Source: Branchiostoma floridae
Lineage: Eukaryota; Chordata; Leptocardii; Amphioxiformes; Branchiostomatidae
NCBI RefSeq assembly: GCF_000003815.2
Contig: NC_049982.1
Location: 32,316,739-32,380,738, forward strand
Length of the DNA: 64,000 bases
Direction: 5' to 3'
Within the stretch, counting starts at the first letter, position 1. Each line of letters begins with the position of its first letter. Below the pieces are notes generated by a model. The model was not told the DNA's origin. It ran no database searches and worked only from the letters and a program-made list of their open reading frames with translations. The translations under genes were made by a program, and so were the position numbers. Shown one piece after another: positions 1 to 64,000 of this stretch.

Positions 1-1167
1 ATTTAGTTTCCATACGAATAGTGTCTCTGAGAAAACTGTGGGCCTGCGTGTGGTCCTATGTTTAGCCATATGCATTTCATCCTTCCGAACATAATTTCAT
101 CAGGTTGGTACAATATAGGAGAAGTCTTTTTGCACAACCTACTTTACATACGTAAACGAAACATTACTGCCTGGTTGTGTAAAAAGAATTTTCCTATGTC
201 CCATTTGATCCTTCTTTGCGCAACTTTATTTCGTGCGCTTAACCAACCTAGTCTCTACCAGACTCCGGGTCGCTGGAAAATCGTAAGAATGGAATAAATG
301 GAGGAGGTCGCGCGCTGTTCCCTAGCCGACTATACTCCTCTGGCCGGCTTACTCCTCTTCAATTTCTACGATTTTCAAGCGACCCGGAGTCTGGTAGAGA
401 CTACAACCAACCCCGCTCTCGTTAAATTTCGAACTGTCCCCTTTACTAAATACATTATCCTTGCTTGACTTCCTAGAACCAATCATCCTACGGTTCCTAG
501 ATGAAAGGAAACTATGGAAATCTGATCTAGATGTGGAAATGTGATCTAGATTTCCATTTGTGTAAAATGTCCTTGTCTATATCAAGGTCATCGCTATGTT
601 TAGGTTCATAGGTCAAACAGCCACTTATACCAGGCGGCCGTGCGCAGTGGGCTATTATTACGTCGCATATGCCGCCAGTGTACAGAGTGACGAAAATAAT
701 TGGTCGCTTTTCGACAAGGAATTATGTTATTCAGTGAAGCACACCACCTTAATCCGTACCGACGATCTTTATTCAAAAGGAGCGAACAGCAGATCAACAT
801 GTGGTGATGTGTTTTTGACCCGGAATCTCAGGGATTTCAGGTGAATATTGCGGATTTAACCAGTCTGACACGTCGTGTAACAGTTTGGGATGTTGACATC
901 TCTTGGCAGACGATTTTGGAGAGATTCTGCGACCGTGAGTGGCCCGCTTGGTTTTCATCAAGCAGGGAATTCGACAACAGATTTCGCAGACAGGATTTGA
1001 CCTCCGAGCTCATCAGATATTCCAGTCCACGGCTGGTGCGTGGGTGTCCCGTCTTCTTGGTGTTAGGCGTCTGGAAGCAAGGAGAAGGAGAGGATAACAA
1101 AGTTATCCCAACTCGTTTATGTTTGGGCGTTGGGTCGATTGGAAATCAAACTTGCCCTCACAACAAC
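1..1167. other. Upstream region of the SLC10-like gene
   Basis: No gene is supported here. The reading frame of the SLC10-like first exon is open back to about 841 but has no earlier ATG in frame, so the part just before 1168 is probably 5' untranslated sequence. A short inverted-repeat transposon lies at 249-404. The other open frames here show no recognisable family. Confidence 0.5.
249..404. mobile_element. Short TIR element (MITE), 156 bp, with 8-bp target duplication
   Basis: The ends are inverted copies: TAGTCTCTACCAGACTCCGG at the left and its reverse complement at the right, continuing through the GGGTCGCTGGAAAATCGTA region with small mismatches. The same 8 bases, aaccaacc, flank it at 241-248 and 405-412. 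An 8-bp duplication is typical of hAT-type insertion. There is no internal coding capacity. The inner GGCCGGCTATACTCCTC-like segment resembles the elements near 21.1 kb and 22.6 kb. Confidence 0.75.
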
Positions 1168-4100
1168 ATGTCTGCCGACGGACGTGCACTTGACGGCCCC
1201 TTCACGAACCAGACTGGGAACGAGACGGTGGTAAACAACACTGGCAGTTGGTTGAACCCGTTACTCATCGACCCCAGGGTAAACCTGACCATGAACATAT
1301 GGATGAGCGTGTTTGTTGTCATCATGATGCTCTCTCTCGGTTGTACCATGGAGTATCACGTCGTGCTTCAGCACATCAAGAAACCGTTCGGCATGTTTAT
1401 CGGTTTCTTGGCGCAGTTTGTGATCATGCCCGCGCTGGCTTACGGGATGGTTCACGCGGTGGACCTGGAGGGCCTGTCGGCGCTGGTCGTGCTCATCCTG
1501 GGGTGCTGTCCGGGCGGGAAGGTGTCCAACATCTTGGCTCTCTTGGCGGCGGGAGACATGAATCTGAGGTAACGTTACAGGAATTATCGAATTATCTTCT
1601 TCTTGTTCTTGCGTGTTTTTGCATCTACTAATGTCCTGGACACGCTATGGTCTTAGTGGCAGTCAGATAGAAGTGGTGTAGCGGGTTTGGGCCCCCTTGC
1701 AGCTTGCTCTGGAACTACGGAAGTGTGTTTAATCAAAGTGCAACTGAACAAAGCAACAACGGATTTCCATGATATTTCGTAAGTAGGTATCTTAGACAAA
1801 GATTACACAATGCAATGAAAATCATGAATTAGTTTGCATGATTACTGAGGAAATTGTATAATTTCAGTGGTATTCACAATAGAAATTTCATAATCTAACG
1901 TATGCCATTCATAGCAATTGAAACATAAACAGATTATGCAAATAATATCATAATTTGTATAATAGATGTGAACGTGTCATACTTTCTTAATGGTTAAAAT
2001 GAGAATTGAATACTTGTCACATGCGTAAGTCAGGTGTGCATGACTATGCATAGATTATGACTTATGAAGGTCATGATCATGCTGAAATATAAACAAGGAA
2101 GTCTGGCGCCGGCAACGGAAAGGACATCTGCATATATAATATATGTGATTCTGATGGAGAAGACCATCATTTACAACAAACTATGCTAATTACACATTAT
2201 TTAGCAGTTAATGTGACAAGATGAAACAATAAGTCTACAAAGCCTCTTGATATCTTACGGAGGTACGAGGTCTCCGTACTCTTGCTTTAAATGCTTTTGA
2301 CGTGTAGAAGGAGCTCTTGTTTTTACTTGAAAGGGATACTGTTTTTTTCTCAAATCTCCGACGTTCAAACCCTGTGCATAATTGTGGTCGTGAACACTGG
2401 TCCCTTGTGAACATTGGAAATGTTCGTCATACATTGTTTATTAACTTATCTCTCCGCGATGATGTTGGATCTGAAATAATCACTTTGAGTTCCCTTTACC
2501 TAAGAAACTTTAGGATCGGAAAATTTGATATTGATGCGTAAAAAATGCGAGCTGACATGAACCAAAGAGCCTTGTATCGGCATGAAACTTACTCCCAAAG
2601 TCAATTTGCGCCACAGCCGAATTTTCTCAACATCATAACCTTTTGAATTAACGTTATGTCCTACTTGAGTCCTACTCCATAAAATGTGTCCATAATAACG
2701 CTGGTACTACATACAAAACACGGGGAATGAAACTGTGCATGTCACGATATCTACATGTAATTACGATAAATCCATTGGAAATGTGCCCGGCAAAATACAG
2801 AAAATAGCATTTCTGTCGGGTTGAAACTTCCCTAAGCTTCAGTATTCTTGTGCCTTTTAAGAGTACTTGAGTCACTTGGTAGTAACTAGGCACTTGCAGA
2901 TACATTATATTTTCACGGTACATATGTATTTTTGTATTTCTGATCTCCGAGTATCCTTTCATCCCCCAGTATCTGCATGACCGTGTGTTCCACCACGTTA
3001 GCGATGGGCATGATGCCGCTGTGCCTGTGGTTGTACGGGCGAAACCTGACCGACTCGCAGACCGTCATCCCGTACGACTCCATCGGCATCACCCTGGTCT
3101 GTATCATCGTACCTGTCGCCATCGGCGTCTACATCAAGTACCGGTCAGATAGGGCCGCCAAGATCATCCTCAGGGTAGGACAATTTGAAAATCTTACAAT
3201 TTGTTTCTTTTTGTTTACTTTTACCTCGTTTTCTTTTTTTCGTCATGACGTCACAGCTACATTTCATCGGCAATCGATGTCGTTTTATAGGGTACCAACT
3301 TCGTTAACGTTCGGACTTCCAACGCGGGGAGCGACCTGGACTTAAAAAAACATGAAAGAAATTTTTGGATACCATGGTAGCCAGGCCAGCGTTAATTCTG
3401 TTTTGGACGATTTTCCCGTATGCTAGGTTTGCCAAAGCAAAGTCTTGGTAGGCTTGAAATTACAAAAGCATATTAAGGACATTCTTGGGTATGGAACAGG
3501 TTGCCGTAATTCCTAATATTCTAAAAGAAAATTAGAATATTACTCACTGAAAATCCCGCATGCAGTGAATTTTACCGCGCACGAAATGCACAAGTGACGC
3601 TAGGATGGCAGTTGTATGAATAGTGCCAGTACTGGCAGTAGGGTGAAAATATTTACATTGATCAGGTCCCGGGTGGAATTTCGGTCATTTAAGTTCTTTG
3701 TAATGTCACCTTTTTCATTCTACCTTCTTCTCGCCGTCTAGTTCTGTACAACAAAGTTCATTGTAATCCTTTTCTTCACAGGTAGGCGGCGTGATTGTAC
3801 TCCTACAGTTGGTGATCGGCATGTGCATCGCCGTGTTCCTGTGGGGGATCGACAGGCTGCTGTCCATCCCGCGGAGCCTGATCGTGGTGGCCGTGGTCAT
3901 GCCGTTCTGCGGCTACGTGCTCGGCTACATCATGGCCTCCATCTTCCGTCTCCCTCACAACTGCCGCCGGACCGTCTCCATGGAGACGGGATGCCAGAAC
4001 TCCGGACTCTGCATGTCCATCCTCAAGCTCTCGTTCCCAGTGGAGGACGTCGGCACGGTGTTCTTCTTCCCACCGCTGTTCGCCATTTTCCAGACGGTGG

Positions 4101-4168
4101 AAGCCTTGATTTCATCGTCCTGTACCACGTTTGGGCACGATAATGCGGGAAGGAGAAGGGGGACCTGA
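1168..4168 (+). CDS. SLC10 family sodium/bile acid cotransporter (ASBT/SLC10A2-like)
   Basis: Three exons: 1168-1568, 2970-3174 and 3782-4168. Phases 2 then 0 fit at each junction and give a complete 330-residue protein; human SLC10A1 and SLC10A2 are about 350. The family imports bile acids or other organic anions together with sodium across the plasma membrane. The N-terminus carries several N-glycosylation sequons (NQT, NET, NNT, NLT), followed by hydrophobic membrane segments. Family landmarks are MLSLGCTMEY, GCCPGG (about residues 112-117), CSTTLAMGMMPLCL, VIPYDSIG and METGCQN (about 269-275), a motif close to the sodium and substrate sites. HIKKP, VVLILGCCPGG and VIPYD are closer to SLC10A2 than SLC10A1 as I recall them. 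The start is the first in-frame ATG. The C-terminal tail is short and basic. It is convergent with COG8. Substrate cannot be told from sequence. Confidence 0.92.
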
Positions 4169-4416
4169 ACCTGCTCGCCACTCTGAAGAATAGGGGCCAA
4201 CATGCCCAGAATGGCATCACGAGAGACCACCAACCGAATGTCGGTATGTTGGAAAGGTCCACGGACTGTTCGGATGTCGTCACACCGGTTGCCACCAGTG
4301 TTAGCTCTGGGGACCACAATGCCGATGGAAGAAGGCTAACAGAATGGGAAAGCACGCTGTAACCGTTTTTTCTTTGTCTTGGCAACAATATCAACTTGGG
4401 AAGAACACCTCTGTCG

Positions 4417-4892
4417 TAAGGCCATAGCAAGTAAATTCTGTAGATGTCAGCTGATTACTTTTCGCCTAATTTTGAAAAAAAAGTAAGAATACATGTATGT
4501 TTCCCTCCGGAGATGGTGACACGATGAGATAGTGCGGACTTGACTGTCGACTCTACTTTTAGAAGAAACGTCAGTGAGGTACATGCAGCTATGACTGTAG
4601 TACTAGTAATGTAATTTAGTTAGATTTTAAAATTGACACCAAGTTGACAAATGCATGACTGTAGTTGTCAACCTGGTAAATGATACCAGTCTACCAAACT
4701 AGTGACACTTTGTGCCATCTTTTGAATTCACAGGTAAAATACTTGTTGCCTGTGATGCCATGTCTTGTTGCATCAATTCTTGTTACAACCTTGTATATTT
4801 TGAAAATCTAGAAATCTTTTTTCTTTCACTCTCTCGTTAAAATTGGAGTCTGCAATGGTTGTCATCCATAAAATTTACTTGATGTGACCTAA
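4417..4892. mobile_element. MITE, TAAGGCC family, copy 1
   Basis: The ends match copies at 8951-9469 and 38756-39272. The left end reads AAGGCCATAGCAAGTAAATT, and the right end carries its inverted counterpart (AAATTTACTTGATGTGACCT). The inside shares a GTTGTCAACCTGG-type segment and a TTTGAAAAT segment with the other copies. No coding capacity. The flanking bases suggest a 2-3 bp (TA or TTA) target site. Confidence 0.65.
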
Positions 4893-4971
4893 CAGTAAGA
4901 TACGGAATTGCAAATGCGAACATTCGAATAACATGCAACCACTAAACTGGATTGGTAGATACGTATGATGT

Positions 4972-5452
4972 NNNNNNNNNNNNNNNNNNNNNNNNNNNNN
5001 NNNNNNNNNNNNNNNNNNNNNNNNNNNNNNNNNNNNNNNNNNNNNNNNNNNNNNNNNNNNNNNNNNNNNNNNNNNNNNNNNNNNNNNNNNNNNNNNNNNN
5101 NNNNNNNNNNNNNNNNNNNNNNNNNNNNNNNNNNNNNNNNNNNNNNNNNNNNNNNNNNNNNNNNNNNNNNNNNNNNNNNNNNNNNNNNNNNNNNNNNNNN
5201 NNNNNNNNNNNNNNNNNNNNNNNNNNNNNNNNNNNNNNNNNNNNNNNNNNNNNNNNNNNNNNNNNNNNNNNNNNNNNNNNNNNNNNNNNNNNNNNNNNNN
5301 NNNNNNNNNNNNNNNNNNNNNNNNNNNNNNNNNNNNNNNNNNNNNNNNNNNNNNNNNNNNNNNNNNNNNNNNNNNNNNNNNNNNNNNNNNNNNNNNNNNN
5401 NNNNNNNNNNNNNNNNNNNNNNNNNNNNNNNNNNNNNNNNNNNNNNNNNNNN
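4972..5452. other. Assembly gap (481 N)
   Basis: Run of N in the intergenic region between the SLC10-like gene and COG8. No known exon is expected here. Confidence 0.99.
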
Positions 5453-6360
5453 TGTTTTAATTGCTTGTTTGGACTAACAGTGCGCTTGCACAAATGGGTA
5501 CTGGTACATTGTGTACTAATGACAATCTAACATCAAAGGTGACAAAAGTCATGCACTGTTATATCTGTTGTATATATATAACAATTATGTAACTCACGAA
5601 TATTTCTATGGGAAGAATTTACTCATCTTTTTGTTGGGAAGAAAGTACCATTTGTAAAATAATTACTACCTATTTCTGACAGAATTCTGTGAATATCCAT
5701 TCTATTTTTCTCTTTCTATATGTAAACACTTTGCATTCAAACGAAAATGTACCAGTCTTAACTTTTTCAGTTGTAACGTTATATCTTCTTTGTTGCAACA
5801 GTATTTATTTTACTGTAACAGTGAATTGATCAAAATAAAACATCATACTGTACACATTTTGTCTCCTAGTCAAAATGTACTTAACAAGTTTCAAATTGAC
5901 TTGAATATTTCAAGTTATGGTAATTTTCCTTACTTGCACTACCCACATACCCTACGAACACCCCCCCCCCAAAAAAAAGAGTTAAGACATCTACTAAATG
6001 CAGCTTCAGTACTCCCAAAGATCATTGTATATGAACACTTCTGAAATCCAGCTCTACATTGCACAAAAAAAGGCAGCAAGCAAAAGCAAATATTTCTGCC
6101 ATACCCAAGTATATGTAGTCATAATATGTGCCTAATATACATGTACCTTTATCCATAATAATTACTTTCACACCTTATGTGTGCAGGCTGTTATCATCAA
6201 GTGTGTTGATTGTGCACCTGTCAAATGACAAATACTGAAAGTCTCTTGAAGACAACAGGAGGACTCAGCTAAAAGTTCAAGTTTATAAAGATGTTACAAA
6301 GATTTTCCTCTAATAAATAACCCTAAACTGTTGGTCCTTCTCATACGTGGACCAATGATC

Positions 6361-6983
6361 TCACTGCCTTGGTATGTCTTCTCCCATTTCCTCCTCACCA
6401 AATTCTGCAACTGATTGTTGAGGCAGGTCTGTAGGTGGTAAACTGCTTGTACTACTGTCCAATGGCTGCTGAGTATCACTGATGGTTGCCATGGCAACAT
6501 TGGTTTGATTTGCAGGCCTGTCCTGGTCACTGGTGTCAGGTGGTGGGATGGACTCAACTGGAGGTGCTGTAACAGATGCTGTTGCCTCTGGTGTTGCCTC
6601 TGGTGCTGAATCTGAGGATCTGGAGGTTGTATCTGATGGTGTTGTATTTGATGGTGTTGTATCTGATGGTGTTGTATCTGATGGTGTTGCATCTGATGGT
6701 GTTGCATCTGATGGTGTTGCATTTGATGGTGCTGTATCGTGTGTTGTATCAGAGGCTGCAGCAGCTGGTGTATCTAGGGATGTTGTTTTCATCATTCCTG
6801 TATCTGAGGTTGCTGTATCTGAAGATGTTGTATCCGTGGTAGTTGCTGTATCTAGGGGTGCTGTAGCTGGAGTTGCAGGCTCTATTACACCTCCAGTAGA
6901 TGTTACAGTCTCCCCTGCCACTGATGCTTGCCTGTCCTGTCCAATGCCTGCTAGATTAGCTGCCTTGGTGCTTTCTGACATCT
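6361..6983 (-). CDS. COG8: COG8 terminal exon: Thr/Ser/Asp-rich repetitive tail
   Basis: This exon enters in phase 1 after an attacAG acceptor and ends with TGA at 6361-6363. It encodes about 207 residues. They start [12 protein letters not shown] and contain runs such as [16 protein letters not shown], then about nine five-residue units of the type [10 protein letters not shown] (15-bp DNA unit, about 6610-6740), and end in an acidic segment with GEEEMGED. Human COG8 has a shorter, non-repetitive acidic tail here. The tail is low complexity, probably disordered and open to O-glycosylation-like or phosphorylation events, but no function can be assigned. The frame continues smoothly from the preceding exon, so I regard it as truly coding. 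Confidence 0.8.
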
Positions 6984-9900
6984 CTGTAATAAAAAATACA
7001 TCAGGTATAAGGAGCTGTGGTGAAATGCTTAGTCCCTACAACACATATTCATTCAAACCTAGCACTATCAATCCATTCAAACTTCAATAGTTATTCTGAT
7101 AATTGGAGCTTGAATAGATGCCAAATATCTAAATAAAACTGAAGGTTTCCTTCTTCCAATACTACACCTACCTTCTAAAGTGTCTTATTTGTTCAAAATC
7201 TTGTTTGTCAACATATTGCTTTGCTTTGACTCATTATAGTAGCTACCAAAAACATCATACTTCATACTACATCATCATACACTCTCGATACACAAAAAAC
7301 ACTATAAATACACGATCTATGTCATTTTATTGTTCACACAACTGACTTAGTATCCTCCAGATCCTCTGTAAGCTAAAACAAATTTGCCAAATTCGGAGAA
7401 TATACCTACCAGAGAATTTGGCTACATCTGGCACTGTACCGTAAGTAGGAAATGGAACAAAATGAAAGGTTTCCATTTTGCTCAATTTTGTACTTGTGAG
7501 ACACCCATATCTATGGCTACATCTGCCTATTTTCTCACCTGGTATGTCCGTGATGAGAAGGCTGGTTAGACCCGTAGTGTCCACTGTCCTGACTGGTAAC
7601 AGGTCCTATAGGGACACCCATATCTGGCTATGACTATCTAATATCTGCCTCCAGTCTTACCTGGTATGTCCGTGATGAGAAGGCTGGTTAGACCCGTAGT
7701 GTCCACTGTCCTGACTGGTAACAGGTCCTATAGGGACACCCATATCTGGCTATGACTATCTAATATCTGCCTCCAGTCTTACCTGGTATGTCCGTGATGA
7801 GAAGGCTGGTTAGACCTGTGGTGTCCACTGTCCTGACTGGTAACAGGTCCTGTAGGGACACCCATATCTGGCTATGACTATCTAATATCTGCCTCCAGTC
7901 TCACCTGGTATGTCAGTGATGAGAAGGCTGGTCAGACCTGTGGTGTCCACTGTCCTGACTGGTAACAGGTCCTGTAGGGACACCCATATCTGGCTATGAC
8001 TATCTAATATCTGCCTCCAGTCTCACCTGGTATGTCAGTGATGAGAAGGCTGGTTAGACCTGTAGTGTCCACTGTCCTGACTGGTAACAGGTCCTGTAGG
8101 GACACCCATATCTGGCTATGACTATCTAATATCTGCCTCCAGTCTCACCTGGTATGTCAGTGATGAGAAGGCTGGTTAGACCTGTAGTGTCCACTGTCCT
8201 GACTGGTAACACCTGTCCTGTAGGGACACCCATATCTGGCTATGACTATCTAATATCTGCCTCCAGTCTCACCTGGTATGTCCGTGATGAGAAGGCTGGT
8301 CAGACCTGTGGTGTCCACTGTCCTGACAGGTAACAGGTCCTGTAGGGACACCCATATCTGGCTATGACTATCTAATATCTGCCTCCAGTCTCACCTGGTA
8401 TGTCAGTGATGAGAAGGCTGGTTAGACCTGTAGTGTCCACTGTCCTGACTGGTAACAGGTCCTGTAGGGACACCCATATCTGGCTATGACTATCTAATAT
8501 CTGCCTCCAGTCTCACCTGGTATGTCAGTGATGAGAAGGCTGGTTAGACCTGTAGTGTCCACTGTCCTGACTGGTAACAGGTCCTGTAGGGACACCCATA
8601 TCTGGCTATGACTATCTAATATCTGCCTCCAGTCTCACCTGGTATGTCTGTGATGAGAAGGCTGGTCAGACCTGTGGTGTCCACTGTCCTGACTGGTAAC
8701 AGGTCCTGTAGGGACACCCATATCTGGCTATGACTATCTATCTAATATCTGCCTCCAGTCTCACCTGGTATGTCCGTGATGAGAAGGCTGGTAAGACCTG
8801 TGGTGTCCACTGTCCTGACTGGTAACAGGTCCTGTAGGGGCTGGGTCACAGTCTCCACATCCACAGCACACACTGACAACTGGAGTTATGAAATTGGTAC
8901 CTTTAAAGTGTTTCTGACACAAATGTATGTATTTGTCTGATTACATTCAATAAGGCCTCAGCAAGTAAATTTTAAGGATGACATCAGCGTGTTCATTAAT
9001 TTCTGCCTGATTTCAGAAAAAAATTTTTTTTTTCCTCTTCAGGGATGGTCAGATAGACCAAAATAGGCAAACATGTTGTGTTGTAGCCTGATAATCATAC
9101 TTGTAAAAGTGACACTAGCTAGGTAGCCATGACTATAGTTGCAGAAGTAAAACTTACTTATTGGATAGTTGTAAAAGTGCCATCAATATGGAAGTCATGC
9201 ATGAGTGTTGCCAGCTTGGCAAGTTATACCAGTGTACCACACCAGTATCACTTTTACTACATTAGATCTAGTTTACTTTTTTAATACAGAAATGAATGCC
9301 TTGTTGTGAGGCCACGTTTTGTCTCTTCAAATCTCGTTACGACGTTTATGGTGTCTATTTTGAAAATTTATCTTGTTTTTTTTACCCATCTTGTTTCTTT
9401 TCGTGCTATCTCATTATTCTTTGCACTCTGCATATGATGTCATCCATAAAATTTACTTGCTGTGGTCTCACAATAGAAACAAGGCCATTAATCTGCTTCT
9501 GCATGCACAATCTTGGTCTTCATTACTTTCAACTGTGTTACTTTGCATAGAATGGTTAGTTTTAAAAAAAAATATAAAAAGAAGTCAACCTTTGTGACAT
9601 CAGCAGTGGACACTCCTAGCACCTGCGCTACAGCTGCAGCTGGATACATCACCTGCAGGCAGGTGTTGGCGAAGGGCACCAGGCTGTCGGCAAAACTGGA
9701 GCACAGGCGGCCAAACAGCTCGCGCTCACTGGGCGACATTGCTGACTCTTCTGCCCTGGAACGCGAGGAGAAGACATTATGGTCATGTAATGCTTGAGAC
9801 TGCCTGGCCTAATGCTACAGCAATGGTAGCATTGAACCATAGGTGTAACAAGCTTAGTGGCTATCAGTGGAGAAGGTAGCCTTATATGTAGTAACCTTTC

Positions 9901-12900
9901 TTCAACCAATCAGAGTGTGCCATTTCCATGACCCCAAAGTTTGACCCCAAATCAAGATGGCCACCAAGACCCAGAGATGGCTATCAGAGATGGCAGACTG
10001 CACAACTTTACCCATAGTGCTTTGTGGCCCTTCCTGTTAAACACACAAATTAGCCACACTAGCAATGTAAGGTAAGACTACATGGTGTACATAAATTGTA
10101 CATTGCGAATCCTAGTGTTACAAACAGACAGACATGCTTCTCACATACACAAGCTACTACAACACTACTTCAGTTCTTCGGGATAAAGTAACTATTCGCT
10201 GATAGACATGGTGTGTGCCATATATTAATATACTAAAATTATCACAGAAAGAGCTCTGCAAGTTGACCGTCTGATACAACAGTTGTGATGTCCTCACCTG
10301 TGGAAGGCCAGGATGACGTCTGTTGCCTTACACAGGGAGGTTTGCAGGACTGTCGTCAGTTCAGGCACCACTCCGATTGGAGCGCAAAGACGCAGTTCGT
10401 TGAACCCTGACAGAAGACCATTGCAGTAGGCAGCCAATGGGGGGAACTCTAACAGACCCATAGGCAGTTGTACCACACCAGACTGAAACATACGGTCAGG
10501 ACATGGTCAGCAGAAACACAAGGTAAGATAAGTCATGCAATTTTCTCAACAGCATGTGATGTGTGTATTGAANNNNNNNNNNNNNNNNNNNNNNNNNNNN
10601 NNNNNNNNNNNNNNNNNNNNNNNNNNNNNNNNNNNNNNNNNNNNNNNNNNNNNNNNNNNNNNNNNNNNNNNNAGGGGATCTGCCAGCCATTCCACCATGC
10701 AAATTGATGGTGGTCGAAGGTAGTTCCTGTTATAAAACTTCAGGATTTTTTTTCTGATCAAATGGGTAGAAATCCTGGCAATTTTGAGGTGGATATGACA
10801 GGGGAGGGTTTCTACTTTCTGATTAGGGTCTGACGTTTTTTTCAAGTGGCTTAATGCAGCTTCTTTCATTGTCATTAGCAAATCACCCCTATTCTTCTCC
10901 ATACGTGTGTTGGGTGATTTACGACGTGTGATGCTTAGTTAAAGTAAACATTTCAAAGAGCCTTTTTCTTTGAAATGGTACTTTTACAAACCTAGAAGTG
11001 AGTCCAGGCGACTGCCCACACCCTGCTGCAAGTCTTCCTCCAACATCTGTAAGATGTCTGACACCTGCAAAAAACATCATAGGTGCTTAGTAAAGAGACT
11101 CTTTTTACACAACCATTGCTTTATTTCATTGACATTTCAGTGACCGTCTGTCACCTTCCTCACATCCTCCTACGCACGGTCCCCAATGGCTAGCTAACTG
11201 CCTATTGGGGCCCTGCTGTCTGGTGGTTCACCAGCAGTTACTGTGAGCGTCGCCACGAACTAGGCCTTTCTTGGGCTTTCTGTTTACAAAAGCCATCTCG
11301 CAAAGGCCGTTGGGAAGCTATCAGCCAATCATGTTATGTCTTACATAGCTCCATCCTCCTACGCCCGATCCCCAACGGCTGACTGCCCATATAAGGGTAA
11401 GCTCATTAATATTTATAAGCAGGGCGGACAGTAACTCATCTGAGTGACCAGACAACAGAGGTGACCACAAGGAGTTTAAACACGACTGTGGTCCCTCTGC
11501 GTAGGAGAATGCTTCCTTCAGGCAATTTCACCAACCAACATCAATATTTCAAGATTCAAAGAACCTGTACAAGATTCATTTGCAAGAATTCGCATGGAAG
11601 AACTGAAAAACACACAGCATGTGAACTACAAATCATTTNNNNNNNNNNNNNNNNNNNNNNNNNNNNNNNNNNNNNNNNNNNNNNNNNNNNNNNNNNNNNN
11701 NNNNNNNNNNNNNNNNNNNNNNNNNNNNNNNNNNNNNNAGGGCCCCTTCGCTGGGCGAGTTGTCCTGTATGGTGGACATGACGGGGTCCTCATCAGAGAA
11801 GATGGCCCTGTACTGGGTCATGATGTCAAACAGGTGCACACGGCTGGCCTCGATCACCTTGGTGATGTGGTGGTAGGGGTCGTCCCTGGGGATGGCCTGG
11901 AGAATGCCCTTGAACCACGTGTCTCTAGCCTACAGGTAGAAAAATAAAGTTATAATAGTCCTTATCTTATTGGTGCAATGGCCGATTGGGTAGAGTGTTC
12001 GCCTTGCATTCGTAGGTTGTGAGTTCAATCCCTGGCCGAGTCATATCTCAGACTTTTAAAATGGTACAATGTACATGCTGCTTTTTTTGCTTATCACTCA
12101 GCATTTGGCAAGGAGTGTGGAAGTTGAACACACACCTCTGCCAGTGGACAGCCACTAGAAGTATTTACATGGTCTATCTTATCATAAAAAAGAAAAGATG
12201 GTGTCAGTCAGCAACAATAGGATGTCAGGAGTTTAGTCTATTTGCATTTCAGTGAAATGTGGTTGATGTGTTTTATTATCTCAGCTTTGGGATATCATTT
12301 GGATCATCTAGGTTCATACAATAAAGGTTTTTTTCCCGCAATCGTTAGAGGATTCTGCATGTCCAAAAGGGTTAAACTAGGAATCAAAGTAGTGCAAATG
12401 CATCATGGTAACATGAGCTTAAGTCTCTGAAAGTTTGTGCTGTCCTGACTACATGTACCTGCAGGAACTTGATCCTAAGTTCCACCTCGGAGAAGGCTCC
12501 CATGCGGCGGAGGTACCCGATGATCTTGAGACAGGCCGGCAGCTGGATGTTAGTCCTCAGCTGTTGTATCAGCTGACTCAGCATCAGTGCAGTGGAGGTG
12601 GAAACTTCTCGTACTATGTCCTACATAGATAACAACATTATCTGATGTAAGCAAATGTCATGAAGGGATGAAAAAAATGGGATCCTAAGAAAATATGGGA
12701 TGATGTTACATCGTCATATAGCCATTTCTTTCACTAAATTTTACAACCTGCAATATCACAAGATTTATTAGATGTTTTTCTAGCCATTTGGAAAAAAAAA
12801 CAGCCTTCTTGGCCTGATGAACTTTATAACCCTTGGTGATTGACAGCATATGTTAATATCTACTATTTTTCTAAAGCTCAAAAGGTTTGACTCTGGGGAC

Positions 12901-15900
12901 TCTGGTACTTTGGCACATTATATTGAAGAGGTACATGTAAAATTCTTTACCACAGCTAAAATGGGCTCGTGTGCACTTTTGTGCACCCAAAATAGGAGCT
13001 ATTCTTTTTTTACTGTTGTTGCACCGGTGCAGGTAGATATTTGAGCAGGGTTGTGTACCTGATGGTACTATTGTACATTGGCATCATCATAATCACTATA
13101 CACAGCATATAACATTCTTGATATTCAAGAGTCAGAAAAAATAGGGAAATTGTAAGGTTGTTTGTAACTACAGTAGGTCTTGTAACATTCTACTTTATTC
13201 TTATGTTGTGCACTAAAATTCATATCTGTGCACTTGAGTTTTGAGCCCTGTCCAACCACGTCCTGAACGACCAGTTAACACATCTCCATACAAACCATGA
13301 TGACAGGGATGTTAGAGTGTTTCTTCTCCAGTCTGCTGACGTGAGCAGCCAGCTCCAGGGCCTCCTCATAGTAACCATTCCGCACACATGTGTCCATCAG
13401 CTGCGGAAAACAAACAAACAAACAAACTTCAATACATTCCTGTTAACAATCCTGAACATATCTGATCAAACACATTCAAGCTATACTTGGACATACACCA
13501 GGGCTCTAGCCAGCGTCCGTTTTTCCGTCAATTGACGGAAATTTGCTGCATGTGACAGAAATTTTTTTTAACCAATCCGTCAACCTTGACGGACAAAAAT
13601 TCTTGGTGGAAGCTACAGGTGGCTTGGGGACGCCGTCCACGGCCGTAAAAGCCACACACTGTTTGTTTTGCTATCGTTATGATTGTTGAAAATGTGTGTC
13701 GGCTCCCTTTTGCATACGATAATCTCATTAAAAACCCATTTTTCAAGGTCTCAGTTCCGTCTTTCTAACTTTATTTTCGCGGTTTTCCCGACAATGGGAA
13801 TTGGCTGACGGAAAAAATTTCGATCTGGCTAGAGCCCTGACATACACATACTAGTATATAACATTGTATAGTCTTCTCACTGTACCAGTCAGGGTATATT
13901 CAACTTTGTTTATGGAAATAAATGTGTACAAGGAATATATGTTATAAGAAAATGGTAAATCTAAGGTCTGCATTATCTTCAATAAAAAGTACTAGTACTC
14001 TATATTGCTATAAAGTATAAACTACTAAGCAAATTTAGGGGAGCACATGAATTTTGAATTTGAGGCAAACAGTATCTCCCAGCATAACAAATGTCTGATA
14101 TGCCTAAATGGGAGGGTTACATGACCTCTCTAGTACAGTGTAGTACAGTGTGGTTGCAATAAACTACTATATATAGACTCATTCACACTTTCTTGAATCA
14201 CTGCTATTAACTGCCTGCCTCAAGAGTCGACATTAATGGCATGTAAAACATGCTAGACATACTTGAAATAGTTGAACTGTAATTTCCAACACCAAAATTG
14301 GACTCACCCAAATTTTCGACTGCGACTGCAACATTTTGGTGTTGGAAATTACAGTTCAACTATTTCAAGAATGACTTCTACCAACACAGATGAACTTTCA
14401 AGTTAATGCTAGACATACGTTCAATCTTCAATGCATTTATATGTGTGCACATCATCATGTTAAAATGTTGACAATGACAGATTTGACATGCATTCTCCCT
14501 GTAATGCAAGCAAGTTTTGGTGATCCACATGTTAATGTTAATGTCTAATTTGCATACATGGGAAATTAACATTTCCTATGTATAAGTTACCTACCTGTGG
14601 CATCTCCAGTATCTCCAGTACTAGTAGTTGTGTGTGGTGTGCCAGGGTGAGGGAGTTCAAGCGTCGCCTGGTGTTGATGTCCTGGGCATGCTTCAGGAAA
14701 CCCTGACACTTCTCTCCAAACAATAATAAAATAGCCCATATTTGCATACATGGGACATTAACATCCCTTATATACAAATTACCTACCTGTGGCATCTCTA
14801 GAATCTCCAGTAGCTGTGTGTGGTGTGCCAGGGTGAGGGAGTTCATGCGTCTCCTGGTGTTGATGTCCTGGGCGTGCTTCAGGAAACCCTGACACTTCTC
14901 ACCAAACACAGGCAGCTTCTCCAGGAGATTCTCAAGACGTTCCTCCACCAGGCTGAAGTCCTCGAAGATGTCTTGGGAACATTCTGCTGTCTGTAGGGCG
15001 GGTGTAACGAAAATGTAATTTACATATGGTATGGGTCAGACTACTGTCAGTACTGGTGCAATAGCCTATGTACAAGGAGTACAAGAGGGTCATATCAAGA
15101 TTCAAAGACTTAAGATAAATGCATGGTAAATACTTCTTTCCCTGCTTAGCACTCAGAATTTAAATGCCAATATACAGTACACAGCAATTTTTTTATGGAT
15201 GACTGCCTGCTCATAAATTTTTGCCTGATTTCAGAAAAAACAAAAACTTTTTTTTTTGGTCAAAGATGGTCAACATAACAAGAAAGTACTAGTACCAAAT
15301 TACAATGTAAGAATATATATGGGTGGTTATAATGTTAACGTTAATGTTAAGTCCGAGGTGAAGGGGCCGGGGTCACGGAGAAAACTGCGAACATACAACC
15401 AAAACGAAAATTTCAACTTCAAGAATATTCAGGCATTTGCCATGGGCTGTGTTTTAACAAAACACGGATCAATGCGGCTTTCTGGAAAAGTTAGGTTAGG
15501 TACATAAGGCCTAGGAAACAAAATGTTGTGTTTCCTGTTTCAGTCCTGAAAAAATTAGGGTCGGTAGGTAGGGATTATCTTTTTTTTTTTCTTGTATTTT
15601 TTTTTAGGCTGGCCAAAATTCTAGTGATACATATTTATAATACAGTTGAACAAAGTAAACTGAAATGTATGATGACACTTGTCTTTCAATGTCAAACTTT
15701 AATTTTGTGCATGATAGATACATTTATCCTTCATTAGATGGGACAAGCAGTGTTTTACTTCAATAGGAAGCAGGCTAAATAAAAATTCTAACTGGAAGCT
15801 ATGTGACTCCACTGCCCACCCCAAAAAAATGTCTAGGATCGGCAGGTTTTTTTAGGGTAGGTAGGGAAACAGGAAACACATCATTTTTTTTCCTAGGCCT

Positions 15901-17249
15901 AAGTGTAACGTTACATAGGGGTGGGGTCCTGATGTAGCATGGGTAGCCCGTAGCCGGGGCGACTAGAAACGAAAAACTTATTAACTTGTAATATTAATAT
16001 ACAGAATGTTTTTGTTTCTAGTCGGGGGGGAGCATATTTGGCTAAACGGTATATGCGTATCCGTTCCGTGGAGATACCTTTTCCTCCGTTTTTTTGCACG
16101 TCCCCGGCTTCCCTGGAGTCTTGCACACCGCGCCGTGGTGTTTGCCTGCTTCAAAAACCCCTAAGTACTTCAAGACATGACCTGTTACAAACAGTCCCCA
16201 TTGTTTTTAAAACCGGGTCGCCATTTTGCCTGTTCGGCAGCGCTCCCCCAAANNNNNNNNNNNNNNNNNNNNNNNNNNNNNNNNNNNNNNNNNNNNNNNN
16301 NNNNNNNNNNNNNNNNNNNNNNNNNNNNNNNNNNNNNNNNNNNNNNNNNNNNGACATTCTCGATTTAGGGCCGACTGGTCCCGGAACATGGCCGAGAAGG
16401 CTTCGGAACATTTCGGGGAGCGCTGCCGAACAGGCAAAATGGCGGCCCGGTTTTAAAAACAATGGGGACTGTTTGTAACAGGTCGCGTTGTGAAGTACTT
16501 AGGGGTTTCTTCTTTTGTACTGCTCAGCCCCCTTGACGGGGATTAATAGCAGTGCGCATGTTTTGTTAGTTACGGGTGATAGTGCCTTAAAACACAGGGA
16601 AAATAAAGGCAAAACACAAACGGACATAAACAACTGATGGGTGCAAGGGACAAGACAAGTGAGTGCGGTGGGTTAGTGTTATTTACATATAAACAAAGGG
16701 TTTTTGAAGCAGGCAAACACCACGGCGCGGTGTGCAAGACTCCAGGGAAGCCGGGGACGTGCAAAAAAACGTACACATACAAGTTAATAAGTTTTTCGTT
16801 TCTAGTCGCCACGGCTAGGGTAGCCCGATGAGTTACCCAAACCCTCTAGCCTTCCTTTTCCGGAAACCCGAAATTATTTCAATCAGCTAATCAATTATCA
16901 AAATGACAAAGGAATTCATAACATATCACCGTGAAAGCTGAAATATTTCTTTTCTTCACCTGTGAATGCATGTGTTCCTTTTTTGTCAAAATGGTCCAAC
17001 AGAACTCAACGTTACCTTGATGAATGTTTTGTAGTTGTGGAAGGCCAGATCTTGCGTTTGTTCTAATATGTGAGCCCGTTCCTCTGCAAGCCTGTCCGGC
17101 TCCCTGCCGAGCTTGTCGATGCCGTAGGAACTAAGCTCCGCCAGATAGAGAGCAACATCGGGCTGTCCCCGCCAGGAATCCGGCAGCAAGTCTTTAAAAA
17201 TTGCCGCAAGTATGGATTCATCTTCCACGTCTAACAAACCCGTCGCCAT
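6361..17249 (-). CDS. COG8: Conserved oligomeric Golgi complex subunit 8 (Dor1 family)
   Basis: COG8 belongs to lobe B of the COG complex, which tethers retrograde vesicles at the Golgi. Visible coding exons in transcript order: 17016-17249, 14787-14990, 13296-13400, 12459-12620, 11739-11929 (runs into a gap), 10992-11064, 10298-10482, 9590-9755, 8765-8879 and 6361-6983. All junctions outside the gaps agree in phase. Diagnostic stretches are [68 protein letters not shown] and [11 protein letters not shown], close to human COG8. One or more exons of about 80 codons, expected between 10992 and 10482, are missing and probably lie in the gap at 10573-10672. The protein would be near 770 residues against about 612 in human, because of a long repetitive C-terminal tail. 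The gene is head-to-head with the M28 peptidase, 2.7 kb apart. Confidence 0.95.
6610..6745 (-). repeat. 15-bp coding microrepeat in COG8 tail
   Basis: Nine or so tandem copies of a 15-base unit (tctgatggtgttgta on the plus strand) encode repeated S-D-T/A-T-P on the minus strand. The period is a multiple of three, so copy-number change keeps the frame. Weaker copies continue to about 6860. Confidence 0.85.
7505..8845 (-). repeat. Eleven-copy 122-bp tandem array containing a COG8 mini-exon
   Basis: Eleven near-identical units; the segment ggtatgtc(c/a/t)gtgatgagaa recurs at 7541, 7663, 7785, 7907, 8029, 8151, 8275, 8397, 8519, 8641 and 8767. The period is 122, with 124 and 126 where small insertions occur. 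On the minus strand each unit has about 67 bases equal to the 3' part of the COG8 exon at 8765-8879. A GTGAGA or GTAAGA donor-like sequence follows, then about 55 bases ending in a CCCTACAG or CCCTATAG acceptor-like sequence. Only the unit at 8765-8840 is joined to upstream coding sequence. Each copied block is not a multiple of three, so extra copies would shift the frame. Confidence 0.9.
8765..8879 (-). CDS. COG8: COG8 penultimate exon
   Basis: The acceptor is aactccAG before 8879 and the donor is CAG|GTGAGA after 8765. It is 115 nt, phase 0 in and phase 1 out, encoding a peptide with [20 protein letters not shown]. It aligns with the human segment around HVNIGAIQEPLAFILPKRE. The 3' 67 bases are the template of the tandem array that follows it. 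Confidence 0.75.
8951..9469. mobile_element. MITE, TAAGGCC family, copy 2
   Basis: The left end TAAGGCCTCAGCAAGTAAAT and the right end AAATTTACTTGCTGTGGTCT are inverted repeats of each other and match the copies at 4417 and 38756. It sits in the COG8 intron between exons 9590-9755 and 8765-8879. No coding capacity. Confidence 0.7.
10573..10672. other. Assembly gap (100 N), probably hiding a COG8 exon
   Basis: The exon before it (10992-11064) ends in phase 1 and the exon after it (10298-10482) begins in phase 0. About 80 conserved residues of COG8 are absent between them. A 100-N run usually marks a gap of unknown size. Confidence 0.8.
11639..11738. other. Assembly gap (100 N) cutting a COG8 exon
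   Basis: The COG8 exon starting at 11929 is still open when it meets the N run at 11738, after encoding [11 protein letters not shown]. About ten more residues and a donor are expected inside the gap. Confidence 0.85.
11971..12043 (+). mobile_element. tRNA-derived SINE head
   Basis: The sequence has tRNA-like internal promoter boxes: an A-box-like segment around GGCCGATTGGGTAGAGTG and a B-box-like GAGTTCAATCC. No complete cloverleaf gene is evident, and it lies in a COG8 intron. The element body may extend to about 12250. Confidence 0.55.
13499..13839. mobile_element. hAT-type MITE with 8-bp target duplication
   Basis: It begins CAGGGCTCTAGCCAG and ends CTGGCTAGAGCCCTG (reverse complement, minor mismatches inside). 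The 8 bases acatacac flank it at 13491-13498 and 13840-13847. Its length of 341 bp, CAGGG termini and 8-bp duplication fit non-autonomous hAT elements. It sits in a COG8 intron about 100 bp from the exon at 13296-13400. Confidence 0.85.
14595..14721 (-). repeat. Partial duplicate of COG8 exon 2
   Basis: The 3' half of exon 2 (encoding [16 protein letters not shown]... and ILEMPQ) plus about 65 bases of intron is repeated 192 bp downstream. The copy keeps a CAG|GTAGGT donor after 14595. It differs from the parent by R-to-K/L-type changes and a small insertion (QLLVLEIL against QLLEIL). The reading frame is open from exon 2 through the intron and through the copy. Confidence 0.85.
15190..15290. 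mobile_element. Fragment resembling the TAAGGCC MITE interior
   Basis: The segment around TTTTTGCCTGATTTCAGAAA followed by a poly-T run and AAGATGGTCAACAT resembles the inner left part of the MITE at 8951-9469. Terminal repeats are not seen, so it is a truncated copy at best. Confidence 0.4.
15505..15902. mobile_element. TIR element, TAAGGCCTAGGAAA family
   Basis: The left end TAAGGCCTAGGAAACAAAAT and inner TGTTTCCTGTTTC are mirrored at the right by GAAACAGGAAACACATCATT and TTTCCTAGGCCTAA. About 400 bp with no coding capacity, in COG8 intron 1. Confidence 0.65.
15941..16826. mobile_element. Foldback-like element with long inverted arms around a gap
   Basis: The left arm (15941-16252) and right arm (16353-16826) are long inverted repeats. 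The segment GGCAGCGCTCCCC and the sequence around AAAACCGGGTCGCCATTTTG at 16205-16252 recur inverted at about 16413-16455. The AGTCTTGCACACCGCGCCGTGG block at 16118-16140 recurs inverted at about 16720-16742. The outer CGACTAGAAACGAAAAACTT recurs inverted near 16786-16810. About 190 unmatched bases (16507-16695) interrupt the right arm. The loop is hidden by N at 16253-16352. It lies in COG8 intron 1. Confidence 0.75.
16253..16352. other. Assembly gap (100 N) at the centre of an inverted repeat
   Basis: The gap falls between the arms of a long palindrome, the sort of structure that breaks assemblies. Confidence 0.95.
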
Positions 17250-17623
17250 TTTGGTTTGGGTGGTACCACTCTAAAATGAAGGGGTGTGGTTTTGACTACA
17301 TCAATTTTTCGGCCGTTTCCAAAAAAGACAGAAAGAAAAAGTTTTCAACCATGCATGTTGTTGACTACTAGTATACAAAGCAGCTTCAAATGAGCAAATA
17401 TTTGTCGTCGGTTTTTAAAGAGACGTATCAGAAAAATATTATGATTGTCATAAAATGTCAATTCCAAGTTCAAAGAAGATGTGACACTGTGAAAGACAAA
17501 AAAGAAGAATCTAACTATACATGTAGTTGTAGTTCGGTATACAATACTAAGTACTCTGTGCGTTTGGTCATTTATTCAATTAGGTGTCAATAAACCGTGT
17601 CATAATGAAGGTAACTAATAGCT

Positions 17624-18214
17624 TTCAGAGGCGGTGGCAGCAAATTTCTTTTGTGGGGGCAAAATATTGGTGATAGATTTGTGAGCATGTTGTCACGTCC
17701 GGTGTTCTGCCAGCCTGGCTTTGCCGAGTGGAGTTCATGTCGGGAGCAACATTTGCGTGACATCACAGACCGCCTACCGTGACGACGGACCCTTTCACTA
17801 ATTCTCATAAGCCTACACGATGACACGGACCAAGCATTCCCCTTCCTGTTCTTTGTTCTATTCCCGGTAAAAGACATGGTAAGAGGGATATGCCTTTTAC
17901 CACGAATAGAACAAAGAAAAGGAAGGGGGATGCTTGGTCCGTGTCAACGCCGACGCTCCCCCAATACATTTTCACCATGTCCAGCGCTTTAGGTGCGAGC
18001 CGTCGCAAGGGAAGTTTGGGAAAATTTAAAATCTGGACCCTTTCACCATTTCCTGCCTTTTCTGGGGCAAATTTTGCTGGTGGACTAGCTAGGTTTATGA
18101 AATTTCTATTGGTGAAAAAATACACATGGGTTTCAGCTTGATTTTTTGTGGGGGCTATGCCCCCACAACATATTTTTTGTGGGGGCGACTGCCCCCACTG
18201 TGCCGCCGCCACTG
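17624..18214. mobile_element. TIR element with internal palindrome
   Basis: The outer ends are imperfect inverted repeats: CAGAGGCGGTGGCA at the left and TGCCGCCGCCACTG at the right, both followed inward by a TGTGGGGGC-type segment. Inside, GACACGGACCAAGCATTCCC near 17818 recurs inverted near 17944, with conserved AGAACAAAGAA segments. No coding frame is recognisable. Confidence 0.6.
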
Positions 18215-18382
18215 GCTTTTTTGCGTGTCTGACACCCAATACAGCTTTCTTGTTCCTTCAGTCCCCTTTCTGCACTGGGCCGCGTCTTTTCGCGCATATG
18301 CATTCCTCCAATCGGGTCGACTTTTACAGGCCATAGGCTTAATGTTCTGGCGGGGAAACTAGCTCACTAATCTAATCCTCTC

Positions 18383-18757
18383 TTAGGCCACACCAATTTA
18401 ATTTCTTGGTTCACGGACTTTTTCATGAAAACTATGGAGCGAGAGGGCGAAATAAAAATAAAAATAAAAATTGTAAAATGGTTGGGGTAAAGGTGACGGC
18501 TAATCCAAAACATAAAGAAAAAAAGTTGTCAGCTTGAAAAAAGTACAAAAACACTATTATTGTACAGTAACAGCACCTGTACCCACACTTTAAGGAGCTT
18601 ATAATATAAAGGCCAATTTGCTACACCAGAAAGTTGGTGAATGGTTTCATTAATGGTGAAAATTTGCTGAGTGGTAATTTTTATTTTTTATTTTTTTTTC
18701 CAAAAAATAGGAGCGAGCGAATCCGTGAACCAAGAAATTAAATTGGTGTGGCCTTAA
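18383..18757. mobile_element. TIR element, TTAGGCCACACC family
   Basis: The left end TTAGGCCACACCAATTTAAT continues TTCTTGGTTCACGGA and is mirrored exactly at the right, ending GGTGTGGCCTTAA. About 375 bp, non-coding. TTA at both ends may be a 3-bp target site. Confidence 0.8.
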
Positions 18758-19232
18758 GGCGGCAAATTCAAATGTCATTGGCATTTACAGGTGGTAACGT
18801 TTCCCAGGCTTATATTCACTGATCACGAGTGGGCTGAAAAAAGGAATAGAAATAAGAATTGTAACGTTACATACAGTAATGTATAGGGAGAATATCTTAC
18901 TACAGGTGCCATGTCATAGCGTTAGTGCGGTTTGTATTTCAAGGAAAGGTGAAAAGTTCCATTGCTGTTTTTTGTAGCAGGGTACATTTTATAAGGAAGG
19001 ATTGCCTAGCCACCTGAGGCTCCTCCTCGAACATTTTACGTCCCTTCCGAAAGACGGGTGCAGCCCCAACCGAGATGCCCTACCCAGGACTGAACCGGCG
19101 TCTCCGACTTACCAGGAACTCAATCAACATGGAGCGTGATACAGGGACATCCCTTGTCTACCAAATGCATGCTGACAATAGGTAAGATTTTTTTCTGCCG
19201 TGTACGGTGTACTGCTGTCAGTTTATACAGTA

Positions 19233-19560
19233 GGGTCGTGTGGCGCAATCAGCAGGATGTTCGATTCATCATGAACCCAGAGGTTCTGGGTTCGAATCCG
19301 TTGATATGTCACCGATTTTGTGCCCTTGGGAGAGGCACTTAACACGTCTTTCCTCACTTCACTCAGGTGAAAAGGAGCACCTAGCTTCGGTAAGGGCAGC
19401 CGTCCCTCGGATAGGTTGTTAAATAGCTAGAGGTCCCGTGTAGAGAGTCACTCGAGCACGCTAAATAACCCGCCGCACTTATCGAAAAGACTGAGGGGTC
19501 CTTCCTGGTGTGAGTGGATCAAAACCTACAGTCTCGTGGCCGCACATGTAGCAATTGCGT
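19233..19560 (+). mobile_element. tRNA-derived SINE
   Basis: The head resembles a tRNA gene: A-box-like TGGCGCAATCAGC and B box GGTTCGAATCC. A conserved body follows, around TGCCCTTGGGAGAGGCACTT and TCACTTCACTCAGGTGAAAA, also found inverted at 35715-36041 and in part at 37455-37555. The body shows that this is a retroposon, not a tRNA gene. Confidence 0.75.
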
Positions 19561-19919
19561 GCATGTTGTCGTATTGAGGTCACCTGAGTTAGCGCTGAAT
19601 GGCAGCCGCTCCAGACCGGTTGCGTTTTAGCCCCGCCTAGTGTAAGTTCGGCGCTTGGATGCTATGGGAGAGTAGTCGGCCCACCCAATAACACAATAAC
19701 GATACAGACACATAAACTACGCAACAACAAAAGTTACGATACAAAATATTCAGAAATACACATACGAAATGTCGTGCTGTCAGTGTCCCTGAATGAAAGG
19801 CCCGTAGGTTAAGATTCAGTCAAGTGAGTGTTGGGTGTCACTTTGGCCACGTGATCAGTTTTACGTACGTATGAGGAAATGGGCCGACGTAAAAATTAAG
19901 CTTCAAACTTAACACCAAC

Positions 19920-22900
19920 ATGGGGAGCTGTGTGATCGTACAGTGGTCGTTCGTTGCGCTGCTGTGGCTACAAATCGGTAAGGCTTTACATTTCTACTTA
20001 CAACATGAACAGTTAAATGTTACGTGCTCGTGTTTAAAAAACTTTGGACTGACCAACCACTGCGGTCACAAATTGAAGAGCCAGTCACAATTAAGGGGAA
20101 GCCCGCTTCATAACTGGTATGTCTTATTGATAGTTAAGATTATTGAAATACATTGGCACTGCACTGTTTTATTGTGTACCATGTCCTTGGGTTTGAAGGC
20201 TTCGTGGTATGGCCGTGACAACATAAGTATAGAGCCCTGTATTGACGTTATACTGTGGTACCACAAAACACACACACCCAACACAATGTCTTTTTCTGAC
20301 GGTGTGGTCCGACAACCTAGAATATTGACCCAATTGCCCATGGCCACAGGCTATAGATCTTGAGTTATAAGTCCGCTAATAGCTGTGTGTACTTTAGGTA
20401 CCTGTCAGCCTTACCATTTGACCCTTTACGCGTCCTTCGCAGACATAAAGCAGAGTAAGCTCTGGGTGGAGCGCTGATTCGTGATTTTCAACATGGGCTA
20501 ATGTTCTCTAATACCGGGAAACCCGGAAAAGGAGTTTCCGGTCCACCTCCCTGTCCCCCACTGCCAGCGCTACTAGAAGCTTGCGAAGGGTACTCTCCAA
20601 GCAGAGGTTGAGTCGCGTAGATGTAGTTGTGTAGTAGTCGGAAAAATTACACCGGCGCTCCTCTTACCTTTAGATGAGCGCCAGTGTAATTTTTCCGACT
20701 ACTACACAACTACATCTACGCGACTCAACCTCTGCTTGGAGAGTATGCGAAGGGGGCTACAATGGCACACCCTGCGCGGTATGCCACACACGTACGCATA
20801 CCGCCCCGAGGTATAACTAAAATCAACGCCGACTGACTTTCCCCACATTACTTTCTTTACTACCAACACCGCTTCTAATCAGAACGTTGGTAGCTTTGTA
20901 TTTGCCATCATTTTGTATATCCGCGATCCGTAACTGCCATGATCTTTTCTTCAAAATCATGACCCGTAATAGTATTACGTTATTCCTAATCTCCAACCAG
21001 ATCCACGGTGCGTTATGTATAGTGATCTATAGTATCAAACTTCCCGTGCCCGTTTGACTCCCTTAGCCGGCTATACTCCCTGGCCAGCTTTGATACTATC
21101 TTATGGCACCGTAGGATCTGCCTGCAGATTACGTTATTCCCACCTTTCGGGCAATGCAACGGAATTACAGCTTACTGAATTCGGCATTGGGGTATTTAAA
21201 ACTGTTTAAGTGTGATCATTTTCCTATCATTGCGAACGTGGCCAAGCTAAGAGAGAAAAAAAAAACGTCGGTCTGAAATGGCCTGACTAAAATCGCGTTC
21301 CTTAATTAGTCTTCAATTATAATGAATGAAGACCTTTATTGCACATTTTTGCCACATAGGGTTAAGTACATGTCACAACAAGATATGTTGAAGACATAAG
21401 GTAGCATATACAAGATAAAAATATCGTTAGGTAAATTCAACTTCTCCTCGTTTTTTAGTCATGGTGAAAATAACAGAACAGATATGTTTTATGAATTCAG
21501 AACGATGGTTGGTCTAGTTGCATTATACGCCTGTCACATTTGGCGAAAATCGATCGAATGACGTTTCTGCGGCAATCGCCCGAGCCTCGCTTATAATAAT
21601 AACTTAATTGCACAACAATTGTACAAGGTACAAGGTATGGCTTATATGTGACAGGGACGGTTTTCAGGTGAAAAATACGCACAACCCTCTGTCGATCTTA
21701 AATATGGCCGATCTTCCATCCATACGCCCGAAGATCGTAGATAATGTGACTGTGGTATCAGGAATATGAATTTTTTAAGAAATGTATGAAATAGGGATAC
21801 ACGTATTGTACAACCTTATAAAGTTCACTTCTCTCTTTGCTATACAATTTACTTTACAGAATGACATTCGTCCTCTAGATCTATCTATTCAAATTACGAT
21901 ATAGTAGAAGCCAGTTCATTGCATAACTGATTATTGCACGGAATTCCAAAATCCCAAACCGGTGCGGTCCAGCTGGATAACTCCGCATTATTGCACCATC
22001 CGGAAAATTGCACGAGATACGCTTGCAAATGGTTGTGCAATTAAACAGATTTCATTTCCAAATGTTCATTCAACGAAACCGAAAGAATCACTCTGTTTAG
22101 AGAAGTCACAAAGTATTATCCCAACTTCCCCACATTGAGATGAACAGAAAGCCACTTTTCTCTTGAAATCGCAGATCCCACAAATTATAGAAAATGTGGG
22201 GCTTTTCGTCTCCCTCTGCTTCCAAAAAAGAAGTCAAACCCAACCTGTTTAGAAATAGCCAACACTAGTATTAGATTAGAATATTGTTTATGACTGTCCA
22301 TTGTCACTATGTGTATACCATGCACTTGCAATTAGCCCTCGGGCACGAACTTGCAAATAAACTTCTTATTAAACGGCTAGCTTCTACAGTTCCAGAGGGG
22401 TGCGGGTATGTCTTTCGACTAAAGGCACAACAAGGCTGGACTGCCGGCTACGCACTTTACCTCGCACACATACACCCTTATTTTACCTAATCTCTAAGCA
22501 GATCCTACCACGCCATAAGATAGTGTCAAAGCTGGCCAAGGAGTATAGCCGGCCAAAGAGTGTCAGACGGGCACCGGTAGCATACACACTCTTAGGCCGG
22601 CTATACTCCTCTGTCAGCTTTTGATACTATCTTATGCTACCATATGATCAACATGGAGATTGATTTTACCTTCGTTGTACTACAAACACAACACAGTCGT
22701 TTGATTTTGACACATTTCTAGCTAACACGTCAACACAGAACATTCTCTAGCTGCGACACACCACTATTTCAGCTACCGCACACCACAGCGTTTAGAAACT
22801 CTGTACTTGTCGCCCACGGTACCATTTTCCTCCTTAGATCTGCTTGGAGATGATGACTTTGTAATTTTTGTATGTAATAGCAACGGTAACTTCCGAAGTT

Positions 22901-25900
22901 TCCGTGCAAAATCTGAGGGACTCACTGGAAGGACCTTTTGGGGTCATCCGACACCGAACAGCTAACCCTGCGGGAAAGGCCGCAGCGAGGAGACACATCA
23001 TAGCAAAGTTCGAAGAGTATGGCTTGGACGTGACCGTGCAGAACTTCAATGGGTCGTCAGGAGATACCGATGTGAGTATAACGTCATCAGTTGTTGTAGG
23101 TCTTCGACAGCTTTGATTTGACTGCAGATGATTTTCAAGATAGCACACTAGACTTCCCAGGACCAGCATGCTTTGTGCGTCCCGAGCACGTGTTTATCAC
23201 GTGATCCTACTGCGGACGTTTTGCAGCTACGTTTGGCACTGTCTCATCTTTAAAGTTCTTTAAAGACTTTTAGTTCTGATCGAGGTCCCAAAATGGGATT
23301 TGTGCGTTACACAGATATATATCTGATGTCATCTTTTTTTCAAAAAGCTACATTTAGACCATATTATTGCTGCAATCTTCAGAAACCCGGCACAAACGTC
23401 ATCGGCGTAAAGCGCGGGAAAATGAACGGAACATCAGACGACAGGATCGTGGCTGTGGGGGCTCACTACGACACGGTTGCCACAACCCCGGGTAAGGGAG
23501 AGTGCTTGAATGTCCTTTTTTGGGGGTTAATGCCTACAACACGAATCAGATAGAACATACACCGCGTTTTTTCTCATATAAAACTATTTGCCAACAAAAA
23601 ATGCCAGACCCTAACACGTCCAATACAACGGGAACAAAAAACGGAAGTTCTGCTGCAGTACCAAGGCAACACACCAGGAGGTCCAAAATGGAGCTTGACC
23701 TTCATCTTTCCAACCCCTATCCACACACAATATAAAATTACAATCCATCCAGAGGTTCTTAAGTTATGCTGACCACAAATTTCTGAAAACGCATGCACAT
23801 AGAGACACACACACACATACACACTTTTTTCGAGGGAAACTCAGAGAAAAGATGTAGATATATCATCCAAATCCTGGATGCGACATAACTAATTTCGGTT
23901 ATTGTTTTAAAGCCTAATAAAACTAGTTCGGTTATTGTTTTAAAGCCTAGATTTTGACACTAGACCTGGTCATCAATCTTGACATTATTTGTTGGAGAAT
24001 TTCTCCCTTTTTACATCTACGATGTGACTATAACGCTATATGCTGTTATGTGACGTCATGCAGGTGTTGATGATGACGGATCTGGCATGGCGGCCATGTT
24101 GGAGATGGCGAGGGTGATGACGTCATGTTCCCAGCAGAACTACACCGTCATCTTCGTCGCGTTTGACAACGAAGAAGGTTTTTCCTTTTCAAATTCGTTT
24201 TCATTCGTTATTTCTTATAATCATTAAGGTCTCATTCATGTATTACTCCGACTGGGTGCCCTAAAAGAGACCCGACCCGAAAAAGTAAACGGCTACACGA
24301 ACGCGTGTTTTAGCCTGGCGCCTACCCAACCGATATAAAACGTTAGATTGGTTAGAGTGTTATAACTGAAGAAATAAGCAGGTAATGTTCGAAAGCCGCG
24401 CGTTGGGTCTGAGGTACAAAGTTGTGCAGTCGACGGCTGTCAGAGAGAATGTGCCTCATGCAGTGCGTGGCTAACTTAATTTTGTAATTGTCATAAAAGA
24501 CTGGGTGTCTAGAGCCGCTTGGGAACTTTTGGCGTGATGAAGGGTAAATTTTCTCAATGAGTAATATGTATATGTTTCACGTATGTTCATTATCAACGCA
24601 CCAATGTAAGAGACATATTTTGTAACATAACTTTTATAACGCAGTGAAATGATTTATGAATGAGACCTTTGATAGTCATAAGTGTAATGTGCATTTTGGC
24701 CTGCGTATGTCTGTGTGCGTGCGCGGTCTTGTGTTCGCATCGGCTTGTCAGTGTGCGTGTGTGTTCATGTGTGATGTATGTGTGTACATGTCTACCTGTA
24801 TGTCTGTGGTTCCGCATACACTGGTCAACGTTATGCATTTCCTAAATTCTAACCATGTCATATTAGAAAACTGACAGGAAGTGAGGTCAAAGATCCCATG
24901 ACTAACTTTGATTATGTTTTATGCAGTTCCTATTACCCCAAGTCACGCCAGTGAGCGCCCCTGTGACATAGGCCGCGGAGCGGACGACTTTGTGTGCTCC
25001 TGGCTTCTCCCGTTCCTAAACTCGACAGGACGTCCGGCTGAGTTCCAAGGAATCTTCATGTTGGAGACTATCATGAACTACGACCTTCGTCCAAACGTGC
25101 AAAATCTTCCCAATCCTATTGGATTCCAATTAGTGAGTATTGTGGAATTGATGCAGTAGTATAAAGAATTTGACGTCCCATTTATTTCGAATTCCGAGTA
25201 CGTGAATGCCGTAAAGACATCAACATGTCTCGACGTTGTTATGCAAATCAAGGGTCATCGAGACATTGGTCGAGCCGAGTAATGTACCAGTCAGGGGCGT
25301 TCACCTTTGGCATATTACCTGCAATTCCTGTCAATGCACATGCGTCCTCGGAAGTGTGAAAGGGTTTATACAGAACAGAAAAAGGGTTAAACCCATCACA
25401 TGCATTATTAGTGGAGACTAGAAATTGCCTTTTCAAACCATCCAAGAGAATCAGGGTAAACTTCTGATAGTTGCAAAGTCCTTGATTTTAAATGCCATTA
25501 TCGTTGTTGTGCTAAAACTCTGACCCGTTTTTATCTTATTCTTATTCTCATAGTTTTTCCCGACTCTCTACCGAGAGTTGCAAGCCACGAATTTCACAGG
25601 AAACTTCATCACACTGATACGGAAGCCGGAAGAGGAGCGGCTGGTGGCGTCAGTGGTGCAGACTTGGGAGGACAGGGCAAAGGAACCCGTGGGTGCTATT
25701 ACCCGTGATGTCCAACTTCCAATAACAGGTAAACTGTCAAAAATATTGAAGAAGAACTGCTAAAACCAAGAAGGCGACATTTTCGAGAACCCCCACCCCC
25801 CACCCCCACCCCAGCCCCGTAATCAAACCATGATCAAACAACTGTATAGGACTGAGTGATTGAGCAGAAACTGCCATTGAGTCCATTTCTTTTAGTTGGA

Positions 25901-28900
25901 GAACAGTTTGATTGTTCCCGGATCATTTGATCAAGCTACCCGCACACAATACATATACCATTGAGCTCTCCACTGAGGCGTCGCAAAAATAGGCATACCC
26001 CTGAGGCGTCGCCAAAAATGACAAGAACAAAAAGACGAAGAAAGAAATGAGAAAAATACAAGAAAAACAATATGTTTTCCCTTTCAACGCATTTAGTATA
26101 TTAACATTTTAAAGAACAGGAGGGGGCGATATCGACTTCCATTCCAACAACTTTGACCAATTGCCGAAAGTCACGCGCGCATAATAAAGTCTCATTTCCA
26201 AAGCAATTGGGTCAGACTACTGGATAGGACTGAGTGATTGAGTAGAAACTGCCAGTGAGTCCATTTCATTTAGTTGCTGAACAGTTTGATTGTTCCTGGA
26301 TCATGTGATTATCAGAATTTTTTTTTCTATTTTGGACAATGTTAATGCAAGGGGACGCTAGTGTTACCAAAATGAAAACAGACCTGCAGTGGGCATCACT
26401 TGAAGACAGAAGGAAAATGTCCAGACTTTGCATGATGTACAAAATGACCAATAAACTGGTGGACGTACCGACTGATAAGTATCGGCTCAAAAAAGAACAA
26501 GAAACAGCCATGACTTCAAGTACCAGAGTTATACCAAGCTAGGATTGACGTTCAAAAACTCGTTTTTCCCAGAACTATCGTAGAGTGGAATTCGTCATCA
26601 CCAAGCACAGTAGGGGCATCTTCTTTGGATAGTTTTAAAGAACGCTTGCAGATAGATGTGCAAAAGTTAGGTGTGACTGCCGGGACAACTCGGACCATCC
26701 CCCCTGGACAGCTATTTAGTTGACTTTTTTTTCGAAAATGTAATCCCCAACACTAGTTTTATATGTATATACTCTGAAATGAGAAAACTGTAGGTTGGAT
26801 TGATTGAATTGTGTAATTCATCGGAACTTTTCGGCATTCCATGCGGCGCACATTAGGTCGTTGACCCCGAAATACGCAGTGTGTGTGGACACGTGGATAG
26901 GTGTGAGGCGCTTCTAATAGAGGACAGTAGTAAACTTTACCATTACTTGCTCTTCGGAATAGCTTTAGACAAATAAGATGTGGGTATTGATCAGCGTATG
27001 AGTCATTCTTATTGAAGATTAATTGCTAGTTAAGAATTTTTTATATCGCGGTTTTTATATCACCGGCGCCCGCGCGGCACATATGATGCTAGATGAAAGG
27101 ACCGCCACTCTGTATGACCAGGAAACTTCTGACGTTCTAATAGTAGCAGCTGGAGACAATCTTTATAATACTAGACAGTAGTACAAATGTACCAAGAAAT
27201 GTCAAATTAACTTTTTTTCAAAAGATAAGTAATTTGGTCCGACTGGTACCTGGGGGTGGTCCGAGTTGACCAGGGGGTGGTCCGAGTTGACCAGATTTTC
27301 AATGGGCCGAGTTAGTAATGGTCCGAGTTGTCCTGATTCCGTGTGACAGGTCGTTCAGTGTAATATAACCAGATGCTGCCGCGCCGCGTGCCTGCGAAGC
27401 TGGTGTGTTACGCCAAAGGGCGGTTATACCGGCTATATAGATATAGATACAAGAAATTGGACAAATCTTCGACCACGCCTCTGGACACTGAAAAACACTT
27501 TGTCTTGAGAGCAGCCAGGACGACGTACGATCACGTATCCTTGAACCGAGACGGTGGTCGGTACCGACTTAACTTCCAACCATACCGCACGTGACCTTAT
27601 GCTCACGTCACACTTTCAGAAGGGGACGTCTCCCGAGTAATCGGATAATGAAGAAGATCGAACCTTTTGTCTCATTTATAAATTTATTGTTTTGGAATCT
27701 AGTGAAATCCTGACCTCCATATACCCAAAAGGTATACTTTGTTGTCTCTTCTTTCTTGAGGTCTAGTTTTTCTGTATTGAGGTCTAGTTTTTCTGTACTA
27801 GATAAATTAAACCGAGGACGTTTGTATAAAAGAATAAGCCAAGCTTCTTCGGTAGGAATCTGACGTGGTAATATGTTTTTCCCTAGGAAAGCCAAGTGTG
27901 GCGTTAACGAATACGTTCTTTGACCTCGTGGGAAGGAGTGACTGTGTGTCATTCTGGGTACAAGAACCGTACCTGCGCTGTGTGTATGTGACAGACACAG
28001 GTTGGTGATCAATAATTTTGTTATCATTAAGTTTTTTTTTATCTTCATCACGACGATTAGTTGATGCGGAAGAATTGAATGTGATTGTGGAAAAGCATCA
28101 CAAGAGACAGGGACGGGCGCCACACGTTGACAAGTTTGAGAAGGCCCTATCCTTCTGTGCAGACCTTTAAGGAACGGGCGCGCGGCTGGTTTACTTTTTC
28201 GGAAAGCAATAAATTGCGATGCTTAACCCTACAACCAGAGTAACCCTGAAACTGAGGGGCACATTACACTAACATTGTCCAGCAATATTTTCTGCAAATA
28301 GCTCTTCGTGTATATCACTATTTTGATATTTCAAAATAAGCCGTTGGAGCATCTTAGAGAAGTATCTTCAAGCAGATGTACATGGTGATGCAAACCATCA
28401 TAACGGTACATCTGCTTTAAACCATCAAAATTAACCAGATTGTTCTGCATCCCAGCTGACTACAGAGGAACCATGCAGCAGTGTTACCACAGCTCATGCG
28501 ACAACGTCACCAGCATCACTCCAGACAAGCTGACCTTCCTGGCCAAGGTCACGGACTCCATACTGCAGACGACTATGAAACTGGCTGAGGTCGAAAAGGA
28601 CACTTGCACTGACACTACTGGTGATGCGGATACTACTGGGGGTAAGGATACTACTGAGGGTATAGACACTACAGAGGGTACGGATACTACTGGGGGTACG
28701 GACACTACTGGGGGTACGGACACTACTGGGGTGTGGACACTAGTGGGGGTACAGACACTATTGGGAGCACGGACAGTACTGACTTCCTTGACTTAATCCT
28801 CTTTGCCCCTTCTGGAGCACAGGGCCTCGGTGAGATGCCTCCACCTTCCTCGGTCTTTGGCGGTTGTCTTAGCCTCATGCCACGAGGTTTTTGCATGTTG

Positions 28901-30497
28901 TAGGTCCTTCATGACTCCTCGCCTCCAGGACAGCCTAGGTCTTCCTCTACGTCTTTTGCCTTGGGGGTTCCATTCTAGGACTGCCCTCGTAATGGATGGT
29001 GGGGGTTTTCTTAGTGTGTGTCCAATCCACCTCCATTTCCTGCGCCTTATGGTGACCTCCACAGGTTCTTGGCCAGTTCTCTCCAGGAGGTCATGGTTGC
29101 TGATCTTATTTGGCCACCAAATGCCAAGGATGTAGCGGAGTCTTACATTGATGAAGGTTTGGAGTTTCTTAATGTTGGCTTGTGTTAGGCCCCAGGTTTC
29201 ACAGCCATATAGTAGGATGGACTTGACATTAGATTCAAAGATACGTAGCTTTGTTCTGAGGGAGATGTTCCTGGCCCTCCAAACTGGTCTTAGTTGGACA
29301 AAGGCAGCCTTTCCCTTCCCTATGCGGGCTTCCACGTCCTTTGTCGCACCTCCGTCACTGCTGATGACACTGCCAAGGTATGTGAATTCCTTCACTGTCT
29401 CCAGCTCTATTCCTCTGCAGCACACGGGTTTGGCATTCCCCACTGTCTTCACCCTCATCTCTTTAGTTTTTCCTGCGTTGATGATTAGTCCCAGTTGGCC
29501 TGACTTGTGTTCTAACCTCTGGGTCTTCTCTCTCATCTGGCTGATGGTATGGCACAGAAGAGCAAGGTCGTCCGCGAAGTCTAAGTCATCTAACATGTCC
29601 GTCAATGTCCACTGAATTCCTGTCCTGGCATCTTTGGTAGTTTCCCTCATCACCCAGTCCAGTGCAGTTATAAATAGCAGCGGGCTCAAGAGGCACCCCT
29701 GTCGCACTCCGGTGGTCATGTTGAAGGGCTCTGTCAAATCGGACAGTACTGGGGGTACAGATACTAATGTGGGTACGGTCACTACTGGGGTACGGTCACT
29801 ACTGGGGTACAGTCACTACTGGGGTACGGACACTACTGGGGGTACAGACACTATTGGGAGCACGGACACTACAGGGGGTACTGACACTACTGGGGGCATG
29901 GATACTAATGGGTATGGACACTACTCAGGGTGCGGACACTAGTGGGGTGTGGACACTAGTGGGGGTACAGGCACTATTGGGAGCACGGACAGTACTAGGG
30001 GTACAGTTACTAATGGGGGTACGGTCACTACTGGGGTACGGTCACTACTGGGTATGGACACTACTGGGGGTACAGACACTATTGGGAGCACGGACACTAC
30101 AGGGGGTACTGACACTACTGGGGGCATGGATACTACTGGGTATGGACACTACTGGGGCCCGGGTACGGACACTTCACAGGGTAAGGACACTACTGGGGTA
30201 CGGATACTAGTGGGGGTTCAGACACTATTGGGAGCACGGACAGTACAGGGGGTACTGAGACTACTGGGGTACGGACACTAGTGGGGGGAAGGAGTCACAC
30301 TACTCGGACATGGACACTACTGAGAAATTATTCAACATCATGACCTTTTTGATATAAATTTCTTTCCTGTTTCTGTTGGTTCAGTGACAAGTGCTGCAAG
30401 AGATTCCCACGGAGCATGGTCCATCATACAGCTGCTGAGTGTTCATGTCTGGATCTGGTCCATCTTACAGTACAGCTGTGCTGTACACATCATCTAG
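19920..30497 (+). CDS. Secreted M28-family zinc peptidase, possibly GPI-anchored
   Basis: Nine exons fit together in phase: 19920-19977, 22881-23071, 23383-23491, 24064-24177, 24927-25132, 25554-25728, 27887-28000, 28456-28641 and 30385-30497 (421 residues). M28 enzymes are two-zinc aminopeptidases or carboxypeptidases. Exon 1 encodes a hydrophobic signal-like start, MGSCVIVQWSFVALLWLQIG. Family landmarks are GAHYDT (His111), GVDDDGSG (Asp123), FDNEE (Glu156 as the likely general base, Glu157 as ligand), the Glu of LETIMNYD (about 204) and CYHSSCD (His334). These match the expected zinc ligands, so the enzyme looks active. The last exon encodes a hydrophobic C-terminus rich in W, I, L and V with no basic tail, as in GPI-attachment signals. 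Exon 1 and the last exon rest on phase and context and are less certain than the middle seven. Substrate is unknown. Confidence 0.85.
20591..20745. mobile_element. Near-perfect palindromic MITE with 9-bp target duplication
   Basis: Two arms of about 70 bp, beginning TACTCTCCAAGCAGAGGTTG and mirrored at the right end, enclose a loop of about 15 bases with only one or two mismatches. The 9 bases tgcgaaggg flank it at 20582-20590 and 20746-20754. A 9-bp duplication is typical of Mutator-like elements. It lies in intron 1 of the M28 gene. Confidence 0.85.
21020..21120. mobile_element. Degenerate TIR element related to the one at 22499
   Basis: Segments TAGCCGGCTATACTCC and GATACTATCTTATGGCACC resemble the element at 22499-22649. 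A reversed TATAGTATCAAA segment at the left gives a short inverted repeat. It lies in intron 1 of the M28 gene. Confidence 0.5.
22499..22649. mobile_element. TIR element with GATAGT-rich ends
   Basis: The left segment CATAAGATAGTGTCAAAGCT followed by GGAGTATAGCCGGCC is mirrored at the right by GGCCGGCTATACTCCTC and AGCTTTTGATACTATCTTAT. About 150 bp, non-coding, in intron 1 of the M28 gene, about 230 bp before exon 2. Confidence 0.7.
25930..26310. repeat. Intronic repetitive sequence
   Basis: A segment AAGCTACCCGCACACAATAC resembles sequence near 50090-50115 and, inverted, near 53775-53835. Two local near-copies of ATAGGACTGAGTGATTGAG occur at about 25846 and 26224. No coding sequence is seen. 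Confidence 0.45.
26339..26720 (+). mobile_element. 3' fragment of a non-LTR retrotransposon (CR1/L2-like)
   Basis: A 67-codon frame has the pattern seen at the end of LINE open frames: LQWASLEDRRKMSRL, then CMMYKMTNKLVDVP. After a frameshift it continues with NSFFPRTIVEWNS and a SLDSFKERL-type end. It is heavily 5'-truncated and broken, in the intron between M28 exons 25554-25728 and 27887-28000. Confidence 0.65.
27398..27455 (+). repeat. Dispersed repeat, GCTGGTGTGTTACGCC family, copy 1
   Basis: GCTGGTGTGTTACGCCAAAG followed by GGCGGTTATA and AGATACA recurs at 51029-51085 and 60263-60325. It lies within the long intron before M28 exon 7. Confidence 0.6.
28610..28781 (+). repeat. 18-bp minisatellite, left part
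   Basis: Units of about 18 bp, ggtacggacactactggg, begin within M28 exon 8 and encode D-T-T-G-G-T if read through. They continue past the putative donor GGG|GTAAGG at 28642. Units of other lengths follow, so the frame is soon lost. The array is interrupted at 28782 by a LINE and resumes at 29740. Confidence 0.9.
28782..29739 (-). mobile_element. 5'-truncated RTE-like LINE inserted in the minisatellite
   Basis: The minus strand encodes the C-terminal part of a reverse transcriptase, open for about 310 codons. It has TGVRQGCLLSPLLF, the FADDLALL catalytic box, GLIINAGKTKEM, EFTYLGSVIS, LLYGCETWGL and a C-terminal WRHLTEALCSRRGKED, ending TAA about a dozen bases before the insert edge. The endonuclease and the N-terminal half are missing. 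The same 12 bases, cggacagtactg, flank the insert at 28770-28781 and 29740-29751. The frame is intact over its whole visible length, so insertion is probably recent. Confidence 0.92.
29740..30310 (+). repeat. 18-bp minisatellite, right part
   Basis: About thirty variant units of 15-18 bp (ggtacggacactactggg type) continue from the LINE edge to about 30310. Many are 17 bp, so no long open frame in the peptidase sense survives; the long Leu/Gly frames here are products of the repeat. The last M28 exon follows at 30385. Confidence 0.9.
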
Positions 30498-32310
30498 GAT
30501 CTCCCATTTTTATCAATCCACAAGCGTGATGGTTTAGACAAATTGAATTGAATCATGTTTTTAATGAATCATTTAGCTTTAAGTTAGTTGTGTGGAGTGT
30601 AGACATTCTTGGAACAAGTTTTTGAAACTTACATGTACCCACATGACCCAAGTAGAATTTGGAGATGAACAGAACAAAATTACACTTTGGGTGATGAAAT
30701 TGTAAGCAAAAGAAATTGTAAATACTCTCATGTACATGTAAGCTATTTTATATTGTATGATCAAGTTTCATGCACTAAATAGCAAGAATACATATCTGTT
30801 TTGTAGAGGAAGTTATATATTTTTAGTGAGGTGAGCTATCAACCTTACATGTAACGTTACATGTATATTTGGAGTAGTACCTTTGTGTACCCTTAAACTT
30901 AGTTCAATAGTTAAATCATGGACAGGCACAAGGATGCTGTAACTTTTCTTCGCATTAAGTTAACTTACAGTAAATATTTTTACAGTTAAATTGATATGTC
31001 ATTACAGAAATGAAGGTATCATGATATAGAAATTGAAATCATCGAGCTAACTTTGCCAACTGTTTTGGCATGTATTGCACAGGCACTTTCAACATAGGCA
31101 TCACAGACGAGCACACATATGACTGGGCCACTATTACACTCGTACCGATATTTGTATACAAGTATCTTAACATCTTATTTTCATTAGCCATACTTATAAT
31201 TGGTTCATGCATGGCTTACATTGTATATATCTTTACTGTTATTTTGCATCTACTCACTGGGTGTGTCGATTCAACTGATAATAAAACTAAATGGTGTAAT
31301 AGTCTTGCATTGATATGCAATGTGCTTTTAGATACAATAATGTACAACATGATACATTTTGCATGCAATTCTCAATGAACAATATTGGGGCATTACAATT
31401 ATCATTAAGTTCACATTCAATTATAATTCCTCTCGTCAGAATGTATGCTAGGTAAAAGCAAAATGGTGATTACAATAAATTACTGGGAGTATTCACTTTT
31501 CACTTTCAGCATTAGTTAAGGCAAGGACGGTTAAGGTTTGCAATTTTCTTTAACTGTAAAATGTATCTAAATCAAGCAAAATAGAGAAAAGAATAACTCT
31601 TGTTATGAAATGAATTTCAAAGGAAAGAAACACAAGGAAGCCTACAGAATGTTGGAGGAAATTCTGTACATTATGGAAGACATTAACATTATATTAAGTG
31701 TGCAGCTTACACCTCCCTGAATAAAATTATACACCAATAAATCATCATTAAAATCCTGACAAAATATTTCCACATTATGCTACACCATCTAACTTCTTGG
31801 TTCTTGGAGTCCTTGTTCAAATTTTTCAATAGAAGAGTGCCACCGACAGCTGTGTAACAATTCTTACTACATTTTGTATACCATTTTATTTAACTATGTC
31901 ACTTTGTTCTTGGTTGATGATTGCAGTTTTTGTCGGAATAAAAGAACTCAAGACAAACGACTTGATCATAGTTTGCTATGCTTCCACAGGTTGCAGGTTG
32001 GTAATGGTATGAAAATGTATATGGCTTTTGCCAACCTTTCATAAACATATTGATCACCATCAAGATATCTTACATTAAATACAACTCAACGCTATATTTG
32101 GTGCTACTGTAAATCTTATAAAGTTCATGGTGGCTTTATTTTCATGGTTTTCACAGTGACCTCTCAATCATGACACTGTGAATATAAGTTTTCATTGTCA
32201 TTTTTTCCTGTTTCACGGCATTTTTTCAAATTGCGAACTTAAAACACTGAAATCACACATGCCTAATTTGGGGTGATTAAACCCCAGCAAAAATTAATAA
32301 ATTTACGGTA
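30498..32310. other. Convergent intergenic region between M28 peptidase and EPG5
   Basis: AT-rich, with no supported gene. Candidate plus-strand AATAAA signals for the peptidase are at 31474-31479, 31720-31725 and 31937-31942. A 102-codon open frame at 31070-31378 is hydrophobic but lacks any recognisable family and lies where a 3' UTR is expected. Confidence 0.5.
32135..32140 (-). promoter_or_regulatory. Candidate EPG5 polyadenylation signal
   Basis: AATAAA on the minus strand, about 170 bases after the EPG5 stop codon. It is the nearest canonical hexamer I noticed. Confidence 0.45.
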
Positions 32311-35300
32311 TCATCTACCGTACGTGCCCTGTGCCTGTATGTGTAACAAGGACAGGTAGTTCTGGTCCTGGAACAGCACTTTGCTGAGATGGGCGAGAAG
32401 GGGGGGTGCGTCCCTCAGTGTGTGGAGGGGGTCGACAGTGAAGCCGTAGATGTACTGGATGTGACTCTTCAGTGACGAGTACTGCTTGTTTGTCTGAAGG
32501 GATTCCAAGTTGGCCAGACTCTGCAAAAAATATTATTTAATAGATTGTTGCTTGCAAGTCGCAACAAAATGCACAAGTTGCCTAATGTCCTGCCATTACA
32601 GAATCGTAGAATACAGAAAGAAGTTTTACATGTCTTTGTCATGCTTTTGTTCTCGCACAATGTAAATGGGCCCTCACCACTTCATGTTTTGATAGGTCCA
32701 CGGAATTTAGCCAGGTCAGAGTTTGAATACACAAGATCCTTCTATACCACTTGGAGATGGGTTGGTAGAAAACCAGGTCTTGACCATTTTGTTTTCCACA
32801 AACAGGCCTGGTTTTCTGCTGGATGAGATCAGACCTGTTTTTCAGCCAACCTGATTGAAGTTCAAGTTTATACATAGTTCCACTACATGGGTTGAAATTA
32901 ATAATTATTGCAGCTAGGCGTATAATTACATTCATAGATATGGATAAGGTTTTGGTTCAGGGTATAGGACATGCGCAAATTTTACCTGCACAGCTTTAGG
33001 TGAGGCACCCTCTGTTACTGGTAGCATGCTGGGTAAGGGTCCAGACTGCACCTGCCCCACGGCATGTGGATCACCTGGCTGCAGTCGCAGGAAGCTGACT
33101 GAACGAGCCTGGGCCAGGAGGAATGTGGACAGACCTCGGCACACCAGACGGAATCTGGCAGAGAAGTCAAGAACAGACAATTGAGCTTCAAGATCATGCA
33201 AATTTCTACTGATAATTGGCCTTGGCACACCAACCAGAGCATTTAAAACCAAACTGAGTACAGGTAAATTTCATTAATTAAACTTTCCTCTCGCAGCAGC
33301 TATCTTTAGAAACAAATTTCCATTGACTGCAACTTAAAGGTTGAGCAGCATTAAGATGGCATACACATATGATGATGCATTGCATAAAAATCATAACAAT
33401 AGCAGCGGTGCCTAAGTATTCATACAATCCTTACAGAAAACATACAATCTTTACAGAATTCATACAATCCAATACTAAGAAACATACGATCCTTACAGAA
33501 AACATCTTAGGATCCTTTCGGAAAACATAGGATACACAACTTATAAACACACAATCCTTAATTTCACGTGGTCCAAGAATTAAGTCAGGATTGCATGTTT
33601 CTTGGTAGTGGACAGTATATTTTCTGTAAGGATTAAATCCTTTTTCCATAAGGATCGTATGTTTTTAGCAATGGATCATATGAATTACGTCAGGATTGTA
33701 TGAAAACTTACTAATTGGTATCCCTGAATAGCTGAATATCTATAACCCAGCACTGACCTGTGTGAAAGTGGTGACCTCTTCCCCAACCCAAGGGCACCGA
33801 GTAACCCAGCGGCAGACTTGTCCTCCCCAAGGGTCGTCAGACTGGATGTCAAGTTCATCAGGGCACAGAACACGTCCTTAAGGGGCTGGTTCCTGTCCAC
33901 ATGCTGTAGACATATCCTCAGCACCTGCCACCACCACAGGAGCAGCTTGGCTTCATTGTCAGCTCTGGAAACAATTACAAAGTCAACCGACAACGCCATT
34001 GTTAGGTTCTCAGTCAAGTTCACAGACACACGATCTAGACATGGTCTATTTTATTCTTCATCTCTCGCCGCACATGGCACACAACCCCTGGACTCCCTCC
34101 AGGAGTGCCCCTCGCCTCTCTGCCTCTCCCTTCCAGACTGACCTGTCTGACCTAATTCCTTCTCTCTCTGACCCCTCTGGGTCCTACCATTCCACATACC
34201 AGTGGGGGGGTTTCCACTCAACACACAACACTATCATTACAGGAGCCAAAGGCATTGTCTTTGAAGTTAATTTTCTATCCATTTCTATGAATGCGAAGTT
34301 TGAATATCATGTATCCCATGGCATAACAACATACATGGAGTAAAGATACGATGCCATTGTGAGGTGAGAACTTGCTCCCACGCCCCTGGGAAGGCAGGGA
34401 CCTGACCAATGAATTGCGAACAGTTCCATAGATATCACATGATCATGTGATGTCTTTATTTACAAATGACCGAATCGTGTTTGAATTTGCTGAAAGGAAA
34501 ACGGTTACTGCCAGGATCCTGGGCTGATATACTAGTATGGGTAGTACCAATAGATCCTGTTGTGGACTGTTTCTATTATGTTTTTAAATGTTCAAAATAG
34601 AAAATAATGATGCAAAATGCGCAAATATGGGGATGTCAATGTCAATATCATACAGATTGACTTATTCAGAATATTTCCGATTTTAATGTTCTGATAATGC
34701 TTTGATACCACTGACCACCTCTGCACCTGGCCGCTGTAGCCACTTTTGCAAGGTTTCGTAGATTATTTTTTCCACAGGCCATATCCTGGATAATCATGAC
34801 AAATGAATGCATATCATTATGTATTGTGTCCAGTTTGTCTATGATGTCATGGTCATGATTTGGCTTGCCCCTCACATGCAGTTCAAAGAGAATTTAGGTG
34901 CTACCATGTACACACCTGGGCTTCGCAGCAGCTGTCCACGACAGCAGCTGGTCAGCCAGGGCCATCTCGTCCTTCGGCACCTGACACATGGGCAGGCGCT
35001 GCAGGACGTAGGCGTACAGCGTCAGATAGCAGCCGTGCTGCAGACACTCCGACAGGAAGTCCTCCTGAGCCAGCTCAGGAATCTCCACAGCTGCAAGCAC
35101 CTGGTCCCAGCCGCTCTGTACATTCTCCTCTAGCCCTGGGGTCAAATATCAGTTTTCAATAGATGAGTTCACACAGAAGGGTTATCTAGCATCCAAGTAT
35201 GTCATTTCTTCTAACTGTTCAAAAAATTTTCCATGCTGGATGTGTTTAAAAGTAGTACACACCAGTGCAAACAAATTCAGTGCAAGATCATCATTATTGA

Positions 35301-38171
35301 TTTTTTCTGAATCCTGAAAACAGATGGAGGATCTTTCTACTTTTTTCTTCCTACAAGTGGGCACATGTTGTATACAATCATAAACTCCAACATTGATACA
35401 TTGATTTAAAAAATGATAAGAAATAAGCCAAACCATTCCAAACAATTAGGGCAGCTATAATTATTGTGAAATTGCTATACATGACAGTATGCACAACCCT
35501 GGCATTAATGCTGCACACGTCAAATGTTTTAGAGGTGGATTTTTTTTAAATTTCTTTTTTACTTAATGGTCACCAGGTAAGAAGACCTGAAGGTCACTCA
35601 AAGTTACGGGTTACATGATTGGAACTGTAACAGCATATCTTCGCCCTAGGTCAGAAACATCATGATTGGGACCAGCCCAACTGCTCACTATGAGTGAGGA
35701 CTAGCTGACCCAATAGGCGAAGCAGGGGTTACGAGGGCTGCTCGGGAAATTCCCTACCCCATTTTGGCCGGAATGGTTTGATCCGTTCATGTTCGCACAT
35801 GTGGTGGGATCTTGGGGTGCTTGGGGTGTTGCTCTCCCCGAACACGGGACCTCCATTTAACGTCCTATCCGAAGGACGGCCCTAGCCGAAGCTAGGTACT
35901 CATTTTCACCTGAGTAAAGTGAGGAAAGTCGTGTAAAGTGCCTTTCCCAAGGGCACAAGATCGGTAACACGGCAGCCGGATTCGAAAAGGCGACCTCTCG
36001 GTCACGAGGCTAACACACTGCCACTGTGCTACAGGGTCCCACATGATGTCACCATACACACACTATTTGTGTACCACACCTGAGTTGAGGAAGACCTCTA
36101 TCCCACACTCCACCATCCGTGCCATGTGTGCTGGCGACGCTAATGTACGACACCCAGCCGTAACCATCGGCAGTACCAGACAGCTGCAGGAGTTGGACTC
36201 CAACCACTCCCAGAAGAACCTGGCCAGAGTTTCCACCTTCCTCTCATCAGGGGGACAGTTGTTCAACAGGCCTAAAGCCTCGGATAACAGGGCCACCATC
36301 TGGCTGTGCTGCTGATGACTGTCAAGAGCTGGCAAAAAAATTTAAAACAACTGATGAATTTCTAGATATTTCTAAAATTATGTCATTGACTGAATAATAT
36401 AGGAAGGTGAATGATTTTGAATTGCAAATCGCAACTGCCAGATGCTTCAATAACCATGATGATGTCTTGCAAAAGTCACGGTCATAAGCTGCAGAAGGCA
36501 ACATACGTGGGAATAAACGACGAACAAAAGTGAGAACATGCAAGAGCGGCAGCAGCAGAAGTTGGACAGAAAAGTCCCACGTGTGTTCAACTGCTGCAGC
36601 TCCCGGAAGTTCTTGCATGTGTTTGTGGTTTATTCTCATGGTACAAATGTACAATTATTTCTGCAGCATACGACCATGGAAGCAATTATTGTAAGTCATG
36701 CACTGAGTATGCACAAAATATATTTATGCTGGAGAGCTTTTTACCAACAATTGCAACAGACTGAAAAATGAATATGAAACAAATATTGATGAATGAATGA
36801 TAGTATTTTCTAAGTAATAACATTTATAGAAGAGGTTGTATTGGTTATATCTTCTACAACTTGTGATATACATGTACTTTAGACAGTTTCAAACCTGAGA
36901 CATTTTAAAACATCATCGTTTGATGGAAACAGAATAAAGCTGTAAGTGGACAGACCTGATCCGGCCAGACTCTCGATGTCCCCCAGCAGCCCGGTGATGA
37001 CCGGCTGGTAGCAGCTGATGTTGACCTTCCTCCTGGCCACACAGCGACACACCAGCTCCACAACACCGTGGACATACAGCTGCTGCTTACGACTAGCATC
37101 CTGGGGACATGTTAGTTATTGTTATTGAGTGGGCCAGCTATGTATATACTCTCGCTTTGCAGCCAGGAACTAAATTGCGAGAAGCTTACGCGGGGCTAAA
37201 TCCCACAGGGCTGGAGCGGCTTCCATTTGGTGCTAACTTGGGTTACCTAAATATGACAGTAATTGTCCAAGATGCAGTAGAACAGTTTTTACCCCAAGCT
37301 CGCTCCCGGGATTCGAACCCGCGACCTATCTCGCCGGACCCGGGCAGCCAAGCTCTCAAAACCAAGCACGCTACCAATGTCGCCACAAAAGCTCAGAGCT
37401 CCTTGGCAAGGGCGGTAAGCGGTGCTTGAACCCAGCTGTTACATACTATCCCAGGGATGGCCCTAACTAAAGCTAGGTACTCATTTTCCAAGGACACAAG
37501 ATTGGTGACACATCAACGGACTCGAACTCCCTGCCAATTACGCCACATGACTCCACTTTAATTATCTGCTCTCTCAGACTGGAGCAAGTGGGTAAAACAT
37601 TGAAGCTATAGAAATACATGTACATGTAGGTACAGTAGTTTACTGTCCAAGTTGGCCAACTTGTCAAGCACAGCAGCTGCTGAAAGACGTGGAAGCCTCC
37701 AGCTTTTTTTAATCAAATTGATTTTGGTGTCTATCCCCATGTTTTGAGGGGTAAAGAATCAGATTAAGCCATTTCAGTAATAATCACACCACTATTTTGA
37801 CTAAAGAGTCAAGTGAGGACAAAGTTTGAGGCCACTATTTCATCAGCACTCGAATACTTCTGGTTAGGGGAAGGACAGCTGACTACTAGTCCATAGGAAA
37901 GGAATGTTTATGGAACCAGTATGTCTTGGCACAACAATAAAAAAAAAAAGGAATAAAAAAAAAAGAACAGCGGGCCGGTTACTTTTAATAACTTGAAGAA
38001 ATGTGAAATACTGGGCACACATTTTGATTTTCTGTTCCAAGCAAAAGTCCATGGCCAAAACAGAGCAGATCTATGCCTGCCATTGCTAGAACAGAAAATG
38101 CAGAATACTGGAAACTTACCCCATATTGTACTTGTATCTCAGGCTTGAAGCCAGCAGCAATCTTCATCAGT
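32311..38171 (-). CDS. EPG5: EPG5 exon block 5, including the stop
   Basis: Exons: 38120-38171 ([17 protein letters not shown]), 36956-37100 ([14 protein letters not shown]), 36080-36328 ([20 protein letters not shown]), 34916-35135 ([20 protein letters not shown]), 33758-33964 ([20 protein letters not shown]), 32986-33154 ([20 protein letters not shown]) and 32311-32520 ([20 protein letters not shown], ending QGTYGR and TGA at 32311-32313). The C-terminus is close in length to the human protein. Confidence 0.92.
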
Positions 38172-41100
38172 CTGTAAATATGAAGCATGAATTTAAGGAA
38201 TGACAGTTCTCCACCTTAAGGCCATGTTGATTTGATTATATGGATGCCATCATCTGAGAACCCTATACGTGATGCAAGCATGCGAATAAAAAAAAATGTT
38301 GCCCCCCCCCCCTCCCCCAAAAAAGCTTCATTATGAAATCTAAGTGTCATTGAAGAGGCCGGGGAAGGGGGTAGAAGATCCACACAAGTCTTGACCTAGT
38401 CTTGCTGCACTCTCGTGAGAGTAGGTCACTCTGCAAACAAGATAGACTGGTAGACATAAAAGATTTAGAGGTGTGTATTTACCTTAAAAAGTAGTCACTG
38501 TTTAATGAAAATTCTATTAACTGAAATCTAAGTGGTTAGGAAGGTTGAACAAATGATTTAACACACAGAGTATACCAAACAGAAGACGTTTCATTTTGTT
38601 TTTTCACATGTTCTTTTTTGAGTTTTTGGAATTTACTTTCATTGGCATTCTATTGGATTACTGTCCATTTTCAAATATTTTTTCATACTTGAGTGCAACA
38701 TATACTTTTAAAGTATCCTAAAAGTCATCACCCATGTTTACAGCATAAATGCACCTTAGGCCACAGCAAGTAAATTTTATAGATGACATCCTCTGCAGAC
38801 TGCAAAAATAATGAGATAGGGCGAAAAAAGAAACAAGATGGGCAAAAAAACAAGATGGCAAATTTTCAAAATAGACGTTGTAACAAGACTTGAAGTGACA
38901 AAATATGGCATCACAGCCAACAAGGCATTCATTCCTGTATTTAAGAAATGACCAAGTGTAGTTAAAGTGACACTTGTGTGGTAGACTAGTTATAATCATT
39001 AACCATGTTGGCAACTACACTCATAGCTTCCATAGTTGTGCCACTTTTACAACTGTCTATCAAGTTGCACCTCTGCAACTACAGTCAATGCTACAGAGTC
39101 TCTAGTGTCAATTCTACATTCAATGATTAGGTTACAACACAACCTTTACCCATTTTCGTATATCCGGCCTTCCCTTAAGAAGAAAAAAAATTATTGCTTT
39201 TTTTTCCTGAAATCAGGCGAAAATTAATGAGCGCGCGGATGTCATCCATGAAATTTACTTGCTGTGGCCTTATACATGACTCCCATACAGACCTGATGGG
39301 TTGAGGAGCTGGCTGTCCCAGGAACAGCACCAGGTCAGAGTTTGCAGCGTCCACCAGCCAGGACATGGTGTTCTGATAGGCTGCTGCTGACAGGAAGTGC
39401 CAACCAAACTGTTCTGCTTCCTGAATCCTGCCACTCACAACCTTAGGAAACAAAAACATTACTAAACATTTGTACATCAGATTCAGGGAAAAAAGTTTTG
39501 AAAATACTTGAATTATACGATAAGGATGGGGTGCAGAAAATGTATTATTCTTTATGTATCTCAAAGTCAATGGTAGTAGTGTAGAAAAACTGCTATATTT
39601 CCTTTATTATTTTTAATGGTACAATCCCATGTAGAAATTTAAAGTAAAACTCTACTTAGCATACAGTGACAAAATCTTTTGACTAATCATCACAAATTGA
39701 AAGTGTGCACATAATACATTGTTGAAACAAAGGTCTTAACTCTGTAAACAAATCTCAATATGGGTACCCATAAATTTTCTACAAAGGAATCTGTACAAAA
39801 GAATTCTTTAGGACACTATCAACTCAAACCCAATTCAATGTCATTTTACATAATGGATACATGGGGAACAGCAGACGTTAAACCGAGGAGTGAGTGAGTG
39901 AGAGTGACATGTAAAAGGCTCTACCCTTGCAGTGTTGCCAAAAATACAAAAACTTTTATTTGTGTTTAATATTCTTTTAATGTTACAGAATACACAAAGT
40001 TTCCTTTTTTTGGCAACACCTCAGGTTTGGAGCAAACAATAAACTGAAAGTGTATTGGATTTGACAGTATTCATCACTTTAGATATACCTCTCCCTCCTG
40101 AACACTGAAGTGGACCAGAAGATGCAGCAGACACTCGTGCAGACGTGCCACGATCTCGGGCAGGTCGTGACTGCAGTAATCCGACACCATGGTCACACAG
40201 TCCAGCCGGATAAACACAGAACACAGGAAGGACTGACACACGGGGTGGCATTCTTCCAGCAGCTGTACAACACATCAAGATTTGCATGTTAAAATTATTG
40301 GCCCTGTTTGTAAATTCGTGTATCTGTGGGCAGAATAGCTTTAGATGCTATGGCTGGATCTTCATGTGGTTAAAGAACTCTAGTTCCTATAATCAAATTG
40401 GTAAAATTTGCATAGAATCACAACAGTCAAGCATTTACATATAAGTGCTAGATGTACATACTATTACATTATCCAGTATTATGATGTGTTTGGGGTGCAG
40501 ACACAATTACAGAATAATTACATAAAGCACAAATTGAACACAGACCCGATCTTTACTGTGCATACATGTACATGTATCTTTGTAAAAAAAGTGCTACTAA
40601 TCCAGAGCGTAGATACAAGTAGATCAGTGATCGTTGATCACAACAGCATAACCAAAAGCGACTGTTCTGTCCGTCTGTAGCACCTTTGCCCAGTTGCCAG
40701 TACATGGTTTCTGACTGGTTGTCCGTTTAAGTACCAGAGTTTCCATTACTGTACAGTATGCGACTACAGTGCTATTGTGAACTCAAAACTATCACAAACA
40801 CTCTAATACTAACAGTACTTCTTACCACAAAATTAAATCATTGCAAACTTAAATAGATGTCCAGTACCTTCATCATCAAGTTGAAAGCATGAATGTCCGG
40901 GTAGAAGTATTCCCAGGGGAGGGTGACTAGGCTGTCGTGGTAGACTCTCAGCACGTGCGGCTGGTCTGATCGCGCCAGCAGAGAGGCATAATATCTCCAT
41001 GTCAGAGCGAGCACGTCCTGGCTGTGTGTTGGAAGGGTACCTGCAGAAAGCGAAAGGACAACATCTGTCAATCAACCTCTTTTTGATTAGCTTATTTGCC

Positions 41101-44100
41101 TTATAAGCCCTGTAAAGAATTGCAATCATTTAGAGGGTGCTATAGGCTAGTAAAAAGAAAGTATCTTTGCCTCCATACATAAGCTAGTGCAAATGCCGAA
41201 ATGTTTGCGGTGGTTTATATTCACGGTTTTTACAGTGCCGCTTCACCATAAACATTTTGACAATTTCCAGTATGTGACTGCAGTATATTGCACTAAAAAG
41301 TAAACTCAAAACCACCATGAATACTACTCCATTTTCCCTCTAATGTGAAATTCTAATTTAAAAATCCCCTCGAACTTACATGCATTTACAGTATGTACAT
41401 ATCTTATAGAATTCTTCAAAAGAAAAAAAGATTGATTGCAAGTATACATAATGATTAAGTCTTTAAAATATCCAGGTCTAAAGGATTGTCTATCATTAAG
41501 TAAATAGTTTTCAGGTATTTTGTACACAACAAATTTTTCCAGCACATTCTTCTTGCATAAAACTCACAGGGCCCAACATGTTTTTTTCTTCTCTAAGCTG
41601 TCAACAAAACCTGTTTTTTCTAAGCTTAAACATTAGAAAAAAGTCATATAATATTTGATGATATATATGTCTGGAACTTCATAGTGTCACTGGACGGATG
41701 ACGGAACTGAACTGACTGAAGTATGTCTGTTAATAAGCTGAGAAAACACAATGTGTCAGAATGCAATGAAGGTCCTGCAAATCAGTCTTGACACAAAATA
41801 TCAGTAACAGTAAGCCACTAAGAATCAAATGGTACATTGTAAAGAATGACATGTTACATGTACATGCTATGTAAAATCATCTGACCTTTATATTTTGTGA
41901 AGAGCAGCTGTAAACAGTTAGTGAAGTTGTCCATGACTCCAGCAGCCAGTTCACACTCCTTCTCTGTCCATGGCATACACAGTCCTACCCCTGATGGAAT
42001 GCTGTAGCAACAAAGTATGATTCAATGTGGTACAACAATGTTAACACTTTTCTCTGGGGTATCACCCAGTGTTCCAGGGAGTTATGAAATACATCAGCTC
42101 AGGGACAAGTCAACAGGAGACCCTATTCAGATGTTTCATTAAAAAGCTTCACTAGAATCATATGGTGCTGTAGACATTAAGTTTCAGCAACAGATAAAAT
42201 GAATTACTGCCACTTAGGCTTGGGGAAAATGTTCTTTTCCCGGTTCTTATGGTCCTGAAAAATAAGGGATTTTCTTTGTCCCCTTGATTTTGGCTGAGGC
42301 AATCCAACAAATACTATTATTAACAATGGAAATGCAACACCCGAGCACACTCTGGCATTTTTAATATATTTTGATTGTATCGATATTGCTTAATGAAAAG
42401 TTTATCAGTAATCTGAACAAAGAAGTATATAATAAATGTTGACTTTTTTACTTACTTTCTTACATCAACTGTTCAAAGCCTTAATCTGTTAACAGTGGAA
42501 CCCTGTATTGAATTTCATTATTCAGATGTCCCTTACCAGCAATTGACAAATAAAAATGAGTAGGGTTGGCCAGGTTTATGTTATAGTGACATTAAAGTGT
42601 GACATTGAAAATAAAAGTGTCATCATGAATTTCAGTTTTATTTTGTTAAACTGTATTGTATCACTAGAGTTTCAGTCAACGTCTAAAAAAAATCTTTAAA
42701 AAAGATAATCTTAAAGAATAAGTGTTACTGGTAAGAGAAAATTTCCAAAATGTTGAGAACACTGACTAAAGCATACCTGCTAGAACCAAGTTTAGCTGCA
42801 TCCAGACTGGCAATCCATGGCTCATAAGCAGACTGGAGCAGAGCCCAAAGGTTTTCCACGTCTGTAAAGACAAACAAAATGGTAAGTTTCTCACAATTGA
42901 AAATATCCAGGTCTAATACCTGACATGTACAAATGTACATATCAAACCAAGAGTATGTCCATTTTAAAGGTAATCGGCTCTGACATAACATGATTTTAAG
43001 GCCAAAACCATAAATTTACCACAAAAATAATGTTACAGCACTAAAATACAACTTCACCTTAATTTATATTTAAGTGATGATTTTACATTGCTATCTTTAA
43101 CAGAAAATTAAACTGAACACAGAACATCAACAGAAATAAGAAATGTCACAAACATTACACCAAATAGCAGTAATAAGCGTATAATTTTGAAAATGGTCCA
43201 AAATTATATCCAGTGCTTGTCATGAGTAATTGCTTTTTTGGTGTATCTCTAAATCACCAGGATTTCTAACCTCCATTGATGTGTCACAAAGAATATAAAT
43301 GGAGCAATACAATGGTTAGAATTATAAAATGTATCTAGTACGTGATCATTAATTCACTGACCACTTTCAAAGTTCTGACTGGGTACCACAGCTCCACCAG
43401 GTTCTGTCTGCAGCAGAGTTGTGAAGAGTAAAGCCAGCAGCTGTGCTATGTGCTGTACATAACCCTGCAGCTCACAGTACAGCCCATTCACTGTCAGCTG
43501 CTGACTGCCTGCTCTCAGCTTCATGTAGTGAGAAGACAGCCATCCTAGGGTTTCTGTCACCTGAAAAAGACACACAATAATGTTTATCACACTGACAGCA
43601 AGCTATCCACATGCCCAAAATTCTGAAAATACATTAAATTCATACTTTCTTGATTATCTCTTTCAGTCTTCAACAAAAATGCATTGCCGTTTAAACAAAT
43701 AAGCCCCTGCAGCTTCAACAAAAATGCCCCTGCAGTTCCTTAAAAAGAGGTCAGGGGGCCAAAGCTTTTTTAAAAGCTATCTGTCACCAAAGAATCAGTA
43801 TCATGACATGTCCAGAACATGAGGTATCGGAACCACCTTTTCTGCTGCAGTACTGCAGAAAGCTGCCAGGGGGCCCAATCATCACACCTTTTCTTTTGTT
43901 TTTCGAATGCCAACACACATATATTGTATTAAACATGATACAGATCCATCAACAGCTTCTCAAGGTATTGAGATATAACAAACTCATTTCCCTGTGAGAG
44001 TTATTGAATCAGATGCAGTTTTTCAATTAGACTGAATGCAATAAAATATGAAAAGAGAAATGTCTCCATCCCTGAGACATTGCCAAAAAGGACAGTTGTT

Positions 44101-47100
44101 TATCATAAAGAGCGCACACACAGTACACCAACCTGCTCTGGAGTTAAGGAGGCTAAGGTGACAGAGTCAGCTGTAGAACCCATCTCAGCACAGCCCAGGG
44201 TTCTCAGGGTGTTCTTCCAGCACAGAGGACTCAACTCTTTACTATCTGAACCTGAGACATAGCAGAAATGTTATAAAAATGCTCAATGTATTGATTTATG
44301 CAAGAGTCTTCTGAATCGTTATCGAGCATCTATAGTTAATGTAACTTCCAAATTCAAAAGAGCAATTGCGGGTTTGGGGGGCTTGGGCTGTCCAATATAC
44401 ATGACTGTATATCCTTATATTCTACTCAACTTTGATATGGACATGATAAGGGTTGTTGGTCTTTGATATGACTAGTAGATAAAAGGAAAACATGACAATG
44501 TTACATGTTTGAACCTAAAAAAATGAACCAAAGTAGCAAAAAGTGCAATGCCTAGATGATGACATGTTCTGTGTTAATCAAGCTACACAAACATGGTGCC
44601 CAAATAATCATCTTTAAACAAGTCGAGTGAAAATGTTCAGTGGCAACTTCTACATAATACATGTAGTCTATTTAGGGATAGATGGATGGTGGTTTTAAAT
44701 TGTAATGTTTTCAATACTGCAACTTGAAACCACCGTCCATCGACGTGACACCCTTAAATACACAGTTTTTAAAAACAATGGATATAGGTTACCCCGCGGA
44801 TACAGGTGAACTAGCATTCAGCGGAAGGTCGGTTATATGGGAGCTATGTCCAGTATCAGGGTGAAGTGCACGAAGTTAGGGTGTACGAAGTTGTACGAAG
44901 TTGTACGAAGTTACAACCGTTTCCCATTGGCTTTGATGCTATATTGGGAGTCACATATGACGTCAATTCATTTATTGGATGATGTAATCTAACTTTGTAC
45001 AATAGGCAGGGTAGGGTGGCAAGTGTACGAAGTTGTCCGATGTTCTGCAAAGTTACGTGACGTCATCTAACTTCGTACAGTAGGCAGGGTAGGGCGGCAT
45101 GTGTACGAAGTTGTCCTAAGTTGTGCAAAGTTACGTGACGTCATCTAACTTTGTACAGTAGGCAGGGTAGGGCGGCATGTGTACGAAGTTGTCCGAAGTT
45201 GTGCAAAGTTACGTGACGTCATCTAACTTCGCACAGTAGGCAGGGTAGGGTGGCATGTGTACGAAGTTGTCCGAAGTTGTGCAAAGTTGGGTGATGTTAT
45301 TTTATCTCGGTCCAAAATTACTTAATGTACATAGTGCTAGTTATCGAAAGCTTCAATCATAAAATAAACACAACATACACGCACATACACATCTGCGTTT
45401 TGAATATTATGTCTTACAATGCCCACTTCTTATCATGTTCACTTTTAGAAGTCGGAAAGTAATTAACCTGCTTTTTTTACACCAATTGCACCATGTTAAA
45501 AAATGTTCGTACAGATTTCTTGACTTCCAATATTGTTTAAGTAACTTCATCAATTGTTATAGTAGTAGGGCACAGTTTCTGCCCGCAGTGCGCCGGCAGT
45601 GCGCCGCTGGTTTAGATAACAGCTACGATAACTGGCATATAGTCCCCTATGCCTCTCACCTTTCTGTTGTGTCGTAAAAATAATTCCAACATCTTCTTCT
45701 GCTTCCGCGAAACAGCGCGAACAATATCAGGACAACTGTTGTTTTCGCCGTCAAGGACCTTCCCTAGATAACGTTAATTGTCAATATCAGTTCGCGGACG
45801 AAGTCGTGGCAAGAATCTGAGTGGCGCCTCACCGGGGTCATTTCTCTTCCCAGCAAAACTCATTCTACTCCTCTCAGGATATTTATTGGGTGGACGGTGG
45901 TATAAGGATACCTCTTGTAATGTAAGAAGCATTCTATTGCTTGTTGCTATGAGCAAGCGTACTTCCATAGAAATATAAAGAACTTGGCAGTTAGGTTCGA
46001 GAACCATTTTTTTCGAATTCGAATTCAAGTTCGAACAGTCAAAGGGAAATAGACATGTGAAGCCTAATAGTACGATTTCACAGTCGCAGCTATTTGCACA
46101 TTACATAGAGTTTTCAGAAGTTGCATTAATCTAGGTATGTTTCTTCATATCTATTGGTTATGATAGACATAAACCTTAAAGTTGAAGGTCTTCTCTTGCG
46201 ACAGAACTCTATTATAAAGTTTATTAGGAGAACTTCATGTCAAATAAAGAGATGCAAATAAATATCAACGTTAACCACCATCCTGATTAAGACAAAAGAC
46301 AAGTAAAATTTGTACAACTTCGTAAACCTGTTGACACATTCCTACTGGCTGTAAAAAGTTTGGAGACGTCATGGTTAAGATGACGTCATAACTTTGTTCA
46401 ACTTCGGACAACTTCGTACACCACCCGGCTGACTGTCCAAAGTTAGGATGACATAATGGTTAGGATGACGTCATAACTTCGGACAACTTCGGACACCACT
46501 TGGCTGACTGTCCAAAGTTAGGATGACGTAATGGTTATGATGACGTCATAACTTTGGACAACTTCGGACAACTTCGTACACCACCCGGCTGACTGTCCAA
46601 AGTTAGGATGACGTAATGTTTAAGATGACGTTATAACTTTGGACAACTTCGGACAACTTTGGACAACTTCTGCCATCTAACATAACTTAGGACAACTTCG
46701 TGCAATTCACCCTGATACTGGACATGGGTGTTATATGGGCTATATAGATACAGATAATAGACATGATGTTGTCTTACCTTGCAGTAGAACCTGCAGCACA
46801 TCTCCAAAATGATCAGGAAAACTGTACTTCAACATGCTCTGTAGATGGCTCTGATACACCTGCATATAGACATAGGGTACATCAGTCATGTAAGAGCCAA
46901 ATCATGGTAAGCCTTTATGTATTCACTAGGGCCAACATGGCAACACCTTTTAGGTCTAAAACTCAACAGTTTGCCACCTCATACATCCCAAGACTCATTA
47001 GTATTTGGAATGGGCTAGATGGGAACCTGAGAGCCATGGGCCGCTGTGTCTCTCAGTCCTCACACATATCCACCTTCAAACGACAGTTGTTAAAACACCT

Positions 47101-50100
47101 ACACAACCGATTCACACACCACCACGATACAGACACCCCATGCAACTGGACCTCGTTCTGCTCCTGTTTGACGTGCTTCGCAACAAGAGCACGTTAAGCC
47201 GTTCAACTTTGTATATATACATTGTGCATTTTGTATATAAGTTACATTTTGTTTCCGATTATCACTGTGCATACCATTTTTGATTATTCTTATTATTTAC
47301 TTGAATGTGTATTGTATATAAGTTATTGTTTGTTTCCGATTATTCCTGTATATACCATTGTTGACTCTTATTATTTACTTGTATTGTGTATTTTGTTTCG
47401 GGGAGACAACTTGCAGAGGTGGTATCACCTGTTTTGTCTCCCGACCATTTTTATATGGGAAGTGTAATAAACAAATAAACAAATATTCATCTGCATCGTA
47501 CCAACTTCACTGGGACACTGATTTATAGCCTTATAAATTTTGTAATGATATTCTTTCAAATTGATAACATTCCTTTTTTTTTACATACAGCTTTGAGGTG
47601 CACACAATGTTTTATACAATATGATACACAATACAAAATCATCAAATCCCAAAACATAATGTGAGAGTCAGTACAGATTGTTATGAATCATATACTGTAA
47701 TTCCTGATTTTTTCAATGTACAATCAGGGCTCGAAATACTGGGTGCATGTGCACCCAGGTGCACCCAAAATTGGAGCTGTGCACCCAATTGTTTTCTGTG
47801 GGTGCACAGGGTGCACCCAAATATTTTCTTAGGTTTATGTATGTAAAGATATCAAAGCTAGTATTCATCATTATTCTTGACATCTAAGTGTTAGAAAGAT
47901 AATAAAAATGTCTGCCATGGTACTTGTTTAAGAATTTGAAGCTTGTAATTAAGTTTTCTTATTAGGTTATTACTTAAATTTAAGTGGTGCGCCCAAAATT
48001 TTTTTGGTGCACCCATTTTTTTAAGCTGGGTGCACCAGTGCACCTAATCCCAAAAATGAATTTCGAGCCCTGACAATGTTTTCACGGTGATGATTGTAAC
48101 GTGAACTTATCATTACTGATAACAAATAATACAGGATCCTTTTTTCATATATATACGCACCTGCTGCTACCGTGAACGTTTAGTTCTGAGAACAAGTTGA
48201 ATTTTCTCAGACCGTGAAAGTTTGGTACGGAGAAGACAAAATGAATTACAGTGTAGTAAACTTAGTATGACTGATCATGATACTGACGCAGTAATAGTAA
48301 CTACATTAAGCTAAAGAAATTCAACTTCAATTGATCGGAGCATGAGGAGTATGTTTTGCAGTCTTTAAGGATTACCTCAAACACCATGAGCATGTCAGTC
48401 TTTGGTTCAGTTCCACACAGCAGCAGGGCCTTCCCGATGGTGTCCACCAGGTGCGAACGGTCAGTCAGGGATGGACGGCAGCTCTCCAGCCACATCTGGA
48501 CATCAAACTGGAACCATAAACAGGACAACTAGTTCAACTTTAAATAGTACGAATTTGTAAACATGCTTTTAGATGTGGGTCTTTTGAACAATGAAAGAGT
48601 TATGCCTTTGCTCATGGAGAACTTCAGAAGCTTCAACGCCCCCACCCCTCCCTGTAAGCTATCCTCTGTCATGTGTGGAAAGTTCAATAAAATTTTCTCA
48701 TTTCCAATCATTGTAGAATTCTAAAACTGTACATATGACAGGGTAATAATTTACACACATGTACATATTATGTCACATGCCTAGTTGTATTTCTGAACAA
48801 CATCAAAATGTCCCATACAGTAGATAATGGGGTATGGAATTTTGCACATATCTCTGTCTTCTAATACCTGATAACTGCCAAATTCAATCCTAAGACTACT
48901 GACTATGTAAAAGAACAGCTGTTACCATAACTGTTAATTCAGAAATAAAAAATTAATCAATAGGTATTGTAACCTATCGAGCTCAATGATCGGCACATCT
49001 AATAACAACAATAACGATAATATTTTGGCAACCGTCTGTTACTTTTCTCATACATGTAGATATGATTGGTTCTAGGTTTTCCTGCTGCATCACTACTAGG
49101 GGTGAGTACTGGTACAGAAAATTTATGTCCAGGTCCGATTCAGGTCGAAAGGAACCTGGACCTGATTCAGTAAGTGAAAGCAAGTGAATTGACGATACTC
49201 AAAACAATGGTCCATTTCGCTACAAAGAGTATGTTTGTGGAGCATTTGACTCCCACCGGCATTCTAAAATCCGGCAAGACTAATTGCCTTTGTACGATTG
49301 ACTGGAAAACTTGGTAGAAATGACTATAATAATAGTATAAACTCTACTCTGCTTCGCTCTTGTCATTTTCTTCGACTGGTAAGCCCCAAAACGCATGAAT
49401 CTCTGACCGTATAATCCGTTTATTTTCTAACAGGTCCAACATCCGGTCCACCTTTTTTTTTTCAGGTCCGGTTTTTCTGGACCGGTACAATTAGACAAAA
49501 ACGGTTTTGTACCGGTACGCTGTACCAGTACCCAGCCCTAATTACTACCATGACCACACTTGCAATACTGCAGTAGACAACTGTGGTCTTGCTGAGCAGC
49601 AAGACTTGCCTTGGTAAGCAGCATGAAAGCCAAGTCCACCCCGTGACTGTCCGGCACACGTGTGACGTCGGTGTACATGTTGATGAAAGCCACGCCCGCC
49701 TGATTGGGGCTGAAGTGCGGCCCCAGTAGCCCACAGAGGGCGGGCGCGGCCAGGGTGGCCTGGAGGAGTTTACCAGCTTCATCAGGATTCTTCCCAATGA
49801 ACTCCTGTAAAAGAGTCAAACAAAATGTCAGAAATACTTCTACGTAACCTGTACCTGTTTCACAAACCTTAAGAAACAAATTAATTACGGCATGATGCTG
49901 AAATTAAGACAGAAACTTGAAAACATTTGATGAAAACCTTGTCCACCAGTACTCTTCTTTTCTCAATAACTGGCTGTTACAGGAAACGTATTATTAAACT
50001 TCTAAACAAGATACATACAAAAACTAGAAAGGCAACATATTTGCAAAAATGAAGAGTATTTTCTCTGTAGCCTTTTGCCAAGCTACTCGCACACAATACT

Positions 50101-53100
50101 ATACCATTCAGGCTTAACCTAGAGTACTGTGTTTGAGTGAAATGAAATACCAATTCAGGTTTTCCTATTGTGAATCTGTTTTTGTTCCTATTTGCTGTAC
50201 AGCTAATACTCTGCTCATATTTGCTGTACAGCTAATAGTAATATGCTGATGCTAAATGGTTCACGTCAGTTCTAAGCTCTGGTTGGTTCCTGACAGAAGA
50301 TGATGAAGAAGAAAGAAGAACACACCAGCAAAAACTATGGGAATATTCATATGGGAACAGCGGAAGCCCAAGTCCACCAGCAGGTCCAAAAGGATTGAAG
50401 CCCCACCACCCAAACACTTAGTAAAACTGGGCCACACAAATCATACATGTAACTACTATTTGTTTGACAAGAACAAATAATTTTTGTTTGTTCATTTTTT
50501 GTGTGTCATATTATAGAAGCTTGTGGGTGAAGTTATGAAAGAAGTCATTTGGATACTAGTCAGTTGAATGATAATAACTAAATATGATTAGAAGGGTCTT
50601 GAAACAAGTAATGTAATTTGTGTGGCCCAGCTTGTAAACAACGTTACATACTGAATCCATGAGAAGCATGGCTCTGAGTAAGAACTCTGCCTGGACTGGA
50701 TTGTTCCGGATGAAAGCCTGGCAGATCACAAGACATCAGCTCAATAGGTGTCCATCCTTAACACAAGACTGGTATATCATAGTTTTAATCTTAAGACTAT
50801 AAGAGTAGGCCACTCTACTGGGAGATGGGAGCACTGGTCCCTATGTTAAAGATATGCCTTGCCACAGTGTACTGAAAACAAATGTTTGTAACATGCATAC
50901 ATTAATATACAAGCATAGAATTCATCTGAGTCTTGCTCCTGTTTATTATAGCCATTTATAGGGAACTCTAAACATTTAGACATTTGCAGCAAGCAAAAAA
51001 CTCGGCTTGCATGGTGCGGCTGTGACATACACAAGCTGGTGTGTTATGCTGAAGGGCAGCTATACACTCAGATACAGATACAGTCCTCTAGATCTGTAGT
51101 GGCATGGCAACGGATTTGAGTAGGCATCAGTTCTGTTACAATGCCTTCGAGGGGGAGTGTNNNNNNNNNNNNNNNNNNNNNNNNNNNNNNNNNNNNNNNN
51201 NNNNNNNNNNNNNNNNNNNNNNNNNNNNNNNNNNNNNNNNNNNNNNNNNNNNNNNNNNNNNNNNNNNNNNNNNNNNNNNNNNNNNNNNNNNNNNNNNNNN
51301 NNNNNNNNNNNNNNNNNNNNNNNNNNNNNNNNNNNNNNNNNNNNNNNNNNNNNNNNNNNNNNNNNNNNNNNNNNNNNNNNNNNNNNNNNNNNNNNNNNNN
51401 NNNNNNNNNNNNNNNNNNNNNNNNNNNNNNNNNNNNNNNNNNNNNNNNNNNNNNNNNNNNNNNNNNNNNNNNNNNNNNNNNNNNNNNNNNNNNNNNNNNN
51501 NNNNNNNNNNNNNNNNNNNNNNNNNNNNNNNNNNNNNNNNNNNNNNNNNNNNNNNNNNNNNNNNNNNNNNNNNNNNNNNNNNNNNNNNNNNNNNNNNNNN
51601 NNNNNNNNNNNNNNNNNNNNNNNNNNNNNNNNNNNNNNNNNNNNNNNNNNNNNNNNNNNNNNNNNNNNNNNNNNNNNNNNNNNNNNNNNNNNNNNNNNNN
51701 NNNNNNNNNNNNNNNNNNNNNNNNNNNNNNNNNNNNNNNNNNNNNNNNNNNNNNNNNNNNNNNNNNNNNNNNNNNNNNTATTTTTTGGCCAATACACCGA
51801 GATGAATTGTGGATCCAATCGGGATCAGTATGGCATTCAATAGCTTCTGCTACTGTCTACAAACGTTTGTGATGGCAATATATTGTATAGTTTTCAGCCA
51901 TGGTAACACTAGTTCACCTTTATCTGTGGGGTAACCTATATGGAATTTCGTAGTTTTCAAAAGCAAGGTGTTTCAGGCTATCATGCTGACGAAATGTGAG
52001 TTCAAACTGCTATATTTTGAAAATATTACAATTTGAAACCACTGTCCGTCGACTGGATATCGTTAAATGCGCTGTTTTGACAAACAACGGATATAGGTTA
52101 CCCCACGGATAAAGGTGAGCTAGCGTTATAGTTTAAAATACACAGCATATGGTCACAGACTTCAGCTGGACAACTTAAAGAAAACAAACAAAAAAATGTC
52201 AGAAAATTTGTTGCGTACATACTACCTTCAGCCTGTGCCTCCCCTGTACAAGTTATATTGAATTCTTAATAGTCAGGGGAAATCAGTAACATCAACTCTC
52301 AGCAAAGCCACATGGTAAGTGATGCAGGCATGAACAGTGTAGGGGGTCGGAGGGAATCCTTCCCCTGAAAATGTTTAATTCATAACTCTCAGAAACACTA
52401 TTTCCTGCATTTGGTGGGCTAAATTAAGTGAAATAAAGCCAACACATTTTACCTTTGTCACGAAACAACAGAAAAGTCCCCTTTGCTGGTTAATACACAG
52501 TGTAGGGACCCAAATCACAGCACAAGGGCCGAGCACAGGGGATCCCAATCACAGCGTATGGGCCCACTATGCTGCACACTGCACAGTTACAGCATCATTC
52601 AATTTACTGAGTTATGAAACAACAAGATCCTTCATGATAGACTCACGTGATAAGTCTCTCCACAAACAAGGCACTAGCGCAGAGCTGCTGTCGTGGGGGA
52701 CTCATGGCGCTGTCCACCACCTGTTCAGCCTGAAGTCGGTTCTCCTTCAGCTGGCCATCCACAGCATGGTCTACTGTCTTCTCTTGGTACTGTAAGAGGC
52801 ATCAGAGGATTAGCAGCACTGCACTAGTTGTCTATTCTGTAATAAATCCAGTAGCCCACAGTGCGATCTGGGTGTACCATATCCAATTACCATTTCACCA
52901 CTCTTTGTACTTACATGAAAAAATACACATGAAAAGTGCCAGTCTTTAGTAAGACCTTTACATTTTTGACACTTAATCATCATCAACACTTAACATGTAT
53001 GTGCACAAAACTGTTTTCTTTTAACATGGTTTAATTCTGTAACTGTACAGTAAATTATATATAAATACTCCGTAGTTTGCTCCCAGAAAAATACATATAG

Positions 53101-56100
53101 AATACAACACGATGTATTGCCTGAGGTACGGCAAAATTGCGGGTAGGACATAAATACGGGTATGATATGAAAATGAGAACAGGTTAATGTTAATGTTAAT
53201 GTTAAACCCCAACCCACACATGTCTAACAATCATGTTCCCTGCTTTTGCAAAACCATACTGTAGAAAGACCCCAATCCTACCAACCTGTAGGGTGATCTG
53301 GGCTGGTCCCTTACAAGTAGGAGAGTTCAGGGAGAAGGAACTGTGACAAGGGATCTGCAAAGTCAGCTGTAGAAAAATAGAAGTTCATTGTGAAAAAAAC
53401 ATTACATCAATGCTTGAGGTTCGAATATCATTTTCAGTACTATCCTGCACTTAGACCAACTGGAAGGAGCAAACTCTTTCCTAAATCTACAAACCTTTTA
53501 CAGTTTTAGGACTTGGTCTGAAAATTACATTTCTTTCAAATTTCCCCTGTAACTTTCCATTAATTGACAGCATTCATTTGTAATAACAGTTGGTAAAACT
53601 CTACATCAGATGTAAATAAAATGTGTAAGAAATTGCGTATGAATAAAGCATACTGGTCATAAAAACATTTTTCATGGTGTATCTTTTTATTTCTTATGTC
53701 AGGAGCCAATAAGAGCTTAGAACTACATTAGCCTATATTAGCTGTATGTTGTAAAAATGATCATTTTTTTTACTCACACACAATACTGTTGGGCCAGCCT
53801 AATGGTATAGTATTGTGTGTGACATGAGTAGCTTGACAAAAGGCTACAGGAAAAACATTCTGCATTTATGTGAAAGTGATTCACCCCTTGTATGGCAATA
53901 TACAACTGTACATGTATGACGTCATCATCGATGTGTCCAAAACAATACATTTTTCAAACTGAATCAAAGTCATTGGCGAAAGTCTCACCGAAACATGCTT
54001 GTTGTGAAAGTGATCTGGAATAAGGTCCAGATATGTGTTGTCCAGTGTCAAGTGCCGCTGCTCTCTCTCAGTGAACATCCTAAACACACATGGAATACTG
54101 TCATCATTAGCAAACATTACAAGAACATAGAGAAAACAAGTCATTGCAGCAATGTAACTTATAATGATAATGATGGAGTCTGACAAAAAACATATTACAG
54201 TCAAAACTGTATTTTGTGGCCACCTTTGCATAGTGACCACCTGGCCATTGCGGTCACTTTTTTGTCGGACCCTTAGATTTTTCCCATTGACCTAAGAATT
54301 AAGAAATACTCTATAGCGGCCATCTGTCCAATGCGGCCACGGCCACACATTAGATTTGACTTTGGCAGGGTCAGTTGAATTTTGAGACAATCGAGACAAT
54401 GTTACTTGGTGAGAAAGATTAGTGGATACTGAAATCATGTGTAACTCATTGCTTGTGGTCAATTTATCAACAATTTCTACAATAGTGGCCACCTGTCTAC
54501 AGTGGCCACATTTTCTCCAGTCCCTCAAGTGGACGCTATAGACAGGTTTGACTGTGCCTTGGCTTAAAAAGGTGTTAAGAATGCTAATACAACTTTCTCA
54601 GTAAGATTCCCCATATAACAACATCTAGCAATACCCAAGTGTCATAATTCAGACCACAGTATGGGTCCATCTTGGTTTTAATTTCATTTCATATATTCAT
54701 TAAGCCAGGTATGCACTCTCAGGACAAAAGCCCTGTTATTCAGGAGAACCTGGGTACACCAAACTACACATTGTCAAGCATCCAACCTGACAAACATAGC
54801 ATAATTACAAAATAGATCAACAGTGTGTCCAATGTGGTTTTAATGGTCAGTATGATAGGCTACAAAGTCATCAGCAAGTTGAAGTTGGTAGTCTCAAAAC
54901 CCAAGAAGAGGGAGCTGACCTGGCCTGATGCAGCAGGTGCTGTAGGTGTGGTTCTACTGTGGCCAGCAGCAGGGTGGTGTCCTCCAGCACCTGTGGGGGG
55001 ACATCTGGAACAGGTGGCTCCTGCTCACCTGCACTGGGAGGGGGCTGGGTCAGGTCAGAGGTCATCAGGTGCCGCTCCATGGGAGATGTTGCTAAATATG
55101 ACAGAAAATACAAGACAAAGATGAATAATTCTGTTTAAACTTCACAAAAGGTAAACATTTTAAAAATAATTATGTCAAATCAAATGATATGCTTTTTTTG
55201 TCACATGGCATTAATTTTGATGGTGTTCTGAAATAACAAATCTTTGAATTTTATTTAGAATTCTCCACCGTGACAGTTCTGTAATGAAACTTCATTCAGA
55301 ATTCTCCAGAACTCTGAATTGCAACATTGGCCAGAGTTCTCCAGAAATATAGGAATTCTCAGAATTCTGGAAACTTTCAAGAACTATACTGTCAGCTATT
55401 GTTAAAACATGTACATGTCAAGCCACTTCTCCTCAATCTGCTGGGTAACCTATATTTCATTGTTTTTAAAAACAGGGTGTCGATGGACAGTGTCGATGGA
55501 CAATGGTCTCAAAACTGCAATATTTTGACAATGTTACAATCTGAAACCACCATCTGTCAAATTCATATCCCTTAAATAATGTTTTTTTTATAATTAGGTT
55601 ACCCTGCAGATAAAGGTGAACTAGTGTTAATTCTACAGTAGAATAAAGATAAGATAATGAAGTTGTATGTGGACTACCTGGTAGGGAGAAGTCAGGAGAT
55701 GGCCTTGATGTGGCTGCAGTCTTGACCTGTCTGTGTTGAATCCATTCAGTAGCCATGACAGCTATGTCTCTCTCAACTCTGTCCATGTCTACAAACTCCA
55801 GCCAGGTGTCCTGGGTATGAGGAGAAGCAGGGAAACAACTCTCAATCAATGGTGCAAAATGGTTGTAACTGTAAAATTAATACATTTGGGAAAATGGAGT
55901 GTTTGCACTGGTTTTAAGTTCACAGTAGCACCATATCCTACAAGTATATTCACATACTGTTAATGGAAAAATGCTTGCGGTGGTTTTGAAATAGCGGTGA
56001 AGCCAATATGAAAACTACAAACATAAAACCACTGCAAACATTTGTGCAGGCCAGTAGACCTTTTCAAAGATGACACCATTATAGGGGGCAAACAAAATCA

Positions 56101-59100
56101 TCATCCCATGACAACACTGACCAGATCATAAACAGTACCAATGCACTCCATAACATGCATTGTTAATGGTAATGATGGGCTTTTCCCCTAGCTGTTCATA
56201 TTACTACCGTGTCTCCCAGCATCATGTAATGGAATCAGTGGGAAGGTCCATGTAACACATTGTGCTGAGTATCATTGTACAGCACAATGTCATTGATATT
56301 GGTAAGTTAACGTTACTACCTCTACAATACAGAAGAGAAATGGGGAAGGAGACATAAAAAAAAAGTACAACTATACCAGTAACATTCTAGTACTCGGCAG
56401 ATGCAAACAGACTATGGTCTACAGTGATTTTGACAGAAGTTCATAATCCATGCAAATAGGATACAAAAATTAAATGATTCACTCTTAGTCAGAACTCTAT
56501 CCACTTTTACTTTTATTGAATCAGATATTAATGAATAGATATTGAGAGAATTTGAGACTAAGTTAAGACTGCTCCATGAAGAATTGATGTTAGTTCACCT
56601 GTATCCATGTACCTAGTCCATGGACGATCAATAAAAAAAAATACTGCAATTTGAAATCCGTCCGTTGACTTGATATCTCTAAATATCTTGCTATTTGGTA
56701 TTATAATATTATCCCACGGACAAAGGTGAACTAACGTTACCTGAGAGTTCTTGAAGAGACTGAGAAGTCGTTCAGCATCATACTGCTGGGGCAGGGCGGG
56801 CAGGTACAGGTTGGGGTCGTGTAGTCTGGGCTCGTCTATCCACAGGTAGAATGAGTGGAACAACCTACAGACAAGGTTGGGTTAGATTTCTTATGCCTCT
56901 TTGAGAGATCTGTTTATACTCCCTTCACATGGGAGCCAGAATGAGCCAGAATGCTGTCTGAATGAAAATCCGTTGTATATTCCAGAGTATTCGTGGTGCA
57001 TTCTAGAAATTCTCACTGCATTCCATATTTGTGTACATTCTTGTGTCCGGCCCAAATGTTTTTGTGAAGCTCAAAACTCTAGAATTTCAATTCTAGAAAT
57101 ATCAAACAGCATTCAAAGTGTATTCTAACTGCAGTATGACCGCACTCTACAGCATTCCAACATTATTCGAATTCTGAGAACCAAAATAACAAAACAGCCA
57201 CAACTACTCTGATTTCAAATCTATGCCTTTCTCCTTTTTCAAAATGAATTACCCAATACATTTTGTACATTGGTATGACCTAAAATAAGTTTACCGTTAC
57301 AGTACAACCTTCAGTGTCTGTAGAAACTACAAAATTTGAATGATAATTACTTACTTGGATAGGTCATGATGCACTCCTGCAGAATTGGAGCCTGGAACCA
57401 GGGGTTCTTCTCTTTGATCCTCTGAAGAAATAAAATTATTTCTTGAGGTTTACACCAGTCAAACATGTAAAAAATACTAATAGTATATAGTAAAACCTTA
57501 CAGGTAAGAACAATGTCAACTTACTCTAAAAAGTCCTCTTAGAGTGATCTTTAAAGCTAGATGTCAAAGCAGCAAGTGTGTGGGCAAGATTAACTATACT
57601 TCTAGTTTTGTTTGAGGACTTCTGGCAAATTTTGCATCCAAATATGTTTTCTTGGGTGGGAATGACATAATAGAATACAACATGATATATTCTGCATCAC
57701 TCTGAGTCCCAGTCCTCCTGCATGTCAAATCATTCTCTGGCCTTCAGTCATCAGGCGATCCCTCCTATGGCTGGTAGCTTGGGGGATACGGATTTGTATT
57801 CTATATCAGATTCTGTACCATTATCGGTATAGCATGCTATAATTCTCATCTACCTGGATCAGTCTCTGAGGCTAGATCTAACGTCATTGCCGGGGTTTTG
57901 GAGGCAGCGTAATGGAAGTCTGCTGCCTCTTGTAGCCGCTTCTTCAGCTTCTTCAGCAGGGACGACTGGGAGTGAGCCTGGAAGAAACGATGCCCAACAC
58001 CTCCTCTTCCTGCCAGTCTGATGGGACAATCATGATATTTATGTTAGACATTAAATGTTAAGACATGTGTATTGATTATGTTTTGTGACTGCAGTTTGTA
58101 AGCAGTGATACTTGGTGCTGCATTACAATGTGAACCAGTCCTGAATAAAGGTGACAGATGGTCAGTGGTCGGTATTACAAACTTACTGAAATTGTTGTGT
58201 AAAAATAATATCTTTACTCAGAGAGTAAACTATGTAAAGTTAGCATTTCAATGGAGAAAAATGATAATTCATGTAAACAACTGTGTTACAGTTACTACCT
58301 CAGTCTGTTTTACACCAAGTTTGACCATAGAAGTTTGCTAAAAACGACTCTCCTTTACTTCACTCTTGTTCTTTTCTTGGAACTGTAAGCCCCAAAATAC
58401 ATGAATGCCTGTCGATATAATCACTTCATTTCAAAATCGGTCCAACATCCGGTCTAATGATTTTTTCAAGTCCGGTTTTCTGGACTGGTCCAACATGAAA
58501 AAACGGTTTTGTTTCGGTACACCGTACCAGTACCCAACCCTACTCCTGACCAGAATATCATATACCCGGCTTAGATATCCGGGTAAGGGTTACATACTAG
58601 CCTGTTACACTGGTACATATACACAAGAACTAAGGCCCCAAACCAAAACCTACCCTGAGTCTGCTGCAGGCCGATGCAGGTAGATTTGGAAGAAGCGTTG
58701 CCAGACGAGGGGTAGGAGGGGATGGTCCAGGGGCGTGGCCAGGGCCTGCTGCGCCCAGCGGTAGATCATCAGGCGATGGAGGGGCGGGGCAGACGGAAGG
58801 TGAAGTTCACTGCTCACATTCTAACATACAATAACACATAATCATTGTTGTGTTAAAAAAGGTTCAAGTTTCAGACAAACAAGAACTACAAAAGATCACT
58901 CTTTCTAGAATGTGCAAATTAGGTCTTAATCTATAGAATGAATGTTTCCAACTTTCTTGGCCACATTTGTCACGTTTGAATAGTCCTGTCATGGACTACA
59001 TAAGTTAGAAATTTCCCTCATGAATTATGCAGATTAGATCCTGACTTGCATAATCATTATCTAATCATGTCAATCATCATTAAAGTTACATGTACCTACA

Positions 59101-62100
59101 TCAAGTTATCATCTTTAAATTTTTTTTTACAAAAATACCCAGTTTCAATTCCAGAAAAGGCTCAAACCTACATGTACAATAATGTATGCCACTTCTTCAG
59201 TTTGCACAAAAGCGAAGATCAAAAGATACAAATACTGGAATTTACACTGCAGTAAAAACATGCACACACAATAATGATGATGCCTACTTTGACGGCCCCG
59301 TCCACACTGATGTTGCTGTCCTGTTGTAAGGCATTCTCCAACATCTTCCTGAGCTGGGTATCCTCCTCCCACATGCTCTCTGCCTGTAACACCTGGTAAG
59401 CCACCCACACATCTGCAAACAACAGATTCAAATCTTAGTAATACGCATTCCTCAGCTGTACAATTCAAACATGATGCATCTGTGCACAGAAGTTCACTGT
59501 TAAGGGATCCGATGACACATACCAGTGAAGGGAGATAATTCTTTATTTTTTATCATTACTAGCATTTGCTTTATGATACATATTACATCAAGCACGTAAC
59601 AGTAGTTTCATTATCATCAGACTGTGACTTATGAAAAGTAACTCTGTTGCTTTTAATGCGAGATAGCTTCATTCATAAACACGGGTCATGTGTTTTAAAT
59701 GTTAATGTTAACAATACCAAAGCTTGGTTCAAGTAAAATTGGCTTGGTGAAGAGATATGTTTTAGTATTGGTCTTAATAATATGTCTTTGAATAATATTA
59801 CCAAATGACAATAACAAGACAATAAAAAATATTAACTACTAAATTTAGTTCGAGCTCCCGCTCGAACCAATCCAGAGAGTCTTTTCCACAGCCCTCCTCC
59901 ATGACCCTTTGTATCTTGCAGGTTTGTATCATTTAACAACATTAACACCATACCTGACTGTGTAGGCTTATCCAGAAATGTTGGTGGCCCAGCACTAGAT
60001 GACATCCAGGACACCAGGGATACAAGAACACCTGGGTCTGTCTTGGTACTGAGGAGAGCCTACAGAAATGGAAACAATACATTCTGTATCTTTCCAAACA
60101 GGTCCATTTTTACTATTTAGTTAGTACATTAGCAACATGAACACTCACAACAAGAATTTCCATCGGCCACTTAAAGTTAAACAAGTATTGAGCTGTATGG
60201 GCCAGAAATGTATTTTCTTACTGCTTGTTATGCTGTGAGATGCTGTGGAAAGATCCAAGAAATAACTGGTGTGTTACGCCGAAGGGCGGTTATATATAGA
60301 TACAGAATGATACAGATATAATAATGTGAACACTGCATGTACAGTGGCAGGAAAGGTGGAAGTGATAAACAGTAATAGGCTACCTTGTATGGCATGGACA
60401 TACCTTATAGCGATCATACAGGATACTGATGGTCATGTCTTCACCCCCCTTGCACCTGAAAGCAGTCTGCAGCAGTGAGTCCAGCACCTGCAGCACCTGC
60501 GTGTTGTACCACCACTGTGGGAGGGATGTCAACAGGCGCACCCACAGCTCCAACACTGTCGTACTGGACACACGGGCCGACACAAAACCACTCTGCACCT
60601 GGAACTGAGAACAGCTGCGAATCAGCAAACCTGTCATTCATGTAAATTCACTCAAGTTGCAGTTGCTATTGGTTACTGTGTGCCTTTAGTGATGCTGCTT
60701 ACTGCATCTTAAATATGAAACCTAAATCTGTAGGCTACTCCGGTACTTTAAGGTATGTCCAAGCCGACCCTTGTAATGCCCTCATTAAATGAGCAAGGTG
60801 CTGGCGAAAAGGTGTGAAGGTGTGCTAGGGGGGAGGTGCTACTCCCCGCCCACCATTAGCATGAGTTTAGAACTAATTGGGCATCCTGTCATGCTGCCCC
60901 AAGGCCTATCACGCATTGTTTTGCTATCAAGGGGGTGAAAGGTAGCAATATGTTGCACAATGGAGGCCACTGTAACAGATTTTTCACTTATTTTCACAGA
61001 ATTTTTACCATGAAATAGTTTGCTCAGCATTGTCCAGTTTTCCACTATTTGCCTTGAAAATCGCTGTGTTATTTCCCACTCCGTTGAGCCGTTCCCAATG
61101 CAACATTCCTTCCAAACAAAGATGGCGGACAGTGCCAAACTTGTTGCAAATTTGAGTCTTAAATCTTGCAAAAGTCTTAGAAAAAAAAAAACCCAGTAAT
61201 GTATAGGGAAGTCTGCATACAAGCTGCTCTATGTATAAACAAACCTAAACATCGCTTCTACTAAGCCAGGTGTTACATGGCGTCCTTGGGTGGGCATTGT
61301 TCTTTTAACAATGACTGTCTGAGAATGAAAGCAGGATGTGTATTGGTTGTCTATAATGTCACCTTTCAGTTTTTTTTTTTTACCAAAAAACAACAACAAA
61401 ACCAAAGCGAAGGATTAGTTTGACGGTCTCTCAAAGCAAATACTCAAAAAATTATGCTGTTGCACACATGATTGATTTGTGACTTTATGAGCAATGTTTT
61501 TATACCAGCATTGTTATGGTCTAAATATCTTCAGTTTGAAAACTCTTTGCTTGGAAAGATATGTCTGTGGTAGGAACCGAAGCAAATTAACACTTGAAGC
61601 GCATAATTCTATGTTAGAACAATTTTTGCTTAGTCCACCCTACTGTTCCAAATATAATCTTTGTTTGAACCTCAAGCCCTCAACTCAAGCAGTTTACCAG
61701 AGTCTGAACCCAACACATTTCTCTAAAGCCAAGAGCACAACCCGCCGTACGTGCAAATACGTGCTGTCTACGTGCTAAAATGTGGGCATTTTTTGGGGGA
61801 TCCATAACTGGTATTATATTTATAAAGTACCGCCTCCGTACGAAATCGTAGGGAATCCGACAAATTTTGGAGCACGCAGACACGCCGTAGAACTTTACAC
61901 GTTTGTGAAGGTTAGACATCCAGGAATCGTTACAATTGAAGACGAATAAATCTTTACTTTGTGTTCATTGTTACCCTGTTCGTAGCCTGCGGTTGGCATT
62001 CAAGCTATGATGATTCGTTTTTGCAAAGAAGGAAATATAGGACAAAAATGTACAGTAACTGCTCCTTGGATGTACATAATGGTCCATACGTCATGGTCCA

Positions 62101-63641
62101 TGCAATCAAACTCTATTTCGGTCCGTACATTTTTTATCAGCCCCTGTGGCAATGCAAAGGTTGAATGCAACAAGTAAACTGTGATGCATGATTGTACGTA
62201 AATACCCATTTGTTTCAAAACATCGGTGTAGACAATGACCTTATATAGAGATGCTACCACAAGCTAGCCTACACAGGCCAAGTCCTCGGGTCTAGGGCCA
62301 ACATGCCTCCGACAACAGGTCACCATGAGTAATAGCACAATAGATGTGTATTTTAGTCTCTTTGTTCCCACTCTATGCATACATTAAAAGTAACCACCAG
62401 TAATGACTTTGAATGTAGGTGTTAAATAAACAAATCCATTGATAATCATGAAGCTGTCAGGGTGATTGACTGTGATTGATGGGACAACTGGGAGAAACTG
62501 TACAAAATCTGGATTTTTATGAATAAAATCATATTCTAAAGCTTGCCTCATGAGCTAAAAAGTTGCAAATATGAGCAGTGAAGACTCAATAAGACTGTCT
62601 ATATGTATCCGCTTAAACAAAGTCGACTTTGTGCATTGGTATTGAAATATTCACCACCAAAGTCTTTGCAGCCCCAAAAAAATCTTTTAAAATCATGAAA
62701 ATCAGACTTTTCTCAATATCTAAATAAAAAATCATGTTTTTCAAAGCCAATTCCTGTAGTACGCCATAGCCGTTACACCTTCTAAAATTTCCACAGCTCC
62801 AAACCAACCGCAAGACTTAGGAAATTGCCAATAACTGTAAAATGATATGGCTAAGATATTGCTTAATTGTATGATTATGATATAATTTTTGTCAAAATGT
62901 AATGCACAGTCGAAAGCAACTCTATCTTGTTCATATGTATAGAAAATCTCATGTTTTTTCTCCGTACCAAACTGAAGATACAGCTGTTTGACTATAGCAC
63001 TTCTGTTCATGCTAGTTGGAGCCTTATTTAGGCAAGACACACCTTAAAGTACAAGAGTATGTTCTATGGTCTGCATTCTATAATATTCTCAGAAGAAAGT
63101 GACAGTACCTGTACTCTAATACAATTGAGATTTAGAACAAAGTTTGAAAATGAGAGGTGTTTCTTAATTGTAATCTACAAATTGATTCATGCTGTACTCT
63201 GTTGCCTAATCATCATATGAGAGGAACTTCTTCAATGGACATGTTTAATCTTAAAACATTATTATTACACTGCAATGTGAGTTCACTTTTATCTGTGAGG
63301 TAACCTACGGTATAGCCTTTGTTTTCATAAACGCTAATAAGTACTTGGGGATATCAAGTCGATGGACTGTAATTTCAAATTACATATTATTTTCAAAATA
63401 TTGCAATTTGAAACACAATGTTGATTTGATATCCCTAAATACCAGCAATGAACAGAAATCGTCTATCACTTCACAGATAATGGTGAACTAGGATTGATCA
63501 TGATAGTAATTTTAAATCAACAAAAAGTTTGTCCAGAAACTAACCTGGATCATACTACACAGCAGCTTGCAGTGAGGTCCCATGTTGGAGGAAGTCAGGC
63601 TGTGGTCTGACTGGATCACCTTCTCAACTACCTTCAGGAAT
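32311..63641 (-). CDS. EPG5: EPG5, ectopic P-granules autophagy protein 5 homologue (5' part outside window)
   Basis: EPG5 is a large metazoan tether recruited by RAB7. It binds LC3-type proteins and the STX17-SNAP29 SNARE to drive autophagosome-lysosome fusion. Thirty-one exons with agreeing phases encode about 1,468 codons that align along the C-terminal part of human EPG5 (about 2,580 residues). Examples: [20 protein letters not shown] (human has LQRLLIYRWAHQALVTPSDH), [35 protein letters not shown]-type segments, [30 protein letters not shown] and [10 protein letters not shown]. The most 5' visible exon ends at 63641 and is entered in phase 2, so more exons lie beyond the window. One exon (about 90 nt) is missing between 52647 and 50717, in the gap. 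The protein has no enzymatic motif, as expected. Introns are full of small transposons. Confidence 0.95.
33419..33704. mobile_element. MITE with CATACAATCC repeats
   Basis: The ends TTCATACAATCCTTACAG and CAGGATTGTATGAA are inverted. Further copies of CATACAATC, CATACGATC, GATCGTATG and ATCCTTACAG occur inside in both orientations. About 286 bp, non-coding, in the EPG5 intron between exons 33758-33964 and 32986-33154. Confidence 0.65.
35715..36041 (-). mobile_element. tRNA-derived SINE (inverted)
   Basis: The minus strand has a tRNA-like head ending near 36041 (B-box-like part around 35990). A body with TGCCCTTGGGAAAGGCACTT and TCACTTTACTCAGGTGAAAA follows, the same family as 19233-19560. 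It lies about 40 bp from the EPG5 exon 36080-36328. Confidence 0.75.
37130..37435 (-). mobile_element. tRNA-derived SINE of a second type
   Basis: On the minus strand an A-box-like TGGTAGCGTGCTTGG and a B box GGTTCGAATCCCGGG are spaced as in tRNA-derived SINEs. The body differs from the 19233 family. It lies next to EPG5 exon 36956-37100. Confidence 0.6.
37455..37555 (-). mobile_element. SINE fragment
   Basis: Partial inverted copy of the 19233 SINE: AAAATGAGTACCTAGCTTTA-type body and a GAGTTCGAGTCC B-box-like segment, with an internal deletion. Confidence 0.55.
38756..39272. mobile_element. MITE, TAAGGCC family, copy 3
   Basis: It starts TTAGGCCACAGCAAGTAAAT and ends with the inverted copy ATTTACTTGCTGTGGCCTTA, about 30 bp of good terminal repeat. 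The interior is inverted relative to the copies at 4417 and 8951. Its edge is only about 20 bp from the EPG5 exon ending at 39293. Confidence 0.8.
39293..43560 (-). CDS. EPG5: EPG5 exon block 4
   Basis: Exons: 43362-43560 ([26 protein letters not shown] donor chosen by phase), 42777-42861 ([13 protein letters not shown]), 41886-42001 ([16 protein letters not shown]), 40868-41040 ([18 protein letters not shown]), 40089-40262 ([20 protein letters not shown]) and 39293-39441 ([19 protein letters not shown]). All align with human EPG5 in order, for example LPWKDLHPDQMLMEAFFK for the 40868 exon. Confidence 0.9.
44133..50717 (-). CDS. EPG5: EPG5 exon block 3
   Basis: Exons: 50652-50717 ([19 protein letters not shown]), 49610-49804 ([20 protein letters not shown] and DLAFMLLTK), 48376-48507 ([20 protein letters not shown]), 46778-46859 ([15 protein letters not shown]) and 44133-44251 ([15 protein letters not shown]). 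The 49610 exon ends with AAG|GCAAGT, a GC donor; the K|FD junction and the phase support it. The preceding exon should be in the gap at 51161-51778. Confidence 0.9.
44680..44814. mobile_element. MITE, GGTGAACTAG family, partial copy A
   Basis: It carries the internal GCAACTTGAAACCACCGTCC segment and the right end GATATAGGTTACCCCGCGGA followed by ACAGGTGAACTAG. The left terminal repeat is missing. The 1.9-kb element at 44842 begins just after it. Confidence 0.55.
44842..46729. mobile_element. 1.9-kb TIR element with subterminal repeat arrays and 10-bp target duplication
   Basis: ATGTCCAGTATCAGGGTGAA near the left end is mirrored near the right end, and gttatatggg flanks it at 44832-44841 and 46730-46739. 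Inside the left end, about four copies of a 78-79 bp unit (CGAAGTTGTCCGAAGTTGTG, ACGTGACGTCATCTAACTT) run from about 45000 to 45290. Inside the right end, about four copies of a related unit of about 80 bp run inverted at 46365-46680. The middle kilobase has no recognisable coding frame. It lies between EPG5 exons 46778-46859 and 44133-44251. Confidence 0.8.
46900..47490 (+). mobile_element. 3' end of a non-LTR retrotransposon
   Basis: Encodes a LINE-type C-terminal fragment ([18 protein letters not shown], then [11 protein letters not shown] and a Cys-rich end [12 protein letters not shown]). A 3' UTR with direct repeats follows, ending in TAATAAACAAATAAACAAAT. It is 5'-truncated and lies upstream of EPG5 exon 46778-46859 on the opposite strand. 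Confidence 0.75.
47725..48072. mobile_element. CAGGGCTCGAAAT-type MITE
   Basis: The ends CAGGGCTCGAAAT and ATTTCGAGCCCTG are inverted. Inside are repeated GTGCACCCA segments. The CAGGG ends recall hAT elements, but a clear 8-bp target duplication is not evident. The stretch at about 12960-13250 has similar GTGCACCCAAAA and GAGCCCTG parts. Confidence 0.7.
49097..49540. mobile_element. hAT-like MITE, TAGGG...GTACTGGTAC ends
   Basis: The left end TAGGGGTGAGTACTGGTACA is mirrored by TGTACCAGTACCCAGCCCTA. The flanks atcactac (49089-49096) and attactac (49541-49548) are an 8-bp duplication with one mismatch. About 444 bp, non-coding, in the EPG5 intron that has the GC donor. A related element ends at 58542. 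Confidence 0.75.
51029..51085 (+). repeat. Dispersed repeat, GCTGGTGTGTTACGCC family, copy 2
   Basis: GCTGGTGTGTTATGCTGAAG followed by GGCAGCTATA and AGATACAGATACAG, similar to 27398 and 60263. It lies just before the gap at 51161. Confidence 0.55.
51161..51778. other. Assembly gap (618 N), probably hiding an EPG5 exon
   Basis: The EPG5 exon before it ends in phase 2 with LIT, and the one after it starts in phase 0. About 30 conserved residues (the region after ENLIT in human) are missing between them. Confidence 0.8.
51909..52123. mobile_element. MITE, GGTGAACTAG family, copy B
   Basis: The left end CTAGTTCACCTTTATCTGTG followed by GGGTAACCTATA is mirrored by TATAGGTTACCCCACGGATA and AAGGTGAGCTAG. 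The interior has ACAATTTGAAACCACTGTCC. About 215 bp. This is the best-preserved of five copies, all in EPG5 introns. Confidence 0.8.
52647..56864 (-). CDS. EPG5: EPG5 exon block 2
   Basis: Exons: 56741-56864 ([12 protein letters not shown] and [14 protein letters not shown]), 55678-55810 ([15 protein letters not shown]), 54920-55091 (proline-rich, then [10 protein letters not shown]), 53989-54079 ([10 protein letters not shown]), 53286-53366 ([16 protein letters not shown]) and 52647-52789 ([11 protein letters not shown] and [18 protein letters not shown] donor, phase 2 out). The proline-rich stretch [18 protein letters not shown] corresponds to a similarly proline-rich linker in human EPG5. 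Confidence 0.9.
54198..54554. mobile_element. TIR element, CAGTCAAAC family
   Basis: The left end CAGTCAAAACTGT is mirrored by ACAGGTTTGACTG. The interior has repeated GTGGCCACC and GCGGCCA segments in both orientations. About 357 bp, non-coding, upstream of EPG5 exon 53989-54079. Confidence 0.7.
55441..55624. mobile_element. MITE, GGTGAACTAG family, copy C
   Basis: GGGTAACCTATATTTCATTG at the left and TTAGGTTACCCTGCAGATAA plus AGGTGAACTAG at the right. The shared interior AATCTGAAACCACCATCTG is present. Confidence 0.7.
56591..56733. mobile_element. MITE, GGTGAACTAG family, copy D
   Basis: TAGTTCACCTGTATCCATG at the left and CCCACGGACAAAGGTGAACTA at the right. Internally deleted, with GCAATTTGAAATCCGTCCG. 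Its right edge is about 8 bp from the EPG5 donor after 56741. Confidence 0.7.
57355..63641 (-). CDS. EPG5: EPG5 exon block 1
   Basis: Exons in transcript order: 63545-63641 (phase 2 in, 0 out; [10 protein letters not shown]), 60404-60598 (VLELWVRLL...), 59954-60059 ([12 protein letters not shown]), 59288-59412 ([20 protein letters not shown]), 58654-58820 ([10 protein letters not shown]), 57854-58017 ([12 protein letters not shown]) and 57355-57421 (donor GTAAGT). Phases run 0, 0, 1, 0, 2, 1, 2. The block matches the human region from the NSMIQ segment to the DENFQ region. The first intron holds a 2.3-kb transposon-like element. Confidence 0.9.
58330..58542. mobile_element. Truncated copy of the 49097 hAT-like MITE
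   Basis: It shares GTAAGCCCCAAAA, TCCAACATCCGGTC, AAAACGGTTTTGT and the end GTACCAGTACCCAACCCTA with the element at 49097-49540. The left terminus is not found. Confidence 0.65.
60263..60325 (+). repeat. Dispersed repeat, GCTGGTGTGTTACGCC family, copy 3
   Basis: CTGGTGTGTTACGCCGAAGG followed by GCGGTTATATATAGATACAG. It lies about 80 bp from EPG5 exon 60404-60598. Confidence 0.6.
60735..63059. mobile_element. Putative 2.3-kb TIR element in EPG5 intron
   Basis: The left TACTCCGGTACTTTAAGGTA (then TGTCCAAGCC) and the right end, whose reverse complement reads TACTCTTGTACTTTAAGGTG (then TGTCTTGCC), form imperfect inverted repeats of about 30 bp. A minus-strand open frame of 127 codons at 60839-61222 lies inside but matches no family I recognise. 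No transposase motif is evident. Confidence 0.5.
63278..63490. mobile_element. MITE, GGTGAACTAG family, copy E
   Basis: GTTCACTTTTATCTGTGAGG plus TAACCTA at the left and CTTCACAGATAATGGTGAACTA at the right. The interior has GCAATTTGAAACACAATG and GATATCCCTAAATA. About 55 bp from the EPG5 exon 63545-63641. Confidence 0.7.
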
Positions 63642-64000
63642 CTAATTGAAGGAAGAGTAAAAAGTCAAATGAGTTCTCACCAAAATACAGTTACTCAAGC
63701 AACTGGATATGATTTTGAAAACTCTCTCCAACAAGATTTCTGCAGTGTCACAGACGAAGAAAAAAGGAAATCATATCCAGCTGCTGGAGTAACTGATTTT
63801 TGGCATATATTATTAATACCTGGATGTCTAATCTTCATCGACGTATCAAATGAGTTCAGCCTTGATTGTTAAGTTCTTAAGTTAGGGCTAACATAGTTTG
63901 GTATCTACAAACTCTTATTTATGTCTGGACAAATACATTGTATACCAGGTATACCCATTGCTTATAGTCACGACAAAAAGGCAGAGACTGATACTTCATG
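63642..64000. other. EPG5 intron sequence running off the window
   Basis: It follows the acceptor of the most 5' visible EPG5 exon. No further exon is recognised before the window ends. A 96-codon plus-strand open frame (63582-63872) overlaps the exon on the opposite strand and is not supported. Confidence 0.6.

What the first reader, a model, noticed from the sequence alone, without database searches (positions are those of the whole stretch)
7505..8879. Eleven-fold tandem array of a COG8 mini-exon with splice-like borders
Seen: on the minus strand, 122-bp units each hold 67 bases of COG8 coding sequence followed by a GTGAGA/GTAAGA donor-like site, and are preceded by a CCCTACAG or CCCTATAG acceptor-like site. 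In the true exon the same CCCTACAG bases are coding (P-L-Q). A coding segment therefore appears to have become an acceptor in the copies. Sixty-seven is not a multiple of three. By my reading, a second cassette leaves the terminal exon out of frame and a third meets a stop. Inference: the array could be a splice decoy, a source of NMD-sensitive or truncated COG8 isoforms that differ in the tail, or a neutral minisatellite that happens to carry an exon.
Basis: partly seen in the sequence, partly recalled or inferred. Interest (0 to 1): 0.75.

Follow-up and report, generated by a model that had tools for sequence, protein, structure and literature searches.

The report
Exon-edge minisatellite in lancelet COG8
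In a lancelet, the end of one COG8 exon and the start of its intron have been copied in tandem ten extra times; this looks like a new example of a repeat type already known from lancelets ('mirage' minisatellites), most likely just spliced out.

Summary
On the minus strand, COG8 exon 10 (8879-8765) is followed by ten extra copies of a ~122-bp unit: 75 nt of the exon's 3' part, the donor and intron start (47 nt). A search of the 513-Mb genome holding the window found one match, itself. It fits the published 'mirage', a minisatellite spanning an exon-intron boundary, reported in amphioxus Adh, globin, troponin C and PGBD5 genes. By the same method I found a globin array with the reported BflGb6 anatomy, a second COG8 mirage at exon 2, and one in an ADAMTS-like gene in a small sample. 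Best reading: a neutral array in intron 10, skipped in splicing. None of the 4 lancelet COG8 proteins found repeats the exon-10 segment. The copies' acceptor side is poorer in pyrimidines than 9 of 9 real COG8 acceptors checked. New: copy U5 alone would keep the frame (+23 aa), and differences among copies are mostly synonymous here and in the globin array but not in the ADAMTS-like one, hinting at exchange with the coding copy. No RNA data were available.

The parts
8765..8879 (-). COG8 exon 10 (true exon; phase 0 start, phase 1 end); its last 75 nt (8839-8765) are the exon part of unit U0
   Evidence: gene model with matching phases; protein alignment
8714..8839 (-). unit U0, 126 bp, includes true donor and a private 4-nt repeat in its intron part
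8592..8713 (-). unit U1
8470..8591 (-). unit U2
8348..8469 (-). unit U3
8226..8347 (-). unit U4
8102..8225 (-). unit U5, 124 bp; exon part 69 nt after the acceptor-like site; only copy whose single inclusion keeps the frame
7980..8101 (-). unit U6
7858..7979 (-). unit U7
7736..7857 (-). unit U8 (donor GTAAGA)
7614..7735 (-). unit U9 (donor GTAAGA, acceptor-like CCCTATAG)
7500..7613 (-). unit U10, last copy; exon part identical to U9, intron part diverged and shorter, continuing into unique intron
6361..6983 (-). COG8 terminal exon 11 (acceptor of the intron that contains the array; stop codon ends at 6361)
9590..9755 (-). COG8 exon 9
14787..14990 (-). COG8 exon 2, source of a second mirage
14595..14711 (-). 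exon-2 copy (in frame, two extra codons), second mirage of the same gene, TRF period 186 bp at 14548-14908

Best explanation
A tandem duplication in a Branchiostoma genome (B. floridae by its COG8 protein, inferred) had one breakpoint inside COG8 exon 10 and the other 47-48 nt into intron 10, with a 1-nt (C) overlap at the join. It put the exon's 3' end plus donor plus intron start into the intron, and unequal exchange amplified it to 11 units, including a three-unit pattern. Shown: anatomy, frame arithmetic, a single genome match, the variant pattern. Inferred: the spliceosome pairs exon 10's own acceptor with the first donor (U0) and joins it to exon 11, so all extra copies leave with the intron. 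They are skipped because each has a good donor but a pyrimidine-poor acceptor side, and neighbouring copies are only 55 nt apart. Inferred, less certain: the copies still exchange sequence with U0, so variants among them are mostly synonymous. It is a neutral 'mirage' minisatellite; no function is needed.
For: Unit anatomy spans an exon-intron boundary. Published amphioxus mirages have the same anatomy, units from 10 bp to about 160 bp and variable copy number, and the Adh3 and globin cases are reported not to interfere with regular splicing. My method finds, in this genome, a globin array with the published BflGb6 anatomy: 3 copies plus the real exon, ~158 bp. Other mirages here: COG8 exon 2 and an ADAMTS-like gene, 1 of the 7 arrays I inspected by eye out of 9 with period 50 or more in 163,780 readable sampled bases. 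0 of 4 lancelet COG8 proteins found (8 member sequences in their clusters) repeat the exon-10 segment. Pyrimidine content at -20 to -4 is 0.47 in 10 of 10 extra copies versus 0.59-0.82 in 9 real COG8 acceptors. 1022 of 1023 ordered subsets of copies would destroy the normal C-terminus. Variants: 5 of 7 substitution sites in 72 in-frame bases are synonymous (neutral expectation about 0.31; P 0.03 by sites, 0.005 by minimum events, 7 of 9).
Against: No transcript data, and the database proteins may rest on automated models and stand for clusters at 90% identity, so a minor isoform could be hidden. Each extra copy keeps a donor and an AG acceptor, which is also what a functional cassette would look like. 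Pyrimidine content is a crude measure and the gap to the weakest real acceptor is small (0.47 against 0.59). For the exchange part: the test is post hoc with few sites; U9 and U10 carry a nonsense change and U5 a frameshift; the ADAMTS-like mirage shows no synonymous excess between its copies (0 of 7); and a young array seeded from several coding alleles would look the same.
Confidence: 0.85

Rival explanations
1. The copies act as a splice decoy or give rare isoforms: one copy is sometimes included, truncating the protein after exon 10 and removing the roughly 200-residue Ser/Thr/Pro-rich tail, or with U5 adding 23 residues in frame.
For: All ten extra copies keep AG and GT sites; U5 alone keeps the frame and repeats the native peptide; the exon-2 copy is in frame and one database protein, P0002, holds a 37-residue duplicate at that place, though its two stretches are identical and lack the changes of the window's copy.
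Against: Acceptor side poor in pyrimidines; 0 of 4 lancelet proteins repeat the exon-10 segment; Adh3 and globin mirages are reported not to interfere with splicing; the PGBD5 paper excluded a similar model-predicted repeat exon that had no EST or mRNA support.
Confidence: 0.08
2. Copy number or order is an assembly artefact (merged haplotypes or mis-sized repeat) of a shorter real array. Not exclusive of the best explanation.
For: The PGBD5 paper reports different repeat numbers for the same locus in two sequence versions, and the globin paper an aberrantly assembled array; a three-unit pattern U1-U3/U4-U6/U7 could be joined haplotypes.
Against: Units differ in private variants (U0, U1, U4, U5, U10) and no N gap interrupts the array; the anatomy itself would remain.
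Confidence: 0.15
3. A regulated NMD switch: inclusion of copies lowers COG8 protein.
For: Two or three copies give stops more than 50 nt upstream of the last junction in 22 of 45 pairs and 117 of 120 triples.
Against: Single inclusion never does; multi-copy inclusion of neighbours would need 55-nt introns, against 529-2025 nt for the seven COG8 introns measured.
Confidence: 0.02

Closest known systems
Amphioxus 'mirage' minisatellites in globin genes BflGb6 and BflGb9 (PMC3087553; passages read)
   Same: Tandem duplications spanning an exon-intron boundary, units 150-160 bp, AG/GT signals in many copies, copy number differs between haplotypes of BflGb6, reported not to interfere with regular splicing; BflGb9 duplicates a 3' exon boundary as here.
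   Different: BflGb6 duplicates an intron's 3' end plus the exon's 5' part and has 6 and 3 repeat units in its two haplotypes; the COG8 array duplicates the exon's 3' part plus donor and has 10 extra units.
Adh3 mirages of B. floridae and B. lanceolatum (Canestro et al. 2002; paper not held, known here only through PMC3087553 and PMC3902484)
   Same: Same definition; length instability, somatic instability reported.
   Different: Units 10-72 bp; instability was not testable here.
PGBD5 60-bp and 108-bp repeats in lancelet (PMC3902484; passages read)
   Same: Repeats include splice sites; a gene model included a repeat-derived exon without EST or mRNA support.
   Different: Imperfect repeats, 2 to 7 copies depending on the sequence version.
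Internal tandem repeats in human duplicated genes (PMC2812944; title, abstract line and section list only)
   Same: Minisatellites that alter gene structure.
   Different: Human paralogs; details not read.

Membership tests
amphioxus mirage minisatellite | repeat unit spans an exon-intron boundary of a real gene | tested here: met
   exon 10 3' part + donor + intron start in each unit
amphioxus mirage minisatellite | tandem minisatellite-like array | tested here: met
   10.7 copies, 122 bp
amphioxus mirage minisatellite | cephalochordate genome | tested here: met
   COG8 nearest to Branchiostoma proteins P0001-P0004
amphioxus mirage minisatellite | does not disturb normal splicing | tested here: inconclusive
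   0 of 4 lancelet proteins repeat the segment, but no RNA data
amphioxus mirage minisatellite | length instability between alleles or tissues | not testable with these tools
   one haplotype only; single match found in the genome
tandemly duplicated (mutually exclusive or cassette) exons | copies carry complete acceptor regions and are used in mRNA | tested here: inconclusive
   copies begin inside the exon and lack its real acceptor; pyrimidine-poor; usage not testable
tandemly duplicated (mutually exclusive or cassette) exons | copy length keeps the reading frame | tested here: not met
   67 nt in 9 of 10 extra copies; only U5 (69 nt) keeps frame

The most novel reading that the evidence does not exclude
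Intronic mirage copies in lancelets are in continuing sequence exchange with the coding exon edge. The array then acts as a store of protein-neutral alleles that can be moved back into the coding position, and selection on the coding unit shapes sequence that is never translated. In COG8 one copy (U5) has also reached a length that could enter the mRNA in frame.
Probability: 0.3. Interest if true: 0.5.

Novelty: new member of a known kind. Interest (0 to 1): 0.27.

Why it matters
It adds COG8, twice, to the few described lancelet mirages, with more extra units than the globin (6 and 3) and PGBD5 (up to 7) cases I could read, and suggests such arrays are not rare in this genome (one more among 7 arrays inspected in a 163,780-base sample). 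They are a natural test of how the spliceosome ignores good donors, of exon-edge duplication as a route to new introns or exons, and of whether coding and non-coding repeats exchange sequence.

Tried and rejected
Exon 10 starting at CCCTACAG|GACC (67-nt exon): possible in frame, rejected as the main form because all four lancelet proteins contain the preceding [14 protein letters not shown] segment. Solved-structure search gave 0 matches. Pfam on four single-exon peptides gave one hit; protein 2 of that call was a wrong-frame reading with its stops left out and tests nothing. Exon-versus-intron divergence as a general test of constraint: not significant for COG8 exon 2 (P 0.13) nor between the ADAMTS-like copies M1 and M2 (P 0.78), significant only where the coding copy M0 takes part (P 0.004, 0.02). 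There the fourth, decayed copy M3 was aligned but left out of the counts. In the array sample, one search listed 24 arrays of period 40 or more outside the window, 9 of them of period 50 or more; I inspected 7 of those 9 by eye from open frames and left out two more in L017. The other window arrays (18-bp, 78-bp, 85-bp) were not examined for overlap with exons.

Papers: PMC3087553 and PMC3902484 read as passages; PMC2812944 as title, abstract line and section list; Canestro 2002 not held (with a recalled and wrong DOI, with the right PMC number). No paper with COG8 and amphioxus in the held library (0 papers).

Full report
What is there. The window lies in a 513-Mb genome (contig C4, 32316739-32380738). 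The COG8 protein it encodes, without exon 7, is about 98% identical to P0001, a COG8 from B. floridae x B. japonicum; tail residues shared with P0002 point to Branchiostoma floridae (inference from the alignment). COG8 is on the minus strand. I placed exons 1-6 and 8-11 with fitting phases; exon 7 lies in an N gap and exon 5 runs into one. Exon 10 is 8879-8765, starts in phase 0 and ends in phase 1; exon 11 starts at 6983 and its stop codon ends at 6361. Intron 10 is 1781 nt.

The array. Eleven units, U0 to U10, run from 8839 to about 7500. Each holds CCCTACAG or CCCTATAG, 67 exon bases (69 in U5) and, from the donor (GTGAGA or GTAAGA) on, 47 intron bases (51 in U0, 38 in U10 up to the same point). 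U0 is the true exon edge; ten are extra. The junction joins intron ...gtgtc to exon ccctacag with a single shared C, and the intron runs on past U10 as gtgtctcacaag, so a simple tandem duplication with one breakpoint in the exon explains the anatomy. U1-U7 show a three-unit order (ACC-CTG, ACT-CTA, ACT-CTA, repeated); U10 has an exon part identical to U9 but a diverged intron part: ordinary array turnover with diverged edges (inference; the globin paper describes edges escaping homogenisation). A DNA search of the whole genome found one match, the window itself; that tool warns that it scores only the best candidates.

Frame. One extra copy: out of frame into exon 11 with a stop after nine residues in 5 of 10, a stop inside the copy in 4 of 10, and in frame with 23 added residues in 1 of 10, U5. 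Of 1023 ordered subsets of the ten copies, one (U5 alone) keeps the normal C-terminus. Read-through of the first donor stops after seven more residues. So the normal protein requires that the copies be spliced out.

Are copies used? The protein search listed the best 120 of 1143 matches, four of them named as lancelet (P0001-P0004, standing for 8 member sequences). None repeats the exon-10 segment. They may be automated models, so a minor isoform could be hidden. P0002 contains a 37-residue duplicate of part of exon 2, at the place of the second mirage of this gene (14711-14595 in the window), but without the changes of the window's copy, and it also lacks other segments; I read it as a gene-model effect, since the PGBD5 paper describes a repeat exon predicted without EST or mRNA support. 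The acceptor side of all ten extra copies has pyrimidine content 0.47 at -20 to -4; nine real COG8 acceptors range from 0.59 to 0.82; U0's internal CCCTACAG has 0.65. This is a crude measure. Neighbouring copies are 55 nt apart; the seven COG8 introns measured are 529-2025 nt. This favours skipping but is no proof.

Known kind. Amphioxus 'mirages' are tandem repeats spanning exon-intron boundaries, reported in Adh3, globins, PGBD5 and troponin C. As a control, a globin family search of the own genome gave nine matches and loci; one, L030, holds a 158-bp array of 4.2 copies made of intron 3' end plus exon 5' part, which fits the published BflGb6 (identity with BflGb6 inferred from anatomy); the other eight show no array of period 40 or more. 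In 20 fetched stretches of 10 kb, 163,780 bases readable, there were 9 arrays of period 50 or more outside the window. I inspected 7 of them by eye; one, L019:7102, duplicates a 3' exon edge plus donor in an ADAMTS-like gene (Pfam ADAMTS_CR_3, E 2.5e-5). Arrays of this class are therefore not rare here; the rate is only rough.

Pattern of variation. In the 72 in-frame exon bases of the COG8 array, seven sites vary: five are synonymous; one is a nonsense change (U9, U10) and one is part of U5's complex change. With a neutral expectation of about 0.31, P is 0.03 by sites and 0.005 by minimum events (7 of 9). Third positions vary at 5 of 24, all other exon positions and the intron part of U0-U9 at 3 of 95 (Fisher P 0.008; U10's diverged intron part and U0's 4-nt repeat left out). 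In the globin array the two distinct non-coding copies differ by 8 synonymous and 2 non-synonymous changes over the 22 codons before a frameshift in one of them (P 0.0002). The single COG8 exon-2 copy differs from the exon by 6 and 2 (P 0.005), a comparison that includes the coding copy and leaves out an in-frame insertion. In the ADAMTS-like array the two copies compared differ by 0 and 7, and from the coding copy by 1 and 3, and 1 and 5 (all). The pattern is thus mixed. Where present it suggests that variants arose in, or pass through, the coding position. A young array seeded from several coding alleles would look the same.

Verdict. A real and neat array, but a new member of a known lancelet class, most likely spliced out and neutral.

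Noticed in passing
window 14548-14990 (-): Second mirage in the same gene: exon 2 of COG8 with one extra in-frame copy (186-bp period); database protein P0002 carries a duplicated 37-residue stretch of this exon.
   Followed up: yes
L019:7102-7650: Mirage in an ADAMTS-like gene: four copies of an exon 3' edge plus donor region, decayed, with a stop in one copy.
   Followed up: partly
L030:954-1601: Globin-gene array of 158 bp that fits the published BflGb6 mirage; three copies plus the real exon in this assembly.
   Followed up: yes
window 6626-6750 (-): 15-bp coding minisatellite in COG8 exon 11 (Ser/Asp/Thr/Pro repeat) in a stretch whose length differs between lancelet proteins.
   Followed up: partly
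window 28793-29812 (-): Reverse-transcriptase-like open frame (named from memory of such motifs, no search run) flanked by 18-bp repeat arrays at 28611-28781 and 29740-30287.
   Followed up: no
window 44980-45288 and 46355-46659: Two arrays of 78 and 85 bp with related cores (TGTACGAAGT, AACTTCGTAC/AACTTCGGAC); function not looked at.
   Followed up: no
window 808-4168 (+): Open frames that look like a bile-acid/sodium cotransporter (recalled resemblance, no search run).
   Followed up: no
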